Assembly (NCBI GenBank): GCA_902168115.1
Contig: CABHPB010000148.1
Location: 54,124-118,123, forward strand
DNA: 64,000 bases
Direction: 5' to 3'
Source of the DNA: an uncultured Methylopila sp.
GTDB lineage: Bacteria; Pseudomonadota; Alphaproteobacteria; Rhizobiales; Methylopilaceae
The position numbers and the translations under genes were made by a program. A model generated the notes under the pieces. It searched no databases and was not told the origin of the DNA. It was given only the letters and a program-made list of their open reading frames with translations. Below, piece by piece: positions 1 through 64,000 of the stretch (its first letter is position 1; the number at the start of each line of letters is the position of its first letter).

Positions 1-542
1 AAGGTGCCGAGCTTCGACGGGTCCGACATCTCTGCGAACATCTGCACCATGCCGATCAGCGTGCCGATCATGCCGAAAGCCGGGGCGCAGTCGCCGATGC
101 CGCGGAACACCTTGGCGGCCATCTCCAGCCGGTGGAGGTTGAGGTCGCGCTCCTTCTCGAGCGTCTCGCGGATGAAGTTCTCGTCGAAGCCGTCGGCGAC
201 GTAGCGCACGCCCTTGGCCAGGAACGCGTCGTGCGGCGTCGCCTTGTCGAGGCCGACCGGCCCGGACTTGCGGACGATGTTGGCGAGTTCGGCGATCTCG
301 GCGATGAGGTCGCGCGGATTGGCGTGCGCGCCGCCGAGGCCGAGCACTGTCTTGATCGCGGTCGGGAAGGACGACAGGAACGCGCTCATCTCGAAGCGCA
401 GCAGCGTCGCGGTGATCGCGCCGCCGAAGATCACGATGACGGCGTGCTCGGAGTAATAGCGCTCGAGGCCGCCGCCCTCGTGGATCAGGAAGCCGAGAAC
501 GCCGACCCCGCCGACGAATCCCAAGATGGTGGCGAAATCCAT
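1..542 (-). CDS. motA: Flagellar motor stator protein MotA/PomA family (3' part cut by window edge)
   Basis: The reading frame runs from an ATG at 540-542 leftwards off the edge and shows 180 codons of the N-terminus. Residues about 3-21 and 29-48 are two hydrophobic segments. Near residue 150 the third one begins with a P-A-F-G-M-I-G-T-L-I-G core, which is diagnostic of the MotA/PomA/ExbB stator fold. The cytoplasmic loop with the L-E-K-E-R-D-L-N-L-H-R stretch fits MotA rather than ExbB. MotA pairs with MotB to conduct ions across the inner membrane and drive the flagellum. The short N-terminus resembles the PomA-like branch more than enteric MotA. The missing C-terminus and any motB partner lie outside the window. 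Confidence 0.85.
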   Translation of the reverse strand, partial: MDFATILGFVGGVGVLGFLIHEGGGLERYYSEHAVIVIFGGAITATLLRFEMSAFLSSFPTAIKTVLGLGGAHANPRDLIAEIAELANIVRKSGPVGLDKATPHDAFLAKGVRYVADGFDENFIRETLEKERDLNLHRLEMAAKVFRGIGDCAPAFGMIGTLIGMVQMFAEMSDPSKLGT

Positions 543-677
543 GCTCGTCCCCGGAATGCTCCGGGTGCGAACAACCCGGCGAACGGGCGCAATCGTGAAG
601 ATTTGGGGTTAAGGGGGAGTGAAGGAGGGGTGGCGTTCCTAACCTGATGGAAAAGGAGACGCGTCTATGCCTGTGGC

Positions 678-1064
678 ATGTTTGTGCGCTTCGTCACCAA
701 TCAGAAGGATCGACGCTCCGGACGGAGGCAAGGTCTGTTCGCCGCCGTGAGCGATTTGCGCAAGACCGGCCGGCTCTCCGATTGGGACGAGCGAAAGCTC
801 GACGCCCTGCGCGAATGGTTCGAAATCAATCTTCCGGTTCCCGACCGCTTTTCGCTGTCGCCGCGGCCTCATCGGAAAGCGCAAGCGATAAGCTGGTTTA
901 GGAACACGTCTGTCGAAAGCATCGCGCGTATCCGGGAATACGCGGCGCTGATTGAGGACTACGGAGTGCTTGTCGAGATGATCCGAACCGAGAGGCCAGG
1001 GTTCATCGTCTACGAAGATGAGTATCAAGTCGTAGCGTACCCGTTCGCGGATACGGAGAACTAG
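678..1064 (+). CDS. Conserved hypothetical protein, 128 aa
   Basis: This is a small soluble protein starting M-F-V-R-F-V and ending in a stretch with E-R-P-G-F-I-V-Y-E-D-E. I recognise that layout from a widespread uncharacterised family of similar length in alphaproteobacteria, but no function is assigned. It has no signal peptide and no membrane segment. The only purine-rich ribosome-binding candidate (AAGGAGA near 653-659) is about 18 bases from the ATG, so the start is not firm; no in-frame alternative ATG lies between. It stands alone between divergent motA and convergent kdsD. Confidence 0.7.
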   Translation: MFVRFVTNQKDRRSGRRQGLFAAVSDLRKTGRLSDWDERKLDALREWFEINLPVPDRFSLSPRPHRKAQAISWFRNTSVESIARIREYAALIEDYGVLVEMIRTERPGFIVYEDEYQVVAYPFADTEN

Positions 1065-1074
1065 CGGTCGCCTG

Positions 1075-2079
1075 TCAGGCCAGCCCAAGCTTCAGCAGGT
1101 CGTGAATGTGGACGAGACCGACCGGCTTTCCGGCGTCGACCACGAACAGCGCGGTGATCGCCCGGCCCTGAAGCTCGCTCATGGCGCCGGCTGCGAGGTC
1201 GTTCGGGCCGACGACGCGCGGCGAGCGGGTCATCACGGCGTCGACCGCCATGGCGGTGAGGCCCGGTCCCATGTGGCGGCGCAGGTCGCCGTCGGTCACG
1301 ATGCCGGTCAGCGCGCCATCGCCGTCGACCACGCCGACGCAGCCAAAACTCTTGCGCGACATGACGATGAGGGCTTCCGACATCAGCGCGCCCTCGCCGA
1401 TGACGGGCACCGCCTCGCCGACATGCATGACGTCGCGCACGAAGGTGAGCACCGCGCCGAGCTTGCCGCCGGGGTGGAAGCGCTTGAAGTCGCCCGGCGT
1501 GAACTTGCGGTTCTCGAGCAGCGCGACCGAGAGCGCGTCGCCGATCGCGAGCTGCATCGTGGTCGAGGTGGTCGGCGCGAGGCCGTGCGGGCAGGCCTCG
1601 CCGACACGCGGCAGGATCATCGCGACGTCCGCCGCGCGGCCGAGCGCGCTGGACAGGCTCGAGGTCACCGCGACGAGCGGCACGCGGAAACGGTGCGCGT
1701 AATGCAGCATGTCGCGCAGCTCCGCGGTCTCGCCGGACCAGGAGATCGCGACGATCACGTCGTCGGAGGCGATCATGCCGAGGTCGCCGTGGCTCGCCTC
1801 GGCGGGATGGACGAAGAAGGCGGGCGTGCCGGTCGAGGCGAGCGTCGCGGCGATCTTGCGGGCGATATGGCCGCTCTTGCCGATGCCCGAGACGATCACC
1901 CGGCCCTTGGACGCCGCGATGATGTCGACCGCCTTGGCGAAGGCGACGCCGAGCGCGCCCTTCAACGCGCCGGCGAGGCTCGCAAGTCCGGCCTGCTCGA
2001 TCTCGACGGTGCGGATCGCGGAGGCGACCGCGGCGCTGGTCTCGGCGTCGTCGGCGGAAGTGCGGAGCGGCTGCGCCAT
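1075..2079 (-). CDS. kdsD: Arabinose-5-phosphate isomerase (KpsF/GutQ family)
   Basis: The enzyme interconverts D-ribulose 5-phosphate and D-arabinose 5-phosphate, the first step of KDO synthesis for the LPS inner core, in the cytoplasm. The 334-aa length is typical. An SIS domain covers roughly residues 45-190, with the sugar-phosphate motif S-G-I-G-K-S-G-H at 64-71, H-P-A-E-A-S-H-G at 91-98 and S-W-S-G-E-T at 113-118. Two CBS domains follow (about 215-330), including the T-D-G-D-L-R-R-H motif. It is convergent with the upstream hypothetical gene and divergent from the outer-membrane barrel gene at 2214. Other LPS and sugar-nucleotide genes (galU, lptA, lptB, rfb) occur in the window. Confidence 0.95.
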   Translation of the reverse strand: MAQPLRTSADDAETSAAVASAIRTVEIEQAGLASLAGALKGALGVAFAKAVDIIAASKGRVIVSGIGKSGHIARKIAATLASTGTPAFFVHPAEASHGDLGMIASDDVIVAISWSGETAELRDMLHYAHRFRVPLVAVTSSLSSALGRAADVAMILPRVGEACPHGLAPTTSTTMQLAIGDALSVALLENRKFTPGDFKRFHPGGKLGAVLTFVRDVMHVGEAVPVIGEGALMSEALIVMSRKSFGCVGVVDGDGALTGIVTDGDLRRHMGPGLTAMAVDAVMTRSPRVVGPNDLAAGAMSELQGRAITALFVVDAGKPVGLVHIHDLLKLGLA

Positions 2080-2213
2080 GGCGGATAGGGTCTCGACTCG
2101 AACTCGGGGGCGCGGCGAGCGCCCGAGGGCTGTCTAGCACCTTCGCGCGGAGCGTGCACGCGGGCGCGCGGCTTCAGGCTTTCTTAACCACGTTCGTTTG
2201 AAGGTCTTTAATC

Positions 2214-4064
2214 ATGACGGCCTCGCGCGCGGGGTTCGTCGCCTCGCGGCCGAAAGAAGCCATGTCACGTCGCCGCGCGCTCCTCGCCGCGCTCCTGCTG
2301 TCCGCCGCGCCCATTGCTCCCTGGGCGCCGGCGATCGCCCAAACGCCGGCCCCGGCGGACCAGGGGACGCGGCCGATCACGCCCGCGCCGACCTATGGCG
2401 CGCAGGCCGGCTCGTCCTACCAGCCGCCCGCGTCGCGCCAGCCCGCGGCGACCGGGCGCCGGCTCGAGGTTCCGCCGCTCGGCGGCGCGGCCGGACAGTC
2501 GACCGGCGGAGGACAGTCGGCGACCGGCTGGCAGACGACGAAACGGGGTTTTGAGGCCGAGCAGCAGCGCGAACAGCTGCGCCGGCTCGACGAAAACACG
2601 CTCGCCGGCGGCCAGCCTAACCTCGCCGGCGGCGACTACGGCGTCGATCCGCAGGAACCCCAGCCGCTCGCCGGCGGCGACTACGGACTGCCGGTGAACC
2701 GCCCGGCGCTGACCGTCACCATCGCGCCGTCCGTGCTGGGCGATCCGCTCGCGGCCGCGCCCCGCGGCTTCCGCAATTCTCGTCTGCCGCGCCTGCGCCG
2801 GCTGCCCGATCCCTCGACCCTGACGGCGCCGGGACAGGTCGACCCGGACGACCCCTACGCGCCGCTCGGCGTCCGCGCCGGCGCCTTCCTGATCCGCCCG
2901 TCGATCGAGACTGCGATCGGCTACGACGACAATCCGGACCGGCTTCCCAAGAACGGCCGGACCAACACGGGCACTGGAACTGGAACCGGAACGGGGGGCG
3001 GGAGCAAGCCCAAGGGCTCGGCGTATTCGCGCCTGCGCAGCGAGCTCGACGTGCAGTCGGACTGGGAGCGTCACGCGCTCGACTTCCGCGGCGCCGCCGA
3101 GGTGCGCAAGGACTTTCAGATCAAGGACTCCGGCTACGAGCCGCAGGTCAACGCCGCGCTTTCGGGCCGCGTCGACGTCACCGAGCGCACCCAGATCAAC
3201 ACGGAGCTGCGCGGCAGCGTGGCCGCGGCGCGGCCCGGCGATCCGGACACCCCGACCGGGATCAAGGGCGAGGAGATCACCCGCAACGCCGGCGCGACGC
3301 TTGGCGTCGCGCAGCGGTTCAATCGGCTCAGCCTGCGCCTCGACGGGCTCGTCGACCGCTTCACGGTCGACGACACGAAGAACCAGGACGGCACGAAGAA
3401 CAACAACGACTACCGCGCCTACAACCAGTACGAGGTCCGGTTGCGCGGCGCCTATGAGGTGTCGCCGAAGCTGGAGCCGTTCGCGGAGATCGCGCTCGAC
3501 ACGCGCGACTACGACCTGCGCCGCGCTCCGGGCGACCCGACCGATCCCGGCCGCAAGCTCGGCTCAAGCGGATGGGCCGCGCGCGGCGGCGCCCGCTTCG
3601 AGCTGACGCGGCTGGTTTCCGGCGAGGCGAGCCTCGGCTACGGCAAGCAGACGCAGAAGGACCCGAACTTCAAGGCGGCGGAAGGCCTTCTCATCGACGG
3701 CGCCGTCGCCTGGGCGCCGACGGCGCTGACGACGGTGCGGTTCACCGCGACCTCGGCCCTTCAGGAATCCTCGGACCTCGCGACGGCGGGCGTCCTCAGC
3801 CGCAACTTCGTGGCCTCGGTCGAGCACCGCCTTCGCCGCAACTGGTCGGTGACCGCGCGGGCAGGCTACGAGCGCTCGGAATACAAGGGCTCGAACCCGA
3901 GAGCGCGCTACGACACGACCACGATCGGTCTCGACACCGAATACAGGCTGAACAGGAGTCTCGCTCTGACCGGCAGCCTCGAGCGGGTCCACCAGGACAG
4001 CTCGCTCCGCAACGACGACTACACCGCCTCGATCATCGAGTTCGGCCTGAAGTTCCGGCGATAG
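2214..4064 (+). CDS. Outer-membrane beta-barrel protein (BBP2-type)
   Basis: This is a 616-aa secreted protein. A signal peptide (M-S-R-R-R-A-L-L-A-A-L-L-L followed by an A-I-A-Q cleavage region) begins at an internal ATG at 2262, so the true start may be 2262 rather than 2214. Residues about 45-220 are Pro/Gly/Gln-rich and carry two L-A-G-G-D-Y-G repeats. The region from about 225 to the end alternates polar and aromatic residues as in a transmembrane barrel. The phrase A-I-G-Y-D-D-N-P is typical of the putative beta-barrel porin 2 family. A Thr-Gly tract lies near residues 251-262. The function is likely an outer-membrane porin or exopolysaccharide-associated barrel; the substrate cannot be told. 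It is convergent with galU. Confidence 0.75.
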   Translation: MTASRAGFVASRPKEAMSRRRALLAALLLSAAPIAPWAPAIAQTPAPADQGTRPITPAPTYGAQAGSSYQPPASRQPAATGRRLEVPPLGGAAGQSTGGGQSATGWQTTKRGFEAEQQREQLRRLDENTLAGGQPNLAGGDYGVDPQEPQPLAGGDYGLPVNRPALTVTIAPSVLGDPLAAAPRGFRNSRLPRLRRLPDPSTLTAPGQVDPDDPYAPLGVRAGAFLIRPSIETAIGYDDNPDRLPKNGRTNTGTGTGTGTGGGSKPKGSAYSRLRSELDVQSDWERHALDFRGAAEVRKDFQIKDSGYEPQVNAALSGRVDVTERTQINTELRGSVAAARPGDPDTPTGIKGEEITRNAGATLGVAQRFNRLSLRLDGLVDRFTVDDTKNQDGTKNNNDYRAYNQYEVRLRGAYEVSPKLEPFAEIALDTRDYDLRRAPGDPTDPGRKLGSSGWAARGGARFELTRLVSGEASLGYGKQTQKDPNFKAAEGLLIDGAVAWAPTALTTVRFTATSALQESSDLATAGVLSRNFVASVEHRLRRNWSVTARAGYERSEYKGSNPRARYDTTTIGLDTEYRLNRSLALTGSLERVHQDSSLRNDDYTASIIEFGLKFRR

Positions 4065-4074
4065 GCGCGCCGCT

Positions 4075-4953
4075 TCACCCCTTCAGCAGCGCCTCGATCT
4101 CCGCGCGGAACTCCGACGACAGGTCGGACGTCGCGAGGCCATAGGCGACGTTTGCGGTGAGGAAGCCGAGCTTCGAGCCGGTGTCGTACACCTTGCCGGT
4201 GAAGGCGTAGCCGGAGAAGGCCTGCGTCTCGGCAAGCTTGAGCATGGAGTCGGTGAGCTGGATCTCGCCGCCGGCGCCCGGCTCCTGTTTCGAAAGCAGA
4301 TCGAAGATCTCCGGCTGCAGGATGTAGCGCCCCGAGATCGCGAGGTTCGACTGGGCCGTGCCCTTGGCGGGCTTCTCGACCATCGAGGTCATCTTGAAGC
4401 CCTTGCCGACGGCCTCGCCCTTGCCGACGATGCCGTACTGGTGGGTCTGGTCGTCCGGCACCTCGTAGGTGGCGATCACATTGCCGCCGCCGGCCTCGTC
4501 GTAGACCTCGATCATCTCGGCGAGGCAGCCGCGCTTGGCCTGGTGCAGCATGTCCGGCAGGATCAGCGCGAAGGGCTCGTCGCCGACGATGTCGCGCGCG
4601 CACCAGACGGCGTGGCCGAGGCCGAGCGGCTCCTGCTGGCGGGTGAAGCTGGTCGTGCCCGCCTTCGGCAGCTGGGCCTTCAGGATCTCCATCGCCTCCG
4701 CCTTGTTGCGGCGGGCCAGCGTGTCGTCGAGCTCGTACTGCTTGTCGAAATGATCCTCGATCACCGCCTTGTTACGGCCGGTCACGAAGACGAAATGCTC
4801 GACGCCGGCCTCGCGCGCCTCGTCGACCACGTGCTGGATCACCGGCTTGTCGACGACCGTCAGCATCTCCTTGGGGATCGCCTTGGTGGCGGGCAGGAAA
4901 CGCGTGCCGAGGCCGGCGACTGGAAACACGGCCTTGCGGATCGGGCGGGACAT
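4075..4953 (-). CDS. galU: UTP--glucose-1-phosphate uridylyltransferase
   Basis: It makes UDP-glucose from UTP and glucose 1-phosphate, feeding LPS, exopolysaccharide and glucan synthesis. The 292-aa length matches bacterial GalU. The nucleotide-binding signature [11 protein letters not shown] lies at residues 14-24 and is followed by P-K-E-M-L. The E-K-P loop and the G-E-I-Q-L-T-D motif are also present. It is convergent with the beta-barrel gene, 10 bases apart. A partly palindromic GGTTAAC-N5-GCTAACC sequence at 5073-5091 lies in the divergent region shared with the transglycosylase gene. Confidence 0.95.
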
Positions 4954-5167
4954 GGGAACTCCGGGCGAGGCGGAAGGGCTGCGGCCTCACATCGGCCGCG
5001 GTGGCGCGCCAAATCTGGGACGCGAAGGCGATGCGTAAAGGCGCCGGCGCGCGCGCTCAAGCGCGCGATCGTGGTTAACGCGATGCTAACCGCTCGGGAT
5101 AAGCCTTGTGCCGACCCCTGAATCGCTCGGTCACCGAGCGTCCATCCGCCCGCGAGGAGACGACGTC

Positions 5168-6274
5168 ATGCCGCCCGCGACATTCCCCCAGCTTCGCCGT
5201 ATCGGCGCGGCGCTCGGCCTTGCGCTGGCGACGGCGCTCTCCTGCGCGAGCGGCGCCTCGGCCGAGCCGCGCCTCGACGCCTTCGTCCGGAGCTTCAAGC
5301 CGACCGCGCTGAAGGCCGGAGTGAGCTCGGCCACCTACGACCGCGCCTTCCGCGGCGTGACCTATGACAGCGAGGCGATCGAGAAGTTCGGACGTCAGCT
5401 CGAGTTCAAGCTTTCGATTGCGAACTACATCGACACCCAGGTCTCCGACACCCGCATCAACAAGGGCAAGGAGATGCTGCAGCAGTACGCGCCGGTGCTG
5501 GCCCGCATCGAGAAGCAGTATGGGGTCGACAGGTACTCGGTGCTCGCCGTCTGGGGCATGGAGACCAACTACGGCGCGACCATGGGCGGCCACAACGTCA
5601 TCAGCGCGATCGCGACGCTCGCCTGCTGCGCCCACCGCCGCAACGACTTCTACCGCCGCGAACTGGTCGCAGCGCTCAAGATCCTCGACGCCGGCCATGT
5701 CACGCCCGAGAACATGATCGGCTCCTGGGCCGGCGCGATGGGCCAGACCCAGTTCATGCCCACCAACTTCAACCCCTACGCGGCCGACTTCGACGGCGAC
5801 GGCAAGCGGGACATCTGGAACTCGGTGCCGGACGCGCTCGCCTCGACGGCGAACTTTCTGCGCAAGCACGGCTGGCAGCCGGGGCAGGGCTGGGGCCGCG
5901 AGGCGCCCGGCGGCGCCTTCAAGCCGGCCGGCCCGAACGGCCCGACCTTCGCGACGACTGCGAACTACCGGGTCATCAAGCGCTACAACAACGCCGACAG
6001 CTATGCGCTCGCGGTCGCGCACCTGTCCGACCGCATCAAGGGCGGCGGCCGGTTCGTCACGCCCTGGCCGAACCATTCCCCGCCGCTCGACGAAGCGGGG
6101 CGCATCGAGCTCCAGACCCATCTCGCGCGGCTCGGCTACGCCGTCGGCGAGCCGGACGGCAAGATCGGGCCGGCGACCCGCGAGGCCATCACCTCCTGGC
6201 AGAAGAAGCAGGGTCTCGCCCCCGACGGCTACGCCAGCGTGACGCTGCTGCGGCAGATCAAGTCGTCGCGCTGA
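5168..6274 (+). CDS. Lytic murein transglycosylase (MltB-type) with peptidoglycan-binding domain
   Basis: It cleaves peptidoglycan glycan strands to 1,6-anhydromuropeptides in the periplasm. I chose the ATG at 5168 over 5108 because GAGGAG sits about 9 bases ahead of it and a signal peptide follows directly (residues about 10-32). The catalytic glutamate is E132 in the G-M-E-T-N-Y-G motif, followed by G-A-M-G-Q-T-Q-F-M-P, both hallmarks of the SLT_2/MltB fold. The last 60 residues form a PG_binding_1 repeat (L-G-Y-A-V-G-E-P-D-G-K-I-G-P-A-T-R). Total length is 368 aa. The SGNH esterase gene follows 55 bases later on the same strand. Confidence 0.93.
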   Translation: MPPATFPQLRRIGAALGLALATALSCASGASAEPRLDAFVRSFKPTALKAGVSSATYDRAFRGVTYDSEAIEKFGRQLEFKLSIANYIDTQVSDTRINKGKEMLQQYAPVLARIEKQYGVDRYSVLAVWGMETNYGATMGGHNVISAIATLACCAHRRNDFYRRELVAALKILDAGHVTPENMIGSWAGAMGQTQFMPTNFNPYAADFDGDGKRDIWNSVPDALASTANFLRKHGWQPGQGWGREAPGGAFKPAGPNGPTFATTANYRVIKRYNNADSYALAVAHLSDRIKGGGRFVTPWPNHSPPLDEAGRIELQTHLARLGYAVGEPDGKIGPATREAITSWQKKQGLAPDGYASVTLLRQIKSSR

Positions 6275-6329
6275 TCGGGACTTCGCGCATCGGTGGTCGG
6301 CGCCGGCGGTCCGTGCTAGCGTCGAGCCC

Positions 6330-7814
6330 ATGAAACGGCTCGTCCTCTGCGCCCTTCTGGCGCTGGCCGCAGCGGCTGTGTTCACGCCCGTCGGCCCCGG
6401 CGCGCAGGCGCAGGGCTGGTTCGACTGGTCCCGCTCCGAACGTCGCGGTTACGACGACGGCTACGATCGCCGCGGCCGGGAGCTCGCGCGCCGCCAGGCG
6501 CGCCGAGCGCGCGTCGATGACGACGACCGCCGCGAGCCGAATTTTTTCCAGCGTCTGTTCGGCGGCGGCCGCGTGCAGGACGACGATCAGGGCTGGCGCG
6601 CGCGCGAGGACGCCGGGGCCGTCGAGATCCGCCGCAAGCCGCGCCGCGTCCGGCGAGCGCCGCCGGCCGCCGCTCCCGCGCTGGCGGCGACGCCGCCCGG
6701 CGTGACCGCGACGCCGACGCCCGGCGATCCGGCCGCTCCGCCGCCCGTTCCGGTCGCGCCGTCGACCTTCGTGGCGGTGATCGGCGACAGCGTCGCCGAG
6801 AACCTGGCGGGCGGCCTCGAGGAGGGCTTCGCGGACGCGCCCGAGCTGCAGGTCAAGCGCGTCACCAAGCCGAATTCGGGGCTCGTGCGGGCGGACTATT
6901 TCGATTTCGTCCCCGCCATCCAGAAGGCGATCGAGGGCGGTCCGATCACCTACGCCGTGTTCGACATCGGCGTGAACGACCGCCAGCCCTTCCTGGACAG
7001 CCGCAAGGACGCGCCGCTCTCCGACGAGTGGAAGCGCCGCTACGCAAGCCGCGTCGACGCCGTTCTCGCGCCCTTCAAGGAGCGCAAGATCCCGATCTAC
7101 TGGGTGGGCCTCGCCGCAAGCGAGGGCCGCAGGGCGACGACCGACCACATCGCGATCAACGCGCTGGCCAAGGAGCGAGTCGAGGCGGCGGGCGGAACCT
7201 ATGTCGACGTGTGGGAGGGCTTCGTCGACGAGGACGGCGCCTATTCCGACGTCGGCCTCCAGCTCGACGGCCAGACCGGGCGGCTCAGGCTGCCGGACGG
7301 CGTGCACTACACCAAGGCCGGCGCCCGCAAGCTCGCCCACTATGTCGAGCAGGAGATCCGCAAGGTCTTCCAGCCCAAGCCCGCGACGCCCGAGGCGGTG
7401 GTGGCCGCGGTCAATCCCGATCCCGGCGCGGCCGCCCCGCAGCCCGGGCCGGCCGCCGAGAAGCCGAAGCCGATCGCGAGCCCGGTGATGGTGCTGACCG
7501 CGCCGCGGCGCGGGGCGGACGGGGCGCTCGCGACGGCCCCGATGACGATCACGGCGCGCGACGCGTCCGAGCAGGCGACGCGGGTGCTGGTGAAGGGCGA
7601 GGCGCCGGACGCCGATCCCGGGCGGATGGACGATCACCGCTGGCCCGGCGCCGAAGCGCCGAAGCCGGCGGCGCTCCTGCTCGACAAGGCCGCGCCGCCC
7701 GCCGAGCCGGTGTCTGCGAAGGCTTCGCCTTCGGCCCCGCCGCTGTCGGCGACCGATCCGCGCCCGACGGAGCAGAACGCGCCGGCGCTGCAGTCGCCGC
7801 CCGCGCTGCGCTGA
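6330..7814 (+). CDS. Secreted SGNH-hydrolase family protein (DUF459-type)
   Basis: This is a 494-aa exported protein with an N-terminal signal peptide (residues 1-28). A charged Asp/Arg-rich stretch (30-110) and a Pro/Ala linker follow. The SGNH core runs from about residue 147 to 340: the nucleophile motif G-D-S-V-A-E-N is near 152 and the C-terminal D-G-V-H-Y-T, holding the catalytic Asp/His, is near 323. That arrangement and the Arg/Asp-rich N-terminus match DUF459 proteins of rhizobia and relatives. A long Ala/Pro-rich tail (350-494) may be surface-exposed. Likely a periplasmic or envelope esterase; the substrate is unknown. Its position after a transglycosylase gene suggests envelope polymer modification, which is inference. 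Confidence 0.8.
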
Positions 7815-7829
7815 TCCTTCGGCCGCGCC

Positions 7830-9254
7830 TCAGCGCGGCAGCGTCGTCGCGCCCATCAGGAAGCTGTCGATCGCGTGCGCGGCCTGCCGGCCCTCGCGGA
7901 TCGCCCAGACCACGAGCGACTGGCCGCGGCGCATGTCGCCGGCCGCGAACACCTTCGGATTCGAGGTCACGTAGCTCATCTCGTCGGCGAGCACGTTGCC
8001 CTTCTTGTCGAGCGCGACGCCCGACTGCTCGAGCATGCCCTCGAGCAGCGGCCCGCGGAACCCGAGCGCGATGAAGACGAGGTCGGCCTTGAGGACGAAT
8101 TCGGTGCCCGGGATCGGCTGGCGCTTGGCGTCGGCGCGGGCGCACTTCAGCCCGGTCACCTTGCCGTTCTTGCCCTCCATGCCGAGCGTGACGGCGGAGA
8201 ACTCGCGGTCGGCGCCCTCGGCCTGGCTGGAGGAGGTGCGGAACTTCATCGGCCAGTACGGCCAGGTCATCAGCTTGTCCTCGACCTTCGGCGGCACCGG
8301 CCGGATGTCGATCTGGGTGACCGTGATCGCGCCCTGGCGGAAGGAGGTGCCGACGCAGTCGGAGGCGGTGTCGCCGCCGCCGATGACGACGACGTGCTTG
8401 CCGGCGGCGTCGACATGCGCCTCGGGGATCTCGCGCTCGCCGCCGACGCGGCGGTTCTGCTGGACGAGGAACGGCATGGCGTAGTGCACGCCCTCGAGCT
8501 CCATGCCGGGAAGCTGCGGATCGCGCGGGTCCTCGGCGCCGCCGGCGAACAGCACGGCGTCGTGGGCGGCCGTGAGCTCGTCCACGGTCTTGGTCACGCC
8601 GACGTTCACGCCGTAATGGAAGACGACGCCTTCGGCCTCCATCTGCTTCACGCGCAGATCGATGTGCTTCTTCTCCATCTTGAAGTCCGGGATGCCGTAG
8701 CGGAGCAGGCCGCCGGCCTTGGGCTCGCGCTCATAGACATGGACGTCGTGGCCCGCGCGCGCGAGCTGCTGCGCGGCGGCGAGGCCGGCCGGACCGGACC
8801 CGACGACGGCGACGGACCTGCCGGTCTTCTCGTCCGCCGGCTCGGGCTTCACCCAGCCGTTCGCGATCGCTTTGTCGGCGATGGCCTGCTCGACGGTCTT
8901 GATGGCGACCGGGATGTTCTCGAGGTTCAGCGTGCACGCCTCCTCGCACGGGGCGGGGCAGATGCGGCCGGTGAACTCCGGGAAGTTGTTGGTCGAGTGG
9001 AGGTTGCGCGCGGCCTCCTCCCAGTCGTCGGCATAGACGAGGTCGTTCCAGTCCGGGATCTGGTTGTTGACCGGGCAGCCCTGCGGGCCGTGGCAGAACG
9101 GGATGCCGCAGTCCATGCAGCGCGCGGCCTGTTTCGAGACCTCGGCGTCGGACATCGGGAGCGTGAACTCCCGGAAATGCCGGATGCGGTCGGACGCCGG
9201 CTGATACCGCGCCTCCTGCCGCTCGATCTCTAGAAAGCCAGTGACCTTACCCAT
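7830..9254 (-). CDS. gltD: Glutamate synthase (NADPH) small subunit
   Basis: GltD supplies electrons from NADPH through FAD and iron-sulfur centres to GltB for glutamate formation from glutamine and 2-oxoglutarate. The 474-aa protein has the N-terminal cysteine cluster C-M-D-C-G-I-P-F-C then C-P-V-N and C-P-A-P-C-E-E-A-C. An FAD-binding [10 protein letters not shown] motif lies near residue 151, and a second dinucleotide site reads [11 protein letters not shown]. It lies 157 bases downstream of gltB on the same strand, the usual gltBD operon. It is convergent with the SGNH gene, 15 bases apart. Confidence 0.96.
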
Positions 9255-9411
9255 TCCGGTCTCCCCCGCGCGGAGGCCCTTCGTACATGTCGCGGCGAGC
9301 CGTCCCTCCCCGGAGGGAGCGGCGGCGGCCGCTAGATTGGACCCGTTCTGAATTCGCGTCCCGGGGGGCCGTCATAGGCCCTCCGGAACGTCAGCGCCAG
9401 TGCGCCTTCCC

Positions 9412-14121
<4,710 letters not shown>

Positions 14122-14440
14122 GTTCGTCTCCACGATCGGGCCCGCAAGGACCGAAGTCTCATGCACGAAAGGCGCCGCGTCGCTGACATGGCTCGCGGCC
14201 CGGCGCGGGTCGGCTTGCGGCTGATGACGCCGCCGCCGTCCCGATGCCCGGCCGATTGTCGTGACGCGCGACGCCTCGTCGCAAATGGACAGTGTTACTG
14301 TCCTATCCTTGGCGCCTTTAATCAGAAAAGGGTCGATCGGTAAAGCCGGCAGGTCAAGCCAGACGCACGGCTCTGGCCTCTGTGGCCGCGAGGCGTCACA
14401 GTCCCGCGCCGCGCATTGAACTTTTGGATGGGTCGAGGAC
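14122..14440. promoter_or_regulatory. Divergent gltB / threonine aldolase regulatory region with 17-bp palindrome
   Basis: These 319 bases separate gltB from the aldolase gene and hold no convincing ORF. The notable element is GGACAGTGTTACTGTCC at 14287-14303, a perfect inverted repeat with 7-base arms and a 3-base centre. Its size suits a dimeric regulator such as an XRE or GntR protein. No riboswitch fold was recognised. Confidence 0.5.
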
Positions 14441-15553
14441 ATGAACCTCACGAGTGACAACATCGCCCCCGCGCATCCGGCCGTGCTCGAGGCCCTCGCC
14501 GCCGCGAACAGCGGCCCGGCGCGCCCCTACGGCCACGACGACGAGAACGCGCGCGTCGAGGCGCTGCTGTCGGAGATCTTCGAGAAGCCGGTCGCGGCCT
14601 TCCTCGTTACGACGGGGACGGCGGCGAACGCCCTGTCGCTCGCCCAGATGACGCCGCCCTGGGGGGCCGTGATCGGCCATCGGGAAGCGCACGTCATGCA
14701 TGACGAATGCGGGGCCCCGGAGTTCTTCACCAACGGCGCCAAGATCGTCGGCGCGCCCGGTCCCGACGGCAAGCTGACGCCGGAGACGCTCGGCGCGCTG
14801 CTCGGCCGCGACTTCTGGACGCCGCCGACCCATGTCACCCCCGCCGCGCTGACGCTCAGCCAGGCGACAGAGGCCGGCACGGTCTATCGCCCCGCCGAAA
14901 TCGCCGCACTGTCCGAGATCGCGCGCGGACGCGGGCTGCGCGTTCACATGGACGGCGCGCGCTTCGCCAACGCGGTCGCCGCGACGCGGGCGCGCCCGGC
15001 CGATCTGACGTGGCGCGCCGGCGTCGAGGCGCTGTCCTTCGGCTTCACCAAGAACGGCGCGATGGCGGCCGAGGCGATCGTGCTGTTCGCGGACGATCTG
15101 GTCCAGAACCTCGCCGAGCGCCGCAAGCGCGGCGGCCACACCTGGTCGAAGGGCCGCTTCATCGCCGCACAGATCGCGGCTCTGCTCGAAGGCGGGCTGT
15201 GGCTCGACCTCGCGCGCTCGGCCAACGCCCGCGCCGCGGAGTTGACGCTCGGGCTGGAGGCGAGGGGGCTTCGCACCGCCTTCCCGGTCGAGGCGAACGA
15301 GGTGTTCGTGTGGCTGCCGGCCGCGCTCCATGAGGCGCTGAAGGAGCGGGGCGCGGGCTATTACGTCTGGACGAGCGAGTCGATCGATCCCAGCCGCGCC
15401 GGCCGCGACGGCGAGGTGATCGCGCGCATGATCGCCTCCTTCGCGACGACGAGCGCCGACGTCCAGGCGGCGCTCGCCGAGATCGACGCCGCGCAGGCCG
15501 CGTCGTCCCCACGAAAAAGGGCGCCCCGACCGCTCGGGACGCCCCTGTTCTGA
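14441..15553 (+). CDS. ltaE: Low-specificity L-threonine aldolase / beta-eliminating lyase family
   Basis: This PLP enzyme is expected to cleave L-threonine or L-allo-threonine to glycine and acetaldehyde. It has 370 aa. The start M-N-L-T-S-D-N matches the family N-terminus. The cofactor-binding aspartate is in [10 protein letters not shown] and the Schiff-base lysine is K204 in G-F-T-K-N-G. The motif [10 protein letters not shown] phosphate-binding loop is near residue 57. The last codons overlap a strong inverted repeat that serves as terminator for the opposing hsp20 gene, which adds a basic R-K-R-A-P-R tail. Substrate preference cannot be read from sequence. Confidence 0.88.
15514..15544 (-). 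terminator. Intrinsic terminator of hsp20, embedded in the aldolase coding end
   Basis: An 11-bp stem (15519-15529 with 15534-15544, one G-U pair) and a 4-base loop are followed on the minus strand by five T (15518-15514). It lies about 29 bases after the hsp20 stop codon and inside the last codons of the opposing aldolase gene. Confidence 0.8.
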
Positions 15554-15572
15554 CGACGTAGACGACGAAGCG

Positions 15573-16046
15573 TCAGGCGGCCTGCTTCTCGACGGCCTTG
15601 GCGTCGATCGCGGCCGGCTGCGCGCCGGAGCCGATCGGAATGACGCGCGGCTTCTTGGCCTCCGGGACCTCGCGCACGAGGTCGATGTGGAGAAGGCCGT
15701 TTTCGAGGCTCGCGCCGGTCACCTGAACGTGGTCGGCGAGCTGGAAGCGTCGCTCGAACGCGCGGCCGGCGATGCCCTGGTGGAGCACCTCGGACTTCCT
15801 GTCCTCGGCGGCCTTCTCGCCGCGCACCGTGAGCGCGTTCTCCTTGACCTCGATGCCGAGGTCCTTCTCGCCGAAGCCCGCCACCGCGACGGTGATGCGA
15901 TAGGCGTTCTCGTCGGTGCGCTCGATGTTGTAGGGCGGGTAGCCGGGGGACGCGTTCTCGCCGCCCGCGACGCTGTCGAGCAGCGAGAACAGGCGGTCGA
16001 AGCCGACGGTCGAGCGATAAAGCGGGGTGAGATCGTAGTGGCGCAT
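15573..16046 (-). CDS. Small heat-shock protein, Hsp20/alpha-crystallin family
   Basis: This is an ATP-independent holdase that binds unfolding proteins in the cytoplasm. I chose the ATG at 16044-16046 (M-R-H-Y-D-L-T-P-L-Y-R-S), because AGGAGG (plus-strand 16055-16060) sits 8 bases ahead of it. The 157-aa protein has the N-terminal F-D-R-L-F motif, the Y-P-P-Y-N-I-E start of the alpha-crystallin domain at about residue 36, and the G-x-L dyad in S-L-E-N-G-L-L-H-I near 112. The leader is multi-hairpin and ROSE-like (separate entry), which predicts translation control by temperature. A second family member is at 59371-59826. Confidence 0.95.
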   Translation of the reverse strand: MRHYDLTPLYRSTVGFDRLFSLLDSVAGGENASPGYPPYNIERTDENAYRITVAVAGFGEKDLGIEVKENALTVRGEKAAEDRKSEVLHQGIAGRAFERRFQLADHVQVTGASLENGLLHIDLVREVPEAKKPRVIPIGSGAQPAAIDAKAVEKQAA

Positions 16047-16138
16047 TCTGGTATCCTCCTGAAGGAAGCGACACATGGGCGGCCCGCCGTGACGGCCGGG
16101 CCGAATTACGCAACGATCGCAGCCGTTTGGCCTGCGAT
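16047..16138 (-). promoter_or_regulatory. ROSE-like RNA thermometer candidate in the hsp20 5' leader
   Basis: On the minus strand the leader can form three consecutive hairpins. The first is at 16138-16116 (ATCGCA arms). The second, G+C-rich, is at 16102-16081. The third is small and places CUUCC opposite GGAGG of the Shine-Dalgarno. The last one includes UCGCU (16071-16067), matching the U-U/C-G-C-U anti-SD block of ROSE elements. ROSE leaders are established before hsp20 genes in Rhizobiales. The fold was done by eye only. Confidence 0.55.
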
Positions 16139-16159
16139 GACCTTGAGATGGTGAGGCCG

Positions 16160-17302
16160 ATGGCGCCGTTCAAGCCCATGTCTTCGAGGCTCACGTCTCC
16201 AAGGCCGATGGCGACCGCGCGCAACGCGCTAGCCGGCGGCCGCGCCGGGGCGGCGCTGTCGTCGGCTGCGAAGCGCGCGAACCTTCTGCTCGACGCGCTG
16301 ATCGGCAAGCCCGAGCCGGAGGAGGACCGCACGCCGACCTTCCGCCCGGCGCGCGAGGGGCTTGTCGCCGCGCCCGGCGTGCCGTTTCCCGCCGGCGTCA
16401 GGAACCGGACGATCACGACGGTGGACGGGGTCAACCTCCGCGGCGCCTTCTGGCGGCCGGAAGGGGCGGCGCGCGGCACGGTGTGCCTGTTCCAGGGGCG
16501 CGCCGAATTCGTCGAGAAGTACGGCGAGGTGGTCGAGGACCTGCTGAAGCGCGGTTTCGCCGTCGCGACCTTCGACTGGCGCGGGCAGGGCGGCTCCGAC
16601 CGGCTCGCCCGCAATCCGCTCAAGGGCCATGTCGGCGATTTCGGCGACTATCGCGCCGACGCCGAGGCGATGATGCGCCATCTCGCCTTCGCCAGCTGTC
16701 CGCCGCCCTTCTTCGCGCTGTCGCATTCGGCGTCGGCGCCGGTCGTGGTCGCGCTCGCGGCGCGCCAGCCGCAATGGTTCGAGCGGATCGTGCTGGTCGC
16801 CCCGATGATCGGCCTGCCGCTCGACCGCGTCGAATTTTTCGCCCGCGGTCTCGCGACCGGGCTCGGCAGCGTCGGCTTCTCCTCGTCCTACATCCCGAGC
16901 GGCAGCAACCGGATCCTCGCGCTGAAGCCGTTCGAGAAAAACCGCGTGACGTCGGACCAGACGCGTTACGCGCAGGCGCAGTCGATCCTCGCCGCGGCGC
17001 CCGATCTCGGGATCGGGTCGCCGACGATCGGCTGGGTCCATTCGGCCTTCAGGGCGATGACCGCGACGGCGCTGCCGGGCGTGCCCGAATCGTTCCGCGT
17101 TCCGACGCTGGTGCTGAGCGCAGCGCTCGACCGGATCGTCGATCCGCGCGCCAGCGACCGCTTCGCCACACGCATCCGCGGCGGCGGGCATCTGCTGGTC
17201 CGCGGCTCGCGCCACGAGATCATGATGGAGCGGGACGAAATCCGCGACATGTTCTGGGCGGCCTTCGACGCCTTCATGCCCGGCGCGAAGACGCTGGCCT
17301 GA
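16160..17302 (+). CDS. Alpha/beta hydrolase (lysophospholipase / monoacylglycerol lipase-like)
   Basis: This is a serine hydrolase of about 380 aa. The core starts with V-N-L-R-G-A-F-W-R-P-E. The oxyanion region is F-Q-G-R-A-E-F-V-E-K-Y, followed by F-D-W-R-G-Q-G-G-S-D, typical of PldB-like lysophospholipases. The nucleophile elbow reads L-S-H-S-A-S-A-P instead of the usual G-H-S-M-G. The acid is probably in L-S-A-A-L-D-R-I-V-D and the histidine in G-S-R-H-E-I. The start is uncertain: ATGs at 16127, 16148, 16160, 16178 and 16208 are all in frame, and I chose 16160 for the upstream GGTGAGG. The 5' end abuts the divergent hsp20 leader. Substrate unknown. Confidence 0.8.
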   Translation: MAPFKPMSSRLTSPRPMATARNALAGGRAGAALSSAAKRANLLLDALIGKPEPEEDRTPTFRPAREGLVAAPGVPFPAGVRNRTITTVDGVNLRGAFWRPEGAARGTVCLFQGRAEFVEKYGEVVEDLLKRGFAVATFDWRGQGGSDRLARNPLKGHVGDFGDYRADAEAMMRHLAFASCPPPFFALSHSASAPVVVALAARQPQWFERIVLVAPMIGLPLDRVEFFARGLATGLGSVGFSSSYIPSGSNRILALKPFEKNRVTSDQTRYAQAQSILAAAPDLGIGSPTIGWVHSAFRAMTATALPGVPESFRVPTLVLSAALDRIVDPRASDRFATRIRGGGHLLVRGSRHEIMMERDEIRDMFWAAFDAFMPGAKTLA

Positions 17303-17309
17303 CGGGCGG

Positions 17310-18095
17310 TCAGCCGCGGGCGAGGAGCTCCATCGCCGCCTCGTGCACGCGCCTGTCGCCGGCCGCGATGATGCGCCCGCCATTGGTCGCCGGCTGGCCG
17401 TCCCAGGTCGTGACGATTCCGCCGGCGCCCTCGACGATCGGGATCAGCGCCGTGATGTCAAACGGCTTGAGGTCGGCCTCGACGACCAGGTCGAGATGGC
17501 CGGCGGCGAGCATGGCGTAGGCGTAGCAGTCGCCGCCCCAGCGCATCTGCCTCACCGCGCCCGCCACGCGGTCGAAGGCCGTGCGTTCGCCTTCGTCGAA
17601 CATCGAGGGCGTCGTCGACAGCAGCATGGCGTCATCGAGCCCCGCACAGGCGCGCGCCCGCAGCCGGCGCGTCCCGTTGCGGCCGCGATAGCTGGCCGAG
17701 CGGCCGTCGCCGAAGAATTTCTCGCCGATGAAGGGCTGGTGCATCATCCCGTAGCAGGGAGACCCGCCGCGGGTCAGGCCGATCAGCGTGCCCCACACCG
17801 GCAGCCCGAGGATGAACGACTTGGTGCCGTCGATCGGGTCGAGCACCCAGACATATTCCGAGTCCGTCGCGACGTCGTCGAACTCCTCGCCGATGACGCC
17901 GTGGCGCGGGAACGTCCGGCGGATCAATTCCCGCATCACGCTCTCGGCCGCCTTGTCCGCTGCGGTGACCGGGTCGAAGCCCCGCGGCGAGCGCTTGTCC
18001 TCGACGGAGAGCGCGGTGCGGAAGAAGGGCAGGATCGCTTCGCCCGAGGCGTCGGCGAGGCGGTCGACGAAGGCGGCGAAATCGACTGCGGTCAT
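17310..18095 (-). CDS. hisN: Inositol monophosphatase-family histidinol-phosphatase
   Basis: It probably dephosphorylates L-histidinol phosphate in histidine synthesis; some relatives act on inositol phosphates. The 261-aa protein carries the metal-binding signatures G-E-E-F, D-P-I-D-G-T-K-S-F near residue 82, and the C-terminal G-G-D-C-Y-A-Y-A-M-L-A-A-G-H-L-D-L-V-V-E. The K-S-F variant after D-G-T is common in the HisN branch, whereas SuhB-type enzymes usually have T-N-F. It is convergent with the hydrolase gene (7 bases). The region upstream contains a strong hairpin and an MmgR/suhB-like sRNA transcribed in the opposite direction. Confidence 0.85.
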   Translation of the reverse strand: MTAVDFAAFVDRLADASGEAILPFFRTALSVEDKRSPRGFDPVTAADKAAESVMRELIRRTFPRHGVIGEEFDDVATDSEYVWVLDPIDGTKSFILGLPVWGTLIGLTRGGSPCYGMMHQPFIGEKFFGDGRSASYRGRNGTRRLRARACAGLDDAMLLSTTPSMFDEGERTAFDRVAGAVRQMRWGGDCYAYAMLAAGHLDLVVEADLKPFDITALIPIVEGAGGIVTTWDGQPATNGGRIIAAGDRRVHEAAMELLARG

Positions 18096-18206
18096 GCGTC
18101 CGTCCTACAAGCGTATCCGCGACGATCAGATCACGCGACGTTTCGGACATCGCCTACCGGAGACGGCGGGCGCCGTCCAACGCATTGCCCGATAAGCCAA
18201 AAAGAA

Positions 18207-18244
18207 ATCGCCGGATTGTGCGACAGGCCGTCGCATCCGGCGAT
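18207..18244. repeat. Long inverted repeat upstream of hisN
   Basis: The arms ATCGCCGGA...TCCGGCGAT plus inner TGCGAC/GTCGCA make a 15-bp stem with one 3-base bulge and a 5-base loop. On the minus strand the stem is followed by TTTCTTTTT, so it may terminate transcription coming from the amidohydrolase gene at 18486. It could instead be a leader structure for hisN. Confidence 0.55.
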
Positions 18245-18309
18245 TAAAAGATTTTGCCCTTGCTTTTTGTGCAGCGCGGCCGCATCTTTTTGCAGCGCGG
18301 CATTGCGAT

Positions 18310-18391
18310 CTTCTGATCGTTCTGTCGCTGCCCTCCTTGGGCGTTTCCTCCCTAGACTTGGGCCGTTCGCTTCGTGCGGACGGCCTTTTTT
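18310..18391 (+). ncRNA. mmgR: MmgR/suhB-family small RNA candidate
   Basis: The element has a short hairpin (GCCC/GGGC arms, 18330-18342), a single-stranded stretch containing TTTCCTCCCT (18344-18353), and a terminator with a 10-bp stem (18361-18385) and six T. This order and the conserved pyrimidine 10-mer are the hallmarks I recall for the alphaproteobacterial suhB/MmgR (alpha-r8) sRNA family, about 77 nt in Sinorhizobium. That family was named for its position near suhB-type inositol monophosphatase genes, and here it lies just upstream of, and opposite to, such a gene. The 5' end is estimated. GCAGCGCGGC is repeated at 18271 and 18292 just upstream. Confidence 0.7.
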
Positions 18392-18485
18392 CTTGGTTTT
18401 CTGTCCAGGCGGGCGGACATTGGCGGGCCGCCGCGCCTTTTGCAAGGATTTTTCTATCATACGATCGACGCAGCGGACTGCGGCG

Positions 18486-19379
18486 TCATTCCGCCGCTGC
18501 GCGCACGCTGCCGAGAGAGCCGAACGGCGCCGTCGCGATGCGCTCCACGACCCCCGCCAGCCGTGTGACGAACGCATCGAAATCCGGTCGCTTCGCGTGC
18601 CGCTGCTCGTCCATGTAGATCGCGCGGTTGATCTCGATCTGCAGCGCGTGCAGGTCGCTCGCCGGCGCGCCGTAGTGCTCGGTGATGTAGCCGCCGGCGT
18701 AGGGCCGGTTGCGGGTCGTCTCGAGTCCGAGGCTGCGGAACTCGTGCTCCACGAAATCGACGATCGCGGGCGAGCAGCTCGCGCCGTAGCGGTCGCCGAG
18801 CACGATGTCGGCGCGGGCGCGCTCGTCGCGCGCGAGGCCGACGGACGGCATCGAGTGGCAGTCGATGAGCAGCGCGATCCCGTGCGAGCGGTAGGCGCGC
18901 GCGACGAGACGCTTCAGCGCGCGGTGATAGGGCTTGTAGATGCTCTCGATTCGCTCCAGCGCCTCGCTGACCGGCAGACGCGCGCCATAGATCTCCTGCG
19001 CCTCGCCGACGATGCGCGCGATCGTGCCGAGCCCCCCAGCGACGCGCAGGGACCTCGTATTGGCGAAGGGCGGCAGCCGGCCGTCGAACATCCGCGGGTC
19101 GAGTTCATAGGGCTCGCGGTTGACGTCGAGGAAGGCGCGGGGGAAATGAGCCCGCATCAACGGGGCCCCGAAGGACGGCGCGCTGGCGAACAGCTCGTCG
19201 ACGAAAGCGTCCTCGGACCGCCGCAGCGCGCGGGGGTCGAGACGGGAGGACGCAAGGAAGCTCGCAGGATAGCGCGCGCCCGAATGCGGCGAGTTGAACA
19301 CGACCGGAGAGGCGCGCTCGACAGGCTCGAGAATGTCGAAGGCCGGCTCGATTTCGCCCGCGGTCTTCCAGGCCGTCAC
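18486..19379 (-). CDS. N-formylglutamate amidohydrolase family protein
   Basis: The family hydrolyses N-formyl-L-glutamate in histidine degradation, but many homologues outside hut operons are uncharacterised. Zinc-type hydrolase motifs are visible: N-S-P-H-S-G-A-R-Y-P near the N-terminus and L-L-I-D-C-H-S-M-P in the middle. I favour the GTG at 19377-19379 because GGAGG lies 10 bases ahead of it; an ATG at 19424 would add 15 poorly conserved residues. No hut genes are nearby. The gene precedes cpdR divergently, an arrangement I recall from other Rhizobiales. Confidence 0.85.
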   Translation of the reverse strand: MTAWKTAGEIEPAFDILEPVERASPVVFNSPHSGARYPASFLASSRLDPRALRRSEDAFVDELFASAPSFGAPLMRAHFPRAFLDVNREPYELDPRMFDGRLPPFANTRSLRVAGGLGTIARIVGEAQEIYGARLPVSEALERIESIYKPYHRALKRLVARAYRSHGIALLIDCHSMPSVGLARDERARADIVLGDRYGASCSPAIVDFVEHEFRSLGLETTRNRPYAGGYITEHYGAPASDLHALQIEINRAIYMDEQRHAKRPDFDAFVTRLAGVVERIATAPFGSLGSVRAAAE

Positions 19380-19539
19380 GCGTGCTGATCCTCCGTTAAC
19401 CGGCTCCGGTCCAAGACGGAGCATCGCCCATCGCGGACGCCCATGTCCATCGCCCGCAGGTGCGAAACGATCTGTTTACCTTGATCGCGCCTTATGAAAT
19501 GAATCGTCCCCGCATGGGACAATTGAGAGTCGCAATCCC

Positions 19540-19908
19540 GTGAATCCGAGCTCGAAGATCCTTCTCGCCGAAGACGACGACGATATGCGCCGGTTCCTCG
19601 TGAGGGCGCTGGAGAACGCCGGTCATTCGGTGGTCGCCTTCGACAACGGCCTGTCAGCCTATCATCGTCTGCGCGAAGAGCCGTTCGAACTGTTGCTCAC
19701 CGACATCGTGATGCCGGAGATGGACGGGATCGAGCTCGCGCGCCGCGCGACACAGCTCGATCCGGACATCAAGGTGATGTTCATCACGGGCTTCGCCGCG
19801 GTCGCGCTCAACCCCGACTCGCAGACGCCCAAGGACGCCAAGATCCTGTCGAAGCCGTTTCACCTGCGCGAGCTGGTGAGCGAAGTCGACAAGCTGCTCG
19901 CGGCCTGA
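19540..19908 (+). CDS. cpdR: Single-domain response regulator CpdR
   Basis: CpdR, when unphosphorylated, helps localise and prime ClpXP for degradation of CtrA and other cell-cycle proteins. The 122-aa protein is a receiver domain only: acidic pocket E11-D14, phosphoacceptor D55 in L-L-L-T-D-I-V-M-P-E-M-D-G, T83 and K105 in S-K-P-F-H. The sequence F-I-T-G-F-A-A-V-A-L-N-P is very close to known CpdR proteins. The start codon is GTG; an upstream ATG at 19514 runs into a stop. Its partner RcdA is also in this window (49407). The phosphorelay (CckA-ChpT) is not in view. Confidence 0.92.
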   Translation: MNPSSKILLAEDDDDMRRFLVRALENAGHSVVAFDNGLSAYHRLREEPFELLLTDIVMPEMDGIELARRATQLDPDIKVMFITGFAAVALNPDSQTPKDAKILSKPFHLRELVSEVDKLLAA

Positions 19909-19948
19909 ACTGCTCCAGCTGACCCCAAGGGACCTCGTCCCGCCCGCG

Positions 19949-20131
19949 ATGATCGCGGGCGCGCTCCTGCTGTGGGCGACGGGCCTGCCCGACCGCTGGG
20001 GATTCGTCGGCGCCAGCCAGGGCCTCGGGCTCGGCGCGGCGATCTGCGCGCCGATGTGGCTGCTTTCTCTCTACCGCCGGGCGCGCGCGGGCCGCGCCGA
20101 AGCCGAAGATCCCGACGATCTCCCACGCTGA
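19949..20131 (+). CDS. Small putative membrane protein, 60 aa
   Basis: This short ORF lies between cpdR and tRNA-Val. Residues about 1-12 and 17-40 are hydrophobic, so it could be a two-span membrane peptide. A basic and acidic tail follows. No Shine-Dalgarno is clear, and an in-frame non-ATG start further upstream is possible. I do not recognise a family. It may be co-transcribed with cpdR (40 bases apart). Confidence 0.4.
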   Translation: MIAGALLLWATGLPDRWGFVGASQGLGLGAAICAPMWLLSLYRRARAGRAEAEDPDDLPR

Positions 20132-20216
20132 TCGCAGAGCCGCTTGCGGCGCCCGGATCGATCCGCTATAGCCCGCGGACGTCGCCGGAACGTCCCGCTC
20201 CGGCGACCCGAATTTC

Positions 20217-20291
20217 GGGCGTGTAGCTCAGCGGGAGAGCACTACCTTGACATGGTAGGGGTCACAGGTTCGATCCCTGTCACGCCCACCA
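20217..20291 (+). tRNA. tRNA-Val (GAC anticodon)
   Basis: The acceptor stem GGGCGTG pairs with CACGCCC, the anticodon stem is CTACC/GGTAG with loop TTGACAT (anticodon GAC), and the T-arm reads ACAGG-TTCGATC-CCTGT. The CCA end is encoded. An intrinsic terminator follows 10 bases later. Confidence 0.97.
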
Positions 20292-20300
20292 CTTCCAATG

Positions 20301-20336
20301 AAAAAAGGGTCCGGCCGATGGCCGGACCCTTTTTTC
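20301..20336 (+). terminator. Intrinsic terminator after tRNA-Val
   Basis: A near-perfect stem of GGGTCCGGCC with GGCCGGACCC around GAT is flanked by six A on the left and six T on the right. It can therefore also stop minus-strand transcripts. Confidence 0.9.
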
Positions 20337-20360
20337 TTGTCCCGGTCCGACGGCCCAGCG

Positions 20361-21365
20361 TCACTCGGCCTCGGCGGTCTCCGCGGCGCGCGCCGCCAGC
20401 GGCGCCGAGGCCGGCTTCAGCGATTCGAGGAAGCGCTTCAGCCTCAGCATCGAGTGCCGGCGGGAGACGCCCCTGAACCGGCGCGACAGCGCGTAGTTGT
20501 AGACCTCGCGGCAGACGTTCACCCGGCGCATATATTCGCCCAGCGGCATCGACTCGACGAAGTCGCCGAGCTCCTCGGCGGTCTTGAATTTCGAGCCGTC
20601 GATGAAGCTGTCTGTCGGAAACGCCTGATAGATCGTGTCGTTGGCGAAATAGATCGGCAGGCAGCCGCCCTGGATGCCCTGCCAGATCTTCTCCGTCACG
20701 TAATAGTCGGAGATGCAGTTCTCGTAGGCCAGCGTGAAGTTCGAGTGCGCGAGAAAGGCGTGCTTGGCGTCGAGCGCGCCCTTCATGTAGCGGCTCTCGC
20801 CTTCGGAGACGCCCTCGGGCCAGCCGCGACCGATCAGCCTCAGACGGCCGAGGCCGTGAAGCTCCAAAGCGAGGTTCTGGCGGGTGGCGTAGAGCGAGAT
20901 GCTCGAACCGTCGACCAGCGCGTCGAACTTCTTGAACGACGCCACGAAGGTGATCAGCTTGTCGGCGAACCCGACGTTCAGCTCGTCCGCATCGCGCAGC
21001 AGGCTCAGCGGCTGGCCTGTCGGGCCGTAATAGTAGTTGTCCGTGTAGATCAGCCCGCTATGCGCGTTGAAGATGAACAGCGGACAGGTCCGGGCGAAGT
21101 GCTTCGGATGCAGGAACTCCATGAACGTCGGCGTGACGTCGAAGAACGGCTCGTGCGTCCAGAGTATGTGGAACTTTCCGGGGCGTACGGCCTCAGGCTT
21201 GAAGAGGTACTTGCGCCGGCCGACGATGCAGTCGGCGTCATCCGGCGAATCCACGATCTCGACGCCTAGCTCGGCGAGCTTGCCGTCTTCCGCGAATGGC
21301 GTGCTGTCCATCGGATCGAGCCGAAAGATCCGGAGGGGGGCAGGCGCGCTGACTGTGTGTTCCAT
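20361..21365 (-). CDS. Glycosyltransferase family 10 (alpha-1,3-fucosyltransferase-like)
   Basis: GT10 enzymes transfer fucose from GDP-fucose to LPS or glycan acceptors. The 334-aa protein has the family's donor-binding signature at residues 210-240 (F-T-L-A-Y-E-N, then D-Y-Y-V-T-E-K-I-W, then G-G-C-L-P-I-Y-F). There is no signal peptide or membrane segment. No GDP-fucose synthesis genes (gmd, fcl) are in the window, so the donor must be made elsewhere or differ. It is isolated, between the tRNA-Val terminator and a receiver-domain gene, which suggests an insertion next to a tRNA; no integrase or repeat of the tRNA end was found. Specificity is unknown. Confidence 0.85.
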   Translation of the reverse strand: MEHTVSAPAPLRIFRLDPMDSTPFAEDGKLAELGVEIVDSPDDADCIVGRRKYLFKPEAVRPGKFHILWTHEPFFDVTPTFMEFLHPKHFARTCPLFIFNAHSGLIYTDNYYYGPTGQPLSLLRDADELNVGFADKLITFVASFKKFDALVDGSSISLYATRQNLALELHGLGRLRLIGRGWPEGVSEGESRYMKGALDAKHAFLAHSNFTLAYENCISDYYVTEKIWQGIQGGCLPIYFANDTIYQAFPTDSFIDGSKFKTAEELGDFVESMPLGEYMRRVNVCREVYNYALSRRFRGVSRRHSMLRLKRFLESLKPASAPLAARAAETAEAE

Positions 21366-21679
21366 CGACGATCAAACGTTAAAGCAAAGAAGTGGGGGGT
21401 GTCGTTCAAGCCGGCGGCAGGCGCAAGTCTGGGGCGGTACGGAACGCGACGCGGCGTGGATCGACATAGGCGATACGTAGTGCGGACGTCGTTTCCCGGC
21501 GACGCCACCTGTCGGTTGAGCGAAGCGTCGATCTGAGACCGACGGGTGCGTCTGCGCAATGGAAACCTTCGTCCGTGCGCCGTCCGGAATTGCGGGCGCG
21601 GCTTTGTGGTCACGGTTTTGCGCGCGGGACGTGAAACGCGGGGGATGGCGGCGCGCCGTCCGGACGCCCGAAGACCCGA
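21366..21679. other. Intergenic region without recognised features
   Basis: These 314 bases lie upstream of the GT10 gene and downstream of a receiver gene. I see no conserved ORF, RNA fold or strong promoter here. Confidence 0.5.
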
Positions 21680-22114
21680 TCAGGCCGCGTCGCCCGCGTC
21701 GACCTGATCGGATGGCGAGACGGACAGCTTGAGGCAGCGCGGCGGCGTATCGGAGGCGTCGCCGGCGAGCCGCTTGTGCAGGAAGTCGAGCGCCGCGCGC
21801 ACGCCGGACGCCGTGTAGGGCTTCTCGATCACCCCCAGCGAGCCGTCGAGGCCGCTCGGCAGCATGTCGGCGTTGGCCGTCGTAAACAGCACGGCGACGC
21901 CCGCCTCGCCCGCCTCGCGGGCGACGTCGAGCCCGGTCAGTCCGTCCATCAGCCTGAGGTCGACGAGCGCGAGGTCGATGTCGGAGGAGCGAAGCAGTGC
22001 GACGGCCGTGTCGCGGTCAGCGGCGAGGCCGACGAGGTCGTGCCCGGCTTCCGTCACCACCGGCGCGAGCCCGCCAGCGATAATCATGTCGTCTTCGACG
22101 ATCAGAACCCGCAC
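21680..22114 (-). CDS. Stand-alone response-regulator receiver protein
   Basis: The 144-aa protein is a CheY-like receiver with acidic residues E7-D9, phosphoacceptor D52 in L-A-L-V-D-L-R-L-M-D-G and K98 in I-E-K-P-Y. A roughly 30-residue polar C-terminal tail has no DNA-binding motif. The V-D-L-R-L form is common in receivers fed by HWE/PAS histidine kinases in Rhizobiales, but no kinase gene is adjacent, so its partner is unknown. Confidence 0.85.
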   Translation of the reverse strand: MRVLIVEDDMIIAGGLAPVVTEAGHDLVGLAADRDTAVALLRSSDIDLALVDLRLMDGLTGLDVAREAGEAGVAVLFTTANADMLPSGLDGSLGVIEKPYTASGVRAALDFLHKRLAGDASDTPPRCLKLSVSPSDQVDAGDAA

Positions 22115-22246
22115 CCGCTGTCCCCGAATCGTTTCCCCGCCCGATCCTTAACGGGCGGGGGCGGGGGGCGCCACGCGCCGAGCCGCCGCATTGCCCCGCC
22201 AAACGGATTGTGAACGCCGCGCCGACGCGCGCCGCCGGACGGCCGC

Positions 22247-23134
22247 TCAGGTGCCCTTGGCGACGATCGCCTCGTGCCAGGCGACCGCGCGGCGCATCAT
22301 GCCGAGGTGCTGGCGCTCGTACATGCGCCCGTCGACCTTGATCGCGCCGCGCCTCGCGTTCTCCTCGAGGTCGAAGGCGTCGATCACCTTCTGGGCCCGC
22401 TCGACCTCCTCCGCGCTCGGCGCGAAGCAGCTGTTGGCGGGCTCGATCTGGCTCGGATGGATGATCGTCTTGCCGTCGAAGCCGAGGTCGCGCGACTGAC
22501 GGCACTCTTCGCGGCAGCCGTCGACGTCGGAGATGTCGTTGAACACGCCGTCGAGGATGGTGAGGCCGTTGGCGCGCGCCGCCGCGAGCGCGAACATGAT
22601 CCACGGCATCATCGGCGCGCGGCCCTTCACCAGCTGCGCCCAGGTGTCCTTGGCGAGGTCGTTGGTGCCGAGCACGAAGCAGGTGAGGCGGCTGCCGGGG
22701 ACGGTGCGGCGCGCCTGCGCGATCTTCTCGATGTTGAGAATCGCGGCCGGCGTCTCGATCATCGCCCAGACGTCGATGTCCTCGGGCGCGTCGAGCGCCT
22801 CCAGCCGGTTCGCGATCGCCTCCAGCACGGCGGTGGACGAGACCTTCGGCATCAGGATCGCGTCGGGCCTCGCCTCGATCGCGGCCTTGAGGTCCTGCTC
22901 GCCCCACGGCGTCTGCGGGGCGTTGACGCGGATGATGAGCTCGCGGTCGCCATAGCCGCCGGACTTCACGGCGGCGCAGACCTGCTCGCGGGCGAGATCC
23001 TTGGCTTCGGGGGCGACGGCGTCCTCGAGATCGAGAATCAGGCTGTCGGCCGGCAGCTCCCTGGCCTTGTCGAGCGCGCGCTGGTTGGAGCCCGGCATGT
23101 AGAGCACGCTGCGGCGAAGGCGGAGGTCGGCCAT
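22247..23134 (-). CDS. CoA ester lyase, HpcH/HpaI (CitE-like) family
   Basis: This is a TIM-barrel lyase or thioesterase acting on malyl-CoA or citramalyl-CoA type substrates, Mg-dependent. The 295-aa protein has the signature R-R-S-V-L-Y-M-P-G-S-N near the N-terminus, L-I-L-D-L-E-D-A-V-A-P near residue 35, the metal-binding M-I-E-T-P-A-A-I-L and the C-terminal D-G-K-T-I-I-H-P-S-Q-I. The family includes CitE-like L-malyl-CoA lyase and (S)-citramalyl-CoA lyase, which cannot be separated here. No glyoxylate or serine-cycle genes are adjacent. Confidence 0.88.
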   Translation of the reverse strand: MADLRLRRSVLYMPGSNQRALDKARELPADSLILDLEDAVAPEAKDLAREQVCAAVKSGGYGDRELIIRVNAPQTPWGEQDLKAAIEARPDAILMPKVSSTAVLEAIANRLEALDAPEDIDVWAMIETPAAILNIEKIAQARRTVPGSRLTCFVLGTNDLAKDTWAQLVKGRAPMMPWIMFALAAARANGLTILDGVFNDISDVDGCREECRQSRDLGFDGKTIIHPSQIEPANSCFAPSAEEVERAQKVIDAFDLEENARRGAIKVDGRMYERQHLGMMRRAVAWHEAIVAKGT

Positions 23135-23237
23135 GCGGTGGCTCCCTTGGCGTGGACGGTCGGGAGCGTTCTAGCAGCAATGGCGCCGCATGTGCGCAGA
23201 GCGGACGTTCGACTTTGCGCGGGCGCGAAGGCGCAAC

Positions 23238-23268
23238 GAAAAAGCCGGGCTCGGGGCCCGGCTTTTTC
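23238..23268 (-). terminator. Intrinsic terminator downstream of the zinc ABC operon
   Basis: GAAAAAGCCGGGC pairs with GCCCGGCTTTTTC over a 5-base loop. On the minus strand the stem ends in a T tract, 127 bases after the znuA stop. The symmetrical A and T tracts would also allow plus-strand termination. Confidence 0.85.
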
Positions 23269-23394
23269 GATTTCGACGCCCCGGCCTGCGCGCCAGTACA
23301 TCCGTGGTCGCGCGGCCGAAGCGTCGTCCGGCGGACCGGACATTCGCTCAGTCTGCCGCTCCGTGGTTAACGCAGCGTAAACGCCGTCCGCCTC

Positions 23395-24303
23395 TCAGCT
23401 CGACAGCGCGGCGGTCAGCTCGCGCAGGTTCGAGCGCATCATGTCGAGGTAGGCGCCGGCGGGGCCGTCCTTGGGCGACAGCGCATCGGAATAGAGCGCG
23501 CCGCCGATCTTGGCGCCGGTCTCCTTGGCGATGCGCTGGGTCAGGCGCTTGTCGGTGATGTTCTCGACGAACACGGCCGGGATCTTCTCCGCCCTGATCT
23601 GGCGGATGATGCGCGCGACGTCCTTGGCGGAGGCTTCGGCTTCCGTGGAGACGCCCTGAGGCGCAAGGATCTCGAGGCCGTAGGCGGCCGAGTAATAGCC
23701 GAAGGCGTCGTGCGAGGTGATGATCTTGCGACGCTCCGCCGGCACCTTCGCCCAGGCCGCGCGGATCTCGGCGTCGAGCTCGTCGAGCTTGGCCAGATAG
23801 GCGGCGGCGTTCGCCTCGTAGGCCGCCTTGCCTTCGGGGTCGGCGGCAGTCAGCGCGTCGCGGATGTTGCCGACATAGGTCTTCACGTTGCGCGCGTCCT
23901 GCCAGGCGTGCGGATCGGTGACCTCATGGGTGTGGCCGTGCGCATGATCGCCGTCCTCGTCCTCCATCTCGCGCGCGCTGACGCCCTTCGAGGCGACGAT
24001 CACCGGCGCCTTCGAGCCGGACGACTTGGCGATCTTCGACATCCAGCCTTCGAGGCCGAGGCCGTTCTCGAACACGATCTTCGCCTCCGCGACCTTCTTC
24101 GCGTCGGCGGGGGAGGGGGAGAAGACATGCGCGTCGCCGTCCGGGCCGACGAGCGTCTCGACCGCGACGCGGTCGCCGCCGACCTGGGAGACGAGGTCGC
24201 CGAGGATCGAGAAGGTGGCGACGGCCTTCAGCGGCTCGGCGTGCGCCGGCGCGGAGATGAGGCCTGCGGCGAAGGCCGCGGCCACGAGGCGATTGAGCTT
24301 CAT
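23395..24303 (-). CDS. znuA: Zinc/manganese ABC transporter substrate-binding protein
   Basis: This periplasmic metal receptor hands ions to the permease. The 302-aa protein has a signal peptide (A-H-A cleavage near residue 22). Cluster A-1 metal ligands include H59 (D-A-H-V-F), H132 in T-D-P-H-A-W and the later S-H-D-A-F-G-Y-Y. A His/Asp/Glu-rich loop (residues 113-126) contains four alternating histidines, typical of zinc-specific ZnuA. It is the last gene of a four-gene operon, 16 bases after the permease, under a Zur-like operator at 26171. Manganese cannot be fully excluded, but the His loop and operator favour zinc. Confidence 0.9.
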   Translation of the reverse strand: MKLNRLVAAAFAAGLISAPAHAEPLKAVATFSILGDLVSQVGGDRVAVETLVGPDGDAHVFSPSPADAKKVAEAKIVFENGLGLEGWMSKIAKSSGSKAPVIVASKGVSAREMEDEDGDHAHGHTHEVTDPHAWQDARNVKTYVGNIRDALTAADPEGKAAYEANAAAYLAKLDELDAEIRAAWAKVPAERRKIITSHDAFGYYSAAYGLEILAPQGVSTEAEASAKDVARIIRQIRAEKIPAVFVENITDKRLTQRIAKETGAKIGGALYSDALSPKDGPAGAYLDMMRSNLRELTAALSS

Positions 24304-24319
24304 CGCAGAAAGATCCTTT

Positions 24320-25195
24320 TCAGGCTGCGCGATGGCGGCGCGCCGGGACGAGCCGCCAGACGAGGCCGCCGGCAGGGCCGAAGGCCATGGACAGGAGGTA
24401 GACCACGCCCGCCGCGAGGATGATCGCGGGTCCGGTCGGCACGCCGGCGTGGTAGGAGCCGAGCAGCCCGGCGACGCTCGCCAGCGCCCCGGCCGCCACC
24501 GCGACGCCGAACATCGGCGCGAGACGCTGCGTCCAGAACGGGGCCGTCGCCGCGGGTAGCATCATCACGCCGACGGCGAGCAGCGTGCCGAGCGCCTGGA
24601 AGCCGGCGACGAGGTTCAGCACCACGAGGCCTAGGAAGATGAGATGCGCGGGGCCGCCTGCGCGGCTGACCGAGGCGAGGAAGCCGGGGTCGACGCATTC
24701 GAGCACGAGCGGCCGGTAGACCAGCGCGAGCGTGACGAGCGTCACCGTCGCGACGCCCGCGAGCAGCAGCAGCGCGTCGTCGTCGAGCGCGAGCACCGAG
24801 CCGAACAGCACGTGGAGCAGGTCGACGTTCGAGCCGCGCAGCGAGACCATGGTCACGCCGAGCGCGAGCGACAGCAGGTAGAAGGCCGCGAGCGCCGCGT
24901 CCTCCTTCAGCGCGGTCGTGCGGGTCACCAGGCCCGCGAGCAACGCGACCGAGACGCCCGCGACGAGGCCGCCGAGCGTCATCGCCGGGAGCGAGAGGCC
25001 CGCGACCAGGAACCCGGCGGCGGCGCCCGGCAGGATGGCGTGGGCCATGGCGTCGCCGGCAAGGCTCATCCGTCGCAGCATCAGGAACACGCCGACGGGG
25101 CCAGCGCCGAGCGACAGCGCGAGCGAGCCGATCAGCGCCCGACGCATGAAGTCGAACTCGACGAAGGGGCCGATCAGGGCGTCGTAGATGCTCAT
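24320..25195 (-). CDS. znuB: Zinc/manganese ABC transporter permease
   Basis: This is an integral membrane component of the ABC-3 family, 291 aa, with about eight hydrophobic helices. The motif G-D-A-M-A-H-A-I-L-P-G-A-A-A near residue 47 is the conserved coupling region of ZnuB/TroC/MntB permeases. It follows the ATPase gene by 4 bases and precedes znuA by 16, as expected for one transcript. Confidence 0.92.
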   Translation of the reverse strand: MSIYDALIGPFVEFDFMRRALIGSLALSLGAGPVGVFLMLRRMSLAGDAMAHAILPGAAAGFLVAGLSLPAMTLGGLVAGVSVALLAGLVTRTTALKEDAALAAFYLLSLALGVTMVSLRGSNVDLLHVLFGSVLALDDDALLLLAGVATVTLVTLALVYRPLVLECVDPGFLASVSRAGGPAHLIFLGLVVLNLVAGFQALGTLLAVGVMMLPAATAPFWTQRLAPMFGVAVAAGALASVAGLLGSYHAGVPTGPAIILAAGVVYLLSMAFGPAGGLVWRLVPARRHRAA

Positions 25196-25199
25196 CAGG

Positions 25200-25946
25200 T
25201 CAGGCCGCGTGACTGTGGCAGACCGGCGCGCGGTCGTCGAAGGCCTCGGTCATGCCGCGCGCCTCCAGCAGGCGTTCGGGGCGCAGCGCCTCGGCGGTCG
25301 GACCCCATGAGATCGGCCGGCGCGCCAGCAGCAGCGTCTCCGGAAAGGCGTGGCGGACGGTTTCGAGGTCGTGCAGCACCGCGACGACGGTGCGGCTCTC
25401 GCCTCGCCAGCGTGCGACGAGGTCGAGAAGGTCGCGCACGGTGTCGGCGTCGATCGCGGCGAACGGCTCGTCCAGCAGGATCACCGGCGCGTCCTGCAGC
25501 GCGAGCCGGGCGAACAGCGCGCGCTGAAGCTGGCCGCCGGACAGCGTGCCGATCGGGCGGCGCTCGAAGCCGGTGAGGCCGACGCCCGCGATCGCGTCGC
25601 GGACCTTGGCGCGGCCCTTGGCGCCGACGCCGCCGAACGGGCCGATCTTGCGCCACAGCCCGGTCGCGACGAGGTCGAAGACGTCGATCGGGAAGGAGCG
25701 GTCGAGCGAGGCGGCCTGCGGCAGATAGGCGATTTCGCCGGACTTCAGAGCGCCGCGGTCGATGCGGCCGCCGAGCGGCTTCAGCGTCCCGACGAGGCCC
25801 TTCAGCAGCGTCGACTTGCCGGCGCCGTTCGGCCCGACGACGGCGAGCGCCGAACCCGGGGCGATCTCGCCGGTGAGGTGATGGACCGCCGGATGCCCGT
25901 CATAGCCGAGCGTCACGTCCTCGAAGCGGATGGCGGGGGCGCTCAC
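25200..25946 (-). CDS. znuC: Zinc/manganese ABC transporter ATP-binding protein
   Basis: It powers metal uptake by ATP hydrolysis. Walker A G-P-N-G-A-G-K-S-T is near residue 40, the signature L-S-G-G-Q-L-Q-R-A near 135 and Walker B V-I-L-L-D-E-P near 155. I place the start at the GTG at 25944-25946 because it overlaps the stop of the upstream His-rich gene in a GTGA arrangement, implying translational coupling; another GTG at 25958 adds four residues. The length (248 aa) is normal. The C-terminus ends with H-S-H. Confidence 0.9.
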   Translation of the reverse strand: MSAPAIRFEDVTLGYDGHPAVHHLTGEIAPGSALAVVGPNGAGKSTLLKGLVGTLKPLGGRIDRGALKSGEIAYLPQAASLDRSFPIDVFDLVATGLWRKIGPFGGVGAKGRAKVRDAIAGVGLTGFERRPIGTLSGGQLQRALFARLALQDAPVILLDEPFAAIDADTVRDLLDLVARWRGESRTVVAVLHDLETVRHAFPETLLLARRPISWGPTAEALRPERLLEARGMTEAFDDRAPVCHSHAA

Positions 25947-26137
25947 GAGACCGCCCACAGCACGCCGGCCCAGACGGCCGCGATCCCGACGGCCGCGATT
26001 GCGAGACGCTCGATCGCGGAGGCGCGCAGCAGCGAGGCGGCGGCGTCCTGCGCCACGGGGCGGCGAGGTCCGTGGTCGTGATGGTCGTGCGCGCCGTGCG
26101 AGTGGCCGGCGTGCGCGTGGTGGTGATGGTCGGGCAT
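25943..26137 (-). CDS. Histidine-rich small membrane protein at the head of the zinc operon
   Basis: This 64-aa protein has 11 histidines within residues 4-22, followed by a linker and one hydrophobic segment (about 43-62). There is no cleavable signal; it is probably a single-span membrane peptide whose His tail binds metal. Its stop overlaps the ATPase start, and the Zur-like palindrome lies 34-47 bases ahead of its ATG, so it is the first gene of the operon. A role in zinc capture, buffering or transporter assistance is inference. I know of no named family for it. Confidence 0.75.
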   Translation of the reverse strand: MPDHHHHAHAGHSHGAHDHHDHGPRRPVAQDAAASLLRASAIERLAIAAVGIAAVWAGVLWAVS

Positions 26138-26170
26138 GGGGTCGCGATCTGAGGATCGGTGACGATGCCG

Positions 26171-26184
26171 AACGTTATAATGTT
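26171..26184. promoter_or_regulatory. Zur-type operator candidate
   Basis: AACGTTATAATGTT is a 14-bp palindrome with one mismatched pair around TTATAA. It resembles the AT-rich Fur/Zur-family boxes seen before znu operons in alphaproteobacteria, where Zur with zinc represses uptake genes. It stands out in a G+C-rich region and lies just upstream of the His-rich gene. Confidence 0.7.
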
Positions 26185-26341
26185 ACGCACCACCGACGCA
26201 AGCCGCCTCGCGACAGGCGCGGCGGAATGTCCGCGTCGAGCGGGGAGGGTCGAACAAAAAATTTGGCGGCGAGTCGGTCCGGCGTGAACCGGCGCGTCCT
26301 TCGGGGCGACCCACGGTCAAGGCAGAACCGGAGGCACCGCC

Positions 26342-26590
26342 ATGACGACCGTAGACCTCGACCGCGCCGATTTCGCGCTTCTCGACGAACTCCGCCGCAC
26401 CGAACCCGTCTTCGCCGAGACCCGCCGCGGCGTGCAGGCGGCCTCGGAGTCCTACGACGACGGCCGCGGCACGATCCAGACCAGGGAAGAGCGGTCCCGC
26501 GCCTGGAGCGCGGTCATGGCCGGCGACCTGCTGGGCGTCGCGCTGCTCGCGTCTTCGGTCCTGTGGACCCTTTCGCCGGTGATCGCCTGA
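26342..26590 (+). CDS. Small hypothetical protein with C-terminal membrane segment, 82 aa
   Basis: The ATG is preceded by GGAGG at ideal distance, so the start is good. Residues 1-55 are polar and charged (many Arg, Asp, Glu); residues about 58-80 are hydrophobic, giving a tail-anchored layout. I do not recognise a family. It is convergent with another small membrane protein gene, 4 bases apart. Confidence 0.65.
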   Translation: MTTVDLDRADFALLDELRRTEPVFAETRRGVQAASESYDDGRGTIQTREERSRAWSAVMAGDLLGVALLASSVLWTLSPVIA

Positions 26591-26594
26591 CGGC

Positions 26595-26846
26595 TCAGAC
26601 GTCTTCCGTGCGCGCGTTCTTCAGCGCGCTCTTGACGAAGGCGACGACGGCCCAGACGCCGAGCGCGAGACCCGCGGCCTCGAGCGCATAGGCGCCGTAC
26701 TCGCCGAGGCCCAGAAAGCCCGCGACCGCCCAGCCGCCCGCGACCGCCGCCGTAATGGTCTGGGCCGCGATCAGGATGGTCGCCGAGACGATGGTGATCG
26801 TCCTGGCGAACGAGCTCTGGGGAACGTGGGTCGGGATGTCGGACAT
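26595..26846 (-). CDS. Small membrane protein, 83 aa
   Basis: I chose the ATG at 26844-26846 (M-S-D-I-P-T-H-V-P-Q), with AGGAG about 11 bases upstream, over 26876. Two hydrophobic segments (about 17-43 and 50-70), glycine- and alanine-rich, are followed by a charged tail. It has no recognised domain and sits divergently from the gamma-glutamyltransferase gene. Confidence 0.6.
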   Translation of the reverse strand: MSDIPTHVPQSSFARTITIVSATILIAAQTITAAVAGGWAVAGFLGLGEYGAYALEAAGLALGVWAVVAFVKSALKNARTEDV

Positions 26847-27004
26847 GACGGTCCGGGACTCCTGGCGGATCTTCAAAACAGCGGGCCTTTTAGCACGCGC
26901 CGCGCAAAGGTCGAGGCGTCAGTGCAATGCTGGGCGGCTTGCCCCCGCCGGCTGGCGCCTATAGCCCTTCGCCCGAATTTGACGGATCGGAGCGAGGGAC
27001 ATCC

Positions 27005-28600
27005 ATGGCGCTGACGGCAGCTTCGCCGCGCGGGGTCGTGGCCGCGCCGCACGCGGCGGCGGTCGAGACCGGCCGGGCGGTCCTCGCCGAGGGCGGCAAC
27101 GCCTACGAGGCCATGGTCGGCATGGCCGCGACCGTCGCGGTCGTCTACCCGCACATGAACGCGATCGGCGGCGACGGCTTCTGGCTGGTGCGCGAGCCCT
27201 CAGGCGAAGTCCGCTACATCGAGGCCTGCTCCACCGCGGGATCGCGCGCCACCATCGGCTGGTATCGCGACCGCGGCCATGACGTCATCCCGGCGCGCGG
27301 GCCGCTTGCGGCGCTGACCGCGCCCTGCGCCGTCGACGGCTGGCGCCTCGCGCTGGAGCTCGCCCGCGCGGGCGGCGGACGGATGCCGGCCGAGGCGCTG
27401 CTCTCGGACGCCGCGCGCTTCGCGCGCGAAGGCTTTTCCGTTTCTCCCTGCCAGGGCCGCACCGTCCCCAAGCTCGCCGCCGAGACCTATGCGGCGCCAG
27501 GCTTCGCCGACGTCTTCATGAAGGACGGAAAGCTGCTCGCCGAGGGTGAGACGCTGACGCAGCCGCGCCTCGCCGACACGCTCGACCATATCGGCCGGGC
27601 GGGCCTGCGCGACTTCTTCGAGGGCGACGTCGGGCGCGAGATCGCGAGCGACCTTGATCGCATCGGCGCGCCGGTGACGCGTGAGGACATTTCGAATCGC
27701 CGCGCTCGTCTCAGGTCGCCGCTCGAGGTGCGGCTGCGCGATGCGAGCGTCTTCAACTCGCAGCCGCCGACGCAAGGGCTGGTCTCGCTGATGATCCTCG
27801 GCGTGCTGGAGCGGCTGGGCGTCAGGTCCGACGAGGACGCCGCCTTCGTCCACGCCGCCGTCGAGGCGACCAAGCGGGCCTTCCGGATCCGCGAGCGCAT
27901 GTGCGTCGACTTCGACCGCATGCCGCTCGATCCGCAGGAGTTCCTGACACCGCAGGCGCTCGACCGCGAGGCCTCGGCCGTCGACGCCGCACGCGCGGCC
28001 CCCTATCCGCCGCAGCCTTCCGGCGACGGCGACACCATCTGGATGGGCGCGATCGACGGAGAAGGGCGCGCCGTCAGCTACATCCAGAGCATCTACTGGG
28101 AGTACGGCTCCGGCTGCGTGCTGCCGGCGACCGGCGTGCTGATGCAGAACCGCGGCGCGGCCTTCTCGCTCGACCCTGAGAACCCGAACGCGCTCGCGCC
28201 GGGCCGCCAGCCCTTTCACACGCTCAACCCCGCGCTCGCCGTCTTCGACGATGGCCGGGTCATGGTCTACGGGACCATGGGCGGGGAAGGGCAGCCGCAG
28301 ACCCAGGCGCAGATCTTCGCGCGCCATGTCTGGCTCGGCCGCCCGATCGAGGAAGCGCTGGCGGCGCCCCGCTTCCGGCTCGGTCGCTCGTGGGGGGAAA
28401 ACGACACCTCGCTCAAATACGAGCCCCGCTTCGCCGGCGAGGAAATCGACCGGCTGGCGCGCATGGGCCATGAGGTCGCGCCGTGGCCCAATACCTTCGA
28501 CGACGAGGCCGGCCATGCCGGGATGATCGTGCGCCACGCCGACGGGCGGATCGAAGGCGGCCACGATCCGCGCGCCGACGGCGGCGCGGCTGGGGCTTGA
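27005..28600 (+). CDS. Gamma-glutamyltransferase family Ntn-hydrolase
   Basis: The family comprises self-cleaving amidohydrolases or transferases. The 531-aa protein begins M-A-L-T-A-A-S-P-R-G-V-V-A-A-P-H. E-G-G-N-A-Y-E-A and V-Y-P-H-M-N-A-I-G-G-D-G-F follow, closer to oxamate amidohydrolase-like members (HpxW) than to classical glutathione hydrolases. The autoprocessing threonine is probably T344 in G-D-G-D-T-I-W. The motif P-F-H-T-L-N-P-A-L is present. There is no signal peptide, so it would act in the cytoplasm, unlike exported Ggt. It heads a same-strand run with phnM, DUF1045, DUF1007 and a Ni/Co exporter. Substrate unknown. Confidence 0.85.
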   Translation: MALTAASPRGVVAAPHAAAVETGRAVLAEGGNAYEAMVGMAATVAVVYPHMNAIGGDGFWLVREPSGEVRYIEACSTAGSRATIGWYRDRGHDVIPARGPLAALTAPCAVDGWRLALELARAGGGRMPAEALLSDAARFAREGFSVSPCQGRTVPKLAAETYAAPGFADVFMKDGKLLAEGETLTQPRLADTLDHIGRAGLRDFFEGDVGREIASDLDRIGAPVTREDISNRRARLRSPLEVRLRDASVFNSQPPTQGLVSLMILGVLERLGVRSDEDAAFVHAAVEATKRAFRIRERMCVDFDRMPLDPQEFLTPQALDREASAVDAARAAPYPPQPSGDGDTIWMGAIDGEGRAVSYIQSIYWEYGSGCVLPATGVLMQNRGAAFSLDPENPNALAPGRQPFHTLNPALAVFDDGRVMVYGTMGGEGQPQTQAQIFARHVWLGRPIEEALAAPRFRLGRSWGENDTSLKYEPRFAGEEIDRLARMGHEVAPWPNTFDDEAGHAGMIVRHADGRIEGGHDPRADGGAAGA

Positions 28601-28632
28601 ATGCGGCGCCGGATGCGGCCAGACATCCGCCC

Positions 28633-29778
28633 ATGAGCGGGGAGACGATCCTGACCAATGCGCGGCTGGTGCTCGGCGACGGGATCGTCGTCGGCACGCT
28701 CGTGCATGCGCACGGCGAGATCCGCGACGTCTCGCCCGGCCGATCTATGGCCGCCGGCGCGGTCGACCTCGAGGGCGACCTGCTGGCGCCGGGACTGATC
28801 GAGCTCCACACCGACAATCTCGAAAAGCACTTCTCGCCGCGCGCCGGCGTCATATGGCCGAACCCGCTGGCGGCGGCGCTCGCGCATGACGCGCAGATGG
28901 CGGCGGCGGGCGTGACAACCGTCTATGACGCGCTGTTCGTCGGCGGCTACGAGGTCGAGAACGACGCCCGGCGCGGCCTGTTGCCGACCATGGTCCGCGC
29001 CGTCGAGCGCGGGGTCGAGCTTGGCCTGTTCCGCGCCGAGCACCGGCTGCATCTGCGATGCGAGCTGACCGATCCTGAACTGACCGATCATCTGGCCCCG
29101 TTCGCGGACGGGCCGCTGGTCGCGCTCGCCTCGCTGATGGATCACACGCCCGGCCAGCGCCAGTGGCGCGACGTGTCGCTGCTGAAGCGTTTCATGGTCC
29201 GCGAAGGGCTTGCGGCGAAGGACGCCGACGCGCTGATCGAAAAGCGCATGACCGACGGGAAGCGGGCCGCCGCGTCGAACTGGCCGAAGGCGGTGGAGCT
29301 GTTCCGCGGCCGCGGGATCGTCATCGCAAGCCACGACGACACCACGGCCGAGGACGTCGAGCAGGCGAAGGACGCGGGCTGCGCCATCTCGGAGTTCCCG
29401 ACCTCGCTCGAGGCCGCGCACGCCGCACGGGCGTCCGGCCTCGCCACCGTCGGCGGCGCGCCGAACGTCGTGCGCGGCGGGTCGCATTCAGGCGGCGTCT
29501 CCGTGGTCGAGCTCGTCCGCGAGGACGCGCTCGACGCCCTCTCGTCCGACTACGTGCCGGCAAGCCTGCTGCAGGCCGTCGAACGGCTCGGCCGGGACGG
29601 GGACGCAGCGCTGGCGAAGGCCTTCGCGCTTGCGACCTCGCGGCCGGCGGCGATGCTGGGCCTCGCCGATCGCGGCCGCCTCGCGCCTGGCCTGCGCGCC
29701 GACCTGATCCGTGTGTCGATCGTCGACGAAACGCCGGTGGTGCGCAGCGTCGTCGTCGCTGGACGGAGCGTGATGTGA
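28633..29778 (+). CDS. phnM: Alpha-D-ribose 1-methylphosphonate 5-triphosphate diphosphatase
   Basis: PhnM removes pyrophosphate from the ribose methylphosphonate triphosphate in the carbon-phosphorus lyase pathway. The 381-aa length from the ATG at 28633 matches PhnM. The metal site I-E-L-H-T-D-N-L-E-K-H lies near residue 56; S-H-D-D-T-T, S-E-F-P-T-S and the G-G-S-H-S-G-G-V-S motif are typical. No phnGHIJKL genes are nearby, so either they lie elsewhere or this enzyme serves another phosphoribosyl substrate. It overlaps the following DUF1045 gene by 4 bases. Confidence 0.9.
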   Translation: MSGETILTNARLVLGDGIVVGTLVHAHGEIRDVSPGRSMAAGAVDLEGDLLAPGLIELHTDNLEKHFSPRAGVIWPNPLAAALAHDAQMAAAGVTTVYDALFVGGYEVENDARRGLLPTMVRAVERGVELGLFRAEHRLHLRCELTDPELTDHLAPFADGPLVALASLMDHTPGQRQWRDVSLLKRFMVREGLAAKDADALIEKRMTDGKRAAASNWPKAVELFRGRGIVIASHDDTTAEDVEQAKDAGCAISEFPTSLEAAHAARASGLATVGGAPNVVRGGSHSGGVSVVELVREDALDALSSDYVPASLLQAVERLGRDGDAALAKAFALATSRPAAMLGLADRGRLAPGLRADLIRVSIVDETPVVRSVVVAGRSVM

Positions 29779-30473
29779 GCGATCCGCGCTACGCGATCTA
29801 CTACGCCCCGCCGCCGGAGAGCCCGCTCTGGACCTTCGGCTCGGCGGTGCTCGGATATGACGCCGCGAGCGCGGAGCCGCGCGCGCCGCTTGCGCCTGCG
29901 GGCGTCGACGCGGCCGAGTGGACCGAAATCACCGCGCAGCCACGCCGCTACGGCTTCCACGGCACGCTGAAGGCGCCGTTCCGGCTCGCCGAGGGCGCCA
30001 GCGAGGACGATCTGGTCAAGGCGGGCCGGGCGTTCGCGCGCAAGCTCCGGGGCTTCGACCTGCCCGCCCTCGAGGTCGGACCCATCGCGACCTTCGCCGC
30101 GCTGAAGACGATCACCTCCTCCGAGGCGCTGGAGACGCTCGCGGCCGCCTGCGTCGAAGCGTTCGAGCCCTTCCGCCGGCCGCCGAGCGCGGAGGAGACG
30201 GCCCGCCGCCTGGAAGCTCCGCTGACCGATCGCCAGCGCCACTTCCAGGAGCGCTGGGGCTATCCTTACGTCTTCGAGGAGTTCCGGTTTCACATGACCT
30301 TGACCGGAAGCCTGCCCGCGGAGCGCGTCACCCCCATCGTCGACGGGCTCGCCGAGCTCTATGAGGAGCATGTCGGGCCCGCGATCTCGCGCGCCAACGC
30401 CGTCACCCTCTATGTCGAGGAGGACGCGCGCGAGGGGTTCCGGATCGTCGACCGCTTCGTGTTCGGTGCCTGA
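29775..30473 (+). CDS. DUF1045 protein, phosphonate-associated 2H-phosphoesterase-like
   Basis: The start is GTG at 29775, overlapping the phnM stop as GTGA, so the two are translationally coupled. The 232-aa protein has two H-x-T-L motifs (F-H-G-T-L-K near residue 59 and F-H-M-T-L near 174), the signature of the 2H phosphoesterase superfamily. DUF1045 proteins are commonly encoded with phn genes. It may open cyclic phosphate intermediates of ribose phosphonate breakdown, which is inference. Confidence 0.85.
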   Translation: MSDPRYAIYYAPPPESPLWTFGSAVLGYDAASAEPRAPLAPAGVDAAEWTEITAQPRRYGFHGTLKAPFRLAEGASEDDLVKAGRAFARKLRGFDLPALEVGPIATFAALKTITSSEALETLAAACVEAFEPFRRPPSAEETARRLEAPLTDRQRHFQERWGYPYVFEEFRFHMTLTGSLPAERVTPIVDGLAELYEEHVGPAISRANAVTLYVEEDAREGFRIVDRFVFGA

Positions 30474-30512
30474 GCGGGCCGCCCCGTTTCGGCCGCACTG
30501 GCGGAGGAAGCC

Positions 30513-31181
30513 TTGAGCACGATGCGCGCAAATCGCCTTCTCCTCCCCGCCGCCATGGCGCTCGCCGGCCTCGCCGCCGCGGCGGGAGCCGCTGCTGCGC
30601 ACCCGCATGTCTTCGTCACCTCGCGCAGCGAGCTGATCTTCGGCGCGGACGGCAAGCTGTCCGGCGTGCGCCATGCCTGGACCTTCGACGACATGTTCTC
30701 GTCCATGGCCGTGCAGGGGCTCGATACGAACGGCGACGGCAAATACTCGCGCGAGGAGCTTGCGCCGCTCGCCGAGACCAACGTCACCTCGTTGCACGAG
30801 TACAAGTTCTTCACCTTCGCCAAGGCGGGCGAGAAGAAGCTCGTCTTCGGCCAGCCGGTCGACTACTTCGCCGAGAGCGGCGCCGACGGCCGCGTCACGC
30901 TGCATTTCACCCTGCCGGTCAAGGAGGGCGCAGCCGAGAAGGGCCGGCCCTTCCGCGTCGAGGTTTATGACCCGAGCTACTTCGTCGCCTTCGAATTCGC
31001 GAAAGAGCACCCGGCGAAGCTTACCTCCGCGCCGGCGAACTGCGGCGTCGAGCTGGAGCGCCCGCCCGCGCCGGACGCCGGCCAGCAGCAGAAGCTCTCC
31101 GAGGCCTATTTCTCGGGCCTGTCACCCGGCGCCAATTTCGGCGCGCAGTTCTCGAACACCCTGCTCGTGACGTGCAAGTAG
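30513..31181 (+). CDS. DUF1007 family periplasmic protein
   Basis: This exported protein of about 222 aa has a signal peptide ending A-A-A-H-P-H-V-F-V. The mature N-terminal H-P-H is the family hallmark and a likely metal ligand. The start is probably TTG at 30513 with GGAGG six bases away; an ATG at 30522 is the alternative. A D-T-N-G-D-G-K-Y-S-R-E-E loop looks EF-hand-like. DUF1007 genes usually sit beside NicO nickel/cobalt exporters, as here (the next gene overlaps by 10 bases). The family is thought to help metal export. Confidence 0.88.
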   Translation: MSTMRANRLLLPAAMALAGLAAAAGAAAAHPHVFVTSRSELIFGADGKLSGVRHAWTFDDMFSSMAVQGLDTNGDGKYSREELAPLAETNVTSLHEYKFFTFAKAGEKKLVFGQPVDYFAESGADGRVTLHFTLPVKEGAAEKGRPFRVEVYDPSYFVAFEFAKEHPAKLTSAPANCGVELERPPAPDAGQQQKLSEAYFSGLSPGANFGAQFSNTLLVTCK

Positions 31182-32155
31182 GCTCATCGCGCGCCCGCGC
31201 GGCCTTTGCGTGCGCGCTAGCGCTCAGCTGCGTCGCGCTCGTGGCCTTCGCCGCCGACGCGTTCGCCCAGAACGCCGGACCCTTCGGCGTCGCGCGGCCC
31301 GACGGGCCGCCGCCCGGCGCGCCCGGGGGCCTGTTCGGCTGGATCGCGGCCAAGCAGTCCGGCTTCTACCGCGAACTCGCGGCCGCCATCCGTTCGGTCA
31401 AGGACAGCCCGTCCGCGCTCGCCACGCTCGCGGCGCTGTCCTTCGGCTACGGGATCTTCCACGCCGCCGGCCCCGGCCACGGCAAGGCGGTGATCTCCTC
31501 CTACCTGATCGCGACCGGCGACGGGTTCCGGCGCGGCGTCGCGCTGTCAGTCGTCGCGGCGCTGCTGCAGGCCGTCACCGCGATCGCGCTGATCGCCGTG
31601 TTCGCGATCGCCCTCAAGGCGACCAGCATGGCGATGGCCGACGCGACCTTCTGGTTCGAGGCGGTGAGCTACGCCGCGGTGCTCGCCGTCGGCCTGTGGC
31701 TCGTCTGGCGCAAGGGACGCGGCTTCGTGCTGGCGCTGCAGGGCAAGTCCGATCACGTCCACGGCCCGGACTGCGCGCACGGCCACGGCGTCGACCCGCG
31801 TATTGCAGAAGGCCGCATTGACTGGCGGCAGGCCGGCGGCGCGGTGCTCGCGATCGGGCTGAGGCCCTGCACCGGCGCGCTCGTGACCCTCGTCTTCGCG
31901 CTGAGCCAGGGGATTTTCTGGGCCGGCGTCGCCGCCGCCTTCGCGATGGCGGCGGGAACGGCGATCACCGTCGCGGCCATCGCGGCGCTCGCCGTCGGCG
32001 CCAAGGCGACCGCGCTGCGCATCGCCTCCGCACGTCCCGGCGCGGGCGCGGCGATCGTCGCCGGGCTCGAGGCGATCGCGGCGCTGATGATTCTGGCGCT
32101 AGGCGCTCTGCTGCTCGGCGGCCTGGTCGTGACCGGCGTGGGCTGGGGCGGCTGA
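31172..32155 (+). CDS. NicO/RcnA-type nickel-cobalt transporter
   Basis: This inner-membrane permease of 327 aa has about six helices. The signatures are F-H-A-A-G-P-G-H-G-K-A (near residue 99) and G-L-R-P-C-T-G-A-L (near 230). Between them is a metal-binding loop with H-V-H-G-P-D-C-A-H-G-H-G. The GTG start lies inside the end of the DUF1007 gene, implying coupling. Members with this layout export Ni or Co, though uptake has been proposed for some. Its 3' end overlaps the convergent regulator gene by 57 bases. Confidence 0.88.
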   Translation: MQVGSSRARAAFACALALSCVALVAFAADAFAQNAGPFGVARPDGPPPGAPGGLFGWIAAKQSGFYRELAAAIRSVKDSPSALATLAALSFGYGIFHAAGPGHGKAVISSYLIATGDGFRRGVALSVVAALLQAVTAIALIAVFAIALKATSMAMADATFWFEAVSYAAVLAVGLWLVWRKGRGFVLALQGKSDHVHGPDCAHGHGVDPRIAEGRIDWRQAGGAVLAIGLRPCTGALVTLVFALSQGIFWAGVAAAFAMAAGTAITVAAIAALAVGAKATALRIASARPGAGAAIVAGLEAIAALMILALGALLLGGLVVTGVGWGG

Positions 32156-32848
32156 GGGCTTCGGCGTGAGTTCCTCCGCGAAGAACCGGCGGCCGAGCTC
32201 GGGCACGTCGAGCGTGCGCCCCTCCTTGCGGGGGACGAGATAGCCGCGCCGGATCAGCGCCTCCATGAGCGCGGCGCCGAGCGCGCCGGCGAGGTGATCG
32301 CGCCGCTCGCTCCAGTCGAGGCAGCAGCGGGCGAAGGCGCGCGTCGAGGTCCGCGCCCGCGCGACGTCGACGCCGAGCGCGCGGAACCACCGCTCGCCGG
32401 CGAGCGTCGGCTCGAAACCGTCATGGCCGCGACGCAGCAGGTCGCGCCGCACCAGCGCCTCGACGAGCTCGACCGAGAGCGTTCCCGCCACATGGTCGTA
32501 GCAGCTGCGGGCGTAGCGGAAGGCGGCCTCGTCTGCGTCGCGGGGCCGCTGCGCCGGCCGGGCGAAGGCCGCGAGCGCCATCAGCCGCTCGAGAATATCC
32601 GCGACCTCGGGTCCGGCGAGCCGCACGTAGCGATGACGCCCCTGCGCCGCGACCGCGACGAGCCCGGCCGCGGTCATCTTGGCGATGTGCCCGCTCGCGG
32701 TCGCGGGGGTGACGCCTGCGAGTCCCGCGAGCTCCTTGGCGGTGCGGGCGCGTCCGTCCATCAGCTGGCCGAGCATGGACGCCCGGGTCGGGTCGCCGAT
32801 CAGCGAGGCGGCTTCCGCGATCAGCGGGTCTGGAACCTGTCTGCGCAT
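32099..32848 (-). CDS. ArsR-family winged-helix transcriptional regulator
   Basis: This 249-aa protein has a wHTH domain in residues 10-90 (L-I-G-D-P-T-R-A-S-M-L with the recognition helix V-T-P-A-T-A-S-G-H-I). A roughly 150-residue C-terminal region is common in ArsR-like regulators of Rhizobiales. No metal-site cysteine motif of the C-V-C type is seen; two adjacent cysteines (C-C) occur near residue 180. It is divergent from a monooxygenase-like gene 119 bases away, its most likely target. It also overlaps the end of the Ni/Co exporter gene. Confidence 0.85.
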   Translation of the reverse strand: MRRQVPDPLIAEAASLIGDPTRASMLGQLMDGRARTAKELAGLAGVTPATASGHIAKMTAAGLVAVAAQGRHRYVRLAGPEVADILERLMALAAFARPAQRPRDADEAAFRYARSCYDHVAGTLSVELVEALVRRDLLRRGHDGFEPTLAGERWFRALGVDVARARTSTRAFARCCLDWSERRDHLAGALGAALMEALIRRGYLVPRKEGRTLDVPELGRRFFAEELTPKPSAAPAHAGHDQAAEQQSA

Positions 32849-32967
32849 GGTCCAACCTTACGCCTCGCCGCCGTCCCCGGCGACGCCCGACGCTTCGGTC
32901 GCGGCCGAAGCGTCGCGGCTTGCCTTTTCTCCCCCGGACCTGACCATTGGCGGAAAAGGAGAAAGCC

Positions 32968-33312
32968 ATGATCGCCGTCATCTTCGAGGTCACCCCCGCC
33001 GAGGGCCGCGCCAGCGACTATTTCTCGCTGGCGATGCAGCTCAAGGCCGACGTCGAGCAGGCGGACGGCTTCATCTCGGTCGAGCGCTTCGAGAGCGTCA
33101 CGCAGCCCGGAAAGTTCGTCTCCTTGTCGTTCTGGCGGGACGAGGAGGCGCTCCAGAAATGGCGCGCCCACGGCCGCCACCGGATCATGCAGAAGGCCGG
33201 TCGCGGCGGCGTCTTCGCCGACTACCGCCTGCGCGTGTCTTCCGTCATCCGCGACTACGGCATGTTCGAGCGCGGCGAAGCGCCGGAGGACGCCGTCGCG
33301 CTCCACGGGTGA
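32968..33312 (+). CDS. Antibiotic biosynthesis monooxygenase (ABM) domain protein
   Basis: A 114-aa ferredoxin-like small protein; the start at 32968 has AAGGAG ahead. The core A-D-G-F-I-S-V-E-R-F-E-S and S-F-W-R-D-E-E-A-L-Q-K-W-R are typical of ABM/quinol monooxygenase-like proteins. These act on quinones or haem, or are of unknown activity. The divergent ArsR-type regulator probably controls it, since they share a 119-base intergenic region. Confidence 0.85.
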   Translation: MIAVIFEVTPAEGRASDYFSLAMQLKADVEQADGFISVERFESVTQPGKFVSLSFWRDEEALQKWRAHGRHRIMQKAGRGGVFADYRLRVSSVIRDYGMFERGEAPEDAVALHG

Positions 33313-33386
33313 GACGCCTGTCTCGGATGACTTCGGGGATCGCCGGCTCTATCTAGGTCGAAACACCCTAGGAGCGCCTCGACGAA

Positions 33387-34445
33387 ATGAACGCCCCGAT
33401 CCCGCCGGGCGACGCCCGCGCCTTGCGCCTGCCGGCCGACCATCCTCCGGTCGCCTCGGGCCGCATCGGCGTGCTGCTGGTCAATCTCGGAACGCCGGAC
33501 GCCACCGACTACTGGTCGATGCGCCGCTACCTGAAGGAGTTCCTGTCCGACCGCCGGGTGATCGAGACGCCGCGCCTGATCTGGTGGCCGCTGCTGAACG
33601 GGATCATCCTGACCACCCGTCCCGGCCGGAAGGGCAAGGACTACGCCTCGATCTGGAACAGGGAGCTCGACGAGAGCCCGCTGCGCACCATCACCCGCAG
33701 CCAGTCGGACAAGCTCGCCGCCGCGCTCCAGGACGCCGCCCCCAGGCTCGTGGTCGACTGGGCGATGCGCTACGGCAACCCGTCCATCGCCTCGCGCATC
33801 GAGGCGCTGCAGGAAAAGGGCTGCGACCGGCTGCTGCTCGTGCCGCTCTATCCGCAATACGCCGCGGCGACCTCGGCGACGGTCTGCGACAAGGCCTTCG
33901 ACAAGCTGAAGGAGATGCGCTGGCAGCCGGTGCTGCGCGTCGCGCCGCCCTGGGCGGACGATCCGGTCTATATCGACGCGGTGACCGCCTCGCTGAAGTC
34001 GGAGCTGGCGAAGCTCGACTTCGAGCCGGAGGTGATCCTCGCCTCCTTTCACGGCGTGCCGCAGAGCTATCTGCTGAAGGGCGACCCGTATCACTGCCAG
34101 TGCCAGAAGACCGCGCGGCTGATGCGCGAGGCGCTCGGTCTCGACGCGGAGCGCTTCCGGATCACCTTCCAGTCGCGCTTTGGCCCGGAGGAGTGGCTGC
34201 AGCCCTACACCGACAAGACCGTCGAGGCGCTGGCGAAGCAGGGGGTCAAGCGGCTTGCCGTCTGCATGCCGGGCTTTTCGGCTGACTGCCTCGAGACGCT
34301 GGAGGAGATCGCCGGCGAGAACGCCGAGATCTTCCTGCACAATGGCGGCGAGAAGTTCGCGGCCATCCCCTGCCTCAACGACAGCGCGGAGGGCATGCGC
34401 GTGATCGAGCACGTCGTGCGGCGTGAACTTATGGGATGGCTGTAG
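33387..34445 (+). CDS. hemH: Ferrochelatase
   Basis: It inserts ferrous iron into protoporphyrin IX, the last step of haem synthesis. The 352-aa protein has the family start G-V-L-L-V-N-L-G-T-P-D, the catalytic histidine in A-S-F-H-G-V-P (residue about 218), and the Q-S-R-F-G-P-E-E-W-L-Q-P motif. It stands upstream of an SPFH/NfeD pair by 62 bases, with no shared function evident. Confidence 0.96.
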   Translation: MNAPIPPGDARALRLPADHPPVASGRIGVLLVNLGTPDATDYWSMRRYLKEFLSDRRVIETPRLIWWPLLNGIILTTRPGRKGKDYASIWNRELDESPLRTITRSQSDKLAAALQDAAPRLVVDWAMRYGNPSIASRIEALQEKGCDRLLLVPLYPQYAAATSATVCDKAFDKLKEMRWQPVLRVAPPWADDPVYIDAVTASLKSELAKLDFEPEVILASFHGVPQSYLLKGDPYHCQCQKTARLMREALGLDAERFRITFQSRFGPEEWLQPYTDKTVEALAKQGVKRLAVCMPGFSADCLETLEEIAGENAEIFLHNGGEKFAAIPCLNDSAEGMRVIEHVVRRELMGWL

Positions 34446-34507
34446 CGACCGACTTGCCAGCGGCGGCGCGCTGAGGGCCTTATGCGCGCGCGAACGGGGG
34501 CGAGCAC

Positions 34508-35518
34508 ATGACAGGTTTCGGATTTTCCGGCTTCGACATCGCGGCGATCGTCGTCGCGGCGGTGATCATCTTTGTGATCTTCGCGGGCGTGAAGACGGTG
34601 CCGCAGGGCTTCAACTTCACCGTCGAGCGCTTCCAGAAATACACCCGCACCCTGCATCCGGGCCTCACCCTCATCGTGCCGTTCATCGACCAGATCGGTC
34701 GCAAGATGAACATGATGGAGCAGGTGCTCGACATTCCCCGCCAGGACGTCATCAGCAGGGACAACGCGATCGTCCAGGTGGACGGGGTCGCCTTCTTCCA
34801 GGTCATCGACGCCGCGCAGGCCTCCTACGAGGTGACCAACCTCGAACGCGCCATCCTCGCGCTCACCATGACCAACATCCGCTCGGTGCTCGGCTCCATG
34901 GATCTCGACCACATGCTGAGCCAGCGCGACGAGATCAATTCGCGGCTGATGAACGTGGTCGACGCCGCCGCCGGCGCCTGGGGCGTCAAGGTCACCCGCA
35001 TCGAGATCAAGGACATCACCCCGCCCGCCGATATCGTCGCGTCCATGGGCCGGCAGATGAAGGCCGAGCGCGAGAAGCGCGCCGCGATCCTCGTCGCCGA
35101 GGGCGCCAAGCAGGCGCAGATCCTCGAGGCCGAAGGCCGCAAGGAGGCGGCGTTCCGCGACGCCGAGGCGCGCGAACGCGCCGCGCAGGCGGAAGCCTCG
35201 GCGACGACCATGGTGAGCGAGGCGGTCTCGCGCGGCGACATGGCGGCGCTCAACTACTTCATCGCCCAGAAATACGTCGAGGCGCTGAAGTCGATGGCGG
35301 CCTCGCCGAACCAGAAGACGATGATCCTGCCCTACGAGGCGACCGCGCTGCTCGGCTCGCTCGGGGGCATCGCGGAGCTCGCGCGCGACACCTTCGGCGG
35401 CGGAAACGCCGCGACGCCCGCCGCTCGCGCCACTGCTCCCGCCGCGCGCACCAGCGTGCCGCCGTCGGGCGTGGTGACCACCGGCGCGCCGCCTTCGCCG
35501 CCCCGGCCGGGCGCGTGA
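34508..35518 (+). CDS. SPFH/band-7 domain protein (QmcA/paraslipin-like)
   Basis: A 336-aa membrane-anchored scaffolding protein: one N-terminal hydrophobic helix (residues about 8-30), an SPFH domain with [15 protein letters not shown] and the [14 protein letters not shown] motif, then an Ala/Glu-rich coiled coil (about 180-250) and a Pro/Ala-rich tail. Such proteins organise membrane microdomains and quality control with NfeD-type partners, encoded here 4 bases downstream. Confidence 0.92.
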
Positions 35519-35522
35519 CCCG

Positions 35523-35975
35523 ATGCTGATGAGCCTCTGGGTCACGCTTGGCGGCTGGCGCTGGATCGTCCTCGGGCTGGTCCTGCTCGCGCTCGAGCTG
35601 ATCGCGCCGGGCACGCTGCTGCTCTGGCTCGGCATCGCGGCGGTTCTCGTCGGGCTGATCGCGCTCGTGATCGATCCCGGCTGGCAGGTGGAGTTGATCG
35701 CCTTCGCGGTTCTCGGCCTCGCGGCCGCGGTCGGCTGGTGGATCTACGGCCGCCCGGACAACGCCGCGGCGAGCGACCGGCCCATGCTGAACCGCCGCGC
35801 CGAGCGCCATGTCGGAAAAGTCTTCACCCTCGACGCCGCCATCGTCCATGGCGACGGGCGCCTCAAGATCGACGACACGACATGGCGGGTGTCGGGGCCG
35901 GATCTTCCGGCCGGCGCGAGGGTGAAGGTTCTGGGCGTCGAGGGGATCACGCTGGTGGTGGCGGCGGACGGCTAG
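35523..35975 (+). CDS. NfeD-like membrane protein
   Basis: This 150-aa protein has two or three hydrophobic helices in residues 10-80, then a C-terminal OB-fold domain. The family pattern R-R-A-E-R-H-V-G-K-V-F-T-L and G-D-G-R-L-K-I-D-D-T-T-W-R-V are present. NfeD1b-type proteins partner with SPFH proteins, and the 4-base spacing supports one transcript. The protease domain of longer NfeD proteins is absent. Confidence 0.92.
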   Translation: MLMSLWVTLGGWRWIVLGLVLLALELIAPGTLLLWLGIAAVLVGLIALVIDPGWQVELIAFAVLGLAAAVGWWIYGRPDNAAASDRPMLNRRAERHVGKVFTLDAAIVHGDGRLKIDDTTWRVSGPDLPAGARVKVLGVEGITLVVAADG

Positions 35976-35980
35976 CTTAC

Positions 35981-36610
35981 TCAGCGCGCGCCGAGTTCCC
36001 TCGCTTTGGCGATCCCGGTCTCGCGGGCCGCCGCGTCCGCTTCCGGGCCGAGCAAAGTCTTCTCTGCGACGATGGTCTCGACGTCGGTGATCCCGACGAA
36101 CTTGAGCCACATCAGGAGATAGCTCTTCTGGAAGTCGAACTCCTCCTCGGAGGTCGCCTCGCCCGGCCCGTAGGAGATGCCGCGCGCAAGCGCCAGCACG
36201 CCCTTCTTGCCTTTCAGCATGCCGTCGAAGCCGTTCTCGTCGAAGCGGAACAGGATGTCCTTCTGGCTGATCAGGTCGATCAGCTGCTTGAGCTTGTAGG
36301 GGACGCCGAAGTTCCACATGGGCGCCGCGATCAGCACCACGTCCGCGTCGTGGAAGCGTTTCGCGATGGCCTTCAGCGCGTCCCAGGCCCTCTGCTGCCC
36401 GGCGCTCAGCGGCTCGCCCGCCAGCCCTGCGTATTTCGCCGCGAGCGCGTCGGGGCCGAATTCGGGAAGGTCCTCGGTCCAGACGTCGAGGATGTCGACG
36501 CCGCCCGCCGGGTTCCTCGTCCGCCAGGCGTCGGCGTAAGCGCCGGCGATCGCCTGCGAGACCGAGCGGTCGCCGCGCGGGGACGATGACACGTAGAGCA
36601 GGTTGGCCAT
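35981..36610 (-). CDS. azoR: FMN-dependent NADH-azoreductase
   Basis: This is a flavodoxin-fold quinone/azo reductase of 209 aa. The start at 36608-36610 (M-A-N-L-L-Y-V) has AGGAGG upstream. The FMN phosphate-binding loop S-S-P-R-G-D-R-S is at residues 9-16; A-P-M-W-N-F-G-V-P-Y-K-L-K follows near 96 and matches AzoR. The physiological role is probably two-electron quinone reduction. It is convergent with the NfeD gene, 5 bases apart. Confidence 0.92.
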   Translation of the reverse strand: MANLLYVSSSPRGDRSVSQAIAGAYADAWRTRNPAGGVDILDVWTEDLPEFGPDALAAKYAGLAGEPLSAGQQRAWDALKAIAKRFHDADVVLIAAPMWNFGVPYKLKQLIDLISQKDILFRFDENGFDGMLKGKKGVLALARGISYGPGEATSEEEFDFQKSYLLMWLKFVGITDVETIVAEKTLLGPEADAAARETGIAKARELGAR

Positions 36611-36684
36611 GCGGTCATCCTCCTGACCATTCGATCCGGCGCCCGAAGCTAGGGCGGCCGCCCCGGCCGGCGATCGGAGCTCCG

Positions 36685-38220
36685 TCACTCGATGTCGAAC
36701 GTCACGCCCTGCGCGAGCGGCAGCTCGCCGCCGAAATTCACCGTCGAGGTCACGCGGCGCATGTAGGTCTTCCAGCAGTCCGAGCCGGATTCGCGGCCGC
36801 CGCCGGTCTCCTTCTCCCCGCCGAACGCCCCGCCGATCTCGGCGCCGGAGGGGCCGATGTTGACGTTCGCGATGCCGCAGTCCGAGCCGCGTTCCGACAC
36901 GAACAGCTCGGCCTCGCGCAGGTCGTTGGTGAAGATCGACGAGGACAGGCCCTGCGCCACCGCGTTGTTGAGGCGAATGGCGTCTTCGAGCCGCTGGTAA
37001 CGCATGACGTAGAGGATCGGCGCGAAGGTCTCCTCCAGCATCGGCCCCGCCTGGTCGTCGACCTCGACCAGCGCCGGGCGGGCGTAGAAGGCCTCCTCGG
37101 CGCCGGGGACGTCGACCAGCTCGCCGCCGTAGATCCGCGCCCCCGCCTCGCGCGCCGTCTCGATCGCCTCCGCCATGGCTTCATGCGCCTGCCCGTCGAT
37201 CAGCGGGCCGATCAGCGTGGTCAGGTCGCGCGGGTCGCCGATCGGGGCGTTCTCGTAGGCGCGGCGCAGGCGCGGCAGCAGGTCGGCGTAGACGTCCTCA
37301 TGGACGAACAGCCGGCGCAGGCTGGTGCAGCGCTGGCCGGCCGTGCCCATCGCGGAGAACGCGATGGCGCGCGTCGCGAGCTCCAGATCGGCGGAGGGGC
37401 ACACGATCGCGGCGTTGTTGCCGCCGAGCTCCAGCAGCGGCCGCGCGAAGCGGCTCGCGAGCCGCGGACCGACGGCGCGGCCCATCGCGGTGGAGCCGGT
37501 GGCGGAGACCAGCCGGACTTTGGGATGGTCGACGATCGTCTCCCCGACCTCCGCGCCGCCGAAGACGATGGTGCTGAGGTTCTCGGGCGCGACCGAGCCC
37601 TCGTAGCGGAATCGCGCGACCGCGATCTCGAACAGCGCCTGGACGGCGAGCGCCGTCAGCGGCGTCTTGTCCGACGGCTTCCAGATCACCGCGTCGCCGC
37701 ACACGAGCGCGAGCGCCGCGTTCCACGCCCAGACCGCGACGGGAAAGTTGAAGGCGGAGATGACGCCGACCACCCCGAGCGGCCGCCATAGCTCGGACAT
37801 GCGATGGTCGGCCCGCTCGCTTGCGATCGTCAGGCCGTGGAGCTGGCGGGAGAGACCGACCGCGAAGTCGCAGACGTCGATCATCTCCTGGACCTCGCCG
37901 AGGCCCTCCGAGACGATCTTCCCCGTCTCCAGGGTCACGAGCCGGCCGAGTTCGGTCTTGGCGCCTCGCAGCGCCTCGGCGAACAGCCGCACGAGTTCGC
38001 CCCGCCTCGGCGCCGGCACGGACCGCCAGTCCAGATAGGCGGCGTGAGCCAGTTCGATCGTCCGGGCGACGCCCGCGACGTCGTGCCGGCCGACATGGCC
38101 CATCACGCGGCCGTCGATCGGGGAGCGCGCTGTGATCGGGCCCTGCGCAAATCGCGCGGCGGGGACGCCGAGGCCCAGAAGCAGGGACTGGGCTTCAGCG
38201 GCGGGCGTGGCGGAGGCCAT
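36685..38220 (-). CDS. amaB: ALDH7-type aldehyde dehydrogenase (piperideine-6-carboxylate / aminoadipate-semialdehyde)
   Basis: It oxidises L-2-aminoadipate 6-semialdehyde to 2-aminoadipate in lysine catabolism. The 511-aa protein (start at 38218-38220) has N-F-P-V-A-V-W-A-W-N near residue 165, L-E-L-G-G-N-N-A (catalytic Glu) and G-T-A-G-Q-R-C-T-S-L-R-R (catalytic Cys). The antiquitin C-terminal motif G-A-F-G-G-E-K-E-T-G-G-G-R-E is also present. No other lysine-degradation genes are adjacent. It is divergent from putA across only 65 bases, so the two amino-acid catabolic genes probably share control. Confidence 0.88.
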   Translation of the reverse strand: MASATPAAEAQSLLLGLGVPAARFAQGPITARSPIDGRVMGHVGRHDVAGVARTIELAHAAYLDWRSVPAPRRGELVRLFAEALRGAKTELGRLVTLETGKIVSEGLGEVQEMIDVCDFAVGLSRQLHGLTIASERADHRMSELWRPLGVVGVISAFNFPVAVWAWNAALALVCGDAVIWKPSDKTPLTALAVQALFEIAVARFRYEGSVAPENLSTIVFGGAEVGETIVDHPKVRLVSATGSTAMGRAVGPRLASRFARPLLELGGNNAAIVCPSADLELATRAIAFSAMGTAGQRCTSLRRLFVHEDVYADLLPRLRRAYENAPIGDPRDLTTLIGPLIDGQAHEAMAEAIETAREAGARIYGGELVDVPGAEEAFYARPALVEVDDQAGPMLEETFAPILYVMRYQRLEDAIRLNNAVAQGLSSSIFTNDLREAELFVSERGSDCGIANVNIGPSGAEIGGAFGGEKETGGGRESGSDCWKTYMRRVTSTVNFGGELPLAQGVTFDIE

Positions 38221-38285
38221 GACGAGTCTCATATCAGCATGAACGCAGGCTGGGAAAACCAGCCCACGACAGGAGGCGGGCGACG

Positions 38286-41200
38286 ATGCAGGAGAACGCT
38301 GGTTCCGCCGCAAACGCGGCGCGACCCGACTCTATTACGTTTGTCGAAGAATTTTCGGATCGTCCCTTTTTGGGACGGGATGTCGCGGGGGCGACCTGCG
38401 GCGCCGAGACGGACTGCGTCGCCGCGCTGCTCGACGAGGCTGAGCTCGACGCCGGGCGCGCGGAAGCGGCCAGCCGGCTCGCCGGGCGGCTTGTCCGCGC
38501 GCTGCGCGCCAAGGGAACCGATCATGGCGTCGAGGGGCTGATCCACGAATACGACCTGTCGAGCGAGGAGGGCGTCGCGCTCATGTGCCTCGCCGAGGCG
38601 CTGCTGCGGATTCCCGACTCCGGCACGCGCGACGCCCTGATCCGCGACAAGATCGGGGGAGGCGACTGGCGTCGGCACATCGGGAAGAGCCCGTCGCTGT
38701 TCGTGAACGCCGCGACCTGGGCGCTGCTGATCACCGGCCGCATGACCGCGACCAGCCACGAGACCAATCTGTCCTCGGCGCTGGCGCGGATCATCGGGCG
38801 GAGCGGGGAGCCGGTGATCCGCGCCGGCGTCGACCTCGCGATGCGGCTGATGGGCGAGCATTTCGTCGCCGGGCGAACGATCGAAGAGGCGCTGTCGCGG
38901 GCGAAGCCGAGGGAGCGGGAGGGCTTCCGCCACTCCTACGACATGCTGGGCGAGGCGGCGCTTACGGCCGCCGACGCCGCCCGCTATCTCGCCGCCTACG
39001 AGAGGGCGATCGACCGGATCGGCGTCGCCGCGCGGGGGCGCGGCGTCGTCGAGGGGCCGGGGATCTCGATCAAGCTGTCCGCGCTTCATCCGCGCTACGC
39101 CCGCTCCCAGCGCGCGCGGGTGATGGACGAGCTCTATCCGCGCCTTCTCGCGCTGGCGGCGCGCGCGCGGCGCCACGACATCGGCCTCAACATCGACGCG
39201 GAGGAGCAGGACCGGCTGGAGCTGTCGCTCGATCTCGTGGAGCGCCTCTGCGCGGCGCCCGAGATGGCGGGTTGGAACGGCGTCGGCTTTGTCGTGCAGG
39301 CCTACGGCAAGCGGGCTCCGGCCGTCGTCGACTGGCTGGCGGCGCTTGCGCGCCGCTCCGACCGGCGGCTGATGCTGCGGCTCGTGAAGGGCGCCTACTG
39401 GGACAGCGAGATCAAGCGCGCGCAAATCCTCGGCCTGCCCGACTTTCCGGTGTTCACCCGCAAGGCGCACACCGACGTCAGCTATCTGGCCTGCGCGCGA
39501 AAAATGCTGGAGGCGGGCGGGGCGCTCTATCCGCAGTTCGCGACCCACAACGCCCAGACGCTCGCCGCGGTCCACGAGATGGCGGGGGCGGACGCGCCGC
39601 GCGGCGCTTACGAGTTCCAGTGCCTGCACGGCATGGGCGAGCCGCTCTACGAGGAGGTCGTCGGTTCGGACAAGCTCGACCGCCCGTGCCGGATCTACGC
39701 GCCGGTCGGCCCGCACGAGACGCTGCTCGCCTATCTCGTGCGGCGGCTGCTCGAGAACGGCGCGAACTCGTCTTTCGTCAACCGGATCGCCGACGAGACC
39801 GTGCCGATCGAGGACCTCGCCGCCGACCCTGTCGCGCGGGTGCGATCGGTCGCGCCGGTCGGCGCCCCCCACCCGGCGATCACGAGCCCGCGCGGGCTGT
39901 TTCGCCCGGAACGCGAGAATTCTGCAGGGCTGGACCTTTCGGACGATGCGACGCTCCGGCGCCTCGCCGCCGCGCTGGAAGAGCGTGCCACACGCCAATG
40001 GACGGCCGGGCCCATGCTGGCCGACGGACCGCGACGCGGGAGCCCTCGCGCCGTGCTCGATCCGGCGCGGCGAAAGGAGATCGTCGGCGAGGCCGGCTTC
40101 GCCTCGTCGGCGGACGTGTCCGAGGCCGCGGCCTTCGCGCGAGGGGCGCAGGCGGTCTGGGGCGAGCTTGAGCCGTCGCGCCGCGCGGACGTCCTGCGCG
40201 CCGCGGCGGATCGTCTGGAGCAGACGGCCGGGGAGTTCTACGCGCTCCTCGTCCGCGAGGCCGGCAAGACCCTGCCGGCCGCTGTCTCCGAGGTCCGCGA
40301 GGCGGTCGATTTCCTGCGCTACTACGCGGCGCGCCTCGCCGGCTGGTCGAACGCCACGCATCGCCCGCTCGGGACGCTCGCCTGCATCAGCCCCTGGAAT
40401 TTCCCGCTCGCGATCTTCACCGGGCAGGTCGCGGCGGCGCTCGCGGCCGGCAACGCCGTGCTGGCCAAGCCCGCGGAGGAGACGCCGCTGGTCGCCGCCG
40501 CCGCCGTCGCGCTCCTGCGCGAGGCGGGCGTGCCGGCGGCGGCGCTGCAGCTCCTGCCGGGCGAGGGCGACGTCGGCGCGGCGCTGGTCGCCGACCCGCG
40601 CGTCGACGGCGTGCTGTTCACCGGCTCGACCGAGGTCGCGCGCCTTATCCAGAAGCAGTTGTCGACACGGCTCGGCCGGGACGGCGCGCCCGTTCCATTG
40701 GTCGCGGAAACTGGCGGCCAGAACGCCATGGTCGTCGACTCTTCGGCCTTGGCGGAACAGGCGGTCGCCGACATCCTCACCTCGGCCTTCGACTCGGCCG
40801 GCCAGCGCTGCTCGGCGCTTCGGCTGCTGCTGGCGCAGGACGACGTGGCGGACCGACTGCTCGACATGCTGAAGGGCGCGGCGGCGGAGCTCCGGCTCGG
40901 CGATCCGAGGCTGATCTCGACGGATGTCGGCCCGGTCATCTCGCCTGACGCGCGCGACGCGATCGCCGACTACGTGGCGCAGGCGCGAGGGGCGACGGCG
41001 TGGTCGCGACCGCTTCCGGCGGACTGCGGGGACGGGACGTTCGTGGCGCCGGCGATCATCGAGATCGGATCGGCGTCGGAGCACGCCGGCGAGGTGTTCG
41101 GCCCGGTGCTCCATGTCGTGCGGTTCCGCCGAGAGGACCTCGACCGGCTCGTCGATGAGGTCGCGGCGCTCGGCTACGGCCTGACCTTCGGCGTCCATAC

Positions 41201-41948
41201 CCGCATCGACGAGACGGTCGACCGCGTCCTCGCCCGCGCGCCCGCGGGCAATCTCTACGTCAACCGGAACATGATCGGGGCCGTCGTCGGCTCCCAGCCC
41301 TTCGGAGGGCACGGCCTGTCGGGGACCGGGCCAAAGGCGGGCGGACCGCTCTATCTGGCGCGGCTGCTGTCGCGGCGGCCGGCCGACAGGGAGCTCGCCG
41401 GCGCCGCGTCGCCGATTGCGGACGCTTTCGCGCGATGGCTCGGGGCGAACGGGCGCGCCGGGCTTGCGCAAGACTGTCGCGCGCTGGCCCGGCTCTCGCC
41501 GCTCGGCTTTCGGCGGGAGCTGCCCGGTCCTGTCGGCGAGCTGAACACCTACGAGCTGCGGCCGCGCGGCGCAGTCATGTGCCGTGCGGCTGACGAGGAG
41601 GCGCTGCTTCTCCAGATCGGCGCGGCGCTCGCGACCGGAAACCTCGCGCTCGTCGACGGGCCCGGGCCCGACGGCCTACTTGCGGCGGAGCTCGATGGCC
41701 ATGTGCGGGATGTCGCGCGTTGGGACGCAGGTCTCGCGGCGGCGCTGGTCGGGGACGATCCGGAGCTGATCGCCGCGACGCTTCGCGAGATGGCCGACAG
41801 GCCGGGCGCGATCGTCCCGGTCCATGTCTGGCCGCGAAGGGGCGACGCCGGCCCGGCGCCGCTCGACATGCTCGTCCTGGAGATCAGCGCCAGCGTCAAC
41901 ACGGCCGCCGCCGGCGGCAACGCCTCGCTGATGGCGATCGAGGGGTGA
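38286..41948 (+). CDS. putA: Bifunctional proline dehydrogenase / L-glutamate gamma-semialdehyde dehydrogenase
   Basis: PutA oxidises proline to glutamate in two steps with internal channelling. The 1,220-aa protein starts directly with the helical arm and PRODH barrel (motif R-L-V-K-G-A-Y-W-D-S-E-I-K-R near residue 368). It then has the dehydrogenase domain (W-N-F-P-L-A-I-F-T-G-Q near 700; catalytic C842 in G-Q-R-C-S). A C-terminal region of about 230 residues is typical of type B PutAs. There is no N-terminal ribbon-helix-helix domain, so it should not act as its own repressor. Regulation would come from a separate factor. Confidence 0.95.
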   Translation: MQENAGSAANAARPDSITFVEEFSDRPFLGRDVAGATCGAETDCVAALLDEAELDAGRAEAASRLAGRLVRALRAKGTDHGVEGLIHEYDLSSEEGVALMCLAEALLRIPDSGTRDALIRDKIGGGDWRRHIGKSPSLFVNAATWALLITGRMTATSHETNLSSALARIIGRSGEPVIRAGVDLAMRLMGEHFVAGRTIEEALSRAKPREREGFRHSYDMLGEAALTAADAARYLAAYERAIDRIGVAARGRGVVEGPGISIKLSALHPRYARSQRARVMDELYPRLLALAARARRHDIGLNIDAEEQDRLELSLDLVERLCAAPEMAGWNGVGFVVQAYGKRAPAVVDWLAALARRSDRRLMLRLVKGAYWDSEIKRAQILGLPDFPVFTRKAHTDVSYLACARKMLEAGGALYPQFATHNAQTLAAVHEMAGADAPRGAYEFQCLHGMGEPLYEEVVGSDKLDRPCRIYAPVGPHETLLAYLVRRLLENGANSSFVNRIADETVPIEDLAADPVARVRSVAPVGAPHPAITSPRGLFRPERENSAGLDLSDDATLRRLAAALEERATRQWTAGPMLADGPRRGSPRAVLDPARRKEIVGEAGFASSADVSEAAAFARGAQAVWGELEPSRRADVLRAAADRLEQTAGEFYALLVREAGKTLPAAVSEVREAVDFLRYYAARLAGWSNATHRPLGTLACISPWNFPLAIFTGQVAAALAAGNAVLAKPAEETPLVAAAAVALLREAGVPAAALQLLPGEGDVGAALVADPRVDGVLFTGSTEVARLIQKQLSTRLGRDGAPVPLVAETGGQNAMVVDSSALAEQAVADILTSAFDSAGQRCSALRLLLAQDDVADRLLDMLKGAAAELRLGDPRLISTDVGPVISPDARDAIADYVAQARGATAWSRPLPADCGDGTFVAPAIIEIGSASEHAGEVFGPVLHVVRFRREDLDRLVDEVAALGYGLTFGVHTRIDETVDRVLARAPAGNLYVNRNMIGAVVGSQPFGGHGLSGTGPKAGGPLYLARLLSRRPADRELAGAASPIADAFARWLGANGRAGLAQDCRALARLSPLGFRRELPGPVGELNTYELRPRGAVMCRAADEEALLLQIGAALATGNLALVDGPGPDGLLAAELDGHVRDVARWDAGLAAALVGDDPELIAATLREMADRPGAIVPVHVWPRRGDAGPAPLDMLVLEISASVNTAAAGGNASLMAIEG

Positions 41949-41964
41949 CGGCCAGCCAAGCGTC

Positions 41965-42834
41965 TCAGGTTCGGGCCTTGCGGGCGATGTCGTCCATCGC
42001 CCGCCGGGCGTCGTCGAGATCGGGGGCGTCGATCCGGCGCCACAGCGCCTGCACGACGCCGAACGCGCCGAAGGCGGCCAGCCCCGCCGCGACCAGCGCA
42101 AGCAGCGCCCAGCCATAGGGCTGCTCCTCGAGCGCCTGCAGCGCGCCCCCGAGTCCCTTCGCCTCGCTCGAATCCGCGCGGATCGCCGCGGTGACGAGGA
42201 AGACGCCGATCACGCCGAACACGACGCCCCGCGCCGCGTAGCCGGCGCGGCCGACTGCGAGCGCGATGCTCCGGCGCGCCGCCGGAACCGACAGACGCTT
42301 CAGCACGTCGCCGCGAAAGCCCTTCCAGAGGTGGAACGCGCCGCCGGCGACGATCCCGAGACCGATTGCGCCGACGAGCCACTGCCCGAACGGCTGCGAC
42401 AGCAGCCAGGCGGTCCAGTCCCTGGCCGCGTCGTCGTCCCCGCCGGACGCGCCGAAGCCGAGCGCCAGATGCAGCGCCGTGACGGCGAGGGCGCCGTTCA
42501 CGACGCCGCTCAGCACATGCAGCACGCGCACGCTAAGGCCTTTGGCGGAGGTCCCGTGATCGTCGGCGTCGGTCAGCGCGCTGACGAGCCGCCAGGCGGC
42601 GAAGAACACGAGGCCGAGGCCGACGGCGCCGAGCAGCAGGGCGCCGAACGGCTGGCCGAGCAGCGTGCGCAGCGCGCTCTTGCCGCCTCCGACGTCGCCG
42701 AGCCCGGAGCCGATCGACGCGAGCAGCGCGAGCGCCCCGACCAGCACATAGACCGCGCCCCTCGCGGCGAAGCCGGCGCGGGCGAAATGCTCGAAGCGGG
42801 GACGGGTCGAGGCGGTCGGCGCGAAGACGCTCAT
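41965..42834 (-). CDS. DUF1206 membrane protein
   Basis: This 289-aa integral membrane protein consists of three tandem modules of two hydrophobic helices each. Each module begins with an A-R-A-G-F/Y-A-A-R-G-hydrophobic pattern (near residues 19 and 197) or its equivalent, as in the DUF1206 family. Function is unknown. It is convergent with putA. Its promoter side faces the sORF region at 42.9 kb. Confidence 0.9.
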   Translation of the reverse strand: MSVFAPTASTRPRFEHFARAGFAARGAVYVLVGALALLASIGSGLGDVGGGKSALRTLLGQPFGALLLGAVGLGLVFFAAWRLVSALTDADDHGTSAKGLSVRVLHVLSGVVNGALAVTALHLALGFGASGGDDDAARDWTAWLLSQPFGQWLVGAIGLGIVAGGAFHLWKGFRGDVLKRLSVPAARRSIALAVGRAGYAARGVVFGVIGVFLVTAAIRADSSEAKGLGGALQALEEQPYGWALLALVAAGLAAFGAFGVVQALWRRIDAPDLDDARRAMDDIARKART

Positions 42835-42904
42835 GGTTCATCCGCTGCGCTGGCCCCGCAGCTGAACGCGCCTGTGGACGGGAAGGTTGCGCGCCGGGCC
42901 GCCG

Positions 42905-42933
42905 TTGCGCGGCCCGGTCCGGCTCCCCATACT
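42905..42933 (+). promoter_or_regulatory. Possible promoter of the small ORF at 42969
   Basis: TTGCGC (42905-42910), a 17-base spacer and CATACT (42928-42933) resemble a sigma-70 promoter. Transcription would begin near 42940, about 30 bases before the small ORF. Judged by eye only. Confidence 0.35.
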
Positions 42934-42968
42934 CCGGATGTCGTCAACAACCGAAAGGAGGTGATCCA

Positions 42969-43043
42969 GTGTCTCATTCGATCGATCCGCGCTCTTCGGG
43001 CGCCGGGACCTGGGTTTCCGCCATGTGCGGGGATCTCGCCTGA
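42969..43043 (+). CDS. Tiny ORF (24 codons) behind a perfect extended Shine-Dalgarno
   Basis: The GTG at 42969 starts a 24-residue peptide beginning M-S-H-S-I-D-P-R and ending C-G-D-L-A. Directly upstream and overlapping the start is AAAGGAGGTGATCCAG (42954-42969). This equals the full complement of the alphaproteobacterial 16S rRNA 3' end over 16 bases, with AGGAGG 7 bases from the GTG. A 15-bp hairpin closes the unit at 43099-43132. Such strength implies very high translation or a ribosome-binding regulatory RNA. The peptide has one Cys and one Trp and no known family. It could also be a leader peptide or an sRNA that binds ribosomes. Confidence 0.55.
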   Translation: MSHSIDPRSSGAGTWVSAMCGDLA

Positions 43044-43098
43044 TCCTTGTTTCAGGCGCAGGTCGACGGTTCTTGAAGACCGCGCGATCTTGAGAATG

Positions 43099-43132
43099 GG
43101 AGGGGTCGTCGCCTTCGGGCGGCGGCCCCTCC
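43099..43132 (+). terminator. Hairpin with UUCG loop ending the sORF unit
   Basis: GGAGGGGTCGTCGCC pairs along 15 positions (two G-U) with GGCGGCGGCCCCTCC across a TTCG tetraloop. Few T follow (GTCATTTC), so termination efficiency is uncertain. Its right arm is the start of the direct repeat at 43117. Confidence 0.5.
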
Positions 43133-43172
43133 GTCATTTCGGGCGATGGCGGGCGGCCGGCGGACGCTAGAA
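43117..43172. repeat. Direct repeat, left copy, flanking an AT-rich islet
   Basis: These 56 bases recur at 44632-44689 with three substitutions and one 2-base insertion. Core shared text: CATTTCGGGCGATGGC. It is either a dispersed intergenic repeat or the trace of an insertion. Confidence 0.8.
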
Positions 43173-43390
43173 GTCCTGGTAAAATCGGCGGCAGCCACAC
43201 GGTGCGGGGCAATGGATGCCGTTCCCAACGATTATCAGCGCGCGAATGTGCCGGAATTAATCGGCCCCCCTAGTGCTTAGCGTGGCCGCTTCCTGTCGCT
43301 GTATCAGACAAAGTGTATCCGCGGTGGAGACAGAGTCGGAGTTCCGCAATATGCTTGCGCTACTGAGTCCACAACGGCGTGTGAGCCCCA

Positions 43391-44443
43391 GTGTTTGCAG
43401 TTCATTGGCGCTACATCGGTTTGTCCGTTGGCTTGATATTAATAGCTTTTTCGATCGCGTACTTTTTCTCTCCTGATCGGCCGAATCTTGTCGGCAATGC
43501 TGGCTATGAAGAGCAGTCGATCAATTACCGGGCCGGCGGGGCTAGCTGCGAGTTAGATGCCGGCGAAATTTTCTTGGGTCGAGAGCGTCGAGGTCGAGCC
43601 GAGGCCTGTGACCAAGTTCGCGAACAGCATCGCCTTGACGCAAATGATCTCATTCAACAGAGGCGTGCTGCTGACGCCGCCGAGGCAAGCGCGCGATTTG
43701 CTTTTCAGCAGACATGGATCGCGCTTTGGGGTATTACTTTAGGCTTGTTCACATTATTGGCTGCAGGTCTTGCCGCATTTTTTGCTCGGGAGGCAGCTAA
43801 CGCCAACAAAGCTGCGGTGGTCGAGGCTCGCGCTGGAGCGAGCGCCGCCGAGCAGTCTGTTGCCGAGACCAAGCGTATCGGAGAGGCTCAGGTTAGGGCA
43901 TATCTTGCCATATCACCAGCCGAGCTTGAAATACATTCAAATTCATTTGTAGATGAAAGAAATTCGGATGATCGTTTTCCTAAGCCATTTACTGTTATAT
44001 TAACGCTTTGGAATGCCGGTCAAAGTCCTGCAAAAGAATGTAAAATGCATATGCACTATTGGTATTCGTATGGATACCAACGCGAAAACGGAGAGTTTCA
44101 GCAATCCCTCGGGCGCAATTATATGGTGACTGGTGGAAGAAGTTTTCATTTTGTAAGTGCGGACGATAAAATCAGAATAGATCAAGATATCAGCGTTAGG
44201 TTTAGTGACATCGAGCGAATTTGTCTTGATGAAAGTTATTTTGAGGTTGGAGTTAATATTACAATGGAGTATAAAGATGTTTTTGATATACGAAGATCGG
44301 AGATATTTAGCTTCAACTATTATAAGGGGTCTAAGGATTTTTCGTTTAGTGATGCTCACGTCACCCAGTACGATCAAATCCTCCAAATGAACAGCTTTGT
44401 TGATGTAATGTGGGCAGAGCAAAATGCGCGGAATGGAGCATGA
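43391..44443 (+). CDS. Predicted membrane protein of unknown function in an AT-rich islet, 350 aa
   Basis: The probable start is GTG at 43391, though no clear Shine-Dalgarno is seen. Two hydrophobic segments (about 7-27 and 110-135) enclose a polar, cysteine-containing loop. A short Ala/Glu coiled stretch (135-165) and a C-terminal beta-rich domain of about 180 residues follow. That domain opens with A-Y-L-A-I-S-P and includes T-L-W-N-A-G-Q-S-P-A-K. I have seen this overall plan (two helices, then a Q-x-R-A-Y-L/V domain) in accessory-gene proteins of many proteobacteria, function unknown. Base composition falls markedly in the 3' half, unlike all neighbours, and repeats flank the locus, so recent acquisition is likely. 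Confidence 0.65.
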   Translation: MFAVHWRYIGLSVGLILIAFSIAYFFSPDRPNLVGNAGYEEQSINYRAGGASCELDAGEIFLGRERRGRAEACDQVREQHRLDANDLIQQRRAADAAEASARFAFQQTWIALWGITLGLFTLLAAGLAAFFAREAANANKAAVVEARAGASAAEQSVAETKRIGEAQVRAYLAISPAELEIHSNSFVDERNSDDRFPKPFTVILTLWNAGQSPAKECKMHMHYWYSYGYQRENGEFQQSLGRNYMVTGGRSFHFVSADDKIRIDQDISVRFSDIERICLDESYFEVGVNITMEYKDVFDIRRSEIFSFNYYKGSKDFSFSDAHVTQYDQILQMNSFVDVMWAEQNARNGA

Positions 44444-44631
44444 TGAAAACATGTCTATTTTCGGGGTGTTTTGAGTATTTGGATTTCTTCGAAGTGTCGT
44501 CGGTCTGCGTGTGTCGTGTACACGGCTCGTAATAATCGGTTGGAGCGAAGCCAATTGATTACCCGGTTCAGCGAATTCCGGCGACGGATTGGCCTACGAA
44601 CAAGTGGCCCGATGGCTGACTTTGAAAGCTT

Positions 44632-44689
44632 GGGCGGCGACCCCTCCGCCATTTCGGGCGATGGCAGGCGGCCGGCGGACGCGCTAGAA
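44632..44689. repeat. Direct repeat, right copy, flanking the AT-rich islet
   Basis: This is the second copy (58 bases) of the sequence at 43117-43172. It ends about 50 bases before prpE. The hairpin left arm present at the first copy (43099-43113) is missing here. Confidence 0.8.
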
Positions 44690-44742
44690 AACGCCAGAGA
44701 AAACAAGCGGCCGGCGAAGGCCGCGTCTCACGGGAGGCCGCC

Positions 44743-46653
44743 ATGGACGCCGTCCAGAACGCGCGCGAGGCATACGATGCGATCCACGCCGCCTCGCTCT
44801 CTGATCCCGAAGGATTCTGGCTGAAGGCGGCCGAGGCGATCGACTGGTTCGACAAGCCGACGAGAGCCTTCGACGGCTCGTCCGGCGTCTACGGCCGCTG
44901 GTTCCCGGACGGCGTCGTCAACGCCTGCCACAACGCGCTCGACCGCCACGTCGCCGCCGGCCGCGGCGACCAGACGGCGCTGATCTACGACAGCCCCGTC
45001 ACCGGCGTGAAGCGCAGCTACAGCTTCGCGGAGTTGACGCACGAGGTCTCGCGCTTCGCCGCCGTGCTGCAGGACTTCGGGGTCGGCAAGGGCGACCGCG
45101 TCGTCATCTACATGCCGATGGTGCCCGAGGCGGTGATCGGGACCTACGCCTGCGTGCGGCTCGGCGCGATCCATTCGGTCGTGTTCGGCGGGTTCTCGGC
45201 GGCGGAACTCGCCAAGCGCATCGACGACGCCAAGCCGAAGCTGATCCTGACCGCCTCCTGCGGCATCGAGCCGTCGCGCAAGGTCGCCTACAAGCCGCTG
45301 CTCGACCAGGCGATCGAGCTCTCCACGCATGCGCCGGACGCGGTCGTCCTGCTGCAGCGGCCGGAGCTTCCGGCCGAGCTCCTCGAGGGTCGCGACCACG
45401 ACTGGGAGACCCTGCGCGACGCCGCGATCGGCCGGACGACCGAATGCGCCCGCATGGCGGCGACCGACCCGCTCTACATCCTCTACACCTCCGGCACGAC
45501 CGGCACGCCGAAGGGCGTGGTGCGCGACACCGGCGGCTATCTGGTCGCGCTCGCCTGGACCATGTCAGGCCTCTACGACATCAAGCCTGGAGAGGTGTTC
45601 TGGTGCGCATCCGACATTGGCTGGGTCGTCGGCCACTCCTACATCATCTATGGCCCACTGCTGATCGGCGCGACCACGATCCTCTATGAGGGCAAGCCTG
45701 TCGGGACGCCCGACGCCGGCGCGTTCTGGCGGGTGATCGAGGAGCACAAGGCGGTCTCGCTGTTCACCGCGCCGACCGCCTTCCGCGCGATCCGCAAGGA
45801 GGACCCGAACGCGCAGAAGCTCCAGGACTACGACCTGACCGGCTTCCGCGCCCTGTTCCTGGCCGGCGAGCGCGCGGACCCCGCGACGCTGCAATGGGCC
45901 GAGGAGAAGCTCGGCGTGCCCGTGATCGACCATTGCTGGCAGACCGAGACGGGCTGGGCGATCGTCGGCAATCCGCTCGGCGTCGGGCTGCTGCCGGTCA
46001 AGCATGGCTCGCCGACGCTTCCGATGCCCGGCTACGACCTCAAGGTGCTCGACGACGAGGGCCATGACTCGCCGGCCGGCAAGCTCGGCAACATCGTCCT
46101 CAAGCTCCCGCTGCCGCCCGGCTGCCTTCCGACGCTGTGGAACGACGAGAAGCGCTTCCGCGAGAGCTATCTCGAGGGCTTTCCGGGCTACTACCAGACC
46201 TCGGACGCGGGCTTCCTCGACGAAGACGGCTACGTGTTCTTCATGGCCCGCACCGACGACATCATCAACGTCGCGGGCCACCGGCTCTCGACCGGCGGCA
46301 TGGAGGAGGCGATCGCGAGCCACCCGGACGTCGCCGAATGCGCGGTCGTCGGCGTCGCTGACGCGATGAAGGGCCAGACGCCGGTCGGCTTCGTGGTGCT
46401 GAAGGCGGGCGTCGATCGGCCCGCGGCGGATCTCGAGCGGGAGATCGTCCAGACGGTGCGCGACAGGGTCGGGCCGGTCGCGGCCTTCAAGACCGCGCTG
46501 ACGGTCGCGCGCCTGCCGAAGACGCGCTCGGGCAAGATCCTGCGCGGCACCATCCAGAAGATCGCCGACGGGGAGGACTGGACGATGCCCGCAACCATCG
46601 AGGATCCCGCCGCGCTGGACGAGATCGGCGAGGCGCTGAAGGCCCGCCGCTAG
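44743..46653 (+). CDS. prpE: Propionyl-CoA synthetase / acyl-CoA synthetase (PrpE-like)
   Basis: It activates propionate (or acetate) to the CoA ester via an adenylate. The 636-aa protein starts with the E-A-Y-D-A-I-H-A-A-S-L-S-D-P-E-G-F-W pattern of ACS N-terminal domains. It has the ATP motif Y-T-S-G-T-T-G-T-P-K-G near residue 248, the T-D-D-I-I-N-V-A-G-H-R hinge near 505 and the C-terminal T-R-S-G-K-I-L-R-G whose lysine is the usual acetylation target. The V-V-R-D-T-G-G-Y sequence favours the PrpE/ACSS3 branch over Acs. No other propionate genes are adjacent. Confidence 0.9.
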   Translation: MDAVQNAREAYDAIHAASLSDPEGFWLKAAEAIDWFDKPTRAFDGSSGVYGRWFPDGVVNACHNALDRHVAAGRGDQTALIYDSPVTGVKRSYSFAELTHEVSRFAAVLQDFGVGKGDRVVIYMPMVPEAVIGTYACVRLGAIHSVVFGGFSAAELAKRIDDAKPKLILTASCGIEPSRKVAYKPLLDQAIELSTHAPDAVVLLQRPELPAELLEGRDHDWETLRDAAIGRTTECARMAATDPLYILYTSGTTGTPKGVVRDTGGYLVALAWTMSGLYDIKPGEVFWCASDIGWVVGHSYIIYGPLLIGATTILYEGKPVGTPDAGAFWRVIEEHKAVSLFTAPTAFRAIRKEDPNAQKLQDYDLTGFRALFLAGERADPATLQWAEEKLGVPVIDHCWQTETGWAIVGNPLGVGLLPVKHGSPTLPMPGYDLKVLDDEGHDSPAGKLGNIVLKLPLPPGCLPTLWNDEKRFRESYLEGFPGYYQTSDAGFLDEDGYVFFMARTDDIINVAGHRLSTGGMEEAIASHPDVAECAVVGVADAMKGQTPVGFVVLKAGVDRPAADLEREIVQTVRDRVGPVAAFKTALTVARLPKTRSGKILRGTIQKIADGEDWTMPATIEDPAALDEIGEALKARR

Positions 46654-46721
46654 CGCAGCCGCGCCCGTCCCGCCGCTGGCGAAACGCAGCGGATGCAAGC
46701 ATTACATTAGCCGGCAATGCA

Positions 46722-46748
46722 GGGCGGTCGCCGAAACGGCGACCGCCC
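46722..46748. terminator. Inverted repeat between convergent prpE and collagen-like gene
   Basis: A perfect 12-bp stem (GGGCGGTCGCCG with its complement) surrounds AAA. It has no T tract on either side, so it may be a weak or bidirectional terminator for both genes. Confidence 0.5.
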
Positions 46749-46773
46749 CCGCGGTTCCTCGAGCTCCACGCTC

Positions 46774-47481
46774 TCAGAAGTGGACGACGAGCGTGCGCTC
46801 GCCGAACCACCAACCCGTGGCGCCGCTGTTCGCTCGCCCGAGCACGTTGACGCGGTAATTCCCGGAGGCTGTTCCGGGCGGAATGATCGCCGACACCGAC
46901 GTCGTGATCCAGTTGTCGAAGCCCGCCGTGGAGTCAGCGTCGCAGAAGGCGTCTCCGGAACCGGACGTCGGCGCAAGCGTCGTGATGACCGTGCCGGCGG
47001 AGTCCGTCAGCACGATGTCGACGTCCACCCAGCCGCTCGTGCCGCTGGCCGCGCACTCGGCGCTGAACGTCACCACCAGCCGCTGGTTCGCCGGCTTGGT
47101 GAAGACGCCGGTCAGCATGCCCGGCACTGCGGACTGCCCCGGGCCGCCAGTGGAATTTCCCGTCTGGATCGAGAAGCCATTGGTGAAGATGCCGCCAGGA
47201 TCGAGGATGCCGGACGGTCCCTGTGGACCCTCGGGCCCCTGCGGACCGGCGGGTCCGGCGGGACCGGCCACGCCCTGCGGACCGGCGGGGCCTGCAGGAC
47301 CCTGGGGCCCTTCTGGACCCTGAGGTCCACGCTTGCCGCGCCTGCCGCGCTTGTCAGAGTCCACGTCGCCATCGTCGTCGGTCGCCTGGGACACCCCCTG
47401 CGCGTGCGAGACGTGGGAGAAACCGACGGAGCCGGCTGCAAGCGCAGCGGCGACGACGGAGAACGCTATCACCGTTTTCAT
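46774..47481 (-). CDS. Secreted collagen-like (Gly-X-Y repeat) protein
   Basis: A 235-aa protein with a signal peptide (residues 1-28, A-Q cleavage), an Asp-rich linker and about 16 uninterrupted Gly-X-Y triplets (about 46-93, many G-P-Q, G-P-A, G-P-E). A 140-residue C-terminal domain, probably beta-sandwich, has two cysteines (near 143 and 182). The repeats should form a triple helix, so the C-terminal domain is probably displayed as a trimer. Bacterial collagens serve in adhesion or surface structure. The start has GGGGAG five bases upstream. It is convergent with prpE. Confidence 0.85.
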
Positions 47482-47955
47482 GATAACTCCCCAAAACTTA
47501 TTGAGTTTTTTTGAATTTACTTATGCGTATCGCGTACCCCTACTGTCGGCGATGTTATGGGAACTTGGAGAGGGGGAGTATACGTAGTTCTACGGGCTGA
47601 ATGCTGTGCGTCGTCTACTGGTCCGCAAGAACGCCGCAAGTCGTCCGCAAAGGATCGCGGGCTCCCCTAGGAAGCATCGGCGACCGAGGTCTTCGCCGCC
47701 GGCGTTCACATCTGCGAGATCGATCGCCGGGCCGACGCGGCTTCAAGGCGACGTCCGCCGCTCGCGGGCGATCCGCCGGCGGCGCGCGACGGCCTCGTCT
47801 TGCTTCAGGATGTTGTCGGGCGGCCTTGCTGGTCGGCTGCGCGCCGCGGGCGGCCTGGCCCGGGCGACCTTGACCCTGATGAGCTCAGGGGCGCGCCCCG
47901 CGGGACGCGAGAAGCAGTGCGGGCCGCGCGATGCGGCCCGCCCGAAAGACGCGGT
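47482..47955. other. Intergenic region upstream of the collagen-like gene
   Basis: These 474 bases include an AT-rich stretch (about 47485-47590), probably the promoter region of the collagen-like gene. The remainder holds only the trcR terminator hairpin. Open frames here have no family features. Confidence 0.5.
47919..47941 (-). terminator. Hairpin downstream of trcR
   Basis: GCGGGCCGC pairs with GCGGCCCGC over a 5-base loop, 15 bases past the trcR stop on the minus strand. No long T tract follows, so efficiency is uncertain. Confidence 0.5.
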
Positions 47956-48654
47956 TCAGCGGCGCCGGTAGTCGTCCTCGTCGTCGTCCGTCTCGCCGCG
48001 CTTGAGCTCCTTGAGCTTGGCGAAGACGCTCTCGACGTCGAGCTCGCCGTCGGCGTCGCGCGTGGTCTCCTCGGCCGGCAGCAGGGTCTGCTCCTCCGGC
48101 TCCTCGCGGCGGATGACGGCGTCGGGATTGGCCTTGGCGGCCTTCGCCACCTCGAAGTCGAGGTCGATCTGCGAGCAGAGGCCCAGCGTCACCGGATCCA
48201 TCGGCGTCAGGTTCTGCGCGTTCCAGTGCGTGCGGTCGCGGATCGCGGCGATCGTGGTCTTGGTGGTGCCGACGAGGCGCATCACCTGCGCGTCCTTCAG
48301 CTCCGGATGGTTCCGGACCAGCCACAGGATGGCGTTCGGGCGGTCCTGGCGACGCGAGACCGGGGTGTAGCGCGGGCCCTTGCGCGGCTTGATCGGCGGC
48401 AGCCGCACTTTCGAGACCGACAGCTGGAGATGGTAGGCCGGATTCTTCTGGCCCTTCTCGATCTCCTCGCGGGTCAGCTGCCCGTTGGTGATCGGATCGT
48501 GGCCGCGAATGCCCTGCGCCGCGTCGCCGTCGGCGACGGCTTTCACCTCGAGCTCGTGCAGCTTGCAGAAGTCTGCGATCTGCGCAAACGACAGCGAGGT
48601 GTTCTCGACGAGCCAGACCGCGGTCGCCTTCGGCATCAGCGGCGCGTTCGACAT
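47956..48654 (-). CDS. trcR: Cell-cycle transcriptional regulator TrcR (DUF1013)
   Basis: DUF1013 proteins are confined to alphaproteobacteria. The Caulobacter member TrcR is known as an RNA-polymerase-associated cell-cycle regulator. The 232-aa protein (start at 48652-48654 with GAGGAG upstream) begins M-S-N-A-P-L-M-P-K-A-T-A-V-W-L-V-E-N-T. It has two helix-turn-helix-like stretches (L-S-F-A-Q-I-A-D-F-C near 22; D-A-Q-V-M-R-L-V-G-T-T-K-T-T-I near 119) and an acidic tail. It is divergent from the DUF1192 gene, which leads into the rcdA region. Confidence 0.88.
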   Translation of the reverse strand: MSNAPLMPKATAVWLVENTSLSFAQIADFCKLHELEVKAVADGDAAQGIRGHDPITNGQLTREEIEKGQKNPAYHLQLSVSKVRLPPIKPRKGPRYTPVSRRQDRPNAILWLVRNHPELKDAQVMRLVGTTKTTIAAIRDRTHWNAQNLTPMDPVTLGLCSQIDLDFEVAKAAKANPDAVIRREEPEEQTLLPAEETTRDADGELDVESVFAKLKELKRGETDDDEDDYRRR

Positions 48655-48889
48655 GGTGTGAATCTCCTCTCGCTCCGACCGCCGGGGTGCGGCGGAGCCC
48701 TGATCGATATCTCGATGACGGGGTGTGGCAGCCGATATAGGCGTTTCGAAGGTTCGACGCAACGCGCTGAGCAGGCGGCTCACGGCTGAAACCCCCGGGA
48801 CTTTGCGCCAGAGTGGGACGCGGCTTGCCGATCCCGGTCCCGGAGCGGCACGATGGGCCTGCAAGAAGACGACGAGGGGAGACCAAGCC

Positions 48890-49090
48890 ATGGCGTCGTA
48901 TGACGACGAGCCCGGGGCGCCGCCGGCGCGAAAGATCGCCCATGAGATCGGCCAGGATCTGTCGCGCGTCTCCGTCGAGGAGCTTCAGGAGCGCGTCCTG
49001 TTGCTGAAGTCCGAGATCGAGCGCGTCGAGCGCGAGTTGTCGTCCAAATCCGCGCAGCGGCAGGCCGCCGACATGCTCTTCAAGCGCTGA
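48890..49090 (+). CDS. DUF1192 family small coiled-coil protein
   Basis: A 66-aa protein whose start (M-A-S-Y-D-D-E-P-G) follows GAGGGGAGA. The centre I-G-Q-D-L-S-R-V-S-V-E-E-L-Q-E-R is the DUF1192 signature, leading into a short helix predicted to coil (about 30-55). Function is unknown. It lies between trcR and rcdA, and a CtrA box begins 34 bases after its stop codon. Confidence 0.85.
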   Translation: MASYDDEPGAPPARKIAHEIGQDLSRVSVEELQERVLLLKSEIERVERELSSKSAQRQAADMLFKR

Positions 49091-49124
49091 TCTCAGGCGG
49101 CTTCGCAACCTCAGATCGTCGCCG

Positions 49125-49139
49125 TTAACTCGCCGTTAA
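49125..49139. promoter_or_regulatory. CtrA binding site (TTAA-N7-TTAA) with promoter
   Basis: TTAACTCGCCGTTAA matches the CtrA consensus exactly. A TATATAA (49151-49157) follows at -10 distance if TTAACT serves as the -35. The predicted transcript starts near 49164 and meets an intrinsic terminator at 49233-49258, before rcdA. Confidence 0.75.
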
Positions 49140-49163
49140 CCTTTCCCAACTATATAAAGTCTT

Positions 49164-49258
49164 GTCCAGCTTTCTGGATTTGAGTGGTTCCTGTCCACTC
49201 AGTTTGACGCCTCCCTGTCATCGACTTCTCAAGGCCGCCGTTTCCGGCGGCCTTTTTT
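49164..49258 (+). ncRNA. Predicted CtrA-controlled small RNA between DUF1192 and rcdA
   Basis: About 95 bases downstream of the CtrA-box promoter can form CCAG/CTGG and TGAGTGG/CCACTCA hairpins. A pyrimidine-rich single-stranded segment with GCCTCCCTG (anti-Shine-Dalgarno-like) comes next. The terminator GGCCGCCG-TTTC-CGGCGGCC plus six T closes it. This is a normal layout for a trans-acting sRNA. It might instead be an attenuated leader of rcdA or the tail of the DUF1192 transcript. The 5' end is inferred. Confidence 0.55.
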
Positions 49259-49406
49259 CTGGCGTCCACGTTAACCTTTCCGGGCAAGTCCGGTGGACGA
49301 ACCGACCCGATGGTCTGGCGTTTGCTCTTCCGGCGTCGTTGATGCGATGCTGTTGCGTCGCGACGCGAAGCAACGAGCGAAATCCCCTTCCGAGAAGGCG
49401 CGCCAG

Positions 49407-49934
49407 ATGACGGACCGGACCGACCGCATCGAGCAACAGTCAGACATCGCGACGCTGGGCGTGCGCCTCGTCGGGTCCGCCGGCTTCACGGCGCTGTTTC
49501 GCGAAGGCATGGCGCTGGTCGAGGAGACCGCGGCCTATCTCGACGGCGACGGCCGCTCCGAGTCCCGGCGCCTGGGACGCCCTGAATCGATCGCCTATGC
49601 GACGGAAAGCATGCGCCTGACGACGCGGCTGATGCAGGTGGCCTCGTGGCTGCTCGTCCAGCGCGCCGTGAACGAGGGCGAGATGTCGTCCGAGCAGGCG
49701 CAGGACGAGAAGCGCAAGGTCAAGCTGACCGCGATCCGCTCCTCGCTCTCGCCGGAAGTGTTCGAGCGGCTGCCGGAGCGCCTGCGCGATCTGGTCGACC
49801 GGGCCTCGCGCCTGCAGGATCGCGTCCAGATGCTCGACGTGCAGCTAGACGAACGCGGGCGCGACGAGCCGCGCCCGGGCAATCCGCTCGAAGGCCAGAT
49901 GGAGATGCTGCGCCAGGCCTTCGGCCGGCGCTGA
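49407..49934 (+). CDS. rcdA: RcdA family protein (DUF1465), regulator of CtrA degradation
   Basis: RcdA is the adaptor that, with CpdR and PopA in Caulobacter, delivers CtrA to ClpXP. The 175-aa protein (ATG at 49407, AGAAGG upstream) is all-helical. The conserved stretch Y-A-T-E-S-M-R-L-T-T-R-L-M-Q-V-A-S-W-L-L is near residue 55, and R-S-S-L-S-P-E-V-F-E-R-L-P is near 105. In Caulobacter rcdA is itself under CtrA control; here an exact CtrA box lies 270 bases upstream, but an intrinsic terminator intervenes. Confidence 0.9.
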   Translation: MTDRTDRIEQQSDIATLGVRLVGSAGFTALFREGMALVEETAAYLDGDGRSESRRLGRPESIAYATESMRLTTRLMQVASWLLVQRAVNEGEMSSEQAQDEKRKVKLTAIRSSLSPEVFERLPERLRDLVDRASRLQDRVQMLDVQLDERGRDEPRPGNPLEGQMEMLRQAFGRR

Positions 49935-49980
49935 CCGCCGGAGGCGAGCCGGCGGCCGAAGCTCGCCGGCTCGCCTGCGC

Positions 49981-50523
49981 TTACTTGACGCCCTGCGGCT
50001 CCGGCATGTCGCGGACGTTCATGACGCGGCCCTCGCCGAAATCCATGTCGCCAGGCTTCATCCCGGCCGCGCACTCGCCGACGCGCTTGGCGCTGATCGT
50101 GGTCTGCTGGGAGTTCGGCCCCGCCGGCATGCCGGCCTGGACGCCGCGCGGCGCGTTGCTGCCGGACATCTTCACGTCGGTCTTCATCGTGTAGGCGCTG
50201 TTGAAGTCGCCCGTGACGACGGTGTGCGAGCTCGTCGTCATGTCGCCGACGCGGCAGTCGCTCTCGAGGATGATCGAGTCGCCGTCCTTCTTCTGCTCCT
50301 GCCGCGAGCACATCTGGCTGGCCATGCCGCCGAAGCGCGTGTTGAGCAGTTTGTCGGTCTCGGCGTCGAGGCACATCTTGATGATCTGCGGCGGCATGGC
50401 GGCGGTGTCGACCTGGATCGACATCTCCCACTGGCCCGGCGCGCGGGGCGGCAGGTCGAAGCCCGCGGCGGCGAGCGGGCTCGCGGCGAGCGCGAGCGGG
50501 ACGGTCAGGACGGCGAGGCGCAT
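49981..50523 (-). CDS. DUF3617 periplasmic protein
   Basis: A 180-aa exported protein: signal peptide M-R-L-A-V-L-T-V-P-L-A-L-A-A-S-P-L-A-A-A, then the family opening P-G-Q-W-E-M-S-I-Q-V. It contains four cysteines (C-L-D, M-C-S-R, D-C-R-V, E-C-A), which may pair. The start at 50521-50523 has AAAGGAG upstream. Function is unknown. It is convergent with rcdA. Confidence 0.85.
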   Translation of the reverse strand: MRLAVLTVPLALAASPLAAAGFDLPPRAPGQWEMSIQVDTAAMPPQIIKMCLDAETDKLLNTRFGGMASQMCSRQEQKKDGDSIILESDCRVGDMTTSSHTVVTGDFNSAYTMKTDVKMSGSNAPRGVQAGMPAGPNSQQTTISAKRVGECAAGMKPGDMDFGEGRVMNVRDMPEPQGVK

Positions 50524-50625
50524 GGGGGCGCTCCTTTGGGCGTTCTTGGTTGGCGAACGCTGTCGCATGCCGGACAAGACGATCGCAAGCGCGTGACGGA
50601 TCACCCTTCGGACGATGCCGCCAGG

Positions 50626-51486
50626 TCAGACGGCGAGCGCGGCGATGCCCTCGCGGTAGGTCGGATAGGCGAGATCGACCCCGAGATCCTCGCGCAGCAC
50701 GCGGTTCGAGACGCGCTTGTTCGACGAATAGAAGCTGCGCGCCATCGGCGAGATGTCCGCGGTCTCGAAGGGGATGTCCGGCGGGACGGGTAGGCCGATC
50801 AGCTCGGCCGCATAGGCGATGACGTCCTGCGGCGGGGCCGGCTCGTCGTCGGTCACGTTGACCAGTGGGCCGACCTCTGGCCGCGCCACGCCCGCGGCGA
50901 TCGCGGCGGCGATGTCGTCGACATGGATGCGGTTGAACACCTGTCCCGGCTTGACCAGCCGCCGCGCCGTCCCGGCCCTCAGATTGTCGATCGCGCTGCG
51001 TCCCGGCCCGTAGATGCCGGCGAGCCGGAAGATCTGGATCGCCGCGGGCCTGCCCGCCGCGAAGTCGAGCCAGCCGGCCTCGGCCTCGACGCGCCGCTTG
51101 CCGCGCTCGCTGTCGGCCTCGGGCGGGGTGCTCTCGTCCACCCAGCCGCCGTCGGCGTCCGCATAGACGCCGATCGTCGAGAGATAGCCGATCCATTCGA
51201 GCGAGCGGGCGTCGCCGAGGGCTTCGATCGCGCCGCGCAGGACAGGATCGCCCAGATCGTCCGGCGGGGCCGAGACGAGGACATGCGTCGCGGCCTTCAC
51301 GGCGCCGGCGAGCGCCGGCGACGGCGCCGAGCCGTCGAAGACATGGGCGCACAGGCCCTCGGCCGCGAGCTTCGCCGCGCCGTCGGGGCTCCTGGAGGTC
51401 GCATCGACGGCGTCGAACGCGCCGCCGTGCAGCTCAACGAACCGCTTCGCGGAGTAGCCGCAGCCGAACACGACCAGCCGCCTCAT
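50626..51486 (-). CDS. NAD(P)-dependent epimerase/dehydratase-like protein (YeeZ-type)
   Basis: A 286-aa extended-SDR protein whose N-terminal V-V-F-G-C-G-Y-S-A replaces the usual G-x-x-G-x-x-G of SDRs with the YeeZ-type [12 protein letters not shown] near residue 102 and [11 protein letters not shown] near 155 are typical of atypical SDRs. Its start overlaps the queG stop (ATGA), so the two are co-translated. Substrate unknown. Confidence 0.85.
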
Positions 51487-52616
51487 GCGGCCTCCAAAGC
51501 GAGCGCCGCGTCCCATTCCTCGCGGACCCCGGCGTCCTGCTCGGCCGCGTGGCGCTCGCGCGCGAGCTCCTCGAAGTCGGACCGGGCCAGAAGCCGCGAC
51601 AGCGCCCAGACGGCCGCGCCGCGCACCATCGGCGCATCGTCTGCGGCGAGCCCGAGCGCCGCTTCGGCCGCGTCCGGCCCTTCCGCGTTGCCGAGCGCAA
51701 CGGCGACGTTGCGCACGAACCGGTCCCGGCCGATCCGCTTGACCGGCGACTTCGCGAACAGAGACCGGAAGGCCGCGTCGTCGAGGGCGGCGAGATCGGT
51801 CAGCGGCGGCGCCTTCAAGGCGTCGCGGGCGGCGAGCCGCATCTCGCGTCCGGACTGCGCGAATTTGTTCCACGGACAGGCGGCGAGGCAGTCGTCGCAG
51901 CCGTAGATCCGGTTGCCCATCGCCGCCCGGAACGCGCGCGGGATCGGGCCGTGATGCTCGATCGTGAGGTAGGAGACGCAGCGCCGGGCGTCGAGCCGGT
52001 AGGGCGCCGGGAAGGCGTCGGTCGGGCAGGCGTCGAGGCAAGCGCGGCAGGAGCCGCAATGGTCGCTCTCGGCTGTGTCCAACGGCAGCTCGGCGGTGGT
52101 GAAGATCGCGCCGAGGAACAGCCAGGATCCGAAGCGGGTCGAAACGAGGTTGGTGTGCTTGCCCTGCCAGCCGAGCCCGGCGGCCTCGGCGAGCGGCTTC
52201 TCCATTACGGGCGCGGTGTCGACGAACACCTTCGCGTCGGCGCCCGCAGCGGCGAGCGCGCCCGCGACCTGCTTCAGGCGGCCCTTGATCACCTCGTGAT
52301 AGTCGTCGCCCTGCGCATAGACCGAGATCGCCCCGCGCATGCGCTCGGCGAGCGCCCGGCGCGGATCCTCGTCGGGGCCGTAGTTCATCGCCAGCATCAC
52401 GACCGAGCGCGCCTCGGGCCAGAGCGCGTCCGGCCGGCCGCGCAGCTCCGCCCGGTCGGCGAGCCAATCCATGGTGGCGTGGTGCCCGTCGGCCAGCGCA
52501 CGGGCGAGGCGCGGCGCGGCGGACGGGATCGCGTCCGGCCGCGTCACCGCCAGCGCGTCGAAGCCGAGCGCGGCGGCGCGGCGTTCGAGCTCCGTCCTCA
52601 GAGCGCGCGCGTCCAT
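51483..52616 (-). CDS. queG: Epoxyqueuosine reductase
   Basis: This iron-sulfur, cobalamin-dependent enzyme performs the last step of queuosine tRNA modification. The 377-aa protein has two ferredoxin clusters, [12 protein letters not shown] near residue 188 and [13 protein letters not shown] near 238. The conserved E-H-H-G-P-I-P lies between them. HEAT-like repeats occur in the C-terminus. The G-W-Q-G-K-H-T-N-L motif is also present. It sits between the NDUFA9-like gene (upstream) and the overlapping SDR gene. Confidence 0.95.
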
Positions 52617-52632
52617 GGCTCCTGCGCGGACC

Positions 52633-53628
52633 TTACGCCTCGGCCCGCGTCTTCTCGAACTGGCCGGCCTTGCGGTAGCGCCAGAGATAGCCCGGGACCA
52701 CCGCGCCGACCGGCGTCGGCTCGACGCCGAAGGCCGCGAGGGTGCGCCCGTCCGCCCGCGCCTCGTTGGAGACGACGTTGTCGGTCTCGAGCATCGTCAC
52801 CTGGTCGACCGTGAGCGGCGCGTTCGGCAGCAGCTGCAGGATCTTCGCCTGCGCCTTGGCGAGGCCGAACGGCAGCGGCGCGAGCGCGCGGTTGCGGCCG
52901 GTCTCCTTCAGCACGTAGCGCAGGATTTGCTCGAAGTTCAGCACGTCCGGCCCGCCGAGCTCATAGGCGCCCGCGCCGCCATGGACCTTGCCGTCAAGCG
53001 CGGCCGCGACGGCCTGCGCGACGTCGCCGACGAAGACCGGCTGGAAGCGCGTCGCGCCGCCCCCGATCAGCGGCAGGACCGGCGCGAAGCGGGCCATGGC
53101 GGCGAAGCGGTTGAAGAAGTCGTCTTCTGGTCCGAACACGATCGAGGGGCGCAGGATCACGGCGTCGGGGAAAAGGTCCAGCACAGCCGCTTCGCCCGCG
53201 GCTTTCGTCTGGCCGTAGAGCGCCTTGCTCGCGCGGTCCGCGCCGATCGCCGACATCTGCACGAACCGGGACGCGCCCGCTTCCTTCGCGGCGCGCGCCG
53301 CGACGCGCGGGCCCTCGGCCTGCAGCGCCTGGAAGCTCTGCTTGCCGCTTTCGGCGAGGATGCCGACGAGGTTCACGACCGCGTCAGCGCCCTTCGCGGC
53401 CTGCGCGACTGATTCGGGGTAGCGGAGATTCGCCTGCGTCGCGACGATCTGGCCGACGCCGCCGAGCGGCTGGAGATGGCCGGCGAGGTCCGGCCGCCTT
53501 ACGGCGACGCGCACCCGCCATCCGGCACGGGCCAGCGCCCGCACGACGTGGCGGCCGATGAATCCCGACCCGCCGAACACCGTCACGAGCTTGTCGCCCA
53601 CCGGGCGCGGGGCCGCCGTCGAAGCCAT
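52633..53628 (-). CDS. Complex I NDUFA9-subunit family NAD(P)-binding protein
   Basis: A 331-aa atypical SDR. The start at 53626-53628 (M-A-S-T-A-A-P) has AGGAG. The dinucleotide motif is [11 protein letters not shown] near residue 18, followed by N-L-V-G-I-L and [10 protein letters not shown]. Bacterial members resemble the eukaryotic complex I accessory subunit and are common in alphaproteobacteria; a direct link to complex I is not shown. It is upstream of queG by 16 bases. Confidence 0.9.
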
Positions 53629-53770
53629 TGCAGCGTCTCCTGAAGCAGAGAAAGCGTCTCGGATTTCAGGTAGGCCAAAGCCCGCGGCGCGTAAAGCAAG
53701 GCCCGACTGCGCAAATCGGCGCGTCTCGCCATTGACAGGCGATGCCTCGCCCAAATAAGACCGCGCCCAG

Positions 53771-53855
53771 GCCCAGGTGGCGGAACTGGTAGACGCGCAC
53801 GGTTCAGGTCCGTGTGGGTAACACCGTGGAGGTTCGAGTCCTCTCCTGGGCACCA
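53771..53855 (+). tRNA. tRNA-Leu (CAG anticodon)
   Basis: The acceptor stem GCCCAGG pairs with CCTGGGC, the anticodon stem is ACGG/CCGT with loop TTCAGGT, and a long class II variable arm and the encoded CCA are present. The anticodon is CAG. Confidence 0.97.
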
Positions 53856-53991
53856 CTTTTCTAAGCCGGTCGCGCGGCGTCATCGCCGCGCGGCGCGCGC
53901 GAGACGCCGCAGCCCGCTTTTGGCAGGGCGCAGGCGGCGTCCCGAAGATCCTTTCCTTCGAGCGGCGCGCGCCCGACGGTCACGAGGCGAC

Positions 53992-54606
53992 ATGACGATC
54001 CGGCTCCATCGCGGCGACCTGCCCGACGACTATGTCGCGGGATCCTCCGTCGCCATCGACACCGAGACCCTCGGCCTCAATCCCAATCGTGATCGGCTCT
54101 GCCTCGTGCAGATGTCGACCGGCGACGGCACGGCCGACCTGGTGCAGATCGCGCCGGGGCAGGGCAGGGCGCCCAATCTCGAGCGCATCCTGAAGGACCG
54201 CTCGGTCCAGAAGCTGTTCCATTTCGCCCGTTTCGACGTCGCGGCCCTCTACAAGGCCTTCGGGGTGATGACCGAGCCGGTCTACTGCACCAAGATCGCA
54301 TCCAGGCTCGTGCGGACTTACACGGACCGCCACGGACTCAAGGACCTTGTGCGCGAGCTGCTAAGTGTCGAAATATCCAAGCAGCAGCAGTCTTCCGACT
54401 GGGGCGCGGACGAACTGACGGACGCCCAGCTCGCCTATGCGGCGAGCGACGTTCTTTATCTCCACGCGCTCAAGGAGAGGCTCGACACGCTGCTCGTCCG
54501 CGAGGGACGCGCCGCCTTCGCCGACGCCTGCTTCGCCTTCGTCCCGGTGCGCTCCGCGCTCGACCTCGCCGGTTGGGCGGAGACGGACATCTTCGCCCAT
54601 TCCTGA
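53992..54606 (+). CDS. rnd: Ribonuclease D-like 3'-5' exonuclease
   Basis: A DEDDy exonuclease of 204 aa: A-I-D-T-E-T-L-G-L near residue 21 (D and E), H-F-A-R-F-D near 77 and Y-A-A-S-D-V-L-Y-L near 160. It is short and lacks the HRDC domains of E. coli RNase D, as is normal for the alphaproteobacterial form. It opens the lptA-lptB-rpoN-hpf-ptsN cluster on the same strand. Confidence 0.92.
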   Translation: MTIRLHRGDLPDDYVAGSSVAIDTETLGLNPNRDRLCLVQMSTGDGTADLVQIAPGQGRAPNLERILKDRSVQKLFHFARFDVAALYKAFGVMTEPVYCTKIASRLVRTYTDRHGLKDLVRELLSVEISKQQQSSDWGADELTDAQLAYAASDVLYLHALKERLDTLLVREGRAAFADACFAFVPVRSALDLAGWAETDIFAHS

Positions 54607-54628
54607 GACCGATCCGCCAGAGGCGACA

Positions 54629-55213
54629 ATGAGACTGACCCTCGCCGTCATCGCCGCCCTGACCACCGTCTCAGCCGCCGAGGCCCAGCAGCAGAACCAG
54701 AGTTCGGTGACGAGCGCCTTCTCGGGCTTCTCGACCAAGTCGGACGAGCCGGTGAACGTCGAGGCCGACAATCTGGAGGTGCGCGACCAGGACCAGTCGG
54801 CGGTGTTCTCGGGCAACGTCGTGGCCAAGCAGGGCGGCTCGGTGCTCAACTCGCGCAAGCTCACGATCTATTATTACCAGAAAGGTCAGGGCGGTAAGGA
54901 CCAGTCGCCGAAGCAGGGCGAGACCGCCGGCGCCGACGCCAAGCCCGAGACCGGCCGCTCCATCCGGCGCATGGAGGCCGAGGGCGACGTCGTCGTCACC
55001 CAGCGCAACCAGCGCGCGACCGGCGCGCGCGGCGTGTTCGACGTCGCCTCGAACAAGGTCGAGCTGACCGGGGGCGTCGTCGTCAGCCAGGACGACAATG
55101 TCATCAAGGGCGATCGGCTCAAGGTCGACCTGACGACCCAGACCTCGCGGGTCGAGGGCGGATCGGGCGGTCGCGTGCAGGGCGTGTTCACGCCCAAGCA
55201 GGCGGGTCGCTGA
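54629..55213 (+). CDS. lptA: LPS transport periplasmic protein LptA
   Basis: LptA bridges the periplasm for LPS delivery. The 194-aa protein has a short signal peptide (residues 1-19) and an OstA-type beta-jellyroll with [10 protein letters not shown] and [12 protein letters not shown] charged insertion of about 25 residues (85-110) is present. It follows rnd by 22 bases, leaving no room for lptC, which normally lies between them. Confidence 0.92.
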
Positions 55214-55242
55214 GCCGTTCCGCGGATAGCCGGCTGAAACAG

Positions 55243-56079
55243 ATGCTCGGGCGCGCTCCCAAAGCCGAGGACGGCAAACCGCCGCGCAAGTCGCGGCGCA
55301 AGGTCCGCCGCGCCGAGCCGCATCATCGCACGGAGTTCGCCTTCGCCGAGGCGAGCGACGGCGCGCTGGTCGCGTCCAATCTCGCCAAGTCCTACGGCGC
55401 GCGGGCCGTGGTCAAGGACGTCAGCATCTCGGTCAATCGCGGCGAGGCGGTCGGCCTGCTGGGGCCGAACGGCGCGGGCAAGACCACCGTCTTCTATATG
55501 ATCACTGGCCTTGTGCCCGCCGATCGCGGCGTCATCGAGCTCGACGGGCAGGACGTCACCGGCCTGCCCATGCACAAGCGCGCCCGCATGGGCGTCGGCT
55601 ACCTGCCGCAGGAGGCCTCGATCTTCCGCGGCCTCACGGTCGAGGACAACATCAAGGCGGTGCTCGAGGTGATCGAGCCGGACCGCGAGCGGCGCCGGCA
55701 CGACCTCGAGGCGCTGCTCGAAGAGTTCGGCATCGCGCGCCTGCGCAAGTCGCCCGCGATCGCGCTGTCGGGCGGCGAGCGCCGCCGCGTGGAGATCGCG
55801 CGCGCCCTCGCGACCCGGCCGAGCTTCATGCTGCTCGACGAACCCTTCGCCGGCATCGACCCGATCGCGGTCGGCGACATCCAGGCGCTCGTGCGCCACC
55901 TGACGGACCGCGGCATCGGCGTCCTGATCACGGACCACAACGTCCGCGAGACGCTCGGGCTGATCGATCGCGCCTACATCATCCACGGCGGCGGCGTGCT
56001 GATGGAGGGCGAGCCGGACGAGGTCGTCGCCCATCCGGACGTTCGGCGACTTTACCTCGGCGAAGAATTCCGGCTTTAA
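55243..56079 (+). CDS. lptB: LPS export ABC transporter ATP-binding protein
   Basis: A 278-aa ATPase driving LPS extraction with LptFG. Walker [10 protein letters not shown] lies near residue 77, the signature L-S-G-G-E-R-R-R near 170 and Walker [14 protein letters not shown] near 190. The first 45 residues are a basic extension (many Arg and Lys) beyond the core. It follows lptA by 29 bases. Confidence 0.95.
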
Positions 56080-56245
56080 ATCGAGGCTGGGCCGGTTCGC
56101 ATGCAAGAATCGGCCCACAGGCGGGTTTCGCCTGCGCGTCGATCACCAGATCGCGCGTCTGCCTCGGCGCTCCCGATTGCGCCGCGGGCGCGCGCGGGAG
56201 CCGAGGGCCTTATGGCCTCACCGCCGAGACGGGCCTGACCCCGGG

Positions 56246-57769
56246 ATGGCCCTGACCCCCAAGCTGGCGCTTCGCCAGTCGCAGTCGCTGGTGATGACGC
56301 CGCAGCTGATGCAGGCGATCAAGCTGCTGCAGCTGTCGAGCCTCGACCTCGTCGCCTATGTCGAGCGCGAGCTTGAGCAGAACCCGCTTCTGGAGCGGCA
56401 GGAGCCGGGGGAAGGCCCGCAGCGGGACGAGAGCGGCGGGCCGGAGGGCGAGGGCGACTCGAATGGCGACTGGAGCGAGCCGGAGCCGCCCGGATCGCGC
56501 GCCGAGGTCGAGAGCCGCCTCGACACCGATTTCGGCAACGTTTTTCCCGACGACGCCCCGAGCGAGCGCGAGCGCCCCGAGCCCGCCGCCCCGGTCGAGT
56601 CTGGCGACTGGTCGGGGCTCGGCGGAGGCGCGACCTACTCGGCGGAGGGCGCCGACCTCGAGGCCTATGTCGCCGATCGCCCGACGCTCGCGGACCATCT
56701 CGAGCGGCAGCTCGCCCTCGCCGTCGCCGATCCGGTCGAGCGGCTGGTCGGGCAGAACCTGATCGATCTCATCGACGCCGCCGGCTACCTCAGGGAGGAC
56801 ACCGCCGACGTCGCGGAGCGGCTCGGCGCCGACGCCGGCATGGTCGAGCGGGTGCTGGCCGCCATCCAGACCTTCGAGCCGACCGGGGTCGGCGCGCGCT
56901 CCCTCAAGGAATGCCTCGCGATCCAGCTGAGGGAGCTGAACCGGTTCGATCCGGCGATGCAGTCGCTGATCGACAATCTGGAGCTCGTCGCCCGCCGCGA
57001 CCTCGCCGCGCTGAGGCGCGTCTGCGGGGTCGACGACGAGGACCTGTCCGACATGCTTGCAGAGCTCCGGCGGCTGGACCCCAAGCCCGGCCACGCCTTC
57101 GGCTCGGAGGTGCTGCAGCCCGTGACGCCCGACGTCACGGTGCGGGCCGCGCCGGACGGTTCCTGGATCCTCGAGCTCGTCTCTGATTCGCTGCCGCGCG
57201 TGCTGGTCAACCAGACCTATTACGCCAAGGTCGTGAAGACGACGAAGTCGGAGACCGAGAAGACGTTCATGACCGAATGCCTTCAGACGGCCAACTGGCT
57301 GACGCGCAGCCTCGAGCAGCGGGCGCGCACGATCCTGAAGGTCGCGACCGAGATCGTGCGCCAGCAGGACGGCTTCCTGACCTACGGCGTCGCGCATCTG
57401 CGCCCGCTGAACCTCAGGATGATCGCCGACGCGATCGGCATGCACGAGTCCACGGTCTCGCGCGTCACCGCGAACAAATACATCGCGACGCCGCGCGGCG
57501 TGTTCGAGCTGAAGTATTTCTTCACCGCCGCGATCGCCGCCGCCGACGGCGGGGACGCCCACTCGGCCGAAGCCGTCCGGCACCGCATCCGGGCCATGAT
57601 CGACGGCGAGAACCCGGACGACGTGCTGTCCGACGACACGATCGTGAAGCGGCTGCGCGACGGCGGCGTCGACATCGCCCGGCGCACCGTCGCCAAGTAC
57701 CGCGAGAGCCTGAGGATCCCGTCCTCGGTCCAGCGCCGGCGCGAGAAGCAGGCGGCGCGCGCGACCTGA
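56246..57769 (+). CDS. rpoN: RNA polymerase sigma-54 factor
   Basis: This is the enhancer-dependent sigma factor controlling nitrogen and other regulons. The 507-aa protein starts M-A-L-T-P-K-L-A-L-R-Q-S-Q-S-L-V-M-T-P with a Gln/Leu-rich activator-contact region. An acidic linker (about 55-125) follows. The HTH lies around I-A-D-A-I-G-M-H-E-S-T-V-S-R. The RpoN box near the end reads A-R-R-T-V-A-K-Y-R-E-S-L, close to the consensus. It lies 166 bases after lptB and precedes hpf and ptsN. Confidence 0.97.
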   Translation: MALTPKLALRQSQSLVMTPQLMQAIKLLQLSSLDLVAYVERELEQNPLLERQEPGEGPQRDESGGPEGEGDSNGDWSEPEPPGSRAEVESRLDTDFGNVFPDDAPSERERPEPAAPVESGDWSGLGGGATYSAEGADLEAYVADRPTLADHLERQLALAVADPVERLVGQNLIDLIDAAGYLREDTADVAERLGADAGMVERVLAAIQTFEPTGVGARSLKECLAIQLRELNRFDPAMQSLIDNLELVARRDLAALRRVCGVDDEDLSDMLAELRRLDPKPGHAFGSEVLQPVTPDVTVRAAPDGSWILELVSDSLPRVLVNQTYYAKVVKTTKSETEKTFMTECLQTANWLTRSLEQRARTILKVATEIVRQQDGFLTYGVAHLRPLNLRMIADAIGMHESTVSRVTANKYIATPRGVFELKYFFTAAIAAADGGDAHSAEAVRHRIRAMIDGENPDDVLSDDTIVKRLRDGGVDIARRTVAKYRESLRIPSSVQRRREKQAARAT

Positions 57770-57929
57770 CGCTCCGGCCGGGCGTTCATTTTTCAGCGAT
57801 CCGGAACAGATCGGACGCTACCTCGTTCCAATTGACTTGGCCGGAAGGCGCTCGTACTGCTCAAGGGCTCAGACCGTCGGCCCCGCCGATCCCGGGGCCG
57901 CCCCCACCCCCGACATTCGAGAGGACTAC

Positions 57930-58511
57930 ATGGCCTTGCGCGTTTCCGGGAAGAATCTCGACATCGGCGAGGCCCTTCGCGGACAAGTCCAGGACCGGAT
58001 CGAAGACGCCATGACGAAATATTTCGGCGGCGGCTTCTCCGGGCATGTCACAGTCGCCAAGGACGGGGCAGGGTTCCGCACCGAGTGCGCCCTGCATCTC
58101 GACAGCGGCATCGTGCTCCAGGCCGCCGGCGCGGCCGCCGACGCCTACGCCAGCTTCGATCAGGCGGCGGGCAGGATTGAAACCCGGCTCAAGCGCTACA
58201 AGAATCGTCTGAGGGACTATCATGCCGACGCGGAGGGCGCGGACGCGCTCTCCTATTCGGTCATCGAGACCCCGGACGACGAGACCGTCGAGGAGCCGGA
58301 AGGGTGGAGCCCAGTCATCGTCGCCGAAGCGACCAAGCCCATCCGTCGGATGACTGTGGGTTTCGCCGTGATGGAGCTCGACCTGACGGGCGCTCCCGTG
58401 GTGGTGTTCCGGCACGCGAGCCACGGACGGGTCAACATCGTGTATCGACGCTCGGACGGAAACGTCGGATGGATGGATCCCCCCGCGTCGAACGGTTCCG
58501 ACGGACATTGA
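57930..58511 (+). CDS. hpf: Ribosome hibernation-promoting factor, long form
   Basis: It dimerises 70S ribosomes in stationary phase. The 193-aa protein (ATG at 57930 with GAGAGGA upstream) has the N-terminal S30AE domain (M-A-L-R-V-S-G-K-N-L-D-I-G). The long-form C-terminal domain (K-P-I-R-R-M-T-V-G-F-A-V-M-E-L near residue 135) lets 100S particles form with one protein. Its place after rpoN is conserved. Confidence 0.95.
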   Translation: MALRVSGKNLDIGEALRGQVQDRIEDAMTKYFGGGFSGHVTVAKDGAGFRTECALHLDSGIVLQAAGAAADAYASFDQAAGRIETRLKRYKNRLRDYHADAEGADALSYSVIETPDDETVEEPEGWSPVIVAEATKPIRRMTVGFAVMELDLTGAPVVVFRHASHGRVNIVYRRSDGNVGWMDPPASNGSDGH

Positions 58512-58583
58512 CTTCGACCGCGCGCGGCGCCGGCCAATCCGGGTCTTCGCCGCGCAGCGGCGGTTTTCGAGGTTAGACGCCTG

Positions 58584-59048
58584 ATGCCTCTCGGCGACTT
58601 GTTGGCGACCGACGCCATCCTGCCGGCGCTCAAGGTCAATTCGAAGAAACAGGCGATCCAGGAGCTCGCGGCCAAGGCCGCCGAGCTGACGGGCCTGTCC
58701 GAGCGCGACGTGTTCGACACGCTGCTCCAGCGCGAGCGGCTGGGATCGACGGGCGTCGGCGCGGGGATCGCCATCCCGCACGGCAAGCTCGCCAATTTCG
58801 ACAGGCTGTTCGGGCTGTTCGCGCGGCTCGACAGGCCGATCGACTTCGACGCGCTCGACGGCGAGCCTGTCGATCTCGTGCTGCTGCTGCTCGCCCCGGA
58901 GTCGGCCGGCGCCGACCATCTCAAGGCGCTGGCCCGCGTCGCCCGGATGCTGCGCGATCCGCTGACCGCGCAGAAGCTGCGAGCGTCGCGCGACGCCAGC
59001 GCGCTTTATGCGGTCCTCACGCAGACGCCTGCGTCGAACGCGGCCTGA
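58584..59048 (+). CDS. ptsN: Nitrogen-regulatory PTS EIIA protein
   Basis: PtsN receives phosphate from the NPr/EI-Ntr relay and modulates potassium, nitrogen and envelope functions. The 154-aa protein has the phosphorylated histidine H66 in G-I-A-I-P-H-G-K-L. It ends the rnd-to-ptsN cluster. It is convergent with DUF1150, with a modest hairpin in between. Confidence 0.95.
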   Translation: MPLGDLLATDAILPALKVNSKKQAIQELAAKAAELTGLSERDVFDTLLQRERLGSTGVGAGIAIPHGKLANFDRLFGLFARLDRPIDFDALDGEPVDLVLLLLAPESAGADHLKALARVARMLRDPLTAQKLRASRDASALYAVLTQTPASNAA

Positions 59049-59061
59049 TCGCCAAAAACTG

Positions 59062-59084
59062 GGGCGCCTGTCGGCCGGGCGCCC
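59062..59084. terminator. Hairpin between convergent ptsN and DUF1150
   Basis: GGGCGCC pairs with GGCGCCC over a 9-base loop; no T tract is visible on the plus strand. Weak evidence for termination. Confidence 0.35.
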
Positions 59085-59093
59085 TCTGCGGTC

Positions 59094-59366
59094 TCAGTGC
59101 AGGCTTACGGTGACGAGCTCGTGCTCGCGCGCGCTCTCCATGAGCGCCTCGCGGGTGTCGGCCACGACGATCGGAGACCCGTCGGCGCCGAGCAGCGCGA
59201 ACAGCTCCAGCCCCGGCTCGAGCTCGGGCGCCTGGGGGAACAGGGCGTTGAGCTCCTGGGACAAAATCGGCTTCACATACGCGATGTGGCCGTCCCCGAT
59301 GGCGGCGAACTCAGCCGCGCTCAAGGGGTTGTGCCGGGCGGTCCCGGCTGCGTCTTCCCGCACCAT
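59094..59366 (-). CDS. DUF1150 family protein
   Basis: A 90-aa protein with the family core A-A-I-G-D-G-H-I-A-Y-V-K-P-I near residue 22 and L-F-A-L-L-G-A-D-G-S-P-I near 55. DUF1150 genes follow hsp20 genes in many Rhizobiales, as here (start 5 bases from the hsp20 stop), so it is probably heat-induced with it. Molecular role unknown. Confidence 0.9.
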   Translation of the reverse strand: MVREDAAGTARHNPLSAAEFAAIGDGHIAYVKPILSQELNALFPQAPELEPGLELFALLGADGSPIVVADTREALMESAREHELVTVSLH

Positions 59367-59370
59367 GACC

Positions 59371-59826
59371 TTACTCCTTCTCCGTGACGCGACGAGAGTC
59401 GTCCTGCGCCCGAATGACGATACGCTTCACCGACGGCTCCGGTTCCGGCCGAACGAGATCGACGACCAGAAGTCCCTTCGCAAGATCGGCGCCCAGAACC
59501 TCCATTCCCTCCGCAAGAACGAAGGCGCGCGTGAACTGGCGCGCCGCGATTCCGCGGTGGAGGAAGATGCGATCCTCGGCCTCCGAGGGCGGTCGCCCAC
59601 GGATGACGAGCTCGTTCTTCTCGAGGGTGACCTCGATCTGGTCCGGGCCGAAGCCCGCGACCGCGAGCGTGATCCTGAGACGTTCGGGCTTGCCCTCATC
59701 CTGCGGCAACCGCTCGATGTTGTAGGGCGGATAGCCGTCGGCGCTTTTGGCCGCCCGGTCGAGGGCCCGTTCAAGGCCATCGAAACCGAGCAGAAAAGGG
59801 CTCTGCAGACTCGTCAGACGCGACAT
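59371..59826 (-). CDS. Small heat-shock protein, Hsp20 family (second copy)
   Basis: A 151-aa holdase chaperone. The Y-P-P-Y-N-I-E-R opening at residue 31, a beta-sandwich alpha-crystallin domain and the I-x-V-like C-terminal I-V-I motif are visible. It shares the general plan but only moderate identity with the copy at 15573, so the two are old paralogues of different classes. The leader contains a hairpin that buries the Shine-Dalgarno (separate entry). It forms a unit with DUF1150. Confidence 0.95.
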   Translation of the reverse strand: MSRLTSLQSPFLLGFDGLERALDRAAKSADGYPPYNIERLPQDEGKPERLRITLAVAGFGPDQIEVTLEKNELVIRGRPPSEAEDRIFLHRGIAARQFTRAFVLAEGMEVLGADLAKGLLVVDLVRPEPEPSVKRIVIRAQDDSRRVTEKE

Positions 59827-59855
59827 TTCAAAGTCCTCGCCGTCAAGCGACTTTG
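59827..59855 (-). promoter_or_regulatory. ROSE-like RNA thermometer hairpin of the second hsp20
   Basis: In the minus-strand RNA, CAAAGUC pairs with GACUUUG (outer 7 bp) and GC with GC inside. The Shine-Dalgarno AGGA lies in the 3' side and UCGCU, the ROSE-type anti-SD block, opposite it. The SD is 7 bases from the AUG. Folded by eye. Confidence 0.55.
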
Positions 59856-59923
59856 ACGGAGCCTCGTAAACAAAGCGCTCCGATGGCCGGAGACTTCCGG
59901 CCGTGCTCTCAGATGGTCGTTCT

Positions 59924-60823
59924 TCAGGCGCCGTTCAATGGCGCGCGATCGAGGATCGCGGCGACGAGATCGGGCAACCGGTCGCGCCAGGGCGGGAGCG
60001 AAATGCCGTGGTCCCGCTGCACCCGCGCGGTGGACAGCCGCGAGTTCAGCGGCCGCCGCGCGGCGGTCGCGTAGTCGGCCGTCGCGATGGCGCAGAGCTC
60101 CGGGGACGGCCCGCCGCGCCGCGCGCTCTCGGCGAAGATCGCCGCGGCGAAGTCGAACCATGTCGTCTCGCCCTCATTGGCGACGTGGAACACGCCGGCC
60201 GGGGCGTCCGCGTCGTCGATCATCCGCAGCGCGATCTTCGCGAGCGCCCCGGCCAGGTCCCCGGCGACGGTGGGGCGGCCGCGCTGGTCGGCGACGATCG
60301 AGAGCCGCGGCCGCTCGCGCGCGAGCCGGAGCATCGTGGTCACAAAGTTCTGTCCGCCTGCGCTGACGAGCCAGGAGGTGCGCACGATCGCCGAGCGGGG
60401 CTGGATGGAGCGCACGGCGAGTTCGCCGGCGGCCTTGCTCGCGCCGTAGACGTTGATCGGCGCGACGACATCCGTGACCTCGTAGGGGCGGGCGAGCGCG
60501 CCGTCGAAGACGTAGTCGGTGGAGACGTGGACCAGCGGGATGTCCGCCGCGCGCGCGGCTTCGGCGATCGCCGCCGGGACCTGCGCGTTCACGCGGAAGG
60601 CTTCCGCCTGCTCGCTCTCGGCCCGGTCCACGGCGGTGTATGCGGCGGCGTTGATCACAGCTTGCGCGCCCGTCGCCAGCAGATAGCCGGAGACGGCGTC
60701 GGCGTCGGCGAGGTCGACCTCATCCCTGAGCGGCGCGACCACCGTCACGCCTTCCGGCCATGACAGGCGTTTCAGCGCGCCTCCGAGCTGCCCGGAGCCT
60801 CCCGTCACCGTGACGACCGTCAT
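59924..60823 (-). CDS. rfbD: dTDP-4-dehydrorhamnose reductase
   Basis: It reduces dTDP-4-keto-L-rhamnose to dTDP-L-rhamnose. The 299-aa protein (M-T-V-V-T-V-T-G-G-S-G-Q-L-G) has the G-x-x-G-x-x-G motif at its start, the S-T-D-Y-V-F-D-G motif near residue 95 and Y-G-A-S-K-A-A-G-E. Its start overlaps the rfbB stop as ATGA. rfbA and rfbC are not adjacent in this window, so the pathway is split. Confidence 0.93.
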   Translation of the reverse strand: MTVVTVTGGSGQLGGALKRLSWPEGVTVVAPLRDEVDLADADAVSGYLLATGAQAVINAAAYTAVDRAESEQAEAFRVNAQVPAAIAEAARAADIPLVHVSTDYVFDGALARPYEVTDVVAPINVYGASKAAGELAVRSIQPRSAIVRTSWLVSAGGQNFVTTMLRLARERPRLSIVADQRGRPTVAGDLAGALAKIALRMIDDADAPAGVFHVANEGETTWFDFAAAIFAESARRGGPSPELCAIATADYATAARRPLNSRLSTARVQRDHGISLPPWRDRLPDLVAAILDRAPLNGA

Positions 60824-61896
60824 GCCCTGCCCCGCCGGGCGAGCGCGCCGTGGCCGTCGTCCGCGACGAGCGGCGCCCACCAGTCACGGTTGGCGAGATA
60901 CCAGTCGACCGTCGCCGCGAGCCCGGTCTCGAAATCGTGGCGCGGGCGCCATCCGAGCTCCTGCTCGAGCAAACCCGGATCGATCGCGTAGCGCAGGTCG
61001 TGGCCGGGCCGGTCCTCGACGAAGCGCACGAGGTCCCGGCGCGGAAAGCCGAGCGTCGGCGCCCGCTCGTCGACGAGCTCGCAGATGCGGCGCACGACCG
61101 ACAGGTTGTCCCGTTCGCAGCGCGCCCCGACGAGATAGGTCGCGCCCGGCTGCCCGCGGTCGAGAACCAGCGCGAGCGCGCGGGCGTGGTCCTCGACATG
61201 AAGCCAGTCGCGCACGTTCGCGCCGGCGCCGTAGACCGGAAGCTCGCGCCCTTCGAGCGCGCGCAGAATCATCAGCGGGATGAGCTTTTCGGGAAACTGG
61301 AAGGGCCCGAAGTTGTTCGAGCAGTTCGTGACCAGCGTCGGCAGGCCGTAGGTCTCGCGCCAGGCCCGCGCGAAATGGTCCGAGGCGGCCTTGGAGGCGG
61401 AGTAGGGCGAATTCGGCCGGTAGGGCGAATCGGGCGCGAAGGCGCCGGTCGGTCCCAGCGAGCCGAACACCTCGTCGGTCGAGACATGGGCGAAGCGATA
61501 GCGCGCCTGCTCGGCCGCCGTGAGGTCTCTGAACGCCCGCGTCGCCTCCGTCAGCAGCGTCACGGCGCCCGCGACGTTGGTGTCGACGAAGGCGGCCGGG
61601 CCGTCGATGGAGCGGTCGACATGGGTCTCGGCCGCGAGGTTTATGACCGCGGTCGGCCGATGCCGGGCGAACACGGCGCGCAGCGCCCCGGCGTCGCGGA
61701 TGTCTGCTTTTTCGAAGGCGTAGCGCGGGTTTTCGTCGGCGCCCGGCAAGGAGGAGAGCGTTCCGGCGTAGGTCAGCGCGTCGAGGTTGACGACGCGCGC
61801 GCCGGTCTCCGAAAGCAGCAGGCGAACCAGCGCGGAGCCGATGAAGCCGGCGCCGCCGGTCACCAGAATGCGGGCGTCAGCAAGCGCTATGGTCAT
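60820..61896 (-). CDS. rfbB: dTDP-glucose 4,6-dehydratase
   Basis: It converts dTDP-glucose to the 4-keto-6-deoxy sugar. The 358-aa protein has V-T-G-G-A-G-F-I-G-S near residue 12, the catalytic D-E in S-T-D-E-V-F-G and Y-S-A-S-K-A-A. The start at 61894-61896 lacks a strong Shine-Dalgarno. It precedes rfbD with a 4-base overlap. The sugar made could feed O-antigen or exopolysaccharide. Confidence 0.94.
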   Translation of the reverse strand: MTIALADARILVTGGAGFIGSALVRLLLSETGARVVNLDALTYAGTLSSLPGADENPRYAFEKADIRDAGALRAVFARHRPTAVINLAAETHVDRSIDGPAAFVDTNVAGAVTLLTEATRAFRDLTAAEQARYRFAHVSTDEVFGSLGPTGAFAPDSPYRPNSPYSASKAASDHFARAWRETYGLPTLVTNCSNNFGPFQFPEKLIPLMILRALEGRELPVYGAGANVRDWLHVEDHARALALVLDRGQPGATYLVGARCERDNLSVVRRICELVDERAPTLGFPRRDLVRFVEDRPGHDLRYAIDPGLLEQELGWRPRHDFETGLAATVDWYLANRDWWAPLVADDGHGALARRGRA

Positions 61897-62107
61897 CGCG
61901 GGCTCGGGATCATCGGATGCGGGCAATAGCTTTTTCCCGGAAAGACCGCCAGCGTCCCGCCCCGGCAGCCTTGCCAAACCGGGGCGATTTGACTAGAAGG
62001 CGCGCCACGCGTCGGCGGCTTTGTCGCCGGACCATCCAACGACACGAACGAAGTGGAACACGCGAGGCGCCGCGTTTCGCGCGGCCGGCGTTTCCGGGAC
62101 GAGACCG

Positions 62108-62233
62108 ATGAAGATTCGTAATTCCCTGAAGTCGCTGCGCAACCGTCACCGCGACAACCGCATCGTGCGCCGCAAGGGCCGCGTCTACATCATCAACAAG
62201 ACGCAGAAGCGCTACAAGGCCCGCCAGGGCTGA
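62108..62233 (+). CDS. rpmJ: 50S ribosomal protein L36 (zinc-free form)
   Basis: This 41-aa ribosomal protein starts [10 protein letters not shown]. It lacks the C-x2-C...C...H zinc ribbon found in the C+ form, so it is the C- type common in alphaproteobacteria. Such paralogues keep ribosomes functional without zinc, and Zur control is known in some bacteria; no Zur-like box was seen here. Confidence 0.95.
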
Positions 62234-62247
62234 GGCGAAGCGCCTCA
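62231..62247 (+). terminator. Small hairpin after rpmJ
   Basis: TGAGGCG pairs with CGCCTCA around AAG, overlapping the rpmJ stop. Only CGCGCTTTG follows, so it is a weak terminator candidate. Confidence 0.4.
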
Positions 62248-62288
62248 CGCGCTTTGACGCCGGGCCGGCGGGCGCTAAGCTCCCGTTC

Positions 62289-62900
62289 ATGGCGCGCAGT
62301 CTTGCAGCAGCGGTCCTGATCCTCGCGGCGTCCGCCTTGCCGGCGCTCGCCGACGATGCGCCGCCCGCGCCGCAGTCCCCCGCCGCCAGGCCTGCGCCGG
62401 CCAATCCAGAGGTCGATCGCCGCGGCGCGCTCGACGAACTGCTCGGCCGGCTGTCCAAGACCGACGATCCGCGCTCGGCAAAGCGCATCGCCGGCGCCGT
62501 TCAGGCGCTCTGGCTCCGCTCCGGCAGCGAAACGATCGATCTCCTCACGGCCCGGGCCGGCGAGGCCCAGCGCGGCCAGAAGCTCGACGCCGCCATCAAG
62601 CTGATGGACGAGGTCGTCAGCCTGCGCCCCGACTTCGCCGAGGGCTGGAACCGGCGCGCGACGCTCAATTTCGCGGCCAAGGACTACGACGCCGCCATGG
62701 CCGACATCCACCAGACGCTGGTCCGCGAGCCGCGCCATTTCGGCGCCTGGCTGGCGCTTGGCCGCATCCTCGCGTCGAGCGGCTTCGACAAGCAGGCGCT
62801 CGCCGCCTTTCGCAAGACGCTGGAGATCTATCCGGCGGTCGAGGGTCTCAAGAAGGAGACGGACGAGCTCGCCCTCAAGGTCGAGGGCCAGCCGATCTGA
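62289..62900 (+). CDS. Periplasmic tetratricopeptide-repeat protein
   Basis: A 203-aa protein with a signal peptide (residues 1-21, A-L-A cleavage) and a Pro/Ala linker. At least three TPR-like helix pairs (about 78-180) follow, for example A-E-G-W-N-R-R-A-T-L-N-F and A-W-L-A-L-G-R-I-L-A-S. It is probably a protein-interaction scaffold. The stop abuts the start of the following hydrolase (ATG at 62900), implying coupling. Confidence 0.85.
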   Translation: MARSLAAAVLILAASALPALADDAPPAPQSPAARPAPANPEVDRRGALDELLGRLSKTDDPRSAKRIAGAVQALWLRSGSETIDLLTARAGEAQRGQKLDAAIKLMDEVVSLRPDFAEGWNRRATLNFAAKDYDAAMADIHQTLVREPRHFGAWLALGRILASSGFDKQALAAFRKTLEIYPAVEGLKKETDELALKVEGQPI

Positions 62901-63835
62901 TGCGGTTTGCGGTCGCGGCGGGAGCGGCGATCGCGGCCGTGATGATGCTGGGCGCGGCGCCATTTGCGCGCGCCGGCGAGCCCGAGGGCGGTTTCGTCCC
63001 CGTGACCGGGGGCAGGCTCCACGTCGTCGTGCTCGAGCCGCGGGAGAAGCCCTCCGGCCGCACGCTGCTCCTGCTGCACGGCGCGAGCGGCAATCTCAAG
63101 GACCTGCAGGAATCGATCGGCGAGCCGCTCGCCGCGCATCACCGGGTGATCCTGATCGACCGGCCCGGTCACGGCTACAGCGACCGCCTCGGCGGCCGCA
63201 GGATGGCCTCGCCCGCGCGCCAGGCGGACGCCATTTCCGAGGCGCTCGACCGCATGAAGATCGGTCGGGTCGTCGTGGTCGGCCACTCGTGGTCCGGCGC
63301 GCTCGCGACCAATCTCGCGCTCGACCATCCCGCCCACGTCTCGGGGCTCGCCCTGATCAGCCCGGCGACGCACCCCTATCCGGGCGGCGCCGCCTGGTAC
63401 AACCGGATCGCCGCGACCCCGCTGCTCGGCGGGGCGTTCGCGGCGCTGATCGGCCCGGTCGCCGACAAGCGGTTCGAGGACGGGCTCAAATCCGTCTTCG
63501 CGCCAAAGGCCCCGCCGCCCGACTATGTCGCCCGCACCGACGCCAAGCTGCTGCTGCGCCCCTCGGAGTTCGTCGCGAACGCCGAGGACCTCGTCGACTT
63601 CAAGACCTTCGTGCGCGCCCAGGCGCCGCGCTACGGGGCGATCCGGGTCCCGACGACGATCGTCACCGCCGACCACGACACGATCGTCTCGCCGGAGATC
63701 CATTCGCGGCCGCTGCAGCGCCAGATCAGGGGCTCGAAGCTCGTCGTGCTCAAGGACGTCGGCCACACCCCGCAGTGGAACGCCACCGACCGCGTGGTCA
63801 AGGAGATCGACGCGGTCGCCGCCCGGGCGCGCTGA
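62900..63835 (+). CDS. Exported alpha/beta hydrolase
   Basis: A 311-aa serine hydrolase with a signal peptide (to about residue 26). H-G-A-S-G-N precedes the oxyanion region; the nucleophile elbow is G-H-S-W-S-G near residue 131; the acid is probably in T-A-D-H-D-T and the histidine in G-H-T-P-Q. This fits haloperoxidase/lipase-like hydrolases acting in the periplasm. Substrate is unknown. It is translationally coupled to the TPR gene. Confidence 0.85.
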   Translation: MRFAVAAGAAIAAVMMLGAAPFARAGEPEGGFVPVTGGRLHVVVLEPREKPSGRTLLLLHGASGNLKDLQESIGEPLAAHHRVILIDRPGHGYSDRLGGRRMASPARQADAISEALDRMKIGRVVVVGHSWSGALATNLALDHPAHVSGLALISPATHPYPGGAAWYNRIAATPLLGGAFAALIGPVADKRFEDGLKSVFAPKAPPPDYVARTDAKLLLRPSEFVANAEDLVDFKTFVRAQAPRYGAIRVPTTIVTADHDTIVSPEIHSRPLQRQIRGSKLVVLKDVGHTPQWNATDRVVKEIDAVAARAR

Positions 63836-63884
63836 AAGCGCGGGCATGACGGTTCAGCCTGATCGAGCGCCGGGCTAGGATCTG

Positions 63885-64000
63885 AACTCATAAAGGTTGC
63901 GGGTGGCATGCAGCGCTGATTCAAGGTCCAGGGAGGATCTTAGATGGCGCGCTACGATCTGAGCGAAGCGGAGTGGCGGCTGATCGAGTCGCTGCTTCCC
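63885..64000 (+). mobile_element. IS5-family insertion sequence, left end (cut by window)
   Basis: The transposase start at 63944 and the leader from about 63885 mark the beginning of an insertion sequence. The exact left end and inverted repeat cannot be fixed without the right end. Confidence 0.6.
63944..64000 (+). CDS. IS5-family transposase, N-terminus only
   Basis: Nineteen codons starting M-A-R-Y-D-L-S-E-A-E-W-R-L-I match the standard opening of IS5-type transposases (DUF4096 region), which act by a DDE mechanism. GGGAGGA lies about 9 bases ahead. Completeness cannot be judged. Confidence 0.75.
   Translation, partial: MARYDLSEAEWRLIESLLP

Follow-up and report, generated by a model that had tools for sequence, protein, structure and literature searches.

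Between a DUF1192 gene and rcdA, the window (the whole 64-kb stretch of DNA analysed here, from an uncultured Methylopila sp.) contains an exact CtrA box followed by a short, structured stretch that ends in a terminator. The question raised by this locus is whether the box belongs to the structured stretch, as the promoter of a small RNA, or to rcdA, the gene for the adaptor through which CtrA itself is degraded. The first-pass annotation of this DNA had proposed that CtrA controls a small RNA here and that its position beside rcdA might create a feedback loop. The features of the locus are as follows.

48890–49090 (+): DUF1192 gene (PF06698; Pfam 1.2e-19), 5′ of the box and the RNA
49125–49139 (+): CtrA full box TTAA-N7-TTAA, sequence TTAACTCGCCGTTAA, exact match
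49151–49157 (+): TATATAA, putative −10 element as read from the sequence
49163–49260 (+): small RNA of family RF02356 (BjrC1505), with the ends predicted by the RNA-only model R2
49164–49179 (+): hairpin 1, 5 of 6 pairs with changes on both sides (50 sequences)
49182–49200 (+): hairpin 2, with the C-rich loop TTCCTGT, 4 of 6 pairs with changes on both sides
49206–49219 (+): hairpin 3, with the anti-Shine-Dalgarno-like loop CCTCCC, none of 4 pairs changed on both sides
49210–49215: CCTCCC segment, within the loop of the short predicted hairpin 3
49231–49260 (+): intrinsic terminator from the terminator scan, stem 49231–49254 followed by a T-run, 5 of 8 pairs changed on both sides
49350–49934 (+): rcdA (DUF1465, PF07323; Pfam 5.6e-57), start codon provisional, 3′ of the RNA

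A BjrC1505-family RNA upstream of rcdA

Positions 49118–49260 matched the Rfam family RF02356 (BjrC1505) in sequence and structure over model positions 1–140 of 140, with 97.3 bits against a curated cut-off of 50. Given this match, the RNA is, as judged from its sequence, a member of an already known, little-studied family. The first-pass annotation had not recognised the family, but its description of a conserved CtrA box by a structured RNA beside rcdA held. BjrC1505 was reportedly first described by Madhugiri et al. in 2012, with expression detected in Bradyrhizobium japonicum.

The CtrA box lies within the first 46 positions of the Rfam model. The base pairs that Rfam assigns to these positions were standard in 49.3% of cells (28.6–43.7% with slid partners), and the three RNA helices of the family had standard pairs in 96.0% of cells. 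Given the box and the low proportion of standard pairs, these 46 positions are probably promoter DNA and not RNA. As the Rfam model holds the promoter, box counts on Rfam matches would be circular, and an RNA-only covariance model, R2, was therefore built with four hairpins from an alignment (A1) of the RNA part alone of 50 loci from the order of the window (order loci). R2 scored 91.3 bits on the window, whose sequence is among its training sequences, and placed the RNA at 49163–49260, within two nucleotides of the interval 49164–49258 given in the first-pass annotation.

The region 49120–49270 folds at −53.2 kcal/mol (z = −6.65), which none of 200 shuffles equalled, and the terminator scan found a stem of 10 pairs at 49231–49254 with a T-run 3′ of it, in agreement with the hairpin-rich stretch and strong terminator that had been noted before rcdA. 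In the alignment of 50 sequences, 97.4% of the cells of the terminator helix were paired, and hairpin 1, hairpin 2 and the terminator had 5, 4, and 5 pairs, respectively, that were changed on both sides. Overall, 96.1% of cells were paired versus 91.6% in column shuffles, with the structure derived from the same sequences. The anti-Shine-Dalgarno-like segment seen earlier was found in the loop of hairpin 3, where CCTCCC lies inside the nearly invariant TTTGACGCCTCCCTGT, and the loop of hairpin 2 adds a second C-rich sequence. The pairing of hairpin 3 showed no covariation in the 50 sequences; near-invariance without covariation would be expected if the segment serves as a site of pairing or binding. 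The RNA is unlikely to encode a small protein, since any ATG was found in just 26 of 109 RNAs and the commonest start-like codon of the open frame, TTG, sits within the invariant loop sequence (98/108).

The covariance search that had been suggested for this interval was carried out with both models. RF02356 matched 55 of 61 relatives (50 above the cut-off); among the 385 class genomes it matched 40, with 17 above the cut-off. R2 matched 246 of 297 order genomes, with the training genomes counted in, and 47 of the 385 class genomes.

Other features of the window were also recorded. TrcR (PF06242; transcriptional cell cycle regulator by its Pfam name) is encoded just beyond DUF1192 at 47956–48654 (−) and is also close to the RNA/rcdA locus in many relatives. 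An open reading frame with collagen-like repeats is found at 46774–47481 (−). In addition, an sRNA of the suhB/mmgR family (RF00519, 68.8 bits), also a CCTCCC RNA, is located at 18323–18400 (+) without a CtrA box.

The CtrA box and its distance from the RNA

The exact TTAA-N7-TTAA at 49125–49139, which had been reported to stand before TATATAA, was confirmed and is the sole occurrence in the window; none was found in 100 shuffles. With one mismatch allowed, the window has 6 box matches versus 0.27 expected. The box starts 38 nt 5′ of the RNA start of R2, and the start site of the RNA is inferred to be near 49163. Full CtrA motifs that activate transcription in Caulobacter are reported to have their 5′ base near −35, for instance at −39 at ctrA P2 (PMC4287350), and the distance in the window fits this placement. 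Thus, counted from the putative start site, the window has a full box near −35, as do CtrA-activated promoters. Moreover, in an alignment of 109 order loci, T, A, and T were majority letters (at least 50%) at the position, relative to the box, that TATATAA occupies in the window.

A box was counted if at least 7 of its 8 positions matched within 70 nt 5′ of the RNA. Among the training loci, 48/50 had a box; 7 of the 57 RF02356-based matches, six weak and one at a contig end, were unscored in this count. Outside A1, 59 order loci were collected, of which 19 were supplied as loci by the R2 search and 40 were retrieved separately, with diversity as the criterion of choice among the best-scoring matches listed, so that weak members of the family are under-sampled. 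One order locus and one class match had too little upstream sequence and were left out of box scoring. Our results showed a box in 57 of the 58 scored order loci versus 0.37% of 4348 control windows. The box lay 22–28 nt 5′ of the RNA in 56 of the 57 loci and at 4 nt in one, and the single locus below the threshold had a 6/8 box at 24 nt. The conservation of both box and hairpins anticipated by the first-pass annotation is therefore borne out, with the box at a nearly fixed distance and with hairpins 1 and 2 and the terminator covarying. Because the box is found at an almost fixed distance in nearly all order loci, CtrA likely switches the RNA on.

Of the 49 class matches outside the training set, all but the one in G221 were retrieved. 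A box was found in 36 of the 47 scored class matches, two of which (L096 and L103) belong to the same order as the window, versus 0.64% of 3448 control windows. The class matches without the GAYGCCTCMCTGT core had a box in 6/16, and three of the 10 that lacked both core and box were suhB members. In box-aligned loci, pairwise identity was 86% for the TTAA halves, a value inflated by picking the best box, 46% for the spacer of seven bases and 30% for the preceding 15 nt. Of the 30 loci returned for the suhB/mmgR sRNA family, which has a similar 3′ end, none had a CtrA box.

Similar results were obtained with the Bradyrhizobium-type RNA. A search with an RNA pattern returned 89 such stretches, among which a 7/8 box was found in 88/88 scorable ones and rcdA lay within 400 nt downstream in 87/89; in the variants printed, the box reads TTTA-N7-TTAA. 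RF02356 also matched Methylobacterium bullatum at 50.5 bits with a 7/8 box. Moreover, a match to a CtrA model was found in 61/61 relatives and was above the cut-off in 56.

Tandem copies of the RNA were observed beside rcdA in two class genomes, G436 and G269 (loci L081/L198 and L082), where an exact CtrA box of its own precedes every copy for which sufficient upstream sequence is available. Separately, five loci (L183, L189, L190, L192, and L196) encode terminator-ended RNAs with two C-rich motifs, one GTCTCCC- or GTCGCC-like and the other AAGCCTCCCTGT. They have no CtrA box and no Rfam match at the gathering score, and are possibly a related undescribed family.

Diverged members were found in Rhizobiaceae. 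In S. meliloti Ak57, a record labelled pSymB contains DUF1192, followed by the exact box TTAACCGCAAATTAA and a diverged RNA; beyond the RNA come another exact box and then rcdA. The distance from the first box to the RNA is 22 nt, and the RNA scored 35.3 bits with R2 and had no Rfam match at an E value of 0.01. In a separate search, a relative's RNA used as query against plasmid DNA gave no match. The records of Sinorhizobium sp. K101 and Shinella sp. PSBB067 contain the same boxes, RNA and rcdA. The exact second box between RNA and rcdA, TTAACCCTTTCTTAA, is identical in the three Rhizobiaceae records (L328, L329, and L330).

The box as promoter of the RNA or of rcdA

rcdA followed the RNA in the same orientation in 58 of the 59 non-training order loci, the one miss being at a contig end, and in 51 of 57 other loci. 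DUF1192 preceded it, also in the same orientation, in 50 of the 59. The RNA and rcdA are hardly separable by presence within the order; outside it they separate. Thirty-one scored class matches, one of them from the same order (L096), possess the GAYGCCTCMCTGT core, and a box was found in 15/16 of those with adjacent rcdA and in 15/15 of those for which no adjacent rcdA was found. The latter 15 represent 14 genomes and 8 families, and two of them have less than 200 nt of downstream sequence. In G117 and G243, rcdA is found further along the same strand, at 1.5 and 3.4 kb, respectively, and it is 41–45 kb away on the other strand in G101, G227, and G324, which belong to one family. G061 has two copies of the RNA, each with an exact box, and no rcdA match. 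Among the 385 class genomes, rcdA was found in 37 of the 47 with an R2 match versus 103 of the 338 without one.

Twelve of the order genomes without an R2 match were inspected, chosen from 20 listed of 51. Six of these 12 had no rcdA match. Where rcdA was present, the remains of the locus varied: G058 retains an exact box next to a degenerate RNA, and G047 and G471 have weaker RNA remnants with 7/8 boxes upstream. No RNA was visible in G006 and G025, yet each keeps a 7/8 box no more than 200 nt from the rcdA domain. G446 has neither RNA nor box. The boxes kept without a visible RNA, and the second boxes described below, blur the assignment of the box to the RNA.

These observations bear on three other explanations of the locus. 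The box could be the promoter of rcdA, with the hairpins as an rcdA leader or attenuator, so that CtrA drives its own degradation adaptor by read-through. The position of rcdA downstream of the RNA in 58/59 and 51/57 loci would suit such an arrangement, as would the prediction of CtrA control of rcdA for many alphaproteobacteria (PMC2877005) and the region 5′ of Agrobacterium rcdA, for which possible CtrA sites and several transcription starts have been reported (PMC10469942). However, the box stays with the RNA in all 15 core-bearing class matches for which no adjacent rcdA was found. The two RNA copies of G061, which has no rcdA match, and the three genomes in which rcdA is tens of kilobases away on the other strand also speak against it. 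Moreover, ChIP-seq in S. meliloti is reported to place CtrA at the rcdA promoter, and rcdA was reported unchanged on CtrA depletion (PMC4433202). We therefore regard an rcdA promoter with a leader as unlikely. An sRNA beneath the S. meliloti ChIP peak would fit binding of CtrA without an effect on rcdA; since the S. meliloti locus has two boxes, the peak may belong to either.

An arrangement in which CtrA drives the sRNA and also raises rcdA, by partial read-through or from a second box, would give negative feedback on CtrA. It draws on the near-universal synteny of RNA and rcdA in the sampled order loci, on the exact second box in S. meliloti and on the 11/58, 14/51, and 7/21 loci (32/130 in total) in which a further box, scoring 7/8 or better, separates the RNA from rcdA. 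In the other 98 of the 130 loci and in the window, where the best score is 5/8, there is no such box, and the terminator is strongly conserved, which makes this combined arrangement quite improbable. Finally, the TTAA repeats could have arisen by chance or be an AT-rich promoter part unrelated to CtrA, given that the support for CtrA in this genome is motif evidence. Their occurrence in 57/58 order loci versus 0.37% of control windows at nearly fixed spacing, their lack in the 30 suhB/mmgR loci and the higher conservation of the TTAA halves than of the spacer argue strongly against it, and we give such an origin very little credence.

Thus, the locus probably encodes a BjrC1505-family sRNA that has its own promoter, likely activated by CtrA, a predicted stop before rcdA and a trans-acting role through its C-rich loops. 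Family membership, the terminator motif, the near-fixed spacing, the covarying hairpins, the near-invariant CCTCCC and the presence of the box without adjacent rcdA are all read directly from the sequences. In the proposed mechanism, CtrA would bind the exact box and activate the promoter of the RNA, transcription would start near 49163, and the transcript would end at its own terminator before reaching rcdA. As the simplest action, the two C-rich loops would then pair in trans with ribosome-binding sites of mRNAs, in an anti-Shine-Dalgarno manner.

Targets, known systems and biological meaning

Pairing of the RNA with ctrA and gcrA was assessed with a crude duplex test that used 50 nt around the start and ignored accessibility. 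Neither the ctrA start regions (29 loci, mean z +0.48) nor the gcrA start regions (30 loci, mean z +0.21) paired with the RNA better than shuffles did. The ctrA set did not include the ctrA of the window, and one of its 30 loci was omitted, being from a genome without an RNA match; for five genomes that lacked an aligned RNA, the RNA of the window was used instead. A search of 21 genomes for the 11-mer ACAGGGAGGCG, the perfect complement of the seed, returned 30 loci, in which no recurrent start site was seen by eye. Eleven of the 30 were the other strand of the RNA itself, and one (L213) lies 4 nt before a 296-codon frame. As the ctrA/gcrA and 11-mer results name no target, the feedback loop on CtrA suggested in the first-pass annotation is a possibility and not a finding, so far unsupported by this crude test. 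Given that box and RNA persist without adjacent rcdA outside the order, adjacency to rcdA alone does not establish such a loop either.

The RNA was compared with other sRNAs of alphaproteobacteria. CcnA of Caulobacter crescentus is an ncRNA presumed to be activated by CtrA and has a C-rich loop (PMC8959179), a likeness in how the two may work. Different from the RNA of the window, CcnA is reported to be 182 nt long and to be located at the replication origin (PMC4287350), and pairing with its reported targets, ctrA and gcrA, was not found for the RNA of the window in the crude duplex test. RF02356 matched 0 of 14 control genomes, apparently including Caulobacter vibrioides, and CcnA was compared by description only. 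The suhB/mmgR family (RF00519) has a CCTCCCT segment, a 3′ ACTT and a terminator in common with the RNA of the window, and differs in its 5′ part and in its lack of a CtrA box in the 30 loci. Membership of the RNA in RF00519 was rejected at 23.7 bits, below the cut-off of 41.

Similar to the role proposed here, EcpR1 and GspR of S. meliloti are sRNAs tied to the cell cycle (PMC7143759). However, EcpR1 is a ppGpp-induced RNA and ctrA is acted on by GspR, and the accessible text of that source reports neither as CtrA-driven or rcdA-linked (PMC7143759). A transcript study of Methylosinus sporium names EcpR1 and ar45, and not a BjrC1505-type RNA, in its accessible text. None of the papers searched names RF02356, and one names BjrC1505, in a table for Herbaspirillum. 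In the freely readable main texts covered, no report was found of CtrA control of BjrC1505 or of a CtrA-driven RNA beside rcdA. Thus, the RNA family is known, and its link to CtrA, for which no prior report was found, appears to be the new part.

If this reading is true, a widespread sRNA of the Hyphomicrobiales would be assigned a regulator and linked to the cell cycle, and a CtrA site credited to rcdA would belong at least partly to an RNA. It could also explain how CtrA is bound at rcdA of S. meliloti without an effect on rcdA (PMC4433202), and the BjrC1505 family would extend to Sinorhizobium and Shinella records that are invisible to Rfam. More tentatively, BjrC1505-type RNA might be the core CtrA-dependent sRNA of the Hyphomicrobiales and several other alphaproteobacterial lineages; CtrA would thereby pair, at a single locus, an RNA that represses translation of a set of mRNAs with the adaptor that ends CtrA, so that swings of CtrA would be turned into pulses of post-transcriptional repression.
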